Part shown: piece after piece, positions 1-45,233 of the stretch
How positions within the stretch are numbered: the stretch's first letter is position 1
Layout: each line of letters opens with the position of its first letter
Virus record (IMG/VR): IMGVR_UViG_3300034103_000313
Span: 1-45,233 of that record
From: a virus
Reading direction: 5' to 3' (one strand)
DNA length: 45,233 nucleotides
Notes under the pieces: model-generated
Seen by the model: the letters and a program-made list of their open reading frames with translations, nothing else
What the model was told of the DNA's origin: nothing
Databases searched by the model: none
Translations under genes and position numbers: made by a program

Positions 1-79
1 GGTTGACCCAACCTTTTCCCTTTACCTTAACAGTCCAATCAGCGGCAAAGCTATCACCGCAGATTAGAAGTTTATCCAT
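1..79 (-). CDS. SGNH/GDSL hydrolase-like protein, N-terminal fragment
   Basis: The first 26 codons of a minus-strand gene that leaves the window at its left edge. The start codon shares one base with the stop of the upstream gene (TAATG junction), which indicates translational coupling. The visible N-terminus reads MDKLLICGDSFAADW, and GDSF after a hydrophobic beta strand is the block I nucleophile motif of SGNH/GDSL hydrolases. A second SGNH-like protein lies at 13298-14050. The family includes esterases and acetyl-hydrolases acting on polysaccharide. The substrate here, and whether the other catalytic blocks are present, cannot be seen. Confidence 0.6.
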   Translation of the reverse strand, partial: MDKLLICGDSFAADWTVKVKGKGWVN

Positions 80-1272
80 TAAAACGCTTTCAATATAATC
101 ATAGATTCGTTGAAGCGACCATTTGGTGTAGTCGCAACAGCTTTAATATCTTTGAAGTATTTACGAGCGGCCGGCTTGCTACCCATAATTTCTTTGAGTT
201 GTTCAGCAGGCTTCCGAAGGGTTTTTACTTCGCTATTTGCCGCATCAAACCCAAGCAAGGTGTTACCTTTGACTGTGAACGTCTTAGAGTATTCATCGGC
301 AATAAAATGATGCAGTTTGCGCTTGGCAGTGTCATAGACCCATGCTTCACTTGATCCATGCAACTTGACAGGGTGCAGACTAGTAAGGTCAAGTTTTGTT
401 GCAGTATCCTTGAACGTTTTAAGGTATTTGAGTTTTGCAACCAACTTTTCAACAGGTACTGCCTTACGTTGACGAGGAGTCTTTGCGGCTTTCTTGACGT
501 TTACGTATGCATTTAAATCGTTCAGTACTTGTTCGATAAACTTTACAATGTTACGAACCTGAATCTTAGTCAAGTGTGCATAACCTTGAACCAATTGAGA
601 ATCTTTGCCCTTTTGTAATTCTTCGAATTCGTTTAGTTTTTTCTTCCAAGCTTCAACCAACATAGGGATATGTTGCGGCAAAACGTTTTTCTTCGCAACT
701 TCATCCATTGGCTTTAATGTGTGCTTTGTAGGTGCGCCTGCTGTAATGAAATCATCGAATAGTCCCTCAATCTCGCCACCGGCCTCACGTGCCTTGTCTC
801 GCATGATTTCTTGAACATTGGGCCGAGTGACTTCTTTGACTACTACAACTTCTTTCTTTGCACCAGTTTGGCTTACTTTGACTTCAGGAGAGTGTACACT
901 TTTGATTAATCGGTTGATTTCATCTTGCAACCTTTTGTGTTCATCCTCAGTCAGAGTAAGACCTCGGAGAGTCATCCTAGCCAACCAGCAGATTGTAGGG
1001 TTGAGTTCTTTTTCATCAACCTTGCGAACAACTTTAGCTATCCCGTCATTGCCACTGAGGTCTAGATATTGAACAATCAAGTCTTTTGCATCTTTGCGAC
1101 CATAGAAACGACTATACCAATTAAAACTACGAATCAGTTCAGCCGCACGATTCTCAGGCTGTGTGACAAACACAGGTTCGGCACCAAAGTACTTGGTGTC
1201 AGGATCTCGCGGGTCGAGAGTTTTGACGACTGAGGGGTCAACAGCTTTTTTAACAGATTTACGAGTTGCCAT
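79..1272 (-). CDS. Conserved phage protein of unknown function
   Basis: A 397-residue soluble protein with a basic N-terminus and no signal peptide or membrane segment. The N-terminal third contains DPRDPDTKYFG and a segment rich in Trp, Tyr and Phe (around NWYSRFYGRKDAKDLI) that I recognise from conserved hypothetical proteins of other environmental myoviruses. Around residues 130-150 it is rich in Val and Lys. It has a leader with a good ribosome binding site (GGAG, six bases before the ATG) downstream of a near-perfect sigma70 promoter, so it is probably an early gene. It is co-transcribed with the SGNH-like gene that follows. No function can be assigned. Confidence 0.75.
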   Translation of the reverse strand: MATRKSVKKAVDPSVVKTLDPRDPDTKYFGAEPVFVTQPENRAAELIRSFNWYSRFYGRKDAKDLIVQYLDLSGNDGIAKVVRKVDEKELNPTICWLARMTLRGLTLTEDEHKRLQDEINRLIKSVHSPEVKVSQTGAKKEVVVVKEVTRPNVQEIMRDKAREAGGEIEGLFDDFITAGAPTKHTLKPMDEVAKKNVLPQHIPMLVEAWKKKLNEFEELQKGKDSQLVQGYAHLTKIQVRNIVKFIEQVLNDLNAYVNVKKAAKTPRQRKAVPVEKLVAKLKYLKTFKDTATKLDLTSLHPVKLHGSSEAWVYDTAKRKLHHFIADEYSKTFTVKGNTLLGFDAANSEVKTLRKPAEQLKEIMGSKPAARKYFKDIKAVATTPNGRFNESMIILKAF

Positions 1273-1301
1273 GTGTGCTCCAAATTGAAAGTAATACGAG
1301 T

Positions 1302-1330
1302 ATTATATATGATTTCCCAATTATTGTCAA
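1302..1330 (-). promoter_or_regulatory. Early sigma70 promoter (repeated cassette, copy 1)
   Basis: On the minus strand the -35 TTGACA (1325-1330) and -10 TATAAT (1302-1307) are separated by exactly 17 bases. The spacer begins ATAATTGGG, one base different from the ATAAATGGG found at the promoters near 35.6, 35.85 and 36.15 kb. It faces the 79-1272 gene and is back to back with the late promoter at 1340. Confidence 0.85.
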
Positions 1331-1339
1331 GCCTTTCCC

Positions 1340-1347
1340 GATAAATA
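1340..1347 (+). promoter_or_regulatory. T4-type late promoter for gp14 (leaderless geometry)
   Basis: GATAAATA, a match to the T4/cyanophage late -10 box (N)ATAAATA. In T4 this octamer spans -13 to -6, which predicts a start at about 1353, essentially on the ATG at 1352. No ribosome binding site is present. Confidence 0.7.
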
Positions 1348-1351
1348 CTAC

Positions 1352-3055
1352 ATGCCAAGATTAAGCCTTTACCGCGAAAACAAACAAAATGACTATCGTT
1401 TTTTGGACAGAACCATTTCTGAACAATTTACAGTGGGTGGTACGGATATGTATATTCACAAGTATTTGGGTCCTACGGATCAAGGTACTAGTATAGATTA
1501 TACTCAGCCTCAATATGATAGTTTAAACCCAAACAATATCCAAGACTTATTATTCCTTGAGAATAGAGATAGGTCATATGATCCAGATATTTATCGGCTT
1601 CGCGGACATTATAACGTCCAAAACTTAGATTTTGATTTAAGTCAGTTTGGTTTATTCTTAAATAATGACATTATTTTCATTACCGTTCATTACAATGATA
1701 TGATTGATATTATTGGTCGCAAGTTAATGGTTGGTGATGTATTAGAGTTACCGCACTTATTAGATTATAATCCGTTAAAAGAAGACATTCCCACTGCACT
1801 AAAACGATTCTATCAGGTAACCGATTCAAATTATGCTTCAGAAGGTTTTAGCCAAACTTGGTTCCCTCATCTATGGCGTATTAAATGTGAACCATTAGTT
1901 GATAGTCAAGAATTTAGTCAGATATTACAAGCTCCTATTAACAAAGATACTTATCTTGGTATATGGGATAAAGACAAAACATATCCTGCAGGATATGTAA
2001 TTACATTCGGTGATAAAAACTACACATCACTTACTGAAGTTCCTATAGGTGTTATGCCACCAAACGAAACATATTGGCAACTTAGTGATGCAGATAATCT
2101 CAAAGATATATTATCTACATATAATAGAAACATACAAATCAATAATGCAAGCATTAATGAAGCTAAACGATTAGTACCTAAATCTGGTTATGATAATAGT
2201 AAATTGTATGTAGTTCCCACATATGGGGAATATCAAGAAAACGGAGTATTTTCTGATAAAATTAATCAGCCAGCGCCGCCTGTAAATGTAAACACTACTA
2301 CAGGTTCTCCTACTGGTACAGTTACAATGATGCGTGACAAGAATTTTAAGAATCCAAGTCCAGTCATTAGAGTTCCTAAGGCAGCTTTAAAGAGCATATG
2401 GGACATGACCGCAGATATGGATCATGTTGATGCACTAGATAAGTTTGTTCAGGCTAGTTTGCAACTTGTAGAAGTAGCACCTAATAGAACATCTTCAGGC
2501 TCCGGTGCAGTATCTAATGATATGATATTGTCAGTTCAAAGTCTAGGTGCGATCACCGGACCATATGGTACTGCTGATAATACATATTCGACTGCTGATC
2601 AAAACCCTGAATTGCCTGGCTTCACAGGTGACATTACACAGCAAATGGATTATCGTGCTGACTGTGATCCTAGATTTCAATATATTGCTAGATCAAGTCC
2701 TAGAGATTTTGGATACAGTGCAGGCTACTTATCAGGTGATGGTCAAGCACCTAATGGATATCCAACTGGATCAGGTATATCGTTCCCACAAAATCCTCAA
2801 GTCGGAGACTATTTCTTACGAATTGACTATTTACCTCAACTACTATTCCGTTGGGATGGTACAATGTGGGTACGAATCAGTGAAAATGTAAGAACGGATA
2901 CGGGCTTCACTTACGATGATAAATCATTATTATCAGGCTTTATTAATAATGATAACGAAATTTATCTACAACAAACGCAAACAACTGTGCCAGAAGCACA
3001 GGGCTTGTCAACAATTCTTAGATTGTCACCTGACCCACTACCACCGATAGAATAA
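1352..3055 (+). CDS. 14: Neck protein gp14-like (head closure/neck), enlarged
   Basis: A 567-residue protein. Residues about 100-195 carry the gp14-like core: a G-x-K/R-L-x-V-G-D-V-x-E-x-P-H-L segment near 122-136, then F-Y-Q-V-T and W-F-P-H-L-W-R-I-K near 170-178. It precedes the gp15 homologue, as in T4. T4 gp14 (about 256 residues) joins the filled head to the tail. This protein is twice that size. Residues 203-244 resemble a small CBM5/12-type aromatic module (W, Y-P-A-G-Y, Y-T-S, W), and residues 481-512 resemble another tail-protein module ending W-D-G-T-M-W-V. The start is set by the late promoter directly upstream. Assignment rests on motif recall and gene order; the fused modules are inference. 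Confidence 0.68.
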   Translation: MPRLSLYRENKQNDYRFLDRTISEQFTVGGTDMYIHKYLGPTDQGTSIDYTQPQYDSLNPNNIQDLLFLENRDRSYDPDIYRLRGHYNVQNLDFDLSQFGLFLNNDIIFITVHYNDMIDIIGRKLMVGDVLELPHLLDYNPLKEDIPTALKRFYQVTDSNYASEGFSQTWFPHLWRIKCEPLVDSQEFSQILQAPINKDTYLGIWDKDKTYPAGYVITFGDKNYTSLTEVPIGVMPPNETYWQLSDADNLKDILSTYNRNIQINNASINEAKRLVPKSGYDNSKLYVVPTYGEYQENGVFSDKINQPAPPVNVNTTTGSPTGTVTMMRDKNFKNPSPVIRVPKAALKSIWDMTADMDHVDALDKFVQASLQLVEVAPNRTSSGSGAVSNDMILSVQSLGAITGPYGTADNTYSTADQNPELPGFTGDITQQMDYRADCDPRFQYIARSSPRDFGYSAGYLSGDGQAPNGYPTGSGISFPQNPQVGDYFLRIDYLPQLLFRWDGTMWVRISENVRTDTGFTYDDKSLLSGFINNDNEIYLQQTQTTVPEAQGLSTILRLSPDPLPPIE

Positions 3056-3058
3056 CAA

Positions 3059-4426
3059 ATGGCACAATACTTTTACGATAATCAGATACGCAGATTCTTA
3101 TTACAATTTGCAAAAATATTCAGCGAATGGTATGTTACCAAAGGTAAAGATCCTGCAGGTAATGATATCATAGTTCGTGTTCCTATCATGTACGGTGATA
3201 GTAGTCGTCAGGCTAGTACGATTATCGCAAAGAATAGTGCAAGTAATTTGCCTAGCGCACCTTTAATATCTTACTACATCAGCGGGTTAGAATACGACCA
3301 GCGTAGAACTCAAGATCCAACCTTTGTTGAAAAGACACAAGTTCGTCAGAGAACATATAATTCCTCTACACAAACTTACGAAACCACACAAGGTCAGGCA
3401 TTTACTGTTGAACGATTGATGCCGGTGCCATACACATTGCGTATTACAGTTGATTTTTGGACTACTAACTATAATCAAAAGTTAGAACTAATAGAACAGC
3501 TAGGTACATTATTCAATCCTTCATTGGAAATACAATCTACTGACAACTTCATAGATTGGACATCATTGAGTGTTGTTTACCAAGACGGTTTAACTTTTAG
3601 TAGTCGTAGCATACCGCAGGGTACAGGCAATCCAATCGATGTGTTGACATGGAAGTTTTACATGCCTATATGGTTGAGTACTAGTGCTAAGTTAAAGAAG
3701 ATGGGTGTTATTCAAAAGATTATTGCTAGTATTTTCAAAGGTAATGCATTGCAAGACACACAAAATGATGATTTGTTATTGGGAACTAGACAAAAGATTA
3801 CACCGTATGGTTATAAAGTGTTATTACTCAACAATACACTTCAATTGTTACCGGCTAATCAGACATTTAATCCATCCAATGAAAACTTATCACTGCCACC
3901 TGCACCTGATACATCTTTGTATTGGACATCATTATTAAACACGTACGGAGCATATCAACCAGGTATTAGTCAAATATGGTTACAAAATCCATATATGGAT
4001 ACAGAGATAGTAGGTACAATTGTGGTAGACCCCTTAGACGATAGAATATTAATATATGATATTGATCCTGACACATTGCCGCAAAACACACTTGATCCAG
4101 TTGATGCAGTAGTAAATCCATTAACATCTGGCCCGGGTGCGGGTTTACCAGCACCAATACCCGGTAGAAGATATTTAATTGTTGAAAATATTGGCGGGTC
4201 TGCTTCTACTATTGCATGGGGTAGTTTAGTAGCAGAAGCTAACGATATCATAGAATACAACGGAACGATTTGGGAAGTAGTATTTGAAGCATTGGCAACG
4301 ACCAATGTGGAATATGTCACTAACCTAACAACAAACGTACAATATAGATATGTTCCGGAAGAAGAAGCTTGGATGAAGTCATTTGAAGGTTGGTACGATC
4401 AAGGAGATTATTCTATAGTGATTTGA
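3059..4426 (+). CDS. 15: Tail sheath stabilizer and completion protein gp15-like
   Basis: A 455-residue protein. The N-terminus has the gp15 signature: an aromatic YFY followed by RR, and then VPIMYGDSSRQAS near residues 40-53, matching the VPI-x-Y segment of T4 gp15. The gp15 hexamer caps the tail tube and sheath and binds the neck. The start is three bases after the gp14 stop with no ribosome binding site, so translation is probably coupled. The C-terminal extension (about 340-455) contains an NDIIEYNGTIWEVVF segment and ends in a W- and Y-rich tail. T4 gp15 is about 272 residues, so the C-terminal part is an addition. Confidence 0.75.
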   Translation: MAQYFYDNQIRRFLLQFAKIFSEWYVTKGKDPAGNDIIVRVPIMYGDSSRQASTIIAKNSASNLPSAPLISYYISGLEYDQRRTQDPTFVEKTQVRQRTYNSSTQTYETTQGQAFTVERLMPVPYTLRITVDFWTTNYNQKLELIEQLGTLFNPSLEIQSTDNFIDWTSLSVVYQDGLTFSSRSIPQGTGNPIDVLTWKFYMPIWLSTSAKLKKMGVIQKIIASIFKGNALQDTQNDDLLLGTRQKITPYGYKVLLLNNTLQLLPANQTFNPSNENLSLPPAPDTSLYWTSLLNTYGAYQPGISQIWLQNPYMDTEIVGTIVVDPLDDRILIYDIDPDTLPQNTLDPVDAVVNPLTSGPGAGLPAPIPGRRYLIVENIGGSASTIAWGSLVAEANDIIEYNGTIWEVVFEALATTNVEYVTNLTTNVQYRYVPEEEAWMKSFEGWYDQGDYSIVI

Positions 4427-4430
4427 AACT

Positions 4431-4438
4431 GATAAATC
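4431..4438 (+). promoter_or_regulatory. Late-promoter-like box before the Nudix gene
   Basis: GATAAATC, one base from GATAAATA. T4 spacing predicts a transcription start exactly at 4444, the A of the first good ATG of the Nudix gene. It lies just downstream of the gp15 stop. Confidence 0.45.
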
Positions 4439-4443
4439 ATTAT

Positions 4444-4848
4444 ATGACTTCCGCAGGAATTTTCTTTTATTGCAAAAATACTACTAGATATCTTTATCTG
4501 TTGCGTACAGATAAGAATCCTAGTTGGAGTATGCCTGGTGGCAAAATAGAAAATGACGAGACCTTACTAGAAGGACTTGAACGTGAGTGTTTAGAAGAAA
4601 TGCAAATTTGGGATAAAGATTGGAAACTTATACCTATTCAAAAATTTGTGAATGGTAGCTTCACGTATCATACGTTCTTCTGTTCAGTTGAAGAAGAATT
4701 CAGACCTATATTAAACAACGAACACTGTGGATATGCCTGGGTAGCAGAAGAATATTATCCCAAACCATTACATCCTGGTTTGTTTAATACAGTTAATTTT
4801 GATGTAGTGCAGACAAAACTAGAGACACTAACAAAAAAGGGGCTATAA
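4444..4848 (+). CDS. Nudix hydrolase
   Basis: A 134-residue protein with a near-complete Nudix box at residues 33-55: G33, then E39, R47-E48 and E51-E52. The usual glycine three residues before the end of the box is Gln54. Nudix enzymes hydrolyse nucleoside diphosphates linked to another group, and T4 encodes one (NudE). I chose ATG 4444, not upstream starts that would overlap gp15, because the protein then begins with the first beta strand (MTSAGIFFY) and a late-like promoter box ends six bases before it. The stop codon sits in the loop of the terminator that follows. The substrate is unknown. Confidence 0.85.
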   Translation: MTSAGIFFYCKNTTRYLYLLRTDKNPSWSMPGGKIENDETLLEGLERECLEEMQIWDKDWKLIPIQKFVNGSFTYHTFFCSVEEEFRPILNNEHCGYAWVAEEYYPKPLHPGLFNTVNFDVVQTKLETLTKKGL

Positions 4849-4859
4849 GCCCCTTTTTT
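4833..4859. terminator. Bidirectional Rho-independent terminator
   Basis: A perfect 11-bp stem (4833-4843 with 4849-4859), AAAAAAGGGGC paired with GCCCCTTTTTT around a TATAA-type loop. It has an A-run on one side and a U-run on the other, so it can work both ways between the convergent Nudix gene and the 4858-5169 gene. The TAA stop of the Nudix gene is in the loop. Confidence 0.92.
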
Positions 4860-5169
4860 ATTTTAGTAAGTTTGATATCGTATCATAACCTAATGATCCG
4901 AGAACTATACCGGCTCCCATCATCATCCATCGCCATTTTTCTAAGGCTGATATTTTTTCAGACATAGACTTATGAGCATTTGCACTAGCATCTTTCATTT
5001 CTTTAAGAAATTTGTGAGTATCCTCATTATTCTTTGCAATGCTGGCAGTAACATCTTTGATATCAGTTTTTATTTCACTGATATCATTTTCAATGTTTTG
5101 AACTTGCACTTGAAGAACCGCTATTTCAGTTTCAGTCTTGGGCATTTTAATAGCTCTACCGGTTGTCAT
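4858..5169 (-). CDS. Coiled-coil protein with C-terminal membrane anchor
   Basis: A 103-residue protein. Residues about 12-75 form a heptad-type coiled coil rich in Glu, Lys, Ile and Val, followed by KWRW and a hydrophobic segment (about 82-100, MMMGAGIVLGSLGYDTI) that looks like one transmembrane helix. This architecture resembles XhlA-type holin accessory proteins, so a role in lysis is possible. Nothing else confirms it and no endolysin lies next to it. It starts two bases after the stop of the 5172-6527 gene, so the two share a late transcript. A start at Met9 is an alternative. Confidence 0.6.
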   Translation of the reverse strand: MTTGRAIKMPKTETEIAVLQVQVQNIENDISEIKTDIKDVTASIAKNNEDTHKFLKEMKDASANAHKSMSEKISALEKWRWMMMGAGIVLGSLGYDTISNLLK

Positions 5170-5171
5170 GA

Positions 5172-6527
5172 TTATGCGCTAGCAATAACTACGATTGGGT
5201 TAGGTTGTCCGCCATATGTATTTGCTGCATACGCTGTGTTGAATGTAGCAATAACATCAGGGTTAACGTTAGCTAACACCGCTGTACCTGTACCAGAACC
5301 TGCTCCAGTAGCAGTGAATGTGATACCAGTCATACTAGAATATGCACCAACAGCAGTCCAATCAGTTGTACCAACGTTATAGACAGTGTATACTGTACCG
5401 GCTGATAGTGAACCTGCAGCCACAGTTGCTGGGAACCCTTCACTGTTATAATCATTCAATGAACTAATAAAATTAGTTCCAGATGCGGCATTAGTTGACA
5501 AGATATTCATTGTGTTTGCTGTTAGTGCTGCGTTAGCTGAATTAACAGTAAAACATTGTGCAGTCAAACCAGTTGTACCACCTGTTACCAAATACTTTGT
5601 CTTGCCTTTTTGACGAACGATATAACCTGCTTCGTCATCAGCAAATATAAATGCAGCATTAGTTGCATTCACTGCGGCGTTTGCAGTTAATTCAACTACA
5701 TCTTGTTGTGCGTCAGGTGTACCTGTAGCATTTGACAAATCAACTTCAGCTCCACCTGGCAATAATGACACTGTAAATGCGTCTGAGTTTGCAACAGCTT
5801 TAACGAAATAAGTTGTACCAGTAACTAGACCACCTAAGTTAGCACTAAATGTTACAGTGCCGTTAACAATTAGTGTTTCTGCGTTGCCAGTAGTACCAAT
5901 GATATTACCTGTATTTTGTGTGTTTGCAACAGCAACAGTTGTTAGGCCGGGTACTGTATTTGCAAAACCTAAATCAACGTAGTTTGTGCTACCGTTAATG
6001 TTTGCTACTGCAACTTGAATTCCTGAACCAACGCTCAAAGTGTTTGCTAAATCTGTACCTATACCAGTTACGAATTCAGTAGAGTCGATTGCATACAACG
6101 TACCAGTACCGTTTTGACCAATAGCAACTCGTGCTAGAGTTTGCTTGCCATACAATGCTGTATTTCCGCCAACAACACCGTATGTGTTAGCTGCTCCGAT
6201 CGGGTTGTTAAAACCTGTGCCAATCAATCCAACTGTCAACTGTGATGCAGTTGTACCAGTAGTTAATGTAACTGCTGTGTATGTTGGGTTAGCGTTTAGA
6301 GGTGTTGCAGAAACAGTGAATGTGCTTGCACCTGTTATTTGCAAGACGTAATATGTTGTACCTGCAACTAAGTTTGTACCTGTAGTTGTTGCTGGTACGA
6401 AAGGCATACCTGCAATAACACCTACGGTAGCTAGTGTTTGTGACACTGTAACGATGTTGGTTGTTGCTGTTGTGTTTGTTACTGTTAAGACCGTTTGAGC
6501 CTTGGCTATTTTTAGAGGACGTCCCAT
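5172..6527 (-). CDS. Virion structural protein with beta-rich repeats
   Basis: A 451-residue Thr-, Ala-, Gly- and Asn-rich protein with almost no charge. It contains three related beta modules around (A/T)GTxYxV: residues about 54-76, 234-256 and 373-417. The last includes GTTDWTAVGA and GITFTATGAGSGTGTA, a motif common in phage fibre and decoration proteins. The N-terminus MGRPLKIAKAQ matches virion proteins of other T4-like environmental phages. A good ribosome binding site (AAGGAAA) precedes the ATG, and two late promoter boxes lie about 85-100 bases upstream. Probably a head decoration or fibre protein; the exact location in the particle is unknown. Confidence 0.72.
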   Translation of the reverse strand: MGRPLKIAKAQTVLTVTNTTATTNIVTVSQTLATVGVIAGMPFVPATTTGTNLVAGTTYYVLQITGASTFTVSATPLNANPTYTAVTLTTGTTASQLTVGLIGTGFNNPIGAANTYGVVGGNTALYGKQTLARVAIGQNGTGTLYAIDSTEFVTGIGTDLANTLSVGSGIQVAVANINGSTNYVDLGFANTVPGLTTVAVANTQNTGNIIGTTGNAETLIVNGTVTFSANLGGLVTGTTYFVKAVANSDAFTVSLLPGGAEVDLSNATGTPDAQQDVVELTANAAVNATNAAFIFADDEAGYIVRQKGKTKYLVTGGTTGLTAQCFTVNSANAALTANTMNILSTNAASGTNFISSLNDYNSEGFPATVAAGSLSAGTVYTVYNVGTTDWTAVGAYSSMTGITFTATGAGSGTGTAVLANVNPDVIATFNTAYAANTYGGQPNPIVVIASA

Positions 6528-6562
6528 TTGATTTTCCTTAATGTTAGTGCGAGTTCTAGTCG

Positions 6563-6595
6563 CTACGCAGTGGGTACTGCATAAACCTTCACCAT
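6563..6595 (-). other. Possible leader mini-ORF with hairpin in a late mRNA leader
   Basis: Inside the roughly 77-base leader of the 5172-6527 gene, the minus strand contains a 10-codon frame MVKVYAVPTA ending in TAG. Its 3' half folds into a small hairpin (GCAGT at 6567-6571 with ACTGC at 6576-6580). No clear ribosome binding site precedes it. It could be a chance frame or a leader affecting expression. Confidence 0.25.
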
Positions 6596-6609
6596 GAAAG
6601 TATACATGA

Positions 6610-6628
6610 TATTTATCAAATATTTAGA
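6610..6628 (-). promoter_or_regulatory. Two late promoter boxes for the 5172-6527 gene
   Basis: On the minus strand GATAAATA (6617 down to 6610) and, 4 bases behind it, TCTAAATA (6628 to 6621). Either would give a leader of about 75-90 bases, unlike the leaderless geometry seen at many other late genes. Confidence 0.65.
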
Positions 6629-6642
6629 AAATCAAGGTCTCT

Positions 6643-6650
6643 ACTAAATA
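6643..6650 (+). promoter_or_regulatory. Late promoter box for the 6655 gene (leaderless geometry)
   Basis: ACTAAATA, ending five bases before the ATG at 6655. T4 spacing predicts initiation at about 6656. There is no ribosome binding site between the box and the start. Confidence 0.55.
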
Positions 6651-6654
6651 TCGA

Positions 6655-7854
6655 ATGTCATTACTAAATCAAGATTCCTATTTCTACTTAGAAACACACA
6701 ATAACCGCAATTCAATTGCACCCGAACCCAAGATCAGACACGGTGGATGGCCAGGCACCGCAGTGAGAAACTGGGATGACAAAGATTACTGGTACGTAGA
6801 GTTTATCAATGGGGACGCTTTTTATCACTATCCCATAGAAAAACTAGCCGGACCTGAAATATACGAACAGATTAAAAAGGGTGAAGTTATATTGTGTATC
6901 TCTCATGTGCATGAAGCATATCATTATGTGGTTGAGGACATATACAATGATGTAGTTGTAGCTTCAGGTATAGATCCATCTAACATTCTATATTTGACAA
7001 ACTCTGCGGATATAGACAAAGAGATAGTTGCTGTTAGCTCAAAGTTAAATTTACCTAAGATCAAGTCAGAATTCATTAGTTTATTTGAACTAGTGGCTAA
7101 GCATGAATTGTTAACTAGGAGAAATGAGTATGCTTCTAATACTCTGGACAAAAAAACATATGACAATACATTTATATCTTTAAACGGACTATGGAGACCT
7201 CACAGATTATTAATGGTTTCGTTACTAGAAGCACTATCAATACGGACGAACGGATATGTAAGTCTCAATGCATGTATATGTGATTACCCATCGATGGATG
7301 AGATGTTTCCTGAAATGCTGAAGTGGTGTGTTAATTCAGAAGATGCTACTCAATTATTATTGTCTAATGAAAGTATAGTCAAAGCACTAGACAAACTATA
7401 TATCGATACTGATAGTTCAACTATACACTGGAAAGGGGCAGTGTATCATAGTTTACACAAACGATACTATGAAGATACTTATTTTTCAATAGTTACAGAA
7501 ACGCTTTGTAGTCCTGAGTTTTCTGCGGGTGGAAATACAATAGGAAGGGCGATAAGTGAAAAGACATTTAAACCGATGCTACATAAACATCCGTTCATGA
7601 TAGCAGGTGTGCCTGGTGTATTAAGATTGTTGAAAAAGTTAGGATATAAGACATTCAGTCCAATGATTGATGAATCATATGATGATGAACTCGATGCCTC
7701 TAAAAGATGCTTTATGATAGCTAAAGAAGCTGAAAGATTGGCTAGTCTAAAAGATGATGAGCTACAAGTATTTTTAAATAGTTGCAAGCCCATTGTTGAA
7801 TATAATTTAAATGTTCTTAAGTCTAAAGAAACCTTTGCACATCATATGACTTGA
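6655..7854 (+). CDS. Glycosyltransferase-like phage protein
   Basis: A 399-residue protein. The C-terminal half (about 275-345) has YFSIVTETL, then SEKTFKP, then PFMIAGVPGVLRLLKKLGYKTF and a DESYDDE stretch. The order of a 'V-T/S-E-T', an 'S-E-K-T-x-K-P' and a 'P-F-x-I-x-G' motif recalls the acceptor/nucleotide-sugar half of GT-B enzymes such as fucosyltransferases. The same signature is in the 8264-9343 gene, so the two are paralogues. It has its own late promoter and no ribosome binding site. It ends in a 13-base convergent overlap with the DUF6165-like gene. Glycosyl transfer is inferred; a conserved phage family of unknown activity is the safe description. Confidence 0.5.
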   Translation: MSLLNQDSYFYLETHNNRNSIAPEPKIRHGGWPGTAVRNWDDKDYWYVEFINGDAFYHYPIEKLAGPEIYEQIKKGEVILCISHVHEAYHYVVEDIYNDVVVASGIDPSNILYLTNSADIDKEIVAVSSKLNLPKIKSEFISLFELVAKHELLTRRNEYASNTLDKKTYDNTFISLNGLWRPHRLLMVSLLEALSIRTNGYVSLNACICDYPSMDEMFPEMLKWCVNSEDATQLLLSNESIVKALDKLYIDTDSSTIHWKGAVYHSLHKRYYEDTYFSIVTETLCSPEFSAGGNTIGRAISEKTFKPMLHKHPFMIAGVPGVLRLLKKLGYKTFSPMIDESYDDELDASKRCFMIAKEAERLASLKDDELQVFLNSCKPIVEYNLNVLKSKETFAHHMT

Positions 7855-8210
7855 GTGTGATATCGTTTTTTCTCACGAATAGGATCATTGAGTTTTTCTG
7901 CAATCCTATTTTTGATAGCGTAGCGATCTATGTTTATGTCTCTGATTAAAATTGCTCTTCGTCCAATTTCTTCTAATGGATATTTTAGTTCTACTACACA
8001 TTTCTTAAAGTCATCTTCCATATCCCAAATTCTACGATGTATGTCAGTTAATTCTTTTAAGTCTGCTTCTACTGTAGAAATATCGAATTCAGAACTAAGT
8101 TGTTCTTTATAAAAGTCAAACTCATCTTGGTTGTTTCCAAGTATACTGAGTTTTACCTGTGCTATGCAATATCTGTCTACTAATTCAATAAGTGCTAATT
8201 TAAATGCCAT
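7842..8210 (-). CDS. DUF6165-like protein
   Basis: A 122-residue helical protein. It shows the DUF6165 pattern: LIELVDRYCIAQVKL at residues 6-20, IHRRIWDMEDD near 57-67, and a conserved C-terminal segment DRYAIKNRIAEKLNDPIREKKRY. In bacteria this family tends to be encoded among glycosyltransferase genes, and here it sits between two glycosyltransferase-like genes on the other strand. It has a short leader with AGGAG about seven bases before the ATG, behind a late promoter box. The molecular function of the family is not known to me. Confidence 0.7.
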   Translation of the reverse strand: MAFKLALIELVDRYCIAQVKLSILGNNQDEFDFYKEQLSSEFDISTVEADLKELTDIHRRIWDMEDDFKKCVVELKYPLEEIGRRAILIRDINIDRYAIKNRIAEKLNDPIREKKRYHTQVI

Positions 8211-8226
8211 AATGTGCTCCTAGTGT

Positions 8227-8234
8227 TATTTATG
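8227..8234 (-). promoter_or_regulatory. Late promoter box for the DUF6165-like gene
   Basis: CATAAATA on the minus strand, predicting a start near 8221 and a leader of about 10 bases that still contains AGGAG. It is divergent from the TATAAATA box at 8251. Confidence 0.65.
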
Positions 8235-8250
8235 TGTTGGGGGACAATCC

Positions 8251-8258
8251 TATAAATA
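8251..8258 (+). promoter_or_regulatory. Consensus T4 late promoter, leaderless geometry
   Basis: TATAAATA, a perfect T4 late -10 box. Taking the octamer as -13 to -6 puts +1 at 8264, the A of an in-frame ATG. This is the clearest example of start codon and transcription start coinciding in the window. Confidence 0.8.
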
Positions 8259-8263
8259 TCATT

Positions 8264-9343
8264 ATGACAACAGTTCACGAATTTAATAATTTAGAAAATG
8301 AAGTTTTCTATAAGAATACACAGGATAGGATCTATTATACAAGTGATCCTAAAGAACTGGGTATATTTGAAAGAGAATGGCTTAACAGCCTTAAAAAAGA
8401 GATAGTAAAACAATCTACATATCAGCACAATGTTTTGGTTAATTTGACATGGTTTAATGCAAATTGGGATAAGACAAAGCCATTGATAGATTTGGTAGAA
8501 AGTTTGGGCACCGACAAAGAAGTTAAAATATGGTATGCAGGATCAATTGATGGTAATTATTGGATTACATACTCCAACATGAATTTTTATCATTATTTGA
8601 CTGGAAAAGGTTATACTTCTTCGTTTGTAGGATTTTCTGATGAACATTGGCATTCTTGGATACCAAGTTGGTTTGTTGATAGTAATTTGAGAGCAGATAC
8701 TAATCAAATGATGCTTAACCATGATCCTAAAAACTTATATTTAGCCTACAACAGAAAACCTAGCATTCATCGGAAGTGGCTAGTAGATTCACTAAAAGAA
8801 AATAACTTGCTTAACAGAGGATGGATAACTTTTGAGCAAGGTCATTATCCAGAGATTGACAGCAAGACCGGAGAAACAGATCAAGAAAAGCATTCTAGTG
8901 ATACTAGATTTACTCGACCGGAAGATACATGTTCTTTGGGTGATTTGAATATATGGCGAGACAGTTATCTAGTAGTAGTAAGCGAAACAGAACACAATGA
9001 CCCATGGCACTTATCTGAAAAAACATGGAAACCTATCTTTGGTATGAGACCATTCTTAATCAATGGTAGCAGAGAAGTTTATAAAATACTTGAAAAGCTT
9101 GACCTATATACACCTAAAGACTTGTTTAAGAATGTTGACTTAGATTGTCATTACGAAAGTGTTGTCAAACAAATTCAGGCGCTTTATAACAAGACACCTG
9201 ATGAGTTGTATAGATTGTGGGAAGATCAGTTTGAAATGCTATTATACAATCGTCAACGAATGTTTGAGATTGCCAATGTAGATCGAACCAAGATACTAAA
9301 TTGGCCTCAAGCTAAATCTTATTCTGTACCTGTATTAGCGTGA
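8264..9343 (+). CDS. Glycosyltransferase-like phage protein, paralogue of the 6655 gene
   Basis: A 359-residue protein. An in-frame ATG ten codons upstream (8234) would lie before the promoter, so I use 8264. The C-terminal half has YLVVVSETE, then LSEKTWKP, then PFLINGSREVYKILEKLDLYT, the same motif order as in the 6655 gene although overall identity is low. A segment LYLAYNRKPSIHRKWLV in the middle recalls the N-R-x-x-x-H-R pattern of other phage proteins of this family. Transcription is from a consensus late promoter with no leader. It overlaps the convergent 9319-9606 gene by 25 bases. The sugar donor and acceptor are unknown. Confidence 0.5.
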   Translation: MTTVHEFNNLENEVFYKNTQDRIYYTSDPKELGIFEREWLNSLKKEIVKQSTYQHNVLVNLTWFNANWDKTKPLIDLVESLGTDKEVKIWYAGSIDGNYWITYSNMNFYHYLTGKGYTSSFVGFSDEHWHSWIPSWFVDSNLRADTNQMMLNHDPKNLYLAYNRKPSIHRKWLVDSLKENNLLNRGWITFEQGHYPEIDSKTGETDQEKHSSDTRFTRPEDTCSLGDLNIWRDSYLVVVSETEHNDPWHLSEKTWKPIFGMRPFLINGSREVYKILEKLDLYTPKDLFKNVDLDCHYESVVKQIQALYNKTPDELYRLWEDQFEMLLYNRQRMFEIANVDRTKILNWPQAKSYSVPVLA

Positions 9344-9606
9344 TTCATACCCAATGTACTAATACTGAACGCGCCGGCTGAACCTGCAACATTGATATAT
9401 GCTATATAATTACCTTGCCCAATTAAGAAATTGTTATCTACAGTATTAGCAGGAATAATTTCACATGCGGTTAAGTTTGCAGTAACACTAGAGTTACCTA
9501 CTGCTATTGCAATTGCTGATGTAGTTGTAGCAATACGAACTTTATCAGTAGTTGCTACTGTTGTTAACTGACTTGTACTGTTTGCTGTGTAAATTGCTGA
9601 TGCCAT
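9319..9606 (-). CDS. Small virion-type protein
   Basis: A 95-residue uncharged protein rich in Thr, Ala, Asn and Ile, with the composition of the neighbouring structural proteins. Its gene begins 13 bases after the stop of the 981-residue fibre-like gene, behind TAGGAAAA, so it is probably translated from the same late transcript. A role as a small decoration or fibre-associated subunit is inferred from composition and position only. Its 3' end overlaps the convergent 8264-9343 gene. Confidence 0.6.
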   Translation of the reverse strand: MASAIYTANSTSQLTTVATTDKVRIATTTSAIAIAVGNSSVTANLTACEIIPANTVDNNFLIGQGNYIAYINVAGSAGAFSISTLGMNHANTGTE

Positions 9607-9619
9607 TTTGTTTTCCTAA

Positions 9620-12565
9620 TTATAATCTTCCGACGGCGACTTCAATAACGCCTTCTATACCGTCAAAGTTTTCTAATGCTTTGCCGATGACTGTTCCCAT
9701 TTGTGGGTTGTTCCATGGTCTTGCAAATCCATTGCCTGCACTAACCATCATGTCTCCCTTACGCACTGTACCACGTACCTTAGTAGGTACACGACCTTGC
9801 AGTGCGATTGCTATTGCGATGCCCGGGCATTTTGTATTCATTGCATATGCTGGATCAGTGGAAACTACGCCTGCAACTCTTGCTGTTCCGTCTTGTGCTA
9901 ATGTAACTTCTTTATCACCACCAAACTCTAATACTGTACCGGGCTCATAATGAGCGTCAGCTTCATAGTATTCTGCTAAGTCAGCGTATGTTGCATTTAA
10001 TCTTGATCCTGCACTCAATGTCCAGTTACCAGTGATCTCGCCCGCAGTAGTATTTGCACCGGTAGTCAATACATTTGCAGTAATTCCACCGCCACCGCTT
10101 TGTCCTACAACAATACTACCATTACTACCTACAGTAAACTGGCTTGTGCCGCCAACTTGTAAATCTAATAAGAAGCTTCCAACTGCACTATTAGTGTTTG
10201 TGATATTCTGTCTAATGCCTGTAAATGCGACACTTGCATTATTCCATGTTTGCGTTATTAATATAGGTGTTGTTGCAGTAATAGAACCACTAGCTACACT
10301 TAGTCCTGACAATGTGCCTACACTAGTAATGTTTGCTTGTGCCGCGTTGGTTACTGTGTTAGCAGTTGATGCATGTGTAGCATTTGCTACAGTGCCAGTA
10401 ACGTTAGCACCCGGAATGCTTGTCAACCCAGTTGCCGCACCATAGAATGCGGCTGCGTAAACATTACCACCAACACCTACACCACCTGCAACTTCTAATG
10501 CACCTGTTGTTGTAGAACTAGATGCAGTAGTAAATCTAACGTTCATATGAGTATCATCAATGATAACTCTATCAGACAATGTTTGTACTGTATTTCCTGT
10601 ACTGCCCGTTGTAGCTGTTTGAAAAGTGATCTTACCTACAGTTGCATTACCAGTACTTGCACCTGCTTTGATCGCAATATCGCCACCGATATGATTTAAG
10701 CCGGCCGCCTCGCCGCCGGCTATCGTCATGTCGCCCCCGGCACCATCATATGTACCTCCAGTGATTATAACGTTACCACCTTTAGCACCATATGTATTAG
10801 CACTAGCACCTGATGTTATAGTTACGGTACCGCCTTGACCTTGTCCATAACCTTCACCACCTGATAGTGTAGCAAGGCCACCAGCTGCATTACCAGTAGC
10901 AGATGCGTTACCACCGTAAACATATAGTCCACCACCTACGCCAGTGCCGTTACCAGTTCCGCCGGTAAGGTTAATGTTTCCACCAGAGTCGTTTAGTGTC
11001 GTAGTTGCCCCACCGGTAATGTTCAGATCATCACCTGTTGTACCAAATGTTGAAATATCATTTGCTGTTAACTGACCAGACACAATCAATGACGTTAATG
11101 TACCTACACTAGTTACGTTTGGTTGAGCCGCTGTAGTTAATGTTCCACCTAACAATGTAGAACTCAATGCACCTGTTGCGGCATTGAATGTTAAGTTTGC
11201 GTTTGAGCCTTCTGCAACGTTGCCTGTTGCGGCATTAGCAAGTACTGGATAAAATGTTCCGGTTGTAACATCAGCTACACTAATAAAATCTGCAACGTTT
11301 GCATAAGCAACGTTTAAATTTGCTACTCGTGTTGTACTTGATACTGTTAATGGGGCAGTGCCGGTTGATACGTTTGATATTAACCTACTTGCTGTAACAT
11401 TGCCTGCTGTATCTAAGTTAGATCCTCTAATATTACCTACCGCTGTAATTGTAGTGTTAGCATATAGTATTGTTGCTGACAGATTACCTGTAGCTGCATT
11501 GAAGCCTAAGTTAGCATTAGCACCTAATGCTCTATTTGCAGTAGCGCTACCATTGACAAATACAGGAAAGAATGTTCCTGTATTTTGTAAAGTAGTAACA
11601 CCAAAGTCACTTACGTTAGAGTATGTTACATTTAAATTACCGACACGGGTTGTACTTGTAACTGCTAGTGGTGCTGTACCGACAGCTACATTTGAAACTA
11701 ATCTTGATGCGGTAACTGTTCCGGTAGCATTTAAATTGCCTACGTTAGCATTGCCACTAACTGCTAGAATATTGTTAGTATAATCCCATGTAAAGTCAGC
11801 ATCACCGTCTAAGACGCCGCTATTGTTAAACTGAACAGTACCTGAACTGCCACCGGCTACTCCTGTGCCTCCACCAGTCCCGGAAATAACGCTAGTAGCA
11901 ATAGCAACGTTTGGAGTTGATGCCCCTAAGTTTGTGCCAACGGCTGCTATTGTTCTACCGGAATCAGTGAATAAGCTCACGTTTCCTGAAGTTGCATAAT
12001 TTACTGATAGTGTAATATAAAAAGTCTGTCCGTTAACAATAGAGTTAGCGTTAGCACCATTAGCTCCTGTAATAGTGACTGCTGTACCATTAGTATATGG
12101 AACTGTATTTGCTACTCGCATTACGATTGGAGTTGCATTACTTAATGAAATGATTGGAGTATATAATGTGCCCTTAGGAGTCCAGGCTAGATTGCCTAAG
12201 CCGTCTGTTTCTAACACATATCCGATGGCGCCGCCACCAATACTTACATTAGCGACATTTCCTAAGTCAATTAATCCACCTGCATCCCCGCCACGATTGA
12301 CCCAATTTGTTCCATCATATGCTAAAATTTGACCATCGTCTACTGAAATAGCTGATATATCTAAGTTACCAACGGAACCCTCAAGTTGACTAAACGCAAT
12401 ATTTGAATAAGAAGTGAGAACCTCAATGTTCTCATTTGGGGAAACTTTACCGATAAACAGTCGTTTAGCATCACTAGCAAAACCAAACTCAGCCTCATCA
12501 AGCTGTGGTAAGTCAACGATGTTTCCCGAACGTTGTTGGATTTTTGAGATTTGTACTATAGCCAT
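9620..12565 (-). CDS. Tail-fibre-like structural protein
   Basis: A 981-residue protein. The N-terminus (1-40), VQISKIQQRSG...LPQLDEAEFGFA...RLFIGK, matches the N-terminal domain found in phage tropism determinants and T4-like cyanophage fibres. Residues 285-367 and 391-472 are two tandem related modules (TASRLxSNV, GTAPL, STTRV, NLNV). Residues about 525-640 are glycine-rich with GG-x-x-x-x-x-GG repeats. Residues about 860-981 form a compact C-terminal domain beginning YADLAEYYEAD, also seen at the end of other T4-like fibre proteins. It is probably a receptor-binding or whisker-like fibre. Expression is from a late promoter with a leader of about 22 bases. Confidence 0.75.
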   Translation of the reverse strand: MAIVQISKIQQRSGNIVDLPQLDEAEFGFASDAKRLFIGKVSPNENIEVLTSYSNIAFSQLEGSVGNLDISAISVDDGQILAYDGTNWVNRGGDAGGLIDLGNVANVSIGGGAIGYVLETDGLGNLAWTPKGTLYTPIISLSNATPIVMRVANTVPYTNGTAVTITGANGANANSIVNGQTFYITLSVNYATSGNVSLFTDSGRTIAAVGTNLGASTPNVAIATSVISGTGGGTGVAGGSSGTVQFNNSGVLDGDADFTWDYTNNILAVSGNANVGNLNATGTVTASRLVSNVAVGTAPLAVTSTTRVGNLNVTYSNVSDFGVTTLQNTGTFFPVFVNGSATANRALGANANLGFNAATGNLSATILYANTTITAVGNIRGSNLDTAGNVTASRLISNVSTGTAPLTVSSTTRVANLNVAYANVADFISVADVTTGTFYPVLANAATGNVAEGSNANLTFNAATGALSSTLLGGTLTTAAQPNVTSVGTLTSLIVSGQLTANDISTFGTTGDDLNITGGATTTLNDSGGNINLTGGTGNGTGVGGGLYVYGGNASATGNAAGGLATLSGGEGYGQGQGGTVTITSGASANTYGAKGGNVIITGGTYDGAGGDMTIAGGEAAGLNHIGGDIAIKAGASTGNATVGKITFQTATTGSTGNTVQTLSDRVIIDDTHMNVRFTTASSSTTTGALEVAGGVGVGGNVYAAAFYGAATGLTSIPGANVTGTVANATHASTANTVTNAAQANITSVGTLSGLSVASGSITATTPILITQTWNNASVAFTGIRQNITNTNSAVGSFLLDLQVGGTSQFTVGSNGSIVVGQSGGGGITANVLTTGANTTAGEITGNWTLSAGSRLNATYADLAEYYEADAHYEPGTVLEFGGDKEVTLAQDGTARVAGVVSTDPAYAMNTKCPGIAIAIALQGRVPTKVRGTVRKGDMMVSAGNGFARPWNNPQMGTVIGKALENFDGIEGVIEVAVGRL
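11150..11713 (-). repeat. Tandem repeat of about 83 residues within the fibre-like gene
   Basis: Two copies coding for residues 285-367 and 391-472 align throughout: TASRL(V/I)SNV, GTAPL, STTRV, NLNV, then TGTF(F/Y)PV, ANL, FNAATG, LS. The copies have diverged at many positions, so this is an old duplication and not a recent one. Confidence 0.75.
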
Positions 12566-12593
12566 AAGTGTATTCTTTTAAAAGATTTACACT

Positions 12594-12601
12594 TATTTAT
12601 C
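12594..12601 (-). promoter_or_regulatory. Late promoter box for the fibre-like gene
   Basis: GATAAATA on the minus strand, with predicted start near 12588 and a leader of about 22 bases. It lies just after the stop of the plus-coordinate-adjacent nuclease gene. Confidence 0.65.
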
Positions 12602-12609
12602 TTAAATGG

Positions 12610-13296
12610 TCATAGTAACTTCATGTAGTATTGTTCAACTCGTCGGAACCATAGGTCAGTGTATTTGTCGAATTCAGCACCCTCGATAATAAATTCTTGG
12701 TATATATTATCTGCCGAACACATAAAAATTACACCCTTTTGAATCTTTGTTCCGTGAACTTCATTGTGTGCATTAGCATAAGCGGCTAACTGGATGAAGT
12801 AGTCATCTATCCATTCACGCTTCTTGAGTTTGTTTGTTTGTTTATGATCCATGATAGCTTCAGCACCATCATGCACACCGCACAAGTCAGTCGTACCTGC
12901 ATAAATCTTAGGGAAGTACAACGGAACTTCAGTACCCCAGTATTCAGTACACTTGATCATGCCTTGTTCAATGATAGACCTAGCCATTTTATTACTTTGA
13001 ATAGAGTAGGGATTAGAACCCGGTTCACCAACAAGTCCAGTCTTGACATAATCTTCAAGCCACTTGTGCATACGAGTGCCACGCCCGGCAGCTTCAGTAG
13101 TAATCTCTTGTGCTTTTTGCACACCTACTCGCTTTCGCCAGTTTTGAAGTGCTTGTTTAGATTCTTCTGACTTAGTTGCATCTAGAATCGTAGTAACGCT
13201 AGGTAGTTTCTCACCGTCTGGTGTAGCATAACGGCGTTTTCCGTCTATTTCTACTCTAGACATTGGTACATAGTTAAATTTGTTAGGTATATACAT
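12610..13296 (-). CDS. PD-(D/E)XK exonuclease, MGME1/RecB-like
   Basis: A 228-residue nuclease of the RecB/Cas4/MGME1 type. Visible motifs: GRGTRMH with H77, TEVPL with E123, GTTDL with D137, the D150-x-K152 pair in IMDHKQ, and QLAAYA with Q169. These form the two-metal site of 5'-3' or single-strand exonucleases. Related genes occur in T4-like cyanophages and act in DNA processing. I place the start at ATG 13296, two bases after the stop of the SGNH-like gene; a GTG at 13311 would add five residues. The gene is translated as part of the 12.6-15.4 kb group. Confidence 0.85.
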   Translation of the reverse strand: MYIPNKFNYVPMSRVEIDGKRRYATPDGEKLPSVTTILDATKSEESKQALQNWRKRVGVQKAQEITTEAAGRGTRMHKWLEDYVKTGLVGEPGSNPYSIQSNKMARSIIEQGMIKCTEYWGTEVPLYFPKIYAGTTDLCGVHDGAEAIMDHKQTNKLKKREWIDDYFIQLAAYANAHNEVHGTKIQKGVIFMCSADNIYQEFIIEGAEFDKYTDLWFRRVEQYYMKLL

Positions 13297-13297
13297 A

Positions 13298-14050
13298 TTA
13301 TTCCCAGGCACTGTTCATTACCGATCCGGATTTATCTTTATCATTGAATTCTGTTAATGACAAATAAGTATCGTTAACTGGTATAATAGCTTCATATTTT
13401 GTCATTAGCGCATCGTACAAATAATCTGAAACAATCTCCATTGCTTCAATTCCATCGTGACCGCAAGGTAATTTTTCACAGTGTTCTACCATTCGGGATA
13501 CAGGGTCAATTGTATTAGTTGAAGTTTTTATATAGTCTACTATATTTTTATATTTTTCTAATATAGGATGAGTTTCTTGATTCTCATATTCTGTAAAAAA
13601 TGTAGCTAAGTTAGGAATATTTTTTGATTTAAACAATGCATCTAATGACAACTGATACAACATTGTTCTTCTAAGAAAATCTTCTTCACTCCAGTTATCT
13701 AATAGCGCAGCCTCATAAAAATTGTTAGGTTTAGCTTCTGGAAATGCGATAGATGAGTAACCCTCTGGTAAGTGCTTGTGATAATACTTCCTACACCATG
13801 CTTCTCGGCGCCATGTTTGAGACCATCCTACGATGTATAGGGGTTTACTGTTGTTTGGTAGATCGTCAAAATAGTATTCATAGATGCGTCTATGAATTGT
13901 ATCATTTCCTGATCCAGGAACTGCTAAATTGACTACAGGGATGTTTAATTTTTTAGCCAATAAAGCTGGCCAGCCTTGAGTCTTGGGATCTTCTAAACCT
14001 TGACAGTATGTCCAGCTGCAACCATTGACTACTAAGTGTGTTATTTCCAT
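13298..14050 (-). CDS. SGNH hydrolase-like protein
   Basis: A 250-residue protein. Block I is NGCSW (Ser12 as nucleophile, with Cys replacing the usual Asp of GDSL), block III is PGSGND (Asn49), and a possible catalytic His is H198 in CGHDG. These are the SGNH hydrolase blocks, but the Asp-x-x-His pattern of block V is not standard, so the enzyme may have a diverged triad. SGNH enzymes remove acyl groups from polysaccharides or lipids. Its start codon overlaps the stop of the IscA-like gene (TAATG). A shorter SGNH-like protein begins at the left window edge. Confidence 0.65.
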   Translation of the reverse strand: MEITHLVVNGCSWTYCQGLEDPKTQGWPALLAKKLNIPVVNLAVPGSGNDTIHRRIYEYYFDDLPNNSKPLYIVGWSQTWRREAWCRKYYHKHLPEGYSSIAFPEAKPNNFYEAALLDNWSEEDFLRRTMLYQLSLDALFKSKNIPNLATFFTEYENQETHPILEKYKNIVDYIKTSTNTIDPVSRMVEHCEKLPCGHDGIEAMEIVSDYLYDALMTKYEAIIPVNDTYLSLTEFNDKDKSGSVMNSAWE

Positions 14051-14370
14051 TATATCCTAAAGCTTTCTCCACACCCACAGCGATCACGTTCGTTTGGATT
14101 CCTGAATTCAAAGCCTTCATTTAATCCGTTTTTAGCATAATCAACAATCATGCCTTGAACATATGGGCAACTTTTGGGGTCTATGTATATAGCGCACCCA
14201 TCGCACTCCACTTTTAAATCACTGTCTATCGGTGTATCGACAAACTCTAGTACGTATGCAAGCCCTGAGCATCCGGTAGTTTTTACAGCTATCCGTATAC
14301 CCGAGCCTTTTCCTCTTCTTTGTATTTGCTGTTTTATCTTCTTGATTGCAGGTTCAGTAGCTGAAATCAT
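14050..14370 (-). CDS. A-type iron-sulphur cluster carrier (IscA/HesB-like)
   Basis: A 106-residue protein with the complete A-type carrier signature: Cys34 in TTGCSG, and Cys98 and Cys100 in RCGCGESF, plus the family segment G-x-R-I/V near residues 24-30. Such proteins deliver Fe-S clusters to apo-proteins and occur as auxiliary genes in T4-like marine phages. Full length, with all three ligands, so probably active. The start overlaps the end of the 14367-14690 gene by four bases. It sits among late-type genes, so it may serve a virion or late metabolic need; no client protein is evident next to it. Confidence 0.92.
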   Translation of the reverse strand: MISATEPAIKKIKQQIQRRGKGSGIRIAVKTTGCSGLAYVLEFVDTPIDSDLKVECDGCAIYIDPKSCPYVQGMIVDYAKNGLNEGFEFRNPNERDRCGCGESFRI

Positions 14371-14690
14371 TTTTGACCAGTGGCTTTTTTAGCCATGCCT
14401 GCAACAATGCCTTGGCTCTCATCTTCAGGTGGTGCTTCTGGAGTACCAAATCCTTTGAAAACAATTTTGTCGCCCTGAATATTAGAGATAAGATTTTTTA
14501 GAGGAAGTTTTTTAATCATATCGTACAAGTCTGTCTTGTCGTATATGATATCATATTTTTTCAGATATTGCAAGAAATCGGGAACCAACATATTAGGGTC
14601 AGCCTCCCCTTGTTCTAAATCTGATTTAAGCTGGTCAGCTATGGCTACAAGTTTTGTAATCATAGGATCAGCAAATTCGTAGAGGCGCAT
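14367..14690 (-). CDS. Hypothetical protein (MRLYEF N-terminus)
   Basis: A 107-residue mostly helical acidic protein with a disordered C-terminus rich in Pro, Glu and Gly. The N-terminal MRLYEF resembles the start of the 18041-19072 protein (MRLNDF) and of many late proteins in environmental T4-like phages. It starts three bases after the stop of the 14694-15419 gene. No function is recognised. Confidence 0.6.
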   Translation of the reverse strand: MRLYEFADPMITKLVAIADQLKSDLEQGEADPNMLVPDFLQYLKKYDIIYDKTDLYDMIKKLPLKNLISNIQGDKIVFKGFGTPEAPPEDESQGIVAGMAKKATGQK

Positions 14691-14693
14691 TAA

Positions 14694-15419
14694 TTACCTC
14701 TTGGCACGACCTACCGCGCCACCTACATCTGGTTCAGGTTCTTCCAAATCAGGACCCATATCAGTAGTCACATCGGAGTCCATATCTGCACCTAATTCAG
14801 CATCCATGCCAGCGTCCATGCCTGCCATTTCGTCACCCATACCAGTGTCTAATCCTGCATCCATACCAGCATCAGCAAAGCCACCGCCTTGACCAGTAAT
14901 ACTGTCACGAGCAGACTTCAATGCAGAGAAAGCCTCTTTCAATGCACCGCTTAATGTATCTAGTTGACCAGAAACTTGATCGTTGTATGATTGTGCTTCA
15001 TTGACACCAATCTCAGATTCAATAGAATCGACCAATGCAGGTAGTTCTTTGACTTGCATTTGACCAATGCTTTCTAGCATTTTTTGTACGCTATCCACTA
15101 GGTCTTGTGCTGCCAAAACAACTTGAGACTTGTCTACTTCTTCATTCTCTACAACGATACGAGTTCTTGGTTGACTCAATAATTCATTGTAACGCTGAAC
15201 TAAAGCCTGTTCCATAAATACAAGTTTCATGTAGCTAGGGCTAGTTTGGTTTCTGTGGAAGTCAGTAGATTCTTTGGCTTCATTTGCCAAAGTGCGGACT
15301 TTTTGTAGCATTTTCTGCGTGTCATTTTTTGTCATGCCTGTTACATCAAAGGACATTTGATAGTTCTCTGATAATGCTTTAGGTGCATAAGTTTTTTTGT
15401 CAAAATCGGTTAATTTCAT
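14694..15419 (-). CDS. Late helical protein with acidic Met/Gly/Asp-rich tail
   Basis: A 241-residue protein. Residues about 20-175 are helical with coiled-coil character. Residues about 176-241 are an acidic low-complexity tail with repeats of the type AGMDAG and GMG-D, ending in a basic GRAKR. It has a late promoter and an 18-base leader. Acidic helical late proteins of this shape in T4-like phages are often prohead core components, but I cannot show that here. Its codons for the tail look like slipped duplications of a Gly-Met-Asp unit. Confidence 0.6.
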   Translation of the reverse strand: MKLTDFDKKTYAPKALSENYQMSFDVTGMTKNDTQKMLQKVRTLANEAKESTDFHRNQTSPSYMKLVFMEQALVQRYNELLSQPRTRIVVENEEVDKSQVVLAAQDLVDSVQKMLESIGQMQVKELPALVDSIESEIGVNEAQSYNDQVSGQLDTLSGALKEAFSALKSARDSITGQGGGFADAGMDAGLDTGMGDEMAGMDAGMDAELGADMDSDVTTDMGPDLEEPEPDVGGAVGRAKR

Positions 15420-15443
15420 AGTTGTATTCCAAACGTTATAATA

Positions 15444-15451
15444 TATTTATC
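15444..15451 (-). promoter_or_regulatory. Late promoter box for the 14694-15419 gene
   Basis: GATAAATA on the minus strand, predicted start near 15438. It overlaps the last codons of the upstream 15447-15917 gene. Confidence 0.65.
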
Positions 15452-15917
15452 TTTTTGCTACAAACTTTCTAGTTTGCCAGTTTTTAGACTCATTTACAAA
15501 TGAAGCTAATTCTATTATCATCTGCTTTCTTTTTGCCTGTTCTTCACTTAATTTAGCGATATAAATCAGTTGATTCTCAGTATTACTGGTTTTTCTGATG
15601 AGGTTTTTGTGAACCTCAATACTAACTTCAGTACCTGCTAACATGTTGTCTAAGTATTCAATTCTTCTGGCTTGTGTAAATTTTGTTCTATTTTCAAAAA
15701 TACACCAAGTCAATGCGTTTTTTAATGATGAGAAAATTTTGACATCAGAGTTATACTTGAGATGGACTTCGTATCCAGTTTTAACTTGATGTACAGTGTA
15801 TCTATTAAAAAATTCATAGCTACCGTCATTATTTTGAATCATTGAGATATTAGACATGTTCTGCAAAAATTCTTTGCTAAGAAACTGGCTAATCTTGTTA
15901 ATCATTACATCATTCAT
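15447..15917 (-). CDS. Hypothetical phage protein
   Basis: A 156-residue basic protein, mixed alpha/beta in the first half (MIQNNDGSYEFFNRYTV, GYEVHLKY) and helical in the second. The ATG overlaps the end of the upstream gene by eight bases, and an alternative Met four codons later is possible. No ribosome binding site is obvious, so translation is probably coupled. No family is recognised. Confidence 0.6.
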   Translation of the reverse strand: MNDVMINKISQFLSKEFLQNMSNISMIQNNDGSYEFFNRYTVHQVKTGYEVHLKYNSDVKIFSSLKNALTWCIFENRTKFTQARRIEYLDNMLAGTEVSIEVHKNLIRKTSNTENQLIYIAKLSEEQAKRKQMIIELASFVNESKNWQTRKFVAKR

Positions 15918-16365
15918 ATTCTACTGTAAAATATATGTTTTTTAATTCGTCACTTGTATCTAAAAAGCTAGGAAGCTTTTCCCACTCAGTCCCGCATCGT
16001 ATCATGGGTACGCCGTTGCAATCATTATACAATGAACCCAACTCTGAGATACCATCATTGAATACACTATGATGGTGAATGTCGAATGAGAACTTCCAAC
16101 ATGGATAAGTCTCGTTTTCTAACTGTTGAAACAGAAATCCAAAGTTATCAAACTCATCAAATTTTATATCGACTCGTTTTGGCATCGACACTATTTCTGG
16201 TTGTGATCTCAGTGAGATTACTTGCAATATTGTATCAAAGTTTGCTTGCGTGTTTCTTTTCTTAATCCATTCCGTCATTTCTTGGTCATCGCCGGGTCGT
16301 GAACGATTCAATACACCGGTTTGTGTAATATCGAATAAGGTATGACAGGTGATTCTAAAACTCAT
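15910..16365 (-). CDS. Conserved T4-like phage protein, unknown function
   Basis: A 151-residue protein. I recognise the segments TLFDITQTGV, ANFDTILQVISLRSQPE, ELGSLYNDC and EWEKLPSFLDTS from conserved hypothetical proteins of T4-like cyanophages. The box TCTAAATA ends five bases before its ATG, so the predicted transcript begins at the start codon. This, and its position next to virion genes, suggests a late structural or assembly role. Confidence 0.7.
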   Translation of the reverse strand: MSFRITCHTLFDITQTGVLNRSRPGDDQEMTEWIKKRNTQANFDTILQVISLRSQPEIVSMPKRVDIKFDEFDNFGFLFQQLENETYPCWKFSFDIHHHSVFNDGISELGSLYNDCNGVPMIRCGTEWEKLPSFLDTSDELKNIYFTVEYE

Positions 16366-16369
16366 ATAG

Positions 16370-16377
16370 TATTTAGA
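16370..16377 (-). promoter_or_regulatory. Late promoter box, leaderless geometry
   Basis: TCTAAATA on the minus strand; +1 is predicted at 16364, one base inside the ATG at 16365. It lies between the terminator at 16384-16414 and the gene, so it restarts transcription after that terminator. Confidence 0.6.
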
Positions 16378-16383
16378 GAGGTA

Positions 16384-16414
16384 AAAAAACCCGAGAATAA
16401 ATCTCGGGTTTTTT
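16384..16414. terminator. Rho-independent terminator
   Basis: A perfect 13-bp stem: AAAAAACCCGAGA (16384-16396) with TCTCGGGTTTTTT (16402-16414), loop of five. It lies just after the stop of the 16428-16799 gene on the minus strand and would work in either direction. Confidence 0.93.
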
Positions 16415-16427
16415 AATTAAGTTAAAA

Positions 16428-16799
16428 TTAACCTGTGAATGTAGCAGTAGCTGCAACAGAAACGTTAGCACTTGTCCAAGCTGCTGTTAAAGCAGTGTCA
16501 AGTGAAGTTGTTGTCCATGCGCCAACTGGGTAAATAGCGATTGCCAATGTGTCATCTGTAGCGTTTGTGTACTCATAGATGTGCATAGTAGCTAATTGCT
16601 CAACAGTTTGGAACACTGTAGCGATGTTGTCAGCGATTTGTGAACCGTTACCAGTAATCGTGAAGAAGTCTAGCTTAGGACCTTGAGGCTGAACTGTAGC
16701 CGCAGAAGTTAAAGCATTGACGCCAGAGTTTGTATACGCTGGGCTATCGTAGTTGATTACGGGTAAAAAGTCACCGTTAACTCTTGTAAATTGTGCCAT
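16428..16799 (-). CDS. Small abundant-type virion protein
   Basis: A 123-residue neutral protein with the pattern MAQFTRVNGDF...QPQGPKLDFFTITG, which I recognise from virion-associated proteins of other T4-like phages. It is a complete monocistronic unit: late promoter, 40-base leader, strong ribosome binding site (AAGGA nine bases before ATG) and a strong terminator. That arrangement suggests high late expression, as for a decoration protein. The exact particle location is not known. Confidence 0.7.
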   Translation of the reverse strand: MAQFTRVNGDFLPVINYDSPAYTNSGVNALTSAATVQPQGPKLDFFTITGNGSQIADNIATVFQTVEQLATMHIYEYTNATDDTLAIAIYPVGAWTTTSLDTALTAAWTSANVSVAATATFTG

Positions 16800-16844
16800 G
16801 ATAAAATATCCTTAAAAAATTTGAATCCTACTGATTCATGTATA

Positions 16845-16852
16845 TATTTATG
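16845..16852 (-). promoter_or_regulatory. Late promoter box for the 16428-16799 gene
   Basis: CATAAATA on the minus strand, predicted start near 16839. The leader of about 40 bases carries AAGGA. Confidence 0.65.
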
Positions 16853-16880
16853 CCTGGCACAAAAAAATGTCGGTTTTGGC

Positions 16881-18044
16881 TTATCTTCCGGCGAGATTTT
16901 GGCGTGAAAATCCCATACGATCTACAAATTTCAATCCGTGACTGACGAACCCCTCTTGAGTTTGTGTACCGTCGTCCAAATAGCCTTTGACGGGACTTGC
17001 TTCAGCAGCCTTGTTTAACTGAGCTACTATATTCATTTTCATGTTGTACAGTGCTACCCAAATCTCAAATGCACCCTGAACTCCCGCTTTGTTTTGTTCT
17101 AAGTGATTGTCTATTTTAGCTCTCATTGAATCTGTCATCGGACGAGTAGCAACATAATCATAGAAACCTTGCATCAAATCATTAAGATTTCCTTGCACAA
17201 TTCGTTTGTTGATGTATGTAGTGAATAAACCATTGAAAGTGTTTCTAGCTTGAGGAGCTGAATTCATCAATTCGTCTACTGATTGACCATACTTTTGTAT
17301 CACTGCACTTGCTTTTTTAGCTGCGGCATTATCTAATTTTAATGCAGGGGCAATAGGCATTTTAGCAGGAACAATAGCTACGTTGCTGTTGTTTTTCAAA
17401 CTCCCTATAGTTCCGTCTAATGGCGTAGCATCATCGGTGGTCATTGCATTTGCAGGTATAAACTGGTGAACAACGATAGCTGCCTGCTTGCCGTTAAACA
17501 ATTGCCCCACTTCGCTATCAGCTTCAACTGTATATGCAATACCATTAGGGTTAGCTTTAAACTTATACATGCCATTCTGGTCTTGTAGAGGTTGAGAAAA
17601 CAATAAGTCACCCCAGTAATAACCCTTGCTTCTATCTGACTTTTCTAGTCCAGGCCAGAGATCAGCAATAATTTGATGCAAGTCTTCGCGGTTAACCCCA
17701 CGTGCCATATCATATTGTACAAACTGTTCTGGGCTATAAACTTGGCGACCGGTACCGTCTTTTTTGTTGAACATGTGTTTGTCCATGATACTGAATCTAC
17801 CCTGACTATCACGTCCAAAGATCAAGGCAGGGTAGCCGTCCCATTTAATGGTCACTCTGTCAGGGTTTTGTACCGTATCTACCATAGATTGAACTGCTCT
17901 AGTAGCCCCTTGAACTCCACCTAAGAATATCAAATCTTCAGGATGATCTAAATGACCCTTGTCTTCTGATAAGACCTGGTCTTTGTCATAATCTATGTTA
18001 TCTAATGTGTTTCTTAATGAAGCTAGTGATTCTGATAAGTTCAT
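16881..18044 (-). CDS. DUF6267-like protein with ligase-type KWDG motif
   Basis: A 387-residue protein. Residues about 84-94 read TIKWDGYPAL, a close match to motif I (K-x-D-G) of the DNA/RNA ligase and capping nucleotidyltransferase superfamily, in which the Lys carries AMP or GMP. A later GYYWGDLLF (about 142-150) fits the position of motif III, and other hydrophobic strands follow. This agrees with the DUF6267 family of T4-like phages. Motifs IV and V are not clear to me, so catalysis is uncertain. The start overlaps the upstream stop by four bases (ATGA), and the gene is in an operon with 18041-19307. Confidence 0.6.
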   Translation of the reverse strand: MNLSESLASLRNTLDNIDYDKDQVLSEDKGHLDHPEDLIFLGGVQGATRAVQSMVDTVQNPDRVTIKWDGYPALIFGRDSQGRFSIMDKHMFNKKDGTGRQVYSPEQFVQYDMARGVNREDLHQIIADLWPGLEKSDRSKGYYWGDLLFSQPLQDQNGMYKFKANPNGIAYTVEADSEVGQLFNGKQAAIVVHQFIPANAMTTDDATPLDGTIGSLKNNSNVAIVPAKMPIAPALKLDNAAAKKASAVIQKYGQSVDELMNSAPQARNTFNGLFTTYINKRIVQGNLNDLMQGFYDYVATRPMTDSMRAKIDNHLEQNKAGVQGAFEIWVALYNMKMNIVAQLNKAAEASPVKGYLDDGTQTQEGFVSHGLKFVDRMGFSRQNLAGR

Positions 18045-19072
18045 TTTGCCCCCATTTGACTTTGAATTCGTTTTTCTAGATTAGCATATTCGTCCGGTGT
18101 AGGTGCACCGGGTTTATTGCCCCGGACTGCACCTGCTGCTGGGGCCGATTTTGCCGCCGGCTCTGCTGGAACAGGGGTGTTTGCTGCCTTAACTAATTCT
18201 TGTACAAAACTAGAATACGCTGTTTTATCTAATGCGTTCAATCTTGTCATTGCTGTTCTGATTCCAGCTGCAAGTTCTTTAGCACTTGATGCAGTACTGA
18301 TAGCCTTCATCATAGCGTCTGATGCTTTTGGACCTTGTTGTCCCGGCTGACCTTGTTGTGCCTGACCACCAAACCCTGGGGCAAAGCTAGCGGCATAAGA
18401 AGCATTAGCTAATTGAGTTAGTGCAGCCTTGCCTTTATCCTGAGCATAAGTGTCTTCGATAGATTGTATCAACGACTGAGTGTGAGGATCTGATAAATTC
18501 ACACCCTTCATATATGTAGGTAACCAACGCTTAAAGAATTGTCCTACAGATTCAGCTTCTGTTAATAAGCTCTCAAAAATAGTGTTTAATCTATCATAGC
18601 GACTTTCACGCTGAACTGCACCACTACCGCCTACATAATCTTTAAATCCTGCACCTGTCTTTTTACCTAAACCTTGGCCAGCCTTCAACTTGCCCTTCAG
18701 CTTTGCAGCCGCTTGCGGGTCAACCTTTTGAGGGGCTGCCGGCTTTGCTGGTGATGCCATTTGAGATTGTGCATTTGCGGCGGCGACTTTTTGTTTTTCT
18801 GCTCTAATTTCTGCGGGTGTTTTTGGTTTCGGAGTAGAAGATGCACTAGGATCTACTCGGCCGCTTTCAATCTCGCTGTTTAGTGTTGCATACGCTCTTG
18901 CTACAAAATCGTTGATGAACTTATTTTTGCCCATCTTTTCTGCAACAGATAACTCACCTTCAGTATCACCCTTCATTCTGTTCTTCATCTGTTGAACAGT
19001 GGATGCGCCGTAATTACCAATCCAGTTTTCTAACTTTTCATCAACCCGCTGTTGAAAATCATTCAGCCTCAT
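18041..19072 (-). CDS. Hypothetical protein with Ala/Pro/Gln linkers
   Basis: A 343-residue protein: a helical N-terminus (MRLNDFQQRVDEKLENWIGNYG), a low-complexity Lys/Ala/Pro linker (about 75-135), a helical core containing RLNTIFESLLTEAESVGQFFKRWLPTYMKG (about 160-190), a Gln/Gly linker near 240 and a Pro/Ala-rich C-terminus. The core segment is typical of late proteins in environmental T4-like phages, but no activity is known. It overlaps the 19059-19307 gene by 14 bases. Confidence 0.6.
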   Translation of the reverse strand: MRLNDFQQRVDEKLENWIGNYGASTVQQMKNRMKGDTEGELSVAEKMGKNKFINDFVARAYATLNSEIESGRVDPSASSTPKPKTPAEIRAEKQKVAAANAQSQMASPAKPAAPQKVDPQAAAKLKGKLKAGQGLGKKTGAGFKDYVGGSGAVQRESRYDRLNTIFESLLTEAESVGQFFKRWLPTYMKGVNLSDPHTQSLIQSIEDTYAQDKGKAALTQLANASYAASFAPGFGGQAQQGQPGQQGPKASDAMMKAISTASSAKELAAGIRTAMTRLNALDKTAYSSFVQELVKAANTPVPAEPAAKSAPAAGAVRGNKPGAPTPDEYANLEKRIQSQMGAK

Positions 19073-19307
19073 GATTTTTCCTTATACTTTTAGCAAATCT
19101 TGCTTGGTCTCGCCCTTTGATTGCACTTAATAGTTTCTTTTCCAATAGCTCGGAAGTATCCTTATCATAGTGTTTGTTAATCAACTCAATCAAATTTATT
19201 GCGCTGGTAATGATGTTATGTGCTCTGTTTTCAATAACATGAGTCATATCACGATCATTACCAATCGCTTCTAATTCTTCCAAAAGGGAACGGGTTTTCT
19301 TTTGCAT
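19059..19307 (-). CDS. Small helical hypothetical protein
   Basis: An 82-residue, all-helical, highly charged protein. It has its own late promoter box and a 12-base leader with AGGA. It leads the operon with the 18041 and 16881 genes. No family recognised. Confidence 0.55.
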   Translation of the reverse strand: MQKKTRSLLEELEAIGNDRDMTHVIENRAHNIITSAINLIELINKHYDKDTSELLEKKLLSAIKGRDQARFAKSIRKNHEAE

Positions 19308-19324
19308 AAAATTTGTCCTAACTG

Positions 19325-19332
19325 TATTTATG
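19325..19332 (-). promoter_or_regulatory. Late promoter box
   Basis: CATAAATA on the minus strand, predicted start near 19319. It lies just beyond the stop of the helicase gene, separating early replication genes from the late operon. Confidence 0.6.
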
Positions 19333-19337
19333 CTTTA

Positions 19338-20798
19338 TTACTTCTTTAGCGAATTCAATAATGCTTTGAGTTTTGTGCCCTGCACATCAGCTACAACCTT
19401 CTTTTCTACGGGTTCTAGTATTTCCCCTGTAGCTTGATCTATAATAGGATCTGTAGCGGCTAATGTTGATTGTGGTCGTAGACGACTCATGATATCAGTA
19501 GGGCTAGGACTTGGCTTGTATTTTGCCTGTTGTTCAGCATAACCATCTGGATCCTCGTCTGTAATACGCATTGTTTCAACATTATAATCTAAGTCAATTT
19601 TTTGACCTACACCTGTAGAACTGCGAGATTTCATACACTGCATTTGATACTTACCCCGTTCACGCATACTACGGCTTGTAAAGATACCAAACACATTATC
19701 TGCTGTGTTAATCTTACTGATACCACCTGCAATGTGACTATGATCGAATTCTATCTCATCAACTGCTGAACGGTTCAACTGACTCGCAGTAACTAACAAT
19801 ATACCTAGTTCTTTAGCTAAGTTACGCAATTCTTCTGCAACATACTTGTCTTTAATAAACTGATCGTTGGGGTTGACTTTAACAGACACCGGCATAACCA
19901 AGTCTAAGTAGTCGACCATAACAAAGTCAATCTTGATACCTGTTTGAATTTGCACCTCTTTTAAATAAGCCCGAATATCATTGACATTGCTTTGTGCAGG
20001 CAAACCTTTGACACGATACTTACCAGACTTCTTACCTACCATCTTAACTTTGAGATCGGTTGTATCAATATCTTTGCGAATTGATTTTGTACCCATGCTT
20101 GTTAACATAGCATCAGTACGCAATGAAGTAAGTTCTTCTGAAAGTTCAAGTGTGATATAAACACCACTCATGCCTGCTTGCAACCAGTTCAATGCAATGT
20201 TCATCATGACTAATGACTTACCTGAACCTGAGCCACCTGCAAAGATGTTCAATTCACCTCGACTCATGCCACCATACAGAATCTTATCCATCTGAGGCCA
20301 GCCTGTGCTGACTTGACCACCTGCATTGAAATACCTATTGATACGACCTTTAGGGTCATGAAAGTAATCAGTACCCATGTCTTTTTGTAGACTGATTTGA
20401 ACAGCGTCTTTAATCAGTTTTTCAACAGGACCATAGTCACCTTTCTCAAGCATATCGGCTGCTTTAAGAATAGCACGTTCTAGTTCTTGTCGTTTAGTAA
20501 AAGCTTCAAATTCATCTAAGAACCAGTCCTGATGACCTTCATTCATTTCTGGAATAGGTTCAATATCTATACCAGTCATTGCTTGAATCTGTGTTTGATC
20601 CGGCAGAACCTTGTACTTGTCAGTGTGCTCCTTGTACATTTCTGCTACCGGTCGCAATGACCTGTCAAAGTTCTCACTATTCATGATGTTCATAACACGA
20701 GTGTACAACTCTGCGTTGGTTAACATCATTCTTAGAAACAGTTTTTGTACATCGGATGTATATTCTATTTGTTTCTTAGAATCCGTTTTGTTTGCCAA
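19338..20798 (-). CDS. 41: Replicative DNA helicase (DnaB family, gp41-like)
   Basis: A 486-residue RecA-fold hexameric helicase. Residues 188-195 GGSGSGKS are Walker A, VMVDYLD (about 293-299) is Walker B, and TASQLNR near 338-344 holds the sensor Gln. The N-terminal helical domain (1-135) matches the DnaB/gp41 type, and the C-terminus (about 420-486) is a flexible tail. It unwinds the fork and recruits primase. The gene directly follows the primase gene, overlapping it by 23 bases, so the two primosome components are translated together. Confidence 0.93.
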   Translation of the reverse strand: MANKTDSKKQIEYTSDVQKLFLRMMLTNAELYTRVMNIMNSENFDRSLRPVAEMYKEHTDKYKVLPDQTQIQAMTGIDIEPIPEMNEGHQDWFLDEFEAFTKRQELERAILKAADMLEKGDYGPVEKLIKDAVQISLQKDMGTDYFHDPKGRINRYFNAGGQVSTGWPQMDKILYGGMSRGELNIFAGGSGSGKSLVMMNIALNWLQAGMSGVYITLELSEELTSLRTDAMLTSMGTKSIRKDIDTTDLKVKMVGKKSGKYRVKGLPAQSNVNDIRAYLKEVQIQTGIKIDFVMVDYLDLVMPVSVKVNPNDQFIKDKYVAEELRNLAKELGILLVTASQLNRSAVDEIEFDHSHIAGGISKINTADNVFGIFTSRSMRERGKYQMQCMKSRSSTGVGQKIDLDYNVETMRITDEDPDGYAEQQAKYKPSPSPTDIMSRLRPQSTLAATDPIIDQATGEILEPVEKKVVADVQGTKLKALLNSLKK

Positions 20799-21756
20799 TT
20801 TGCTTCTTCCTTAATTCTATCTTTATTTTACTTGTTGTTGCACTTTGTAGAATGCTCATTAGTGTCATTAGTTTACCATACTTTACTACAGCGTCATTCA
20901 CATCTTTAACACTACTATCCCAATCAGGAATACTAACACTATATCCTAGCTCTAATGCTCTATCACATGTTGACAATCCTGTCTTGTCACGATCAGGCAC
21001 AAAAATTATTCTACGATTTAGTTGTGATAGCAAAGCCGCTTGTTCTTCGCTGATTGTATTGTGAGTTAATGCACACGCATTCAAACTGAGCGCATCAAAG
21101 ATACCTTCTACCAAGATACATACTTGCCAATCAGGCTTTTGAAAGTCAATACCAAAAACATATCCCGGTTGCTGTTCATTAATGTACTTGGGTATTTTGT
21201 TGTCTAGAAACCTGCTAGTGTGACCTACAATTTTGTTATTGTATGTATAAGGTATTATAACACGATTACCCATTCTACCTAACTCATTCGGAGTAATCAT
21301 ATAGGGATAATCACTATAATTTATCCCCCTAGATGTTAGGTAATCAACATACTTTTTGTGTAGGGGGTTTGTGTCATCAATCATTTCCCCTTCAGGTAAC
21401 TCATGATCTTTGAATTTTATCTTGGCTTTATTCTTTTTTACTTGAATATAACTTAATAAGTCTTTGTGCTTTAAGCTTTCAAGACTCCATTTTTGAATCT
21501 GTTCTTCGTCTATACCACACCAAGATAAAAACTGTTTTGTGTTCTTGGATATGTTCTTGCCAAAAGTAAAGCCGCATTTGAATCCACAGTTGAAGCAATG
21601 CATAGACCAGTTATCACCGTCCATTCGAATGCCACCTCGACCTCGTTTGTCGACCTTGTGCCCGCGATTATGACAGCACACTGCATTGAAACTATACCAA
21701 CCACTTTGGGACAGTTTTTTTCTGCCCGGGGTAATGGTTAGGATATCAAATAACAT
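20776..21756 (-). CDS. 61: DNA primase (gp61-like)
   Basis: A 326-residue primase. A zinc-binding domain lies at 27-57 (CCHNRGH, then CFNC), followed by the TOPRIM catalytic core with E217 in VEGIFDAL and D255-x-D257 in VPDRDKTG. It makes RNA primers with the gp41-like helicase encoded next. The zinc domain retains the Cys and His ligands. A sigma70-like promoter (TTGCTA, 17 bases, TAAAAT) ends six bases before the ATG, so the transcript would begin at the start codon, with no ribosome binding site. Confidence 0.92.
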   Translation of the reverse strand: MLFDILTITPGRKKLSQSGWYSFNAVCCHNRGHKVDKRGRGGIRMDGDNWSMHCFNCGFKCGFTFGKNISKNTKQFLSWCGIDEEQIQKWSLESLKHKDLLSYIQVKKNKAKIKFKDHELPEGEMIDDTNPLHKKYVDYLTSRGINYSDYPYMITPNELGRMGNRVIIPYTYNNKIVGHTSRFLDNKIPKYINEQQPGYVFGIDFQKPDWQVCILVEGIFDALSLNACALTHNTISEEQAALLSQLNRRIIFVPDRDKTGLSTCDRALELGYSVSIPDWDSSVKDVNDAVVKYGKLMTLMSILQSATTSKIKIELRKKQIGKQNGF

Positions 21757-21762
21757 ACTACG

Positions 21763-21791
21763 ATTTTAGCACAGTATGTATCGTTTAGCAA
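21763..21791 (-). promoter_or_regulatory. Putative sigma70 promoter for primase (leaderless geometry)
   Basis: On the minus strand TTGCTA and TAAAAT with a 17-base spacer. The -10 ends six bases before the ATG. Match to consensus is moderate. Confidence 0.5.
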
Positions 21792-21804
21792 TAGTACTGG
21801 TATA

Positions 21805-22506
21805 TTATCTTGCCAAGATGTTGGTTATAGCGCCCGTATTGCTAGTGAACACCATTCTAATATACGGGTGATATCCGTGTACAACATAGCCCTGTGTTGT
21901 ACTATTGTTAGAATAGGATGAAGTAGTAATAGGGTACCAATCATTATCAACAATAGTAGAACCTTCTATAGCAACATCACCGTTATATTCATGGAATGAG
22001 GTTTGGATGGTCAATATAGGATTGTCCTCAGTGTTGATTACACTTGAATAGTATGTATTGGCATTGGGCAATGCATTTTGAATACTATTATTAGAATCTA
22101 TGTTAGGGAAGGCCTGCCCGGTAGGGATGGTTATATTAGATGAAGGTATGAATGATGGTAGTACGGAATTAACGATGTTCATATCCCCACGGGCGCCTGC
22201 ATTTTGATCTACAAATACTGGATAATCAAATTCACCAACTGGAATCTCTAATGAATAGTGTGCTTTTTGAGCGGCAATGTCTTCTATATCGGCTGCATTT
22301 ACCATGAAGGCGGCAATACCAGTAGCACCGAATTGTACAGTCAATGCTTTGCGCAATAATACTTGCGATCCGTCATAACTGATAATCCTGCAGGTTATTT
22401 CTTTACCTGTAATGTCTACTGGTTTCTGTTCCTGGTTTAGGAACTGGAATTGAATCTGATTATCAACTCCCTTATGCAATGTTAGTGGTTTTGCGTAAAC
22501 TGGCAT
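21805..22506 (-). CDS. Virion structural protein, baseplate/fibre type
   Basis: A 233-residue protein. The N-terminal half has an Ig-like pattern: a strand, QKPVDITGKEITCRI, and GIAAFMVNAADIEDI, with YPVFVDQNAGARGDMNIV near 115-132. This resembles the N-terminal domains of phage upper baseplate proteins. The ATG at 22506 is chosen over an upstream GTG because it has a strong GAGGAG site five bases before it. A late-like box lies about 100 bases upstream. It is separate in function from the adjacent primase. Confidence 0.65.
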   Translation of the reverse strand: MPVYAKPLTLHKGVDNQIQFQFLNQEQKPVDITGKEITCRIISYDGSQVLLRKALTVQFGATGIAAFMVNAADIEDIAAQKAHYSLEIPVGEFDYPVFVDQNAGARGDMNIVNSVLPSFIPSSNITIPTGQAFPNIDSNNSIQNALPNANTYYSSVINTEDNPILTIQTSFHEYNGDVAIEGSTIVDNDWYPITTSSYSNNSTTQGYVVHGYHPYIRMVFTSNTGAITNILAR

Positions 22507-22602
22507 GTATCTCCTCGCTGAGTAACCGGAAAGCAGTACAACAATCTGTCGTTGAGTATAAATGAAAACTGGGGTTGAGTACACAAACTTGGTCCTTTAT
22601 AC

Positions 22603-22610
22603 TATTTAGC
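22603..22610 (-). promoter_or_regulatory. Weak late promoter box
   Basis: GCTAAATA on the minus strand, about 97 bases before the ATG at 22506, giving a leader of about 90 bases. The only match to NNTAAATA in this leader region that faces the gene. Confidence 0.35.
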
Positions 22611-22676
22611 TCCTAAATATTAAATTATTATCTTTGGGTACCCAAGAGTAAATAAACGATATTGTGATATAAATTA

Positions 22677-23057
22677 ATGATACAAAACGAGTTTTTTAAG
22701 AAACTTAGCGAAAATCACCCTTTCATAACAGTTTGTTCCTATGCTAATCAAGATTATGTAGGAATCATACAAAATAGGGATGATGTGGTAACAACGATAT
22801 ACGATTACGGTGCTATCGTAGAATCAGAAGCCAGAGCTAGGTTTTTAGAGTTAGGTGATATATGGTGGTGGGAGAGCAACAGGCTTATCCCCATAAACCT
22901 ATTTCTGAAAGATGATTGGATACAGTTTAAACCTTATCTTAGAACATTTACAAATAAAAGTTTAACAGTAGTACATGGCCCAATCACTAGTATGAACGAA
23001 CTTCATAAACGCCGATCAAAAAGACGCAGTATTACATTAGTTAAACGATTACCATAG
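22677..23057 (+). CDS. Conserved phage protein, unknown function
   Basis: A 126-residue protein with HPFITVCSYANQDYVGIIQN near the N-terminus, LELGDIWWWE in the middle and a very basic C-terminus (KRRSKRRS). I recall similar conserved hypothetical proteins in T4-like cyanophages. It is a single plus-strand gene among minus-strand ones and overlaps the convergent DnaE-like gene by 17 bases. A TGATATAAA extended -10-like box lies too close to the ATG to place a start with confidence. An AGTAAATA box at 22646-22653 could serve instead. Confidence 0.65.
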   Translation: MIQNEFFKKLSENHPFITVCSYANQDYVGIIQNRDDVVTTIYDYGAIVESEARARFLELGDIWWWESNRLIPINLFLKDDWIQFKPYLRTFTNKSLTVVHGPITSMNELHKRRSKRRSITLVKRLP

Positions 23058-23622
23058 TTTCTTCTAACAGGTTCATATGCACTACGACTAAATGTGCGTA
23101 GGCCACACCATGCGCTTTTTTGAAAGTATACCCATCATTACCCTTGTCCCATACAGTTTTAGCGACTTCTTTCCAGGGCTTTCCTTGCAAATGTTTCTTA
23201 CCAGGTCTAATCAATGCTAGAAACATAGCCAATCTAGGTATACTATCTACTGGTTCTGGCATGGAACGCAGTGCATTATATTGATTTCCCAAGTGAATCA
23301 ATTTCTCGACAAAATCTCTATTCTTTAATCTAGACCAATCTGGATCACACATCAACTCAATCAAATGGCGCTCATCCCGCACTTGATTGTACACATGCAC
23401 ATTCAATAAGTCTAACTTAAAGTAGCCCCGTCTTTCTGCCTCAGCATAATCAATGCTTGCCATATCATATATCGGGTCATATGGAACTTCAGTGACATGA
23501 ACACCGGTTGCATGTTTACGCATAGGACTAACTTTACGCATTGCCGCAGGAGTGTGTTCGATAACAGAGAGAATTTTTTCTCTGTCACCAAAGTCAATAT
23601 CAATGTCACTTTTGAATTTCAT
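23041..23622 (-). CDS. Minimal DNA polymerase III alpha (DnaE)-like protein
   Basis: A 193-residue protein in which several short segments match C-family polymerase in order: DIDIDF at 6-11 (the DnaE segment holding catalytic Asp residues), HATGV at 37-41 (cf. HAGGV), FKLDLL at 68-73 (cf. KFDFLGL), LIRPGKK at 137-143 (cf. LYRPG), and FKKAHGVAYA at 167-176 (cf. FNKSHSAAYA). It lacks the PHP domain, the earlier catalytic Asp pair and most of palm and fingers. It cannot be a normal polymerase and may be a structural relative or regulator. Similar proteins exist in cyanophages. It overlaps the cytidylyltransferase gene by four bases. Confidence 0.65.
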   Translation of the reverse strand: MKFKSDIDIDFGDREKILSVIEHTPAAMRKVSPMRKHATGVHVTEVPYDPIYDMASIDYAEAERRGYFKLDLLNVHVYNQVRDERHLIELMCDPDWSRLKNRDFVEKLIHLGNQYNALRSMPEPVDSIPRLAMFLALIRPGKKHLQGKPWKEVAKTVWDKGNDGYTFKKAHGVAYAHLVVVHMNLLEETMVIV

Positions 23623-24104
23623 GGGTGATTCTTTACTAGTTCAGGTGAGTATTGAGGAGGCTCCTCGTCAATTGATTCTACCCCCTTTAGTCGTTCTAAT
23701 CTAGCAGTTCTAGCCCTAAGTTCACTTGAGCTATAATTATGTTGTCTTTTATGATAGTGCAACTCAACTCCATTGTTCATGCACCACTGCTTACCCGTAA
23801 AGTCACGATTCAAATATTCATCACTTAAAAAACGAATATGAATGGTCTGAGTCATAAGCAATTGCATAAGATCATACTCGGTCTCATAGATAAGAATTTC
23901 ATCAACATACTTACATGCCTGCAACTGAACATATCTTTCATATGCACTTTGAATGGGTTTGTTCTTAATGCCCGGTCTGTCAATTGTTGGATCAATTTGT
24001 AGTGCAACAATTAAATAGTCACATAATTCTTTTTCCATCTTGAGCATAGTCACATGCCCTGCATGTAGCAAATCAAAGCTACTGCAATTAAATCCTATTT
24101 TCAT
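23619..24104 (-). CDS. Cytidylyltransferase-like protein (TagD/HIGH family)
   Basis: A 161-residue nucleotidyltransferase. HAGH at 14-17 is the H-x-G-H motif, ERYVQL (56-61) follows the beta-alpha unit, and YSSSELR at 124-130 matches the C-terminal I-S-S/T-S-x-x-R motif that binds the nucleotide triphosphate. The family transfers CMP or AMP to phosphate compounds such as glycerol-3-phosphate or sugar phosphates. The C-terminal 25 residues are an extra Glu/Pro-rich tail. It lies between an RmlC-like gene and the DnaE-like gene with four-base overlaps on both sides, so it is part of one operon. The substrate is not known. Confidence 0.85.
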   Translation of the reverse strand: MKIGFNCSSFDLLHAGHVTMLKMEKELCDYLIVALQIDPTIDRPGIKNKPIQSAYERYVQLQACKYVDEILIYETEYDLMQLLMTQTIHIRFLSDEYLNRDFTGKQWCMNNGVELHYHKRQHNYSSSELRARTARLERLKGVESIDEEPPQYSPELVKNHP

Positions 24105-24550
24105 GAGTCTTTCTCCGATAGTATAGGTGCACCATCAATTGGCCATTCAATATTGTATTGATTCCATTTGAAGTTTTCTTCTTCTGCTTTGTTGTACGGT
24201 GCATCTACTATGTATTGTACAATCGCAGTCTCAGATAAAACTAAGTATCCATGTGCATATTGCGGTGGAATTAGCAAACCGGTTGAGTCATCTAATTCAA
24301 TACCGAACCATTCACCTGTCTCGGGATTTACTGCTACATCAAAGATTCTTCCAAAGACTGGCATAACACATTTGTATTGATTTTGTCTATGTAGACCGCG
24401 TATTACATTTTTAGTAGAAGTAGCAGTATTCAACTGCCTAAATGTTCCACGCATATCGTCAGGCATCTTCCATGTTTCATAGAAGCTTCCCCTTGCATCA
24501 CCGTGCTTGGTATGTTTGATTATCTTTAGTCCAGGTAACATCGTCATCAT
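24101..24550 (-). CDS. rmlC: dTDP-4-dehydrorhamnose 3,5-epimerase-like (RmlC)
   Basis: A 149-residue cupin. Matches to RmlC: DARGSFYETW (18-27), NVIRGLHRQ (48-56, catalytic His54), VFGRIFDVAVN (65-75) and IPPQYAHGYLVLS (94-106). Length is a little below the usual 175-185 residues because the C-terminus is short. RmlC converts dTDP-4-keto-6-deoxyglucose towards dTDP-rhamnose, or makes related deoxysugars. Start at ATG 24550 overlaps the upstream exonuclease gene by four bases. No RmlA, B or D is visible in the window, so it may act on a host sugar nucleotide. Confidence 0.9.
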   Translation of the reverse strand: MMTMLPGLKIIKHTKHGDARGSFYETWKMPDDMRGTFRQLNTATSTKNVIRGLHRQNQYKCVMPVFGRIFDVAVNPETGEWFGIELDDSTGLLIPPQYAHGYLVLSETAIVQYIVDAPYNKAEEENFKWNQYNIEWPIDGAPILSEKDS

Positions 24551-25098
24551 TTGACAAGCCCTGCTTTAATTAAATTTCTGTACGCATCTTGTACAACGAT
24601 AGCTTGATGTTCAGCATCTTCTACTGCTTTGTGAGTGGTTGATGTTCCGTACTTTTTATCTTTAAGATTGACTCCTGCGACTTCGTACAAAGTCCTAGTG
24701 TCTCTGACAGTGTAATAAGGCCAGGGGATTCGCATTCCGAGATTTCTCCAGGCTGATTCCATTGCCACGATATCGAAGGAAGCACCATTAGACCAAACAG
24801 CACGGCGATTCCAGCAAAACTTATATAACGCCTCCATACAGTCATTAAACGATACACGATCCCTGTCTCCCATGGCTTCATCGAGTGCTTCGGGACTTTG
24901 TTCACCCCACCATCGTAATGTGTCTTCATTGATTACCCTGTTATACTTTTCTGTTTGTTCATCGATAGTGGGTCTAAGTTCTAACCTCTCAACAATACCC
25001 ATGCCCCTAGGATCGAACCTAACTGCTCCAATTGTCAATATCACGCAGTTTGGACTTGTATCTAAACTTTCGATATCTATCATTATATCATTTGCCAT
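24547..25098 (-). CDS. DEDDh 3'-5' exonuclease
   Basis: A 183-residue exonuclease with all DEDDh residues: D8 and E10 in MIDIES, D109 in GASFDI, H156 and D161 in THKAVEDA. It resembles the Rv2179c-type exoribonuclease and DexA-like families. I use ATG 25098, where the protein begins MANDIMIDIE; earlier starts would overlap the upstream gene by over 50 bases. Chemical role: removal of nucleotides from 3' ends of DNA or RNA. It is part of the 23.0-25.8 kb operon. Confidence 0.9.
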   Translation of the reverse strand: MANDIMIDIESLDTSPNCVILTIGAVRFDPRGMGIVERLELRPTIDEQTEKYNRVINEDTLRWWGEQSPEALDEAMGDRDRVSFNDCMEALYKFCWNRRAVWSNGASFDIVAMESAWRNLGMRIPWPYYTVRDTRTLYEVAGVNLKDKKYGTSTTHKAVEDAEHQAIVVQDAYRNLIKAGLVK

Positions 25099-25786
25099 CT
25101 TTATTGCTCTTCCATATGTTATCCATAGTTCGGATATCATCAATTATACTACTATCTAGGTAATTAATCAATAGAGCTTGGCGAGATTGGTCTTGTGGAT
25201 TGGGCATACTAGAGTGCAACAGTCTACAGTTGTAATAGAGAACACTACCTTTGGGTAATGTAGGTTGAACACACTTTTTCAGGAACATCGAATTGTAAAA
25301 GCCCTGATAGCACAAGTTGATATTGTGATCTTGTTTCTGACTTTCAGGAACTATACCAGTGACACCCCTGGACTTATCTAAATCAAATAATGACACAATT
25401 GCTTGCACACCTAATAGTCGTTTGTCATAGTTGTATTTCTTAAAACGATGTGGTGTGTCTACATGGGGATTGACCCAATTGCTATGTCCCTCGATGACTA
25501 CGATATCACTAGCATACCATTCTGCTAGGGGCAACTGTGGCTTAATCAATTCACTGACCATAGCTTCAATCTCTATGACTTCGGGCCAGTCCATAACCAT
25601 TTGACTCCACCAGACACTGATATCAGGTAAGTCTTTGATTTGCTCACGTTCTGCGTATTGTTTGTTAGCACTACTTGCTCGTACTGGTTGTATAGTATTG
25701 AGTTTTGCTACCACTGCATCAATTAGTTTCTCCGGGATATAACTGATAGCTACATCATATCCCTGTCCGTTTGTTAGTTCTGCCAT
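25088..25786 (-). CDS. PhyH-like 2-oxoglutarate/Fe(II) oxygenase
   Basis: A 232-residue protein with H108-x-D110 in NPHVDTPHR, His201 in LLHSSMPN and Arg212 in SRQALL. These are the iron-binding triad and the 2-oxoglutarate contact of the PhyH-type double-stranded beta-helix family. Such oxygenases are common in cyanophages; they may hydroxylate a small molecule, a sugar nucleotide or a protein. It precedes the exonuclease (11-base overlap) and follows a small gene (13-base overlap). No substrate is evident. Confidence 0.82.
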   Translation of the reverse strand: MAELTNGQGYDVAISYIPEKLIDAVVAKLNTIQPVRASSANKQYAEREQIKDLPDISVWWSQMVMDWPEVIEIEAMVSELIKPQLPLAEWYASDIVVIEGHSNWVNPHVDTPHRFKKYNYDKRLLGVQAIVSLFDLDKSRGVTGIVPESQKQDHNINLCYQGFYNSMFLKKCVQPTLPKGSVLYYNCRLLHSSMPNPQDQSRQALLINYLDSSIIDDIRTMDNIWKSNKDGK

Positions 25787-26022
25787 AATTCATACATAGT
25801 TATCAGTTTGCTAGACCATATTGTAATATCTACAGCCTTATCAGAACCCGAAAAGTCCCATCCATCTCCCCTGTTGCCAAAGTTTTTACGGCACCATTTA
25901 ATAACAGTCGCCGGATCACCGGAGCATCGAAAAATAACTTTACCCGAGTCACGGTCATTCACACATTCATACTCAACAATTTCTATATAGGGTGATAGAG
26001 TATCAAACGGTGTAATTGCCAT
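25774..26022 (-). CDS. Small protein of the tandem small-gene array
   Basis: An 82-residue protein with YIEIVEYEC and a C-terminus IWSSKLITMYELWQN, a weak form of the array's C-terminal signature. A GGAG lies eight bases before the ATG. Its 3' end overlaps the oxygenase gene. Unknown function. Confidence 0.65.
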   Translation of the reverse strand: MAITPFDTLSPYIEIVEYECVNDRDSGKVIFRCSGDPATVIKWCRKNFGNRGDGWDFSGSDKAVDITIWSSKLITMYELWQN

Positions 26023-26356
26023 CGAGTATTCTCCACATTAGTTCTTTGTTCATTACCTCAACGCAACGGTCTGCTTCTATTTCGTTTTTAAACGCTAGTC
26101 CAACAATCTCGTACATATCTCGTACATATTCAGTGTAGTTCTTCTTGTTGAACCAAATATCACTGTTCACCCACATAATATCATACTCATTGTTATTTAA
26201 TTTGATAGCAAGTCCGGCGTGGTCACTACGAACGGTTCTAAATATAATCTCAAACAAGTCTGTTTTCTTGATATGCTTAATCATCTCTGTTGTTTGTGGC
26301 CAGTCTACCATATAAGTAACACCTTGTGCATCAAATTTTTTTACTTTAAAACTCAT
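26003..26356 (-). CDS. Small protein of the tandem small-gene array
   Basis: A 117-residue protein beginning MSFKVKKFD. The start at 26356 overlaps the upstream stop as ATGA, with AGGTGG as ribosome binding site inside the upstream gene's last codons. A GLAFKNEIEAD segment echoes the array motif F-x-F-K-x-E. Unknown function. Confidence 0.65.
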   Translation of the reverse strand: MSFKVKKFDAQGVTYMVDWPQTTEMIKHIKKTDLFEIIFRTVRSDHAGLAIKLNNNEYDIMWVNSDIWFNKKNYTEYVRDMYEIVGLAFKNEIEADRCVEVMNKELMWRILDGNYTV

Positions 26357-26625
26357 GACCACCTCAACATAAACCATTCAGCATCTTGTGCTTTTTCAAA
26401 CATCCACACACGACCTCTTGCTTTATAATGGCCCTTTACATTTTCTTTGCACCATTCTTTAATCTCATGTGCAAATGATGCAGTCATGTTTGACCATGGC
26501 TCAGATATAGCTACTTTGACCCATCCTACTTCTTTAAGAAGATCGCATATTAGTTCCCAGTCAAATTCTTCTGCCATTTCGTTGCTCAACTTTTCTGCTA
26601 GTTCTTGTTCTAAATCTTTAATCAT
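26353..26625 (-). CDS. Small protein with F-x-x-x-x-D-A-x-W-F-x-L-R-W terminus
   Basis: A 90-residue protein. The helical first half is acidic and the C-terminus WMFEKAQDAEWFMLRWS is a good example of the array signature. Its last codons provide the ribosome binding site of the next gene. The start overlaps the upstream gene by four bases. Confidence 0.7.
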   Translation of the reverse strand: MIKDLEQELAEKLSNEMAEEFDWELICDLLKEVGWVKVAISEPWSNMTASFAHEIKEWCKENVKGHYKARGRVWMFEKAQDAEWFMLRWS

Positions 26626-26828
26626 GCTATTACCTCTGAAAACATCAATCCAAATAGTGTTGCATATCTATCATCTTCAAATGTCAGAGTCCATTCGGGA
26701 CCGTTTCTCTTTGCTATCCAGCCTCGGCCACCTCTACTATTATGTAGCCAATGCATTCTAGGGCCTACATTCTTTGCAATCCAAACTTCGTGCTCGTTGG
26801 TAAAGTCACGAATCGGAATAGTTATCAT
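26622..26828 (-). CDS. Small protein of the tandem small-gene array
   Basis: A 68-residue protein, W- and R-rich (GPRMHWLHNSRGGRGWIAKRNG), then TLTFEDDRYATLFGLMF, a diverged array terminus. Overlaps the upstream gene by 23 bases. Unknown function. Confidence 0.65.
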   Translation of the reverse strand: MITIPIRDFTNEHEVWIAKNVGPRMHWLHNSRGGRGWIAKRNGPEWTLTFEDDRYATLFGLMFSEVIA

Positions 26829-27027
26829 ATACTAACAAATCAAATGCGGTTGCATACTGTATTTCTGGTTCCATGTGAAAGCCTGTGCCCCAAACTATCC
26901 AAACTTTACGCTTATAAATTTTAATTCCCCATGCTCGTTGTCCAGTTACGGTCTTAACAGGCAACCATGCGAACACTTCACGCCATGGATAGCAGTCTGC
27001 ACCGTCGTGTATTATAGAATAATTCAT
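26806..27027 (-). CDS. Small protein of the tandem small-gene array
   Basis: A 73-residue protein (MNYSIIHDG). The start is the ATG at 27027, at the edge of a 22-base palindrome; an upstream TTG is less likely. Contains many Trp and Tyr residues (AWGIKIYKRKVWIVWG). It ends IQYATAFDLLVYD, only faintly like its neighbours. Unknown function. Confidence 0.55.
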   Translation of the reverse strand: MNYSIIHDGADCYPWREVFAWLPVKTVTGQRAWGIKIYKRKVWIVWGTGFHMEPEIQYATAFDLLVYDNYSDS

Positions 27028-27047
27028 AAACAAAGTACTTTGTTTAT
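27026..27047. repeat. 22-base perfect palindrome at a start/stop junction
   Basis: ATAAACAAAGT followed directly by its reverse complement ACTTTGTTTAT. It spans the TAA of the 27044-27259 gene and reaches the ATG of the 26806-27027 gene. As DNA it is a possible operator; as RNA it would be a 9-bp hairpin with a GUAC loop beside the start codon. Confidence 0.75.
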
Positions 27048-27259
27048 TGGTATAGTAGACTGAACCATGTTGCTAATTCTTCCTTGTAAAATGTAAATTG
27101 TGTTTGCTTTGGGATTTCACCTATCATGTCATCCCACTTACTTTGATAAAATGCAAAATCAAAGTCTACCCCCTGTACATATCCCTTGGCTTTCAATTTA
27201 TATACCAAGTCTAGGGCATCAATTGCATTCTTATTGGTTATAGTTACTATGGTTGCCAT
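27044..27259 (-). CDS. Small protein of the tandem small-gene array
   Basis: A 71-residue protein, MATIVTITNKNAIDALDLVYKL, ending TQFTFYKEELATWFSLLYQ, which matches the array terminus. ATG 27259 has a weak ribosome binding site (GATGAAAA). Unknown function. Confidence 0.65.
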   Translation of the reverse strand: MATIVTITNKNAIDALDLVYKLKAKGYVQGVDFDFAFYQSKWDDMIGEIPKQTQFTFYKEELATWFSLLYQ

Positions 27260-27279
27260 TTTATTTTCATCGATTTAAA

Positions 27280-27534
27280 TTAGAATCTCAACTTAAACCA
27301 TAAACAATCTTTTTCGTATCTGAATTTTACACTAATAGTCAATACTTGTCTAGTCCAACGGCAATGTCGTTCTGGGTTATCTATATTTTTGTATAGCCAA
27401 AGTACTATTTCTTTGTGTAGTTTGTCTAGCTCATTTTGATTTTGGGTAACTACATCATGCGTGTACCAGTAAGGATGGTCATCGTCCCAGCCTCTGGTCC
27501 AATCATAATGTTCTGGGTAATACTTTATTGCCAT
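27280..27534 (-). CDS. Small protein of the tandem small-gene array
   Basis: An 84-residue protein, MAIKYYPEHYDWTRGWDDD, ending VKFRYEKDCLWFKLRF, a clear array terminus. The ATG at 27534 is preferred to an upstream TTG; it overlaps the upstream gene by 10 bases. Unknown function. Confidence 0.65.
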   Translation of the reverse strand: MAIKYYPEHYDWTRGWDDDHPYWYTHDVVTQNQNELDKLHKEIVLWLYKNIDNPERHCRWTRQVLTISVKFRYEKDCLWFKLRF

Positions 27535-27737
27535 TTCAATGAAAACCAAAAAGCATCTTTTTCACTTTTAAAATGCCAGCGATAGCTTTTAGAACTTATG
27601 TCGCTTGCCCAAAAACAAGTCCATGTGCCAGTCTTGCGTCCTATAGCAAAATATCGTTCGCCTATATTATCCTTGCACCATTTCTCAGCTTCGTATCCAA
27701 GCTTTTTAGTAATTACAATATATGGTAAATCCTTCAT
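27525..27737 (-). CDS. Small protein with F-K-S-E-K-D-A-x-W-F-S-L-K-W terminus
   Basis: A 70-residue protein, MKDLPYIVITKKLGYEAEKWCKD, ending RWHFKSEKDAFWFSLKWQ, one of the best examples of the array signature. The ATG at 27737 overlaps the upstream stop as ATGA and uses AGGTGG as ribosome binding site, the same junction as at 26356. Confidence 0.7.
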   Translation of the reverse strand: MKDLPYIVITKKLGYEAEKWCKDNIGERYFAIGRKTGTWTCFWASDISSKSYRWHFKSEKDAFWFSLKWQ

Positions 27738-28162
27738 GACCACCTTAGTAAGAAATACATAAAGTCTTTTTCATTCTTGAAGGCAAAGTAAATGTAATCA
27801 CTTCCACCTATATCGTTGAACTCAACGAGTCCGCTTGCGTTTTCTATAACTCTATGAATGTCTCTGCGATAGTTCCATCTGATTTTTTCTTCACACCAAA
27901 ATGTCATTTCATCATATCCAAAAATAGATCCGCACGGACCCTCGTCACAAATAAGTTTAAATGCGTAGTGATTGTAATCTTTTATAACATGTACATAAGG
28001 ATAGCCTTTGTAGAAATCATGCACATAGTTTGCATACATGTACACATCTTCATCACGATTGTGCTTGTAATGGTACCATGAGTGATAACCACTTTTAGCA
28101 AGTTTCTTCTCGGATCGACCTTTACGAATCCAAGCTTTAATTCTATGTATTATCCGCAACAT
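27734..28162 (-). CDS. Larger member of the small-gene array
   Basis: A 142-residue protein. A basic N-terminus (MLRIIHRIKAWIRKGRSEKK) is followed by an aromatic region (SWYHYKHN, FYKGYPYVHVI) and the array terminus YFAFKNEKDFMYFLLRWS. It overlaps the 28150 gene by 13 bases. The G-Y-P-Y-V segment is also seen in other phage hypothetical proteins. Function unknown. Confidence 0.65.
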   Translation of the reverse strand: MLRIIHRIKAWIRKGRSEKKLAKSGYHSWYHYKHNRDEDVYMYANYVHDFYKGYPYVHVIKDYNHYAFKLICDEGPCGSIFGYDEMTFWCEEKIRWNYRRDIHRVIENASGLVEFNDIGGSDYIYFAFKNEKDFMYFLLRWS

Positions 28163-28413
28163 AATTCAAACACCATTGCATCTTTTTCATCACGGAACCA
28201 GAATTCCATGTTATTATTTGTAAGTCTACAGGTATACATGTCACCTGGCAATCCAAACATTTCGATTGCAGTGGCACAATGCTCGTTCCAGTTATTCAGA
28301 ACTTTTCTAGATGTTGACGGCTCAAGTGTTATTTCAAAGGGAATACGAACCACGAAATCGTGGTCAATATCAATACCCCCCAGCAGTGAGGATTTCTTTA
28401 ACTGTTCTGACAT
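28150..28413 (-). CDS. First member of the small-gene array
   Basis: An 87-residue protein ending NNMEFWFRDEKDAMVFELCCG, the array signature with Cys-Cys replacing Arg-Trp. From ATG 28413 it overlaps the upstream zinc-finger gene by 44 bases, long for this genome, so a later non-ATG start is possible. Unknown function. Confidence 0.6.
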   Translation of the reverse strand: MSEQLKKSSLLGGIDIDHDFVVRIPFEITLEPSTSRKVLNNWNEHCATAIEMFGLPGDMYTCRLTNNNMEFWFRDEKDAMVFELCCG

Positions 28414-29089
28414 TCTCTGGTTCTCGGTGAAACTTTAGTGCCCACTTTTCTGGATCTATGTAGTCGATAATCATTTTAACTTGCGTGGGGTCAAGTTGAT
28501 CCATAAATTCAATGCCACTCTTAGAGTGAAACAATATCCATGGGCTAATCTTACCAGTAGTTACTGCATAACAGATTTTGTTTCTGTTTCCGTATCTTAA
28601 ATAGTCTTTGCTTTGTATTGTTTCTACTAATGCTAATTCAATCGTAGTTTCGACACTTCGATGAATTGCATCTAATGGATCTTCAATCCTAAGATATTCT
28701 ATAAGATACTTATTGTAGTGTGAATCGTTTGTCCAAGTATCAAGTTTGATTTGATGATTGACTAACCAATCAGTAAACCTACTTACATTCAATGCATTGA
28801 TTGCTACACAGTGAGCACCAAACTTAACAAAGGCAGTGTAGTATGCACTCTTTATGAATTCTTCGTAGGTCTTTTGCTTCTTACTAGCACTGTTCTTTTT
28901 ATAGAATTGCAGCCAAGCTTGAAAGCCTAGCCTATTGCCTGATCGATCTTTTTCTAGCCATCGGTGTTTGTATTCACAAATATGCTTGAGTACAGTAGAT
29001 TCTCGTAGGAAGCTACGATTGCAAAACTCACAGCTATATTTTGTCTTAGAGGTTTCCTCTATCTCTTTCGTACTGTTCAATATCTTCAT
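28370..29089 (-). CDS. Conserved phage protein with C2H2 zinc-finger motif
   Basis: A 239-residue protein. Residues about 19-43 read C-E-F-C, a hydrophobic stretch and H-x-x-x-x-x-H, a C2H2-type zinc finger, unusual in phages. The rest is helical with segments I recognise from conserved cyanophage proteins (FVKFGAHCVAINALNV, LRYGNRNKICYAVTTGKISPW). The zinc finger suggests nucleic acid binding and the neighbours are replication genes, but its role is not known. The start overlaps the upstream gene by 44 bases. Confidence 0.7.
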   Translation of the reverse strand: MKILNSTKEIEETSKTKYSCEFCNRSFLRESTVLKHICEYKHRWLEKDRSGNRLGFQAWLQFYKKNSASKKQKTYEEFIKSAYYTAFVKFGAHCVAINALNVSRFTDWLVNHQIKLDTWTNDSHYNKYLIEYLRIEDPLDAIHRSVETTIELALVETIQSKDYLRYGNRNKICYAVTTGKISPWILFHSKSGIEFMDQLDPTQVKMIIDYIDPEKWALKFHREPENVRTVKEILTAGGY

Positions 29090-29642
29090 CTGTGACTAGT
29101 TGATTTAAGACTTCAAGATCCGAAGTCTTCATGTTGGGATAAACTTGTCCTAGATACAGTTTTCTTTTCTGTTCTGTGACATACGCTTTAGATACTTCGT
29201 TAATGCTTTCGGCATCAGCTTTGGGATAAATCTTTGTGTAATACTCTTTGATTTCTTTCAGAGTTGCAGCCTCTTTGTACTTGATGACCTTTTCTCTGAT
29301 ATGAGGTATCCATTGATGAAATTGTTTACCTACACCTGCGCTTGCACTGCATAACATCATCCATTGAAGCTTAGGATGCTTTTGTACGAACTCACTGAAC
29401 AAATGCTTGTTTGCATATTCGTTCACACTCATAACATAATATCTAGTTAGTCCTTCACTTCCTTTTATTGCACTCATCCAATGAGTCAGCATAAAGGGGA
29501 CAATTTTCTTTTTCTGCTCGGCTGTAAGTCTGTCGTAGAATCCATAGTCTTTGGTATCTAATGCGTTTAGTACCGCAAACAAATCCACATCTACATTTTC
29601 AAACTTTTCATCTTTTGCAAGTTGAGGTTTTTTAGTTGCCAT
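29046..29642 (-). CDS. Conserved T4-like protein, possibly clamp-loader subunit gp62-like
   Basis: A 198-residue helical protein. The middle, PFMLTHWMSAIKG...YYVMSVNEYAN...HPKLQWMMLCSASAGVGKQFHQWIP, and the later LKEIKEYYTKIYP can be lined up by pattern with T4 gp62, the small clamp-loader subunit. The resemblance is weak and the neighbouring gp44 and gp45 are not in this window, so I keep the gene symbol empty. Similar proteins are conserved in T4-like cyanophages beside the same zinc-finger gene. TAATG junction with the 29642-30142 gene. Confidence 0.55.
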   Translation of the reverse strand: MATKKPQLAKDEKFENVDVDLFAVLNALDTKDYGFYDRLTAEQKKKIVPFMLTHWMSAIKGSEGLTRYYVMSVNEYANKHLFSEFVQKHPKLQWMMLCSASAGVGKQFHQWIPHIREKVIKYKEAATLKEIKEYYTKIYPKADAESINEVSKAYVTEQKRKLYLGQVYPNMKTSDLEVLNQLVTDEDIEQYERDRGNL

Positions 29643-30142
29643 TAGAACGCCTGTGAGTAATCTACAATTTCGCAGTTTCTACTAACTTCTTTAACAAAGT
29701 AAACACATCTTGGTTTAGGACCGTCATCAATCGGTACACATAGAAACTGACCATTCTTTAATCGAGGAGCATACCAAGTTACATCATGATATATATCTAC
29801 AATCTCAATTGGAAGAAACGATGGACTAAAACTAGTTAATGGATTAAATTCAAATGCGCTGAAGCCTCGATCATTGATACTAGTGAGTGGTAGTATTTCT
29901 AAATCACCGTGTTCTTTTTCACCAATCAATATCTGCCAATCAACTGGCATCTTGATCGTAGTGTCACCCACTTTAAGTACTAGGGCCGGCGCACTGAACG
30001 ATTCTAAAAAGATCAATGGTATATAATGATAATCTACATTGCTTGGGTTTGAGTTGTCTAAGATAGCAAACCTAAGATCATCAATCTCATCCGGTAATGT
30101 TTCTAAGTTGTAGTAGGAATTTTCTAAAGTTAATATACGCAT
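29642..30142 (-). CDS. Conserved T4-like phage protein, unknown function
   Basis: A 166-residue protein. Segments such as MPVDWQILIGEKEHGDLEILPLTSINDRGF and FEFNPLTSF match conserved proteins next to uvsW in cyanophages. No domain can be named. A strong sigma70 promoter lies inside the end of uvsW and its -10 ends five bases before the ATG, which again predicts a leaderless transcript. It shares its transcript with the two genes that follow. Confidence 0.7.
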   Translation of the reverse strand: MRILTLENSYYNLETLPDEIDDLRFAILDNSNPSNVDYHYIPLIFLESFSAPALVLKVGDTTIKMPVDWQILIGEKEHGDLEILPLTSINDRGFSAFEFNPLTSFSPSFLPIEIVDIYHDVTWYAPRLKNGQFLCVPIDDGPKPRCVYFVKEVSRNCEIVDYSQAF

Positions 30143-30147
30143 AATGT

Positions 30148-30176
30148 ATTATATCACTTATATTTGAGTTTTTCAA
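30148..30176 (-). promoter_or_regulatory. Sigma70 promoter inside uvsW 3' end (leaderless geometry)
   Basis: On the minus strand TTGAAA and TATAAT with a 17-base spacer. The -10 ends five bases before the ATG at 30142. The promoter lies within the last codons of uvsW and its stop. Confidence 0.7.
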
Positions 30177-31632
30177 TCGAGAACGGGTAGTTAGCATCTT
30201 TGTAAAATGATTTGCGCTGTGTCAAATGTCGTTTGGCAAACTTACATGAACTTGTCAAGTCCCAAATCTGAACAAAGTCTTTGTCTTCCGCCTTACGAAT
30301 GCCACGACCAATACTTTGAATCACACGAACAAAGCTCTTACCCGGTTCAAGTAACATTACATTAAAGATACGAGGGATGTTAATACCAACTGCGGCTACA
30401 CCATAAGTAGCAATGATGATTTTGTTAGTAGCAGTGGCAATGTCATCATAGTGTTCTGTGCGAGTTGTACCCTTAGTACCACCTGATACGAATACCACAT
30501 TCTCTTCGGCTACACCCAGTTCTTCTAGCTTCAAGTGCAGTAGTTGGCCTGCTTCAATTCTGTCAACAAGTATCAATGTATTGCCTGTATCTTTTACTGT
30601 ACTTGCTAACTCAGCAATCTTACTCATTCGCTTGTCGTCACTGGTTAAGAATTTAAGTTCACTTTGATAATTAGTAAACTCTACACTGTCTTGAAGTTGT
30701 ACAATGTTGACATGGCAGTTACTTAACACACCCATCTCTTGTAGTGTACTTGCTGATAGGCTACCAATGACAGGACCTAAGCTAACAGTCAATGACATTG
30801 CTTCAGCCTTAGCCTTAGGAATAGTTCCTGTTAGTCCCCATCTAATTGGTATCTGACTCATAACACCAGTAAGCAATGACTTCAACACATCAGCTTTAGC
30901 TTGGTGAACTTCGTCAACGATAACACAAACCACGCCTTCGATAAAATCTTCAAAAGGTACTTCCGCTTCATCAGCTTTCGTTTTCTTTAGCATGTTGCCA
31001 AGACTTTGCCATGTACAGATAGTATGTGTCTTGTCGTATTCTTTTCTGCCACCATAGTACACACCCACATCAAGACCTAAGTTGATATAATCAGCTTCTG
31101 TTTGAGTAACAAGACTAGTGTTAGGCACAATGACGATTGAACGACCATATGGTTCGATACTTGAACTTAGTGCCGCAGTGATTAATGTCTTGCCTGCACC
31201 TGTAGCAATCTCTTGTAAACTCTGTAGGCTTGTTAGATAATTGTTAATGATTTCGATTTGATAGTCACGCAGTACAATAGGCTGTCCTGCCATTGGATGC
31301 TTTGCAGGCCACACTTTGTGTTTGAAGGTGTCTTCTGTGACTTTTGTAAATTCAAAAGTAGTCTTGTAATCTCTAGTGTCAGTTAACTCAATGTCATACC
31401 CAGCTTGATCTAACAAAGGTAGTATCTCTGGTAACAGATTAATGTATGTACTGCCACCTAAACTAAAATAGCTAGTCTTACCGTTCCATCTACCTAATCG
31501 GACACTTGGCAAATACCTTGCACCTGGTACTTCAAATTCAAACATCTTCATTAGTGTCTTGCGATCACCTAATTCTAATCCTTCAATCTTAGCGTTTACT
31601 TCATCTTTAATTATTAATTTACATTGTTTCAT
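30154..31632 (-). CDS. uvsW: UvsW-like recombination/repair helicase
   Basis: A 492-residue superfamily 2 helicase. Residues 143-149 ATGAGKT are Walker A, 240-243 DEVH is motif II, LTGT (267-270) is motif III and QSIGRGIRK near 450 is motif VI. The N-terminal 110 residues form a UvsW-type substrate domain (VPGARYLPSVRLGRWNGK). UvsW unwinds R-loops and D-loops and helps change from origin- to recombination-dependent replication in T4. The start overlaps the 31629 gene by four bases. Confidence 0.93.
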   Translation of the reverse strand: MKQCKLIIKDEVNAKIEGLELGDRKTLMKMFEFEVPGARYLPSVRLGRWNGKTSYFSLGGSTYINLLPEILPLLDQAGYDIELTDTRDYKTTFEFTKVTEDTFKHKVWPAKHPMAGQPIVLRDYQIEIINNYLTSLQSLQEIATGAGKTLITAALSSSIEPYGRSIVIVPNTSLVTQTEADYINLGLDVGVYYGGRKEYDKTHTICTWQSLGNMLKKTKADEAEVPFEDFIEGVVCVIVDEVHQAKADVLKSLLTGVMSQIPIRWGLTGTIPKAKAEAMSLTVSLGPVIGSLSASTLQEMGVLSNCHVNIVQLQDSVEFTNYQSELKFLTSDDKRMSKIAELASTVKDTGNTLILVDRIEAGQLLHLKLEELGVAEENVVFVSGGTKGTTRTEHYDDIATATNKIIIATYGVAAVGINIPRIFNVMLLEPGKSFVRVIQSIGRGIRKAEDKDFVQIWDLTSSCKFAKRHLTQRKSFYKDANYPFSIEKLKYK

Positions 31633-32645
31633 TTGATTACCACTGGTAAAGAATTTCTCATCCTTACGATTTTCTTAAAATTAGGGGCTGGCCAGTTTAG
31701 ATTTGATGACAGTGAAATCACAACAGGAACCTTTCTACCTTCTAAACGGGCTTCTAATACCATACCGTTTTTGTCATCATCCAGATGTATGCCCGAGTTT
31801 TTTATTTTCTCAGCCAATATTTTTCTATAGTGTAATGTCATACCCGCTTGACCTACAATGGTCACTGAATCGCATTTGATTGCTAACAAGTATTGTACTA
31901 TATTGTCAACATCTTTGTAATCCACTTCGGATATGAATGATGATGCAAACTCTAGCAACGGGTCATCATGTGTAATGCCCTCGTCAATAGCTACACCATA
32001 TGATGCTAGTATAGACAAAGAACATGGATCGTTTGATAACGGTATGTCTTTAATTGCGTCATCTAATCTTTCATTTATCCCTGTGATCAAGTAAATGTCA
32101 TTGCATTTTACTAATGTAGGGTTCCAATATTTTGCACTGTACTTATCTACACTATTTAACAAATTAGAAACCACCGGGCAATAATTGACAACAGGGTAGT
32201 GTGCATTTGCTACTGTTAGTAATGTCTTTAATGCCTCAGTACTATACGGTGACTTATATATTTTATTATCCTTTATCCAAGCAAATGTATTGTGCTCTAC
32301 TTTTCTAAAGTTGTCTATGAATTTCTTATTGAATGGGCTTTTGAATGTGATGGTATCGTTAATGATAGTCACATACGCCTCAGTGAATTGCGGGTCGCTG
32401 TTTACGATTGTAGATTCCCATTTAAGACTTGCTAATTGGTCACTTGTTATACCTTGCTTATGCAACTGTCTTTTATATTTGTCTACTAGCTTATCTACCA
32501 AAGCAACTTGATTGGTAGTAATAGTTTTATTTTGTACGGTTAATAGTTGAAGGTTTTGTACAAACCTGAGGTCGTACTTACCTAACCTCATTACTCCGCA
32601 CTGCATAAAATATATTAAATGTTCTTTTGTTGTTACAGGTATCAT
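31629..32645 (-). CDS. uvsW-linked protein, unknown function
   Basis: A 338-residue protein translated just ahead of uvsW with an ATGA overlap. The middle has PFNKKFIDNFRKVEHNTFAWIKDNKIYKSPYS, whose arrangement recalls the HARP-type annealing domain found in some helicases; this is a weak pattern and not proof. The C-terminal part (about 225-300) has strands and a Q-A-G-M-T-L-H segment. I place the start at ATG 32645 because the -10 box upstream predicts a transcript beginning there; an ATG at 32648 and a GTG at 32669 are alternatives. It may assist UvsW. Confidence 0.65.
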   Translation of the reverse strand: MIPVTTKEHLIYFMQCGVMRLGKYDLRFVQNLQLLTVQNKTITTNQVALVDKLVDKYKRQLHKQGITSDQLASLKWESTIVNSDPQFTEAYVTIINDTITFKSPFNKKFIDNFRKVEHNTFAWIKDNKIYKSPYSTEALKTLLTVANAHYPVVNYCPVVSNLLNSVDKYSAKYWNPTLVKCNDIYLITGINERLDDAIKDIPLSNDPCSLSILASYGVAIDEGITHDDPLLEFASSFISEVDYKDVDNIVQYLLAIKCDSVTIVGQAGMTLHYRKILAEKIKNSGIHLDDDKNGMVLEARLEGRKVPVVISLSSNLNWPAPNFKKIVRMRNSLPVVIK

Positions 32646-32651
32646 CATATC

Positions 32652-32680
32652 ATTATAATTAATCTGCACAACTTATTCAA
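32652..32680 (-). promoter_or_regulatory. Sigma70 promoter for the uvsW operon
   Basis: On the minus strand TTGAAT and a perfect TATAAT with a 17-base spacer. The -10 ends six bases before ATG 32645, so the transcript would have no leader. It lies just after the terminator at 32691-32714. Confidence 0.6.
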
Positions 32681-32690
32681 ACATAAAGGC

Positions 32691-32714
32691 AAAAAAAGGG
32701 GACCGAAGTCCCCT
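32691..32714 (-). terminator. Rho-independent terminator with UUCG loop
   Basis: Minus strand: AGGGGAC, loop TTCG, GTCCCCT, then a run of T. A 7-bp GC-rich stem closed by the very stable UUCG tetraloop. It ends the 32.7-36 kb early operon. Confidence 0.93.
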
Positions 32715-32730
32715 AAAATGCTACCATTGC

Positions 32731-33543
32731 TTACCAAGCAGTTCGACTATAATCTCCTTTGAGCGGATCAGAAGGAGCCCAATCACTTGGCATGTCTTGT
32801 TCAGTGACTCCGGGTGTCAGACCTTTGCCACCGAGTTGACGCCAAACATGCATACGCTCATTGTTCTTATTTTGAATCCACTGATCCTTACGAACTGCTT
32901 CGTACATCACCGGGAAGTCTGCCGCCCAAAGATTAACATCGTAAGCATAACTGACATACTTAACACCGGCGGCGACACGATGTCCTCCCCCGCCGCCAGA
33001 GCCAGTGTTGATAGTAGTGTTCTCAAAGTAACTACTACCCCAACCATCATGCATGTAAGGATCTTTCTTATGCTTACTCATTGGTGGCTTGACATGAATG
33101 TTGATGCGACCACGCCATCCAGGATAGCCTGTGGGCTTACCCTTATTGTAGTCAGCCCGAGTATCAAAGTTTTCAACACCTTTACGAGGTTTAGAGTGGC
33201 TGTTGCTCAGGTTTTCTTGCCAGAACAATTCATGAATGAACACGGAGTGAAATTCATGAAAGTTTGCTTCCTTGCCTTTATTGCTACTCCATCTGTAAAA
33301 GTCGTGCTGTGCTCCGTTAGCCCAGAACCAATTCCAGTTGTCTTTAATAAACTGATTCAGTTCATCGAGGCTTTTGACTTGTCCCATCTTGTCAAGGAAC
33401 TGTTCACGCTCGGCTTCCATTTGCTCAACCTTCTTTTCAGCACGACGGGCACTTGCCAGTTTGCGCAGGTGAGCTTGGTACTTACCTTTGTCTTCAAAGA
33501 TTTTACCGTCTGCGTCAGACTTGTATGCTTGGATAATACTCAT
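32731..33543 (-). CDS. Conserved phage protein, unknown function
   Basis: A 270-residue protein. Residues 1-60 are helical (AHLRKLASARRAEKKVEQMEAE). The rest is rich in Trp, His and Gly, with HSVFIHELFWQENLSNSHSKP and a GSGGGGGHR linker. A related N-terminal pattern (I-x-A-x-K-x-D-x-x-G-K-x-F-E-D-K) occurs in hypothetical proteins of Pseudomonas-type phages. It is the last gene before a strong terminator and starts with an ATGA overlap and GGAG. Confidence 0.6.
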   Translation of the reverse strand: MSIIQAYKSDADGKIFEDKGKYQAHLRKLASARRAEKKVEQMEAEREQFLDKMGQVKSLDELNQFIKDNWNWFWANGAQHDFYRWSSNKGKEANFHEFHSVFIHELFWQENLSNSHSKPRKGVENFDTRADYNKGKPTGYPGWRGRINIHVKPPMSKHKKDPYMHDGWGSSYFENTTINTGSGGGGGHRVAAGVKYVSYAYDVNLWAADFPVMYEAVRKDQWIQNKNNERMHVWRQLGGKGLTPGVTEQDMPSDWAPSDPLKGDYSRTAW

Positions 33544-33785
33544 TCTTCAATCTCCACAGAGGCAATTTCATATTTCTCATGATAACGATCGGCGTCTTGG
33601 ACAACCTTTTCGTAAACAGGAAATAGATTATAAGGTGTTGGCGTCATGGCCATCTTGATGTATCGTTCTTTAGCCATGGCAATTAATTCAGCCATTTTAG
33701 CTTCTGCCTTTTCAATTGAGGTGTAACCATACTCAGCATGGTAACCAAGATCAACTGTGCTACAAACCAAATATACTGTTTTCAT
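33540..33785 (-). CDS. Small early-type protein
   Basis: An 81-residue protein, MKTVYLVCSTVDLGYHAEYGYTSIEKAEAK. The N-terminal beta strand and the 'Y-T-S-I-E-K-A-E-A' stretch recall small phage proteins reading 'display of activity by duration'; no family is certain. GGAG site and ATGA overlap with its neighbours. Confidence 0.6.
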   Translation of the reverse strand: MKTVYLVCSTVDLGYHAEYGYTSIEKAEAKMAELIAMAKERYIKMAMTPTPYNLFPVYEKVVQDADRYHEKYEIASVEIEE

Positions 33786-33964
33786 TCTTTAACTCCGAAA
33801 TGTTCTTTTGCTGTGTCAAAACCTTGGTCAAACATACCAAACATAATGCCAGTCTCGTAACTTGCATAGATCAGTCCATTAGGACCACCATCGTCTTTGG
33901 AAAAATCAAAACCCCAAGTGGCGCAAGACTTCTCGAAAATTTCCATCATTTGTTCTCGTGTCAT
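33782..33964 (-). CDS. Small early-type protein
   Basis: A 60-residue protein beginning MTREQMMEIFEKSCATWGFDF and ending HFGVKE. Overlaps both neighbours by four bases, with GGAG before the ATG. Unknown function. Confidence 0.6.
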   Translation of the reverse strand: MTREQMMEIFEKSCATWGFDFSKDDGGPNGLIYASYETGIMFGMFDQGFDTAKEHFGVKE

Positions 33965-34206
33965 CGTTTAACTCCAAATTGTCGTGAAATTCGATATGCT
34001 ACTGCATTTGATTCATCGAGGAGGCCGGCACTTTCAAACTCGTCTTCTCTGTTTTTAGCAATTTTCAAACATTCCACTACAATCAACTCGGCGAACTTTT
34101 TTGCCTTGACAACACTTTCATAATCGGGTGTTCTAGCACCTGAAGGAAGCGTGTCCCATTGAATAAGGTCAGCTTGTTTTGCAAGTTCAAAAATTCGTTC
34201 GTTCAT
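33961..34206 (-). CDS. Small early-type protein (MNERIFELA family)
   Basis: An 81-residue protein. MNERIFELAKQA and KKFAELIVVECLKIA ending FGVKR match a family of small proteins found in many phages of proteobacteria. No activity is known. Four-base overlaps with both neighbours. Confidence 0.65.
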   Translation of the reverse strand: MNERIFELAKQADLIQWDTLPSGARTPDYESVVKAKKFAELIVVECLKIAKNREDEFESAGLLDESNAVAYRISRQFGVKR

Positions 34207-34448
34207 TTGTAATCTTTCCTTAACATCCAGAATAACACTTCACCGTTGTCTAGTTTACACAAGTCACCGCTGTATTTCATGACAGGGCGAGTTGTTGGAC
34301 TAGGATTTACCAACATGATTTTTACAGTACCTTTACCGCTACTTGGATGCACTTTACCAAATGATTTAACTCGGTAGATGTTGTTGTGAAACACAACAAA
34401 GTCATCAATATTAAGTTCACGGTCAATCAAGTCTGTTGGGTTTGTCAT
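34203..34448 (-). CDS. Small early-type protein
   Basis: An 81-residue protein with a beta-strand-rich, SH3-like pattern (DDFVVFHNNIYRVKSFG, KIMLVNPS, VMKYSGDLCKL). It starts after a 54-base gap that holds AAGGAAGAT as ribosome binding site. Unknown function. Confidence 0.6.
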   Translation of the reverse strand: MTNPTDLIDRELNIDDFVVFHNNIYRVKSFGKVHPSSGKGTVKIMLVNPSPTTRPVMKYSGDLCKLDNGEVLFWMLRKDYK

Positions 34449-34502
34449 ATCTTCCTTATCGAAGAGGACTTATTGACATTGCCTCTACGCACACTGCAGG
34501 GG

Positions 34503-35519
34503 TTAACCTTTCATGCAAGTTGCCTTAGCCAGTTCACGCCAGTTAGCGGAAATCTTAACCAAGTCTGCAATCTTGAGACACATACGCAAGGACACTTCAC
34601 GCAATTTGTTGCAATTAGTGTCAATGAATGCCATGATTTCATCAGTTTGTTCCTGAGTAAAATCATATTCAGCAAACAAGCCACCATCAGCATCGCGGTG
34701 AACTTGCTTGATACGCAACATTTTGTCACGCTCAGTATCAACAGTCAGGTCCAGAAAGTGACAACGAGACTGCAACGCATCCAAGTGAGGTTGCATCTTA
34801 GAAGCCTTCTTGTTATCAAACGATTTGTTTGTAATGAAGATGATAGAACCGTTGAAGTTGAAACTGTTAGGGATACCTTCTTCACGCAAGATACGTGAAT
34901 CTTTGTTCCAAGAGATACGGCGAGTCTTGCCTGAATCCAATGCACCTTTCAGCACGTTGATGGCGTCTTGATCTTCCCAGATATCGCAGTCATCAAAAAC
35001 GAGAACGTTTTTAGCATCACTGAATTTGTACAACTTAGCGAACAAGCCGATACCTGACATAGCACCTTTGACAATTTCAAAGCGAGGCTTCTTGCCTGCA
35101 ACATTGTCAAACAACGATGCCTTTTCCATTTGCAGTGACACACCGTGTGACTTACCAATACCTGCAGGACCTGTCACAATCATAGCACGAATGTCACCTT
35201 TGATACATGCCTTAGACATTTCATCAAGCACACCGAAACGAGTAGCAATACGATCCATTGCTTGTTCATCAGTTTCTTTAGGAGCGTCAACTACAACAAC
35301 ATCAGTTGCCATTTCAGGCTTGCCATTCAGAAATTGAATATCAGACATAGAATCAATTTTGACCTTGACAACATCAATGTCAATATTGAATTGACCGTCA
35401 TTTTTGACTGTCACATAATTGCCTTTTTTGCCTGACTGAAAACCTTTAACGAGTGTAAAGACCTCACCTTTAACGGCTTGATTACGATATGAACCAGAGA
35501 GAATGCGAATGCTAGACAT
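34503..35519 (-). CDS. AAA+ ATPase
   Basis: A 338-residue ATPase. GPAGIGKS at 117-124 is Walker A, VLVFDDCD at 172-179 is Walker B with the second Asp in place of Glu, and SIIFITNKS near 226-234 is the sensor 1 Asn. Residues 1-75 form a separate strand-rich N-terminal domain. The C-terminus (about 280-338) is helical. Proteins of this type occur in phages of Pseudomonas and Rhizobium with unclear role in replication or DNA metabolism. It has its own promoter and leader with AAAGGAA, so it is probably an early gene. Confidence 0.8.
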   Translation of the reverse strand: MSSIRILSGSYRNQAVKGEVFTLVKGFQSGKKGNYVTVKNDGQFNIDIDVVKVKIDSMSDIQFLNGKPEMATDVVVVDAPKETDEQAMDRIATRFGVLDEMSKACIKGDIRAMIVTGPAGIGKSHGVSLQMEKASLFDNVAGKKPRFEIVKGAMSGIGLFAKLYKFSDAKNVLVFDDCDIWEDQDAINVLKGALDSGKTRRISWNKDSRILREEGIPNSFNFNGSIIFITNKSFDNKKASKMQPHLDALQSRCHFLDLTVDTERDKMLRIKQVHRDADGGLFAEYDFTQEQTDEIMAFIDTNCNKLREVSLRMCLKIADLVKISANWRELAKATCMKG

Positions 35520-35555
35520 GTAAAATTTCCTTTGTGTTTCAGTGTCAATACAAGT

Positions 35556-35584
35556 ATTGTATCACAATGCCCATTTATTGTCAA
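35556..35584 (-). promoter_or_regulatory. Early sigma70 promoter (repeated cassette, copy 2)
   Basis: TTGACA and TACAAT on the minus strand with 17 bases between, spacer beginning ATAAATGGGC. Drives the AAA+ ATPase gene. Confidence 0.88.
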
Positions 35585-35608
35585 ATTTAGGCATGTAATA
35601 CAAAAGTG

Positions 35609-35809
35609 TTACTTTTTCAGTACATCAAAAATTAGATTTTGCAGTTCCGCAACTTCGTCACGCGGGACATAGAAGTCGGTAAGAGGATCGTAGTACTCGC
35701 CTTCTTTAGGATCGTAGTACAGAACAGAACCGTTGGGATAGTGAAACGGACCTTCAAGACCTTTGCGAGGACCGAATTCCTTATTGTGCTTGAAAACGAT
35801 GTAAGACAT
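35609..35809 (-). CDS. Small early protein
   Basis: A 66-residue protein, MSYIVFKHNKEFGPRKG, with YYDPKEGEYYDP in the middle. The start is ATG 35809 with AAAGGG eight bases before it; longer frames would run through the promoter at 35838-35866. Unknown function. Confidence 0.7.
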   Translation of the reverse strand: MSYIVFKHNKEFGPRKGLEGPFHYPNGSVLYYDPKEGEYYDPLTDFYVPRDEVAELQNLIFDVLKK

Positions 35810-35837
35810 AAAGACCCTTTCAACTGAATAAGACTCT

Positions 35838-35866
35838 ATTATATACCCAAAACCATTTATTGTCAA
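35838..35866 (-). promoter_or_regulatory. Early sigma70 promoter (repeated cassette, copy 3)
   Basis: TTGACA and TATAAT with 17 bases between, spacer beginning ATAAATGG. The -35 starts only five bases after the stop of the upstream gene. Confidence 0.9.
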
Positions 35867-35870
35867 ATTT

Positions 35871-36113
35871 TCAAGCCAGTGTCAGTTGGACTTGCAGACC
35901 TTCCCAAGTACCAGCGAGGCCAGTAGCACACTGGTCAGCGATACCAGTACCTGAACGGGTGAATTCTAGTGCATCCAGAGCCTTTTGAGTGGCTGCATTG
36001 CACTTGGCAAAGTCACCGACACCGTTGCGAATCTGTTTTACGGTAGCATAGAAACATGCTTGACCAACGATAACACGAAACTTTTGGGTTTGCTTGAAAC
36101 GCTTCATAACCAT
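35871..36113 (-). CDS. Small early protein
   Basis: An 80-residue protein, MVMKRFKQTQKFRVIVG. It contains GVGDFAKCNAATQKALDALEF, and is otherwise unrecognised. Strong ribosome binding site AAAGGAG six bases before the ATG at 36113. Monocistronic between two cassette promoters. Confidence 0.7.
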   Translation of the reverse strand: MVMKRFKQTQKFRVIVGQACFYATVKQIRNGVGDFAKCNAATQKALDALEFTRSGTGIADQCATGLAGTWEGLQVQLTLA

Positions 36114-36143
36114 GTCAGACTCCTTTAATCAATCTATACATGT

Positions 36144-36172
36144 ATTATATGCCCAAACCCATTTATTGTCAA
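36144..36172 (-). promoter_or_regulatory. Early sigma70 promoter (repeated cassette, copy 4)
   Basis: TTGACA and TATAAT with 17 bases between, spacer beginning ATAAATGGG. The TGA stop of the 36169-36981 gene is inside the -35 hexamer. Confidence 0.9.
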
Positions 36173-36981
36173 CCTTCCAAGATTGACCCAATATTGAAGT
36201 ATTCTAGTTCATCTCGGCGTGCGGCTTGTGTGTTCAAGTTAAGAACCATGTCGCCATTGTTGAATTGCATATCCCATAAGCCAATCAATGGATTGGCACT
36301 AGTTATGCTAAAACGATAAGCACGATTCTTAGAATCTTTCAACCAGTACTCAGTAAACTTACCTCGGGTCTTACTATTCTTTTTGAATCCTTTGACTGGG
36401 GTAAGTCGTACAGACTTGTTAATTGTTCTACGAGTTAATGTGTTGAACTCAGGAATATCTTTCTCAAAGTCACGCTTGATAATGTCAAACTCAACATCAT
36501 GTGCATGAAACTCAGGCAATCGATAAACCATTGGCACAGTCTTCTCAGTGAATTTCTTTGAATCACCTACTAGATAGTCTTTCAAGTCTTGACGAAACTG
36601 AGTTAGACGTTGATCTTTCAATGCCATGACCATAAACTTCTTACTATAGTAATCACGTACTTCTTCTGCCTTAGTACGATCTTCCGGTGTCACGTGTCTA
36701 AATAAATTTTCTGATAGTAGACTAGAAACATGCGGTTGAAGTGTATGTTTAGATTGTCTGATTCTATACCAAGTGCAACTTAATGCCAACAAGTCTTCGG
36801 TGGTTTCAATAATTTCGTACTTCTTGATATTAGTGGAATTTGTGATCATGCTATACTCATCAGCATTAAAAAATCCGTTGATACCGGTAGTAATAGTACT
36901 TAGATTACCTAATGAGAATACTTGACCTTGTGCACCTTGTGCTCCGATTGATAATGCTTGATTTGAAAATACTTTTGACAT
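36169..36981 (-). CDS. Hypothetical protein in the uvsXY operon
   Basis: A 270-residue protein. The N-terminus has repeats of Gly-Ala-Gln and Ser/Thr; the centre is charged and helical (TKAEEVRDYYSKKF); a strand-rich segment RGKFTEYWLKDSKNRAYRFSITSANPLIGLWDMQF follows. No domain is recognised. It is translated with uvsY after a 3-base gap, with AGGA before its ATG. A role in recombination or replication is a guess from position. Confidence 0.65.
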   Translation of the reverse strand: MSKVFSNQALSIGAQGAQGQVFSLGNLSTITTGINGFFNADEYSMITNSTNIKKYEIIETTEDLLALSCTWYRIRQSKHTLQPHVSSLLSENLFRHVTPEDRTKAEEVRDYYSKKFMVMALKDQRLTQFRQDLKDYLVGDSKKFTEKTVPMVYRLPEFHAHDVEFDIIKRDFEKDIPEFNTLTRRTINKSVRLTPVKGFKKNSKTRGKFTEYWLKDSKNRAYRFSITSANPLIGLWDMQFNNGDMVLNLNTQAARRDELEYFNIGSILEG

Positions 36982-36984
36982 TTA

Positions 36985-37443
36985 TTATCCTACTGTTATA
37001 TCTTCCATGCCTGCAGTGCGCAAACGAACAATATGTCCCATCTGCCATTGCTTGGCTTCTAAACCTTTAAGAATACCCAACCAACGATTTCGCAATAGTG
37101 CAACTTCGTTGATTAAAATTTCAAAGTCTATGACTTCTGATTCACCGTCAACATATTTTTCAGCATCGCGGCTAGTTAATGCTCTATTATACGCTTCTAA
37201 GTATTTTTGAAAATGTTTTCGGCGAATCTGTCTAAGTCTAATGTTGAGATAGTTTAGTACCGCTTCTATCTCTTGTAGTTGATTAAATCTATGTTCGGTG
37301 ACACCGGGTAAATTGGCAATGTTCTTTTCAACATTGCCATAGATTTTTACCTCTTTCTTAGCATCAACTAGTTCCGATTCATAGTGCGTAATAAAATCGG
37401 GTATCTCAGATAGATCCTGCGATATTTTAGTGTACCAGTTCAT
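36985..37443 (-). CDS. uvsY: Recombination mediator UvsY-like
   Basis: A 152-residue helical protein. The region RLRQIRRKHFQKYLEAYNRALTS (about 73-95) and the C-terminal INEVALLRNRWLGILKGLEAKQWQMGHIVRL match the helix pattern of T4 and cyanophage UvsY (lysine-rich helix, acidic gap, then L-x-x-x-x-x-Y/W-L-x-x-I-L). UvsY loads UvsX onto gp32-coated DNA. The gene is three genes after uvsX in the same operon. Identity is low, so the name is likely but not certain. Confidence 0.65.
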   Translation of the reverse strand: MNWYTKISQDLSEIPDFITHYESELVDAKKEVKIYGNVEKNIANLPGVTEHRFNQLQEIEAVLNYLNIRLRQIRRKHFQKYLEAYNRALTSRDAEKYVDGESEVIDFEILINEVALLRNRWLGILKGLEAKQWQMGHIVRLRTAGMEDITVG

Positions 37444-37446
37444 TAA

Positions 37447-37692
37447 TTACCAATCATCGTCTTCTTCGTCATCGTATTCTTCGTATTCCTCTTCAGTTTC
37501 ATGCTGTTCTCTGTAAAACTTTAATGCACCACCGATATCTTTATCGCCTCTGAAAGATTCTTTTATGTCATCTGCATCATGCCCACTGTCAATCAAAAGA
37601 TTGACAAGGGTATCGGCAGCATCTTTTCTTTCATTAAAGTCTATGTGACTTCTTAGGGCATCCCATACTTCTGCTACGAAATCTAAACTCAT
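37447..37692 (-). CDS. Acidic protein between uvsX and uvsY
   Basis: An 81-residue protein with a helical body (MSLDFVAEVWDALRSHID) and an acidic C-terminal tail (EEEYEEYDDEEDDD). Such a tail is typical of DNA mimic or ssDNA-binding regulators, but that is inference. It overlaps uvsX by four bases. Confidence 0.65.
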   Translation of the reverse strand: MSLDFVAEVWDALRSHIDFNERKDAADTLVNLLIDSGHDADDIKESFRGDKDIGGALKFYREQHETEEEYEEYDDEEDDDW

Positions 37693-38759
37693 TCTGTATC
37701 TTCCTCTCCTATGTTAGATACAGTACTTATCGTTGATTTAGTTTTTTCAGCATACTCGGCCATAACTTTGTCCAAGCATCCGTCAGTATTTGCTTCCCAT
37801 GCTTTACGAAACTTCTTAATGATTTCACCATCAAGTGTGGTATAGACTAGGCTGTTGCCTTCTTTCTTAACCATTTCTGCTTTTTCAATCATATCAAGCA
37901 TACCTGAGTATGGACTCATACCTGTTTCGTATGGAATCTTAACTTGCACTGATTCGAAAGGTTTAGCATAACGAGTTTTCATGATTTTACATGCGGCACG
38001 AATACCACGTACATCACTAATCTTGTTACCATCTTCGTCTTCTTTCAGTTTCAATTTCTTCATAGCAACTAAAATACTAGATGCGTAAACGAAACCTTGA
38101 CCACCTGATACTTTATCATCAGGATCGAACATGTCTTGACTTGCGTATGTATGATTAGTTGCAACCATACCGATGCCTAAACTACCAAACATGTTAACAC
38201 AGTTACGAACAAGTGCGGCAAGTGCTTTAGGCTTACGACCCATGTCACCCTTCATATCACCTGCTTCAAACTGATTAACGTCAGTGGGTGTTAACAACAT
38301 ACCTAGTGAGTCAACTACAAACAAAACCTTAGGACGATCTTCTTCTGCCAGTGCTTTGTAACCTTTTACGAATTCGCTAATTGTTTTAGCAACGTCATCA
38401 ATCATAGCCATGTTTAACTTCAACAGTTTGTCTTCTGCGGTTGACACGCCTAAAGCATGAAGCCATGCTTCGTCCAATGCGTTTTCTGAGTCAATCAAGA
38501 CTACATAGATGCCTTGTTGTTGTGCATGACGTACTAAGTTTCCTGAGCAGATGAATGATTTGCCTGATCCTGACTCTCCGGCAAAGACAGTAACTTTACC
38601 AAGAGGTACGCCTTTATTAAAATCGCCACTAATGAGATAATTGAGAGCATAGTTACCAGTTGAGATCCAATCAGTAGGATCGTTAAATCCAATTGATAGA
38701 CCTTCAATACTTTTTGTAATGTCCTTGCGGAACTTACTAATGTCAAAAGGTTTTCCCAT
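37689..38759 (-). CDS. uvsX: RecA-like recombinase UvsX
   Basis: A 356-residue strand-exchange protein. GESGSGKS at 61-68 is Walker A, VLFVVDS with Asp150 is Walker B, and TNHTYASQD with a downstream SGGQGF holds the L2/ATP cap region. The start is ATG 38759, one base after the upstream stop; a longer frame has a non-ATG start. UvsX forms filaments on ssDNA with UvsY and gp32. C-terminal residues are acidic (GEEDTE), as in T4. Confidence 0.95.
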   Translation of the reverse strand: MGKPFDISKFRKDITKSIEGLSIGFNDPTDWISTGNYALNYLISGDFNKGVPLGKVTVFAGESGSGKSFICSGNLVRHAQQQGIYVVLIDSENALDEAWLHALGVSTAEDKLLKLNMAMIDDVAKTISEFVKGYKALAEEDRPKVLFVVDSLGMLLTPTDVNQFEAGDMKGDMGRKPKALAALVRNCVNMFGSLGIGMVATNHTYASQDMFDPDDKVSGGQGFVYASSILVAMKKLKLKEDEDGNKISDVRGIRAACKIMKTRYAKPFESVQVKIPYETGMSPYSGMLDMIEKAEMVKKEGNSLVYTTLDGEIIKKFRKAWEANTDGCLDKVMAEYAEKTKSTISTVSNIGEEDTE

Positions 38760-38760
38760 T

Positions 38761-38955
38761 TTAATTATCCAACTCCATAGCGTTCCACTCTTTAACAATT
38801 GCAAGCAATTCTTCTTCGGTGTTGCACATTACTTTGCTAGTCTTCCAATCATTTTCATTGTCACGACCACTTGCTTCTAGCATCCAACCGTTGTCATAAC
38901 GATTGATAGTGATTGATTCATTTACCTTTGCTAGTTTAGTTAATTTTTTTGTCAT
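38761..38955 (-). CDS. Small protein upstream of uvsX
   Basis: A 64-residue protein with a strand-rich core (SITINRYDNGWMLEASGR) and a helical C-terminus (EEELLAIVKEWNAMELD). AGGAG is present before the ATG. Unknown function. Confidence 0.65.
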   Translation of the reverse strand: MTKKLTKLAKVNESITINRYDNGWMLEASGRDNENDWKTSKVMCNTEEELLAIVKEWNAMELDN

Positions 38956-38956
38956 A

Positions 38957-39205
38957 TTATTCTCCTGTTACTTTTTGTGAGGCGTTCATATACATTCTAT
39001 CAGCAAATGAGATTTTGTCAAGGAACTCTGGACAATTGTCCGCAATTCTTTCTAATTCATAATCACTAGGATAATGTCTAAGGACGCCCCTTGCCCTATC
39101 TCTAACTAATGAAGGAACTCTTGGTGTACGGCCTGGGTCACATAGTTCTTCCAATAGCTTTTTACCTTGCTTGAGGGCACGGTATCTTTCGTCTGGTAGT
39201 GTCAT
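38957..39205 (-). CDS. BPSL0761-like small protein
   Basis: An 82-residue protein. The pattern TLPDERYRALKQGKKLLEEL, PRVPSLVRDRARGVLRHYPSDYELERIA matches the BPSL0761 family found in Burkholderia and other betaproteobacteria and in their phages. Function unknown. AAAGGAG site before ATG. It follows the gp32 gene and a hairpin. Confidence 0.75.
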   Translation of the reverse strand: MTLPDERYRALKQGKKLLEELCDPGRTPRVPSLVRDRARGVLRHYPSDYELERIADNCPEFLDKISFADRMYMNASQKVTGE

Positions 39206-39221
39206 TTAATTCTCCTTTGGA

Positions 39222-39241
39222 AGGGGAGCGAATGCTCCCCT
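39222..39241 (-). terminator. Hairpin after gene 32
   Basis: AGGGGAGC (39222-39229) paired with GCTCCCCT (39234-39241), GAAT loop. The minus-strand T-run is short (CTTCC), so it may act as a partial terminator or as an mRNA 3' stabiliser, as seen after T4 gene 32. Confidence 0.7.
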
Positions 39242-39248
39242 GATTCCA

Positions 39249-40247
39249 TTAAGATTTTTGTCTTGCACGAATCATCGCTAGGATGTCTTGTGCTTTGTCA
39301 CTTGATGCTGGTGCAGTCTTTGGAACTTGTACAGGTTGTGTAGCTGATGTGTTGTCATCATCCCAAGGTGGAGTAGAAGTTTCTGCTACGGGAGTTGCTA
39401 CGGGTGCGCTGGTTCCAGCAGACGCAGAGGGTTCAGCCGTAGTTCCTGCAGGAGCCTCAAGACCATATGGACGATAGTAAGCACCCCAACGTTCGTTGTC
39501 ATATGGTTGGCCGTCGACACTTGCCTCGAACATTTCTTTGATAATACGCAACTCAGCTTCACCTGGCTTCTTAGGCAAGAAATCAGTAAGATTGAACAAT
39601 CCATGTGCTTCAATAGCCGATTGTTCTGCTTCAGTTAACGGGCTTTCTTTACGTGCCCAGTTACTAGTTGAGTAATCTGCGTAACCACCTTTGCTACTTT
39701 TCTTAACGTTAAAGTCAAGACCACGCAAAAAGTCTGTTGGCAATTCTTCCATTTCAGGATCCATCAAGCTAGACTTGATGATTGCAAAGATTTGCGGACT
39801 GATGATGAATCTACGAATCGGGTTCGCAGGAGTCTTGTCATCACCAATTGGGTTTTGACGAACAAAACCTTGAAATAGATAACTACGCTTCTTCCAGTAC
39901 TTGTTTGCCATTTCTTTAAGAGTTTCGTCTTTGTACCAAGGACGAACTTCTGCAAGAATAGGACAGCTATCGCCGTACATTTCTACGCATGGTACTTGAA
40001 CTTGAATTTGTTTTACGTTAGGATCACCCTTGACACCATTAAATGGAAGCTTGATGATTTGACGTTCTACCCAGAAGAAAGTGTTACTAGAATTTGCGTC
40101 TGGCAAGAAACGAATTGTAGCATTCGTGCCTTCATCCATATTCCAGTGGGGATAGATTGAGTTATCAGATTGAGAGCCTGATGCTCCCTTTTGTTGCTTG
40201 TTTTCTTGCGCTGCGATACGAGCGCGGATTTCTGCTAATGATGCCAT
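39249..40247 (-). CDS. 32: Single-stranded DNA-binding protein gp32-like
   Basis: A 332-residue SSB. I use ATG 40247 with AAGGA nine bases before it; a longer frame reads into the leader. The N-terminal basic segment MASLAEIRARIA matches the LAST-type cooperativity domain. The core (about 40-210) has aromatic strands (FFWVERQIIKLPF, YLFQGFVR). A Pro/Ala/Thr linker precedes the C-terminal PWDDD and a DILAMIRARQKS tail. T4 gp32 binds zinc through three Cys and a His; only two Cys (87 and 95) are visible here, so zinc binding is uncertain. It covers ssDNA for UvsX and helicase loading. Confidence 0.9.
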   Translation of the reverse strand: MASLAEIRARIAAQENKQQKGASGSQSDNSIYPHWNMDEGTNATIRFLPDANSSNTFFWVERQIIKLPFNGVKGDPNVKQIQVQVPCVEMYGDSCPILAEVRPWYKDETLKEMANKYWKKRSYLFQGFVRQNPIGDDKTPANPIRRFIISPQIFAIIKSSLMDPEMEELPTDFLRGLDFNVKKSSKGGYADYSTSNWARKESPLTEAEQSAIEAHGLFNLTDFLPKKPGEAELRIIKEMFEASVDGQPYDNERWGAYYRPYGLEAPAGTTAEPSASAGTSAPVATPVAETSTPPWDDDNTSATQPVQVPKTAPASSDKAQDILAMIRARQKS

Positions 40248-40268
40248 GATATATTTCCTTATAAAATT

Positions 40269-40309
40269 GAGATGGTCTCGTTTAATATTCGACACTACCT
40301 ATTAGTGTC
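40269..40309 (-). promoter_or_regulatory. Hairpins in the gene 32 leader, candidate autoregulatory operator
   Basis: A perfect 7-bp stem GACACTA / TAGTGTC with ATAGG loop (40291-40309) and, downstream towards the ATG, a small GAGA/TCTC hairpin (40269-40279). T4 gp32 represses its own translation through a leader pseudoknot, so a similar role here is possible. Confidence 0.45.
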
Positions 40310-40322
40310 TAACATAGATGTA

Positions 40323-40351
40323 AGTATAGCAAACGCTTACAAGTATGTCAA
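40323..40351 (-). promoter_or_regulatory. Consensus sigma70 promoter for gene 32
   Basis: TTGACA (40346-40351) and TATACT (40323-40328) with a 17-base spacer. Predicted start near 40316 and a 69-base leader. Confidence 0.9.
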
Positions 40352-40354
40352 TAG

Positions 40355-40362
40355 TATTTATG
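40355..40362 (-). promoter_or_regulatory. Late promoter box for gene 32
   Basis: CATAAATA on the minus strand, directly upstream of the sigma70 promoter, giving a second start near 40349. It would keep gene 32 expressed late. Confidence 0.6.
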
Positions 40363-40372
40363 CCGGATGTGG

Positions 40373-40399
40373 TAAACCTCACCTTTTAAGTGAGGTTTA
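40373..40399 (-). terminator. Hairpin after the 872-residue gene
   Basis: TAAACCTCAC (40373-40382) pairs with GTGAGGTTTA (40390-40399). There is no T-run of more than three on the minus strand, so termination may be weak. Confidence 0.6.
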
Positions 40400-40408
40400 T
40401 TTACCCTT

Positions 40409-43027
40409 TTATCTGTTAACGATTCTCATCATTGCAGCCAAATCTTCTTTTCCTTCACCAACTAAGTCACCCACTGTTGCTGGTTTGTTTGCTTTAGGAC
40501 CTTTGTTACGCCACTGACCAGCTTCACCTGTTGCAAAATCACCTGCGAACTCACCTTCCGCCATACCTTGCTGACCATACAAAGACTCTAGTTCTTCTCC
40601 TACTAGAGCCAAGGCGACCGCATCTCCCGTGCCTCGAAACTGACCCATTTCTGCCATATCAACCACAACGTCTTCAACTTCGCCCATGCCATAATTGTCA
40701 AACCATTCTGGTTTATGTCGTTGTATTAGTCTCAATACTTTACTGGCACCGGCTGGTGTTGCTGCTTCCGCCACACCTTCTTCAGATATAGGTTCTTCTT
40801 TACTGCTATACTTAGCACGGATGTTTTGCATTGTCTTTTCGCTAGCATCTTCTTGTCCAGCTTTGCGTAGTGCATCCATACCATCTTTACCGTACTTCTT
40901 ATCACCTAAGTATGCTTGTAGTGCGCTTTCTTCAACTTCTTCACCGGCTCTGAATCTCTTAACCATTGCTTTAAGTGCTTCAAGTTTGTCATCGGGTACA
41001 TCCATATAATGGTCGTGTCCCATTTTCTTTGATGCTTTTCCTAATGCAGTGAAGTGATCCATTTTACCATTATCTTGTTTTGGTTCATTTCTTAATGAAC
41101 TGTCGGCTTGACCCATATCAACTTCATCAGTACGCTTCTCAACATCAGATTGGGCCATGCTTGGCTTACCGTGATTTGGCCCACGAACTCCTGCTTTCTT
41201 TTGCAAGTCTTTTAGTAAATCTTCGTCACTTCCGTGACCTAATTTATCTAACACTTTGCCGCCGACTTTCTTGACTGTGTCCAAGATACCTTCGTCAACT
41301 CCACTTAGTGATTGTTCAATTTGTTTAATCCAACCACTAACATCACTTGAACCAATTTCGTCAACATCACCAACAAACTCAGCAACATCACCGATTGCAT
41401 TAGAAACCTTTTCTGGTCCGTGCTTTGCTAGCAAATCTGTTCGTTGCATTAAGATTCTTCTTAGAATAGCACTAGCGACTGGACTATCGATTTCATCTGA
41501 TCCATCTAACATTCCTTCTTCTACACCTTCAATGGCACTACTTCCGCGATTGTTGAATCTTGCCTTGATAGTGTTCTTCCTATAGTCACTGTCTTGCTTG
41601 TACATTTTACCAGCTTTAGTCTGTCTATCTATTGGCTTTTTCCAACTCATCGGATCATAGCCTTGATCGTGATCTTTTCTAGGGAAGTGCATCTTGTCAG
41701 TGCCAGCTTCAATTGTAGAAGCAACACGGTCACCAAACTCTGATCTAATCATGTTTAAAACTTCTTCTGGATCTTCATACTCGGAATCATAGTAATCTGA
41801 CGGATCTGTACTGTCTCTATACATGCCGATAAGATCGTCAAGTCTTGCTCGTTTCTCTGGATCCATTGCTTCATCTAATTCATCTTCTTCAGGGATTCCA
41901 ACTGGATTCAATGCTTGTTGTCCGCCATCAGTTTCATCTAAATCAAATGCATCTAGTCTAGACTTTTCTGTTGCTTGATTGTGAGCCAATGTTTCTGCAC
42001 CAGGAGCTTCTACTAAACTATCTGCCCATTCAGCTAGTTCACTGACTTCTTTCATCTCACCTAAGTTCTTGCTTAGTTTATTAAGAATTGGCATTACTGA
42101 TTCGATACGAGGATCCAATGTTTCTTGTACAAACAATTCATTTAGATTATTTTGCTCATCACCCTCGTTCTCCATCAATGAAGGAGTCCATGATTCAAAG
42201 TATGTGTTATAACCACGACTGCCGCGCAACTTGCTTAGTGATTCACGCAATGTTTGATAGTGATTCAATCCTTCGTTAACTAGTCGTTGTGCTGACTCAT
42301 TGAATTGATTGCCACGAACGGCACGAACGAATCCTGCCATCTTTGAGTATTCTTCACAGATAGTCTTTAAGTGATTCCAGCGATCATCGTTAGGGATTCC
42401 ACCTTCTGCTAAATGGCGAGCATATACTTGCGCAAGACCGGGTTTGTTTGTAGGAGAAAGAAATCTTTCACCTTCTGCATTTTCTAAGAAAATCTTAGAA
42501 ACATTACGATATCTCTGCTCACCTTCTTGAATTTGGCGAGAATGTTGTAGGATAATCTTTACAGTCGGTACTGCATCGCTGTAACTTGCTGTCTTACCCA
42601 TTGGATAGTATCCTTCTGCGATTTGTTCTTTCTTCTTCATATAAGTCCTTTGTGACATGTCACTATCAATTTTTTCTTTGGGTTCTAATTTAAAGCTCAA
42701 TTGACGAGCATGGGCCCACTTTTTCAAATGTCTTAATAATCCGTACCAACTATCATCAAACTGTGTTCCGGGTGTTCTATCGGACGCTTTGTTTGCTAGT
42801 TCTTGGTCGTAATATAATGTTAGATTTTGAGCACCATCAACTGATACCCAAGCATCATCTATCTGTTTGTCACCTTGGGTGAACGTAAACTTGAATACGT
42901 CAGCTTCTTCCGGAGGCACAGATTTTCCTGCACTAGCAACATCACTGTCTCTAGGTACTGGATTGTAACCGCGGGAATTCAAGAGATCGTATAATTTACG
43001 GTTTAAAGAATCATTTTGTATTGGCAT
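40409..43027 (-). CDS. Large late protein with prohead-protease-like sites
   Basis: An 872-residue acidic protein. It lies right after terminase and is led by a late promoter whose box ends five bases before the ATG. Six sites of the form (hydrophobic)-x-E-(G/A) lie between distinct segments: IAEG 136-139, VEEG 502-505, VDEG 577-580, VAEA 752-755, MAEG 822-825, VGEG 856-859. T4 gp21 protease cuts after (L/I)-x-E, so these look like maturation sites. Residues 515-575 (ILRRILMQRTDLLAKHGPEKV...GDVDEIGSSDVSGW) match a domain repeated in environmental phage proteins. It is probably an internal head or scaffold-like polyprotein; no catalytic motif is seen. Confidence 0.55.
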   Translation of the reverse strand: MPIQNDSLNRKLYDLLNSRGYNPVPRDSDVASAGKSVPPEEADVFKFTFTQGDKQIDDAWVSVDGAQNLTLYYDQELANKASDRTPGTQFDDSWYGLLRHLKKWAHARQLSFKLEPKEKIDSDMSQRTYMKKKEQIAEGYYPMGKTASYSDAVPTVKIILQHSRQIQEGEQRYRNVSKIFLENAEGERFLSPTNKPGLAQVYARHLAEGGIPNDDRWNHLKTICEEYSKMAGFVRAVRGNQFNESAQRLVNEGLNHYQTLRESLSKLRGSRGYNTYFESWTPSLMENEGDEQNNLNELFVQETLDPRIESVMPILNKLSKNLGEMKEVSELAEWADSLVEAPGAETLAHNQATEKSRLDAFDLDETDGGQQALNPVGIPEEDELDEAMDPEKRARLDDLIGMYRDSTDPSDYYDSEYEDPEEVLNMIRSEFGDRVASTIEAGTDKMHFPRKDHDQGYDPMSWKKPIDRQTKAGKMYKQDSDYRKNTIKARFNNRGSSAIEGVEEGMLDGSDEIDSPVASAILRRILMQRTDLLAKHGPEKVSNAIGDVAEFVGDVDEIGSSDVSGWIKQIEQSLSGVDEGILDTVKKVGGKVLDKLGHGSDEDLLKDLQKKAGVRGPNHGKPSMAQSDVEKRTDEVDMGQADSSLRNEPKQDNGKMDHFTALGKASKKMGHDHYMDVPDDKLEALKAMVKRFRAGEEVEESALQAYLGDKKYGKDGMDALRKAGQEDASEKTMQNIRAKYSSKEEPISEEGVAEAATPAGASKVLRLIQRHKPEWFDNYGMGEVEDVVVDMAEMGQFRGTGDAVALALVGEELESLYGQQGMAEGEFAGDFATGEAGQWRNKGPKANKPATVGDLVGEGKEDLAAMMRIVNR

Positions 43028-43031
43028 AATC

Positions 43032-43039
43032 TATTTATC
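43032..43039 (-). promoter_or_regulatory. Late promoter box, leaderless geometry
   Basis: GATAAATA on the minus strand; +1 predicted at about 43026, on the ATG at 43027. The box overlaps the stop of the terminase gene. Confidence 0.65.
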
Positions 43040-44585
43040 AACTTATCACAGCAAAGAAGGGTAAGGGTTCAATGTATTCATCATGGTCTCGGATTTGTTC
43101 TTCTAATTTATAGTGATAGTCTGATAATTCCTGCATCATTCTGATTGTTAATAGACTGGCCATGACTAAATCGTCTGTTTCACCAATTTTGGCTGCATAA
43201 CTGCCACCGGACGCAATAAATGACTTTAACTCAGATACTAAACTTCTGCTGTTTATCGTCATCTTTTTACTCTCAATCAACGTTTTGAATTTGGCACATG
43301 CCGATAATTTCACTTTTTGCGTAGTGTTGAAACCTTTTCTCTTTTTACCTTTTTCGCTTAAGAAAATTCCAGGAATATTACTTTCCCCATATTCGTTTAA
43401 CGATATCAAAGATGCTTCACCTATCGAATTATTTTCTACTGAATAATAGATATTGCTTGCTTCACCGGTACAATCTTCGATGTATTTGTTTATTTGTGCT
43501 AGCAATTTAATTTGAGTAGGAATGTCAGTTTTGTTGTGCTTCCATTCGCCTATTTGTGTAGTAGTGTTCGCTTCGTATATCTGTATAGCTGCAGGGTCAC
43601 TACCTGTGCCCAAGCTTGGGTCTAATGCAACAGTATATATGTTACCCTTACTAGGTTTTTTATACCAACGTACTTGACCCATACGACTAACTGGTTCTAT
43701 ACCTTCTAAATCAACTAACGTAGTAGGAGCTATCAATGTTTCGTCAGCAATAATGAATTCGCATCCAATCTCTCGACGGAATCTATCTTCACCTAATTGG
43801 GCTTTCATTTCATCAGCCCATTTTTGGTCACGTCCGGGCTGTTCAGTCCAATATGCTCTGTATGATTTGAAGCCGTTAACTCCTAGTTCGGTTTCATTAC
43901 CGTATGAATCTTCACACTTGTTCGCTAGTTTCCAAATTAGAGCAAATTGATCTTCATCACTGTTTGGAGTTGATGTGATAATCGCTTTACCACCAGTAGA
44001 TAAAGTAGGTGTGATAGAAGTCCAGAACAATTCAGCAATGGAAGGTCTAACGAATGCAAACTCATCTAAGTATAGCAATGAAATAGACATACCACGACCT
44101 GTATTTTCTGTCGTGGTTGCTGAAACGATACGAGATCCGTTCTCGAAATCTAAAGACCCTTTGTTATAAGTGGTCACACCTGCTTTAATGTGGTCGGGAC
44201 AGGCTTCATATGCATAACGAATACGTTGCATAATCTCCTGTGCGCCAGTATACTTGTGCGCCGCAATAAGAATCGTACTGTCAGGTACAAACATAGCGTA
44301 CCAAAGTAGATATCCTGCGGCTGATGTTGACTTACCTGACTGTCGAGGCATTAGACTGATACTGAAACGATATTTGTGATATGTTTCTATTAATCGTTCT
44401 TGATATTTCCATGGATGATAATTCATACTACCCCTAGTAGGGTGCTGAATCATAAAGAAGTTATCCATGAAGTACAGATAACCCGTATCCGGATCGCAAC
44501 ATTTCACAAAGTCGTCAAGGTCTCTTTGTGTCTTGAATTTAGTCTTTGTGTAGGGCGTTTTTACTAAAGAAGGTGATCCACTCAT
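43038..44585 (-). CDS. 17: Large terminase subunit gp17-like (packaging motor)
   Basis: A 515-residue terminase. LMPRQSGKST (78-87) is Walker A, LLYLDEFAF (170-178) is Walker B with the catalytic Glu, ITSTPN (203-208) is the coupling motif, and VALDPSLGTGSD (319-330) is the start of the RNase H-like nuclease domain, with a later E in YSVENNS and DD in ETDDLVM. It translocates DNA into the prohead and cuts concatemers. T4 gp17 is about 610 residues, so the N-terminus is shorter. No small terminase subunit is visible next to it. Its start codon lies on the predicted late transcription start. Confidence 0.95.
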   Translation of the reverse strand: MSGSPSLVKTPYTKTKFKTQRDLDDFVKCCDPDTGYLYFMDNFFMIQHPTRGSMNYHPWKYQERLIETYHKYRFSISLMPRQSGKSTSAAGYLLWYAMFVPDSTILIAAHKYTGAQEIMQRIRYAYEACPDHIKAGVTTYNKGSLDFENGSRIVSATTTENTGRGMSISLLYLDEFAFVRPSIAELFWTSITPTLSTGGKAIITSTPNSDEDQFALIWKLANKCEDSYGNETELGVNGFKSYRAYWTEQPGRDQKWADEMKAQLGEDRFRREIGCEFIIADETLIAPTTLVDLEGIEPVSRMGQVRWYKKPSKGNIYTVALDPSLGTGSDPAAIQIYEANTTTQIGEWKHNKTDIPTQIKLLAQINKYIEDCTGEASNIYYSVENNSIGEASLISLNEYGESNIPGIFLSEKGKKRKGFNTTQKVKLSACAKFKTLIESKKMTINSRSLVSELKSFIASGGSYAAKIGETDDLVMASLLTIRMMQELSDYHYKLEEQIRDHDEYIEPLPFFAVIS

Positions 44586-44591
44586 AGTACG

Positions 44592-44599
44592 TATTTATG
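44592..44599 (-). promoter_or_regulatory. Late promoter box for terminase, leaderless geometry
   Basis: CATAAATA on the minus strand; +1 predicted at 44586, one base before the ATG at 44585. Confidence 0.65.
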
Positions 44600-44609
44600 T
44601 GCCAAAAAC

Positions 44610-45233
44610 TTAGTTAGTAAGTTCTTCCCAGCCCATTTTCCACAACAAATCTGCATTGGTAGCTGTGTACGCTACAGCAAGTGTTAGTGTGCTGGGTGTA
44701 CCATTAGCATAGCGCCACAATTGCAATCGTTTTTTAATATCTTCACTAATTTCTACTTCATCACGGCTACTAGTTAATCCTGCATAAACAACTGTACCAT
44801 TTGTTATAGTATCAGTATGTATGGCACTTTGAACTACTGTTCCTGCCACATTACTAAATGAGGCATTTGCAATAGTTGCGTTTTCAATTAACTGAAACTG
44901 ACCATAACGAACATCAAGTAATAACAAATCAATTTGAGCAGGAACCACAACCGCATCCGGATATGCAGGATTTAATCTTATTGAACATAATGAGATTACT
45001 GTATTTGCTGAACCTACTCTTGTAGGAACTGTATTGTTAGTAACATACCCTATTTTAGTGCTTGGCGTAAATCCTCCTTCAGAAATAACAGTGCTACATA
45101 TTTGTTTCATTGTGCTATTACCAGTAGTTGCACCAGTATTTGTTATTTCATATCGTGGATTCAATGTTGCAGTTGTCATGTAAACTGTGGTGTTTCCGGG
45201 CTGATTAGCGTGTTGGAATGTGTGACATACGAT
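44610..45233 (-). CDS. Virion structural protein, 5' end outside window
   Basis: At least 207 residues. An ATG at 45179 could be read as a start, but the frame is open with protein-like sequence up to the window edge (CHTFQHANQPGNTTVY before the Met), and there is no ribosome binding site or promoter at 45179. The protein is therefore probably cut at the window edge. It is rich in Thr, Val and Asn with strand patterns of phage virion proteins (DLLLLDVRYGQF, LLWKMGWEEL). The particle location is unknown. Confidence 0.6.
   Translation of the reverse strand: MVCHTFQHANQPGNTTVYMTTATLNPRYEITNTGATTGNSTMKQICSTVISEGGFTPSTKIGYVTNNTVPTRVGSANTVISLCSIRLNPAYPDAVVVPAQIDLLLLDVRYGQFQLIENATIANASFSNVAGTVVQSAIHTDTITNGTVVYAGLTSSRDEVEISEDIKKRLQLWRYANGTPSTLTLAVAYTATNADLLWKMGWEELTN

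Follow-up and report, generated by a model that had tools for sequence, protein, structure and literature searches.

Late boxes next to start codons suggest a class of leaderless late genes in T4-related jumbo phages

Described leaderless genes and phage late promoters

Leaderless phage mRNA is known from the lambda cI gene transcribed from PRM. That mRNA likewise begins at its AUG, but it serves a single regulator gene, whereas the candidate class described here is a conserved one of late virion genes. Kasugamycin inhibits leaderless translation relatively little. The T4 late promoters (gp55/gp33/gp45, TATAAATA) resemble the boxes of the present locus in sequence and position, in the late structural genes lying downstream and in the gp55-like sigma factor found among relatives. 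The T4 late box occupies positions -13 to -6 relative to the transcription start site (PMC1524935). In T4, S-PM2 and PAC2, unlike in the phages described here, the box mostly lies at least 16 bases upstream of the gene, often with a Shine-Dalgarno (SD) site, and close cases number zero to two, not exceeding the controls.

In the leaderless genes of bacteria such as Actinobacteria and Deinococcus, a -10 box is located about 10 bases before the ATG (PMC3160421). Bacterial and haloarchaeal leaderless genes share with the present ones the lack of an SD and a promoter box placing the start site on the ATG; they depend, however, on host sigma-70 or TATA/TBP, whereas here a phage late promoter would drive a stage-specific class with SD-led genes alongside. 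Few leaderless genes occur in the known proteobacterial and Bacteroidetes genomes (PMC3160421), which counts against a leaderless reading here. The late promoters of phiKZ also have a very short distance between motif and start site (TATG overlaps the start site), but they are read by another phage RNA polymerase from another motif and are not described there as tied to the start codon (PMC7618050). According to one paper, transcripts of phages often lack a leader (PMC5312081). Leaderless genes, their detection through a -10 box near the ATG (PMC3160421) and T4 late promoters are therefore already known. The earlier note on this DNA was aware of no description of T4-like phages with a whole class of leaderless late genes, and a search of open-access papers returned no report of one.

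Late boxes of the window

The window, i.e., the whole analysed stretch of 45,233 nucleotides, is a 45-kb virus record of a T4-related jumbo phage lineage. The closest relatives of that lineage in culture are PA5oct-like phages and Atu_ph07. The gp14-like protein of the window matches those of both at about 40%, and its terminase matches the PA5oct-like terminase at 48%. Seven genes had been reported to start shortly after a shared box, and the coordinates given for all seven boxes are correct. On the plus strand, GATAAATA (1340-1347; gap, i.e., number of bases between box end and ATG, 4) precedes the putatively leaderless gene of a gp14-like virion (neck) protein (1352-3055; phrog_11591, virion structural protein), which is followed by a gene for a gp15-type tail sheath stabilizer; GATAAATC (4431-4438, gap 5) precedes the Nudix gene 4444-4848; ACTAAATA (6643-6650, gap 4) precedes gene 6655-7854, with a GT-B-like fold; and TATAAATA (8251-8258, gap 5) precedes gene 8264-9343. 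On the minus strand, TCTAAATA (16370-16377, gap 4) belongs to gene 15910-16365, a second copy of GATAAATA (43032-43039, gap 4), overlapping the terminase stop codon, to the 872-aa gene 40409-43027, and CATAAATA (44592-44599, gap 6) to the terminase gene 43038-44585. The close spacing noted earlier is thus real, although the ATG begins 5-7 bases past the box end rather than 5-6, and the box is exact TAAATA in six of the seven genes, the Nudix gene having a variant of the TAAATC type. An SD core is absent from its usual place in all seven, as had been stated; it is present in 20 of the 50 listed window genes, among them late-box genes with leaders.

Leadered late-box genes of the window, all on the minus strand, serve for comparison: gene 7842-8210 (box 8227-8234, gap 16, SD AGGAG), gene 19059-19307 (box 19325-19332, gap 17, SD AGGA), gene 16428-16799 (box 16845-16852, gap 45, SD AAGGA), gene 14694-15419 (box 15444-15451, gap 24) and the tail-fibre-like gene 9620-12565 (box 12594-12601, gap 28).

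About 35 homologues keep the Nudix box at gap 5 together with its unusual final C, a pattern that would fit selection for a weak variant. The box of the 6655-7854 gene is retained in five homologues, and a homologue of gene 8264-9343 (L090) is leadered, with an AAGGA site and a gap of 18. The proteins of these two genes have a SEKT-KP motif in common. The model of the 6655-7854 protein is confident (pTM 0.81) and gives weak GT-B glycosyltransferase matches; the label "glycosyltransferase-like" attached to it earlier is supported by these fold matches only, since neither Pfam nor PHROG gives a match. The viral proteins closest to it are unnamed ones of uncultured phages. The AlphaFold2 model of the 872-aa protein is of low confidence (pTM 0.26).

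Spacing, translation signals and room for a leader

The window alone offers just six exact cases, and chance or misplaced gene starts in A+T-rich DNA might be thought sufficient to produce them. Yet six window starts with exact TAAATA at gap 4-6 stand against about 0.5 expected from permutations of the same six letters (mean 0.5, maximum 2; Poisson P ~1.4e-5 at the control mean rate), in agreement with the earlier judgement that the seven cases are unlikely to be accidental. Exact TATAAATA was rejected as the window motif: it has one copy, below chance, which makes the broader NNTAAATA the appropriate motif. The comparison set consisted of 160 lake-contig relatives, fetched via the terminase and the gp14-like protein, and of 400 kb out of a 524-kb relative. 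The same spacing, which the earlier note had suggested looking for in related genomes, recurs at gap 4-6 across the 160 relatives. With the window added and near-copies removed, the gap histogram has 39 cases at 4, 79 at 5, 17 at 6, 8 at 7 and 9 at 8; its distribution is bimodal, with the spike at 4-6, 0-2 cases per gap over 9-16 and a second hump at 17-26. When the three best-populated families are excluded and the 524-kb relative is included, 40 of 135 families have gaps of 4-6 and 6 of 135 gaps of 9-15; the 400 kb of the 524-kb relative hold 37 close cases, the control mean being 5.0. When the plain pattern is counted over whole genomes with no gene models, the contrast is weaker because chance matches dominate A+T-rich DNA. 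The permutation controls, the recurrence in 47 families, the retention of the geometry in divergent homologues and, independently, the annotation of phage HTVC008M refute the chance explanation, to which we give practically no weight.

The same histogram bears on another explanation, in which TAAATA near the ATG acts as an A+U-rich translation enhancer or standby site within a longer leader, the relevant promoter lying elsewhere. A+U-rich leaders do aid S1-dependent initiation. An enhancer, however, would not need a fixed gap of 4-6. The box is moreover an exact six-letter one with G/A/C preferences 5' of it, and there is a second mode at 17-26, where the SD lies downstream of the box. Among the letter permutations of TAAATA, 11 of 14 show no peak, and the three that do (AAATAT, ATAAAT and TATAAA) are the same box offset by one or two bases. 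An enhancer role is accordingly very unlikely.

The boxes are better read as late promoters. They are NATAAATA-like, with TAAATA and a base directly 5' that is mostly A (or C), and 7 of 17 related records, among the larger relatives, code for a gp55-like sigma (phrog_234, E ~1e-22), one example being G001:341765-342070; no gp55-like gene was found in the window, a 45-kb fragment. In the close class (gap 4-6) an SD core is present in 10 of 170 genes, compared with 79 of 146 genes at gap 16-30 (p 9e-23), and the difference persists when each family is counted once (2/47 close vs 36/64 leadered; p 3e-9). The start codons at gap 4-6 are ATG in 170 cases, GTG in 2 and TTG in 2. A T stands directly 5' of the ATG in 32 of the 47 close families, and the leadered promoters of the same phages favour T and then A at box+4/+5. 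The T-A step being shared with leadered promoters, the initiating pyrimidine-purine step would fall on the start codon. The T4 start site lies 6 bases past the box, with which the T-A at box+4/+5 of leadered genes agrees within a base.

By T4 spacing, gap 5 places the A of the ATG at +1; gap 4 puts it strictly at -1, so the start site would have to shift by one or two bases between genes. In some relatives the gap is 7-8, which implies leaders of 2-3 bases, and the gaps of 6-8, together with a spanin-like family divided between 5 and 8, could be taken to mean that these mRNAs carry very short leaders of 1-3 bases and are not strictly leaderless. The main peak at gap 5 speaks against this as a general description, which we consider very unlikely, and an SD could not fit into such a leader anyway.

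Evidence on the space available for a leader comes from terminators and divergent genes. A predicted intrinsic terminator with a 13-bp stem and a U tract (16382-16414, minus strand; -18.1 kcal/mol, z -6.9), plain in folding and unlisted by the terminator scan, is located directly upstream of the box ending at 16377 and separates the 15910-16365 gene from upstream transcription. The same terminator-box layout occurs in L172. A terminator shortly upstream of the box was found in ten non-redundant close cases from five families and in none of the shuffles, and some terminase homologues have one directly before the box. In addition, divergent pairs in L132, L143, L001 and HTVC008M have start codons 25-29 bp apart, with one box per gene at gap 5-6. 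Terminator-adjacent boxes and 25-29 bp divergent spacers leave no space for a leader.

These layouts also bear on the possibility that the late promoters are real and that most protein nevertheless comes from longer readthrough mRNAs, the ATGs being used without SD (through coupling or A+U-rich leaders) and the close promoter only supplementing them. Several boxes do lie in short gaps between co-oriented genes (10 bases from the terminase to the 872-aa gene), where readthrough mRNA may coexist, a point against the leaderless reading, and one Nudix clade lacks the box and starts at the upstream gene's stop codon. The terminators directly before the box at the 16365 gene and in terminase homologues argue the other way, as do divergent genes like gp14, unreachable from an upstream co-oriented gene; coupling, moreover, leaves the fixed gap of 4-6 unexplained. 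We regard readthrough as the main protein source as unlikely.

Two further arrangements were observed. In HTVC008M (18914-18945), end protector and head closure genes diverge from 26 bp with two late boxes, one per gene. In L027:3310-3352, L045, L067, L059 and L039:4650-4689, a late box lies within the 5' arm of an intrinsic-terminator hairpin (GATAAATACTCACT..AGTGAGTATTTTTTTT-ATG); the first four genes belong to the family of phrog_1645. For the full RNA the fold has -12.7 kcal/mol (z -4.8), whereas an RNA started at the promoter reaches -2.9 and cannot form the hairpin. The leader is poly-U without SD, and the predicted fold suggests that the promoter could escape the terminator it overlaps.

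Upstream DNA is otherwise diverged among homologues while the gap stays at 4-6. No longer conserved N-termini were found in the homologues, which start at the same residue, the PAC2 terminase included. The sequence tests thus support a class of putatively leaderless genes, defined by promoter-at-start geometry, missing SD and ATG start. The leaderless interpretation put forward earlier is supported on the following grounds: (i) fixed and bimodal gaps; (ii) SD absence; (iii) ATG bias; (iv) the initiation step; (v) upstream terminators; (vi) short divergent spacers. We infer from these the identity of the box as a late promoter, the position of the transcription start and the way in which ribosomes initiate. 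A gp55-like phage sigma, acting with the host RNA polymerase, would recognize T4-type late promoters (NNTAAATA), and the first transcribed base would be the A of the ATG or one at most 1-2 bases from it. The resulting mRNAs would be leaderless, with a 5'-terminal AUG recognized directly by the ribosome and not through SD pairing, while other late genes would have a promoter of this type followed by a short leader that often carries an SD. A conserved leaderless class of late genes, beside ordinary SD-led ones and driven by gp55-type promoters on the start codon, is the reading we favour, at a probability of about 0.84.

Gene families, distribution and meaning of the class

The mode is mostly conserved within a gene family. 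Leaderless-type spacing (gap 4-8) is found in 80 of 82 boxed terminase homologues, 76 of 78 of the 872-aa family, 62 of 76 of gp14 and 36 of 36 of the spanin-like family; at gap 4-6 the counts are 78/82 for terminase and 70/78 for the 872-aa family, and the 62 gp14 homologues have the close-box geometry. The head-tail adaptor, tail sheath and a baseplate/fibre-like family are leadered in 123 of 124 cases. The leaderless mode may suit low-copy late proteins (terminase, neck protein, spanin-like protein, modifying enzymes), in contrast to the tail sheath and some other virion proteins, which would be given leaders. The gp14 tree contains about 5 mode changes, at least 2 of them on well-supported branches, against a shuffled mean of 15.4, and some leadered gp14 homologues acquire an SD. 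In L106, L108 and L109 the gp14-like gene apparently begins with ATT behind a strong AAGGAG site. The class proposed in the earlier note comprises only part of the late genes; this partial share, the mostly per-family conservation and the presence in a cultured phage had been overlooked.

That phage, HTVC008M of Pelagibacter, has 11 close genes (control mean 0.7), ten of them at a gap of exactly 5; gp020, gp025, gp026, gp053 and gp063 are among the eleven. Its deposited starts agree for the close genes inside the annotated stretches examined, which include those for tape measure, gp2-type end protector, head-closure, tail completion and baseplate proteins. T4 and S-PM2 contain no close-class case, and in the PA5oct-like phage PAC2 close cases are no more frequent than in controls and the gap histogram shows no class. 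The class likely originated separately in the lake lineage and HTVC008M. We propose tentatively, at somewhat below even odds, that within the T4 superfamily the lake jumbo phages and pelagiphage HTVC008M, and thus two lineages or more, independently made part of their late regulon leaderless, so that two initiation routes run at once, the leaderless one setting the dose of low-copy virion proteins or escaping leader/SD control.

Phage ribosomal protein bS21 was considered as a cause and rejected: it is present in G001, G003, G005 and HTVC008M, yet also in PAC2, Atu_ph07, SCTP-2 and Phosso. Among the last four carriers, the gap histogram covers PAC2 only; in Atu_ph07 and SCTP-2 the plain pattern is no more frequent than its reversed control, and a stricter pattern finds no match in Phosso. 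The relatives of bS21, 34-50% matches scattered across many phyla, were uninformative about the host. About 39 bases upstream of the bS21 genes at L195:1440-1486 and L196:1435-1480 lies a late box, and their leader may contain a small hairpin, TTTTGG-AGC-CAAAA.

Most of what is known about bacterial leaderless translation comes from isolated genes or from certain phyla, Actinobacteria among them. In the present phages it would concern a conserved, probably stage-specific class transcribed from a well-understood phage promoter, beside SD-led genes under the same promoter. The switching of gp14 between the leaderless and leadered modes amounts to a natural experiment, and HTVC008M on Pelagibacter is a cultured system for the class. 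In gene calling, the box can be used to set the starts in such phages. Initiation in these late genes probably differs from the well-studied T4 mode.
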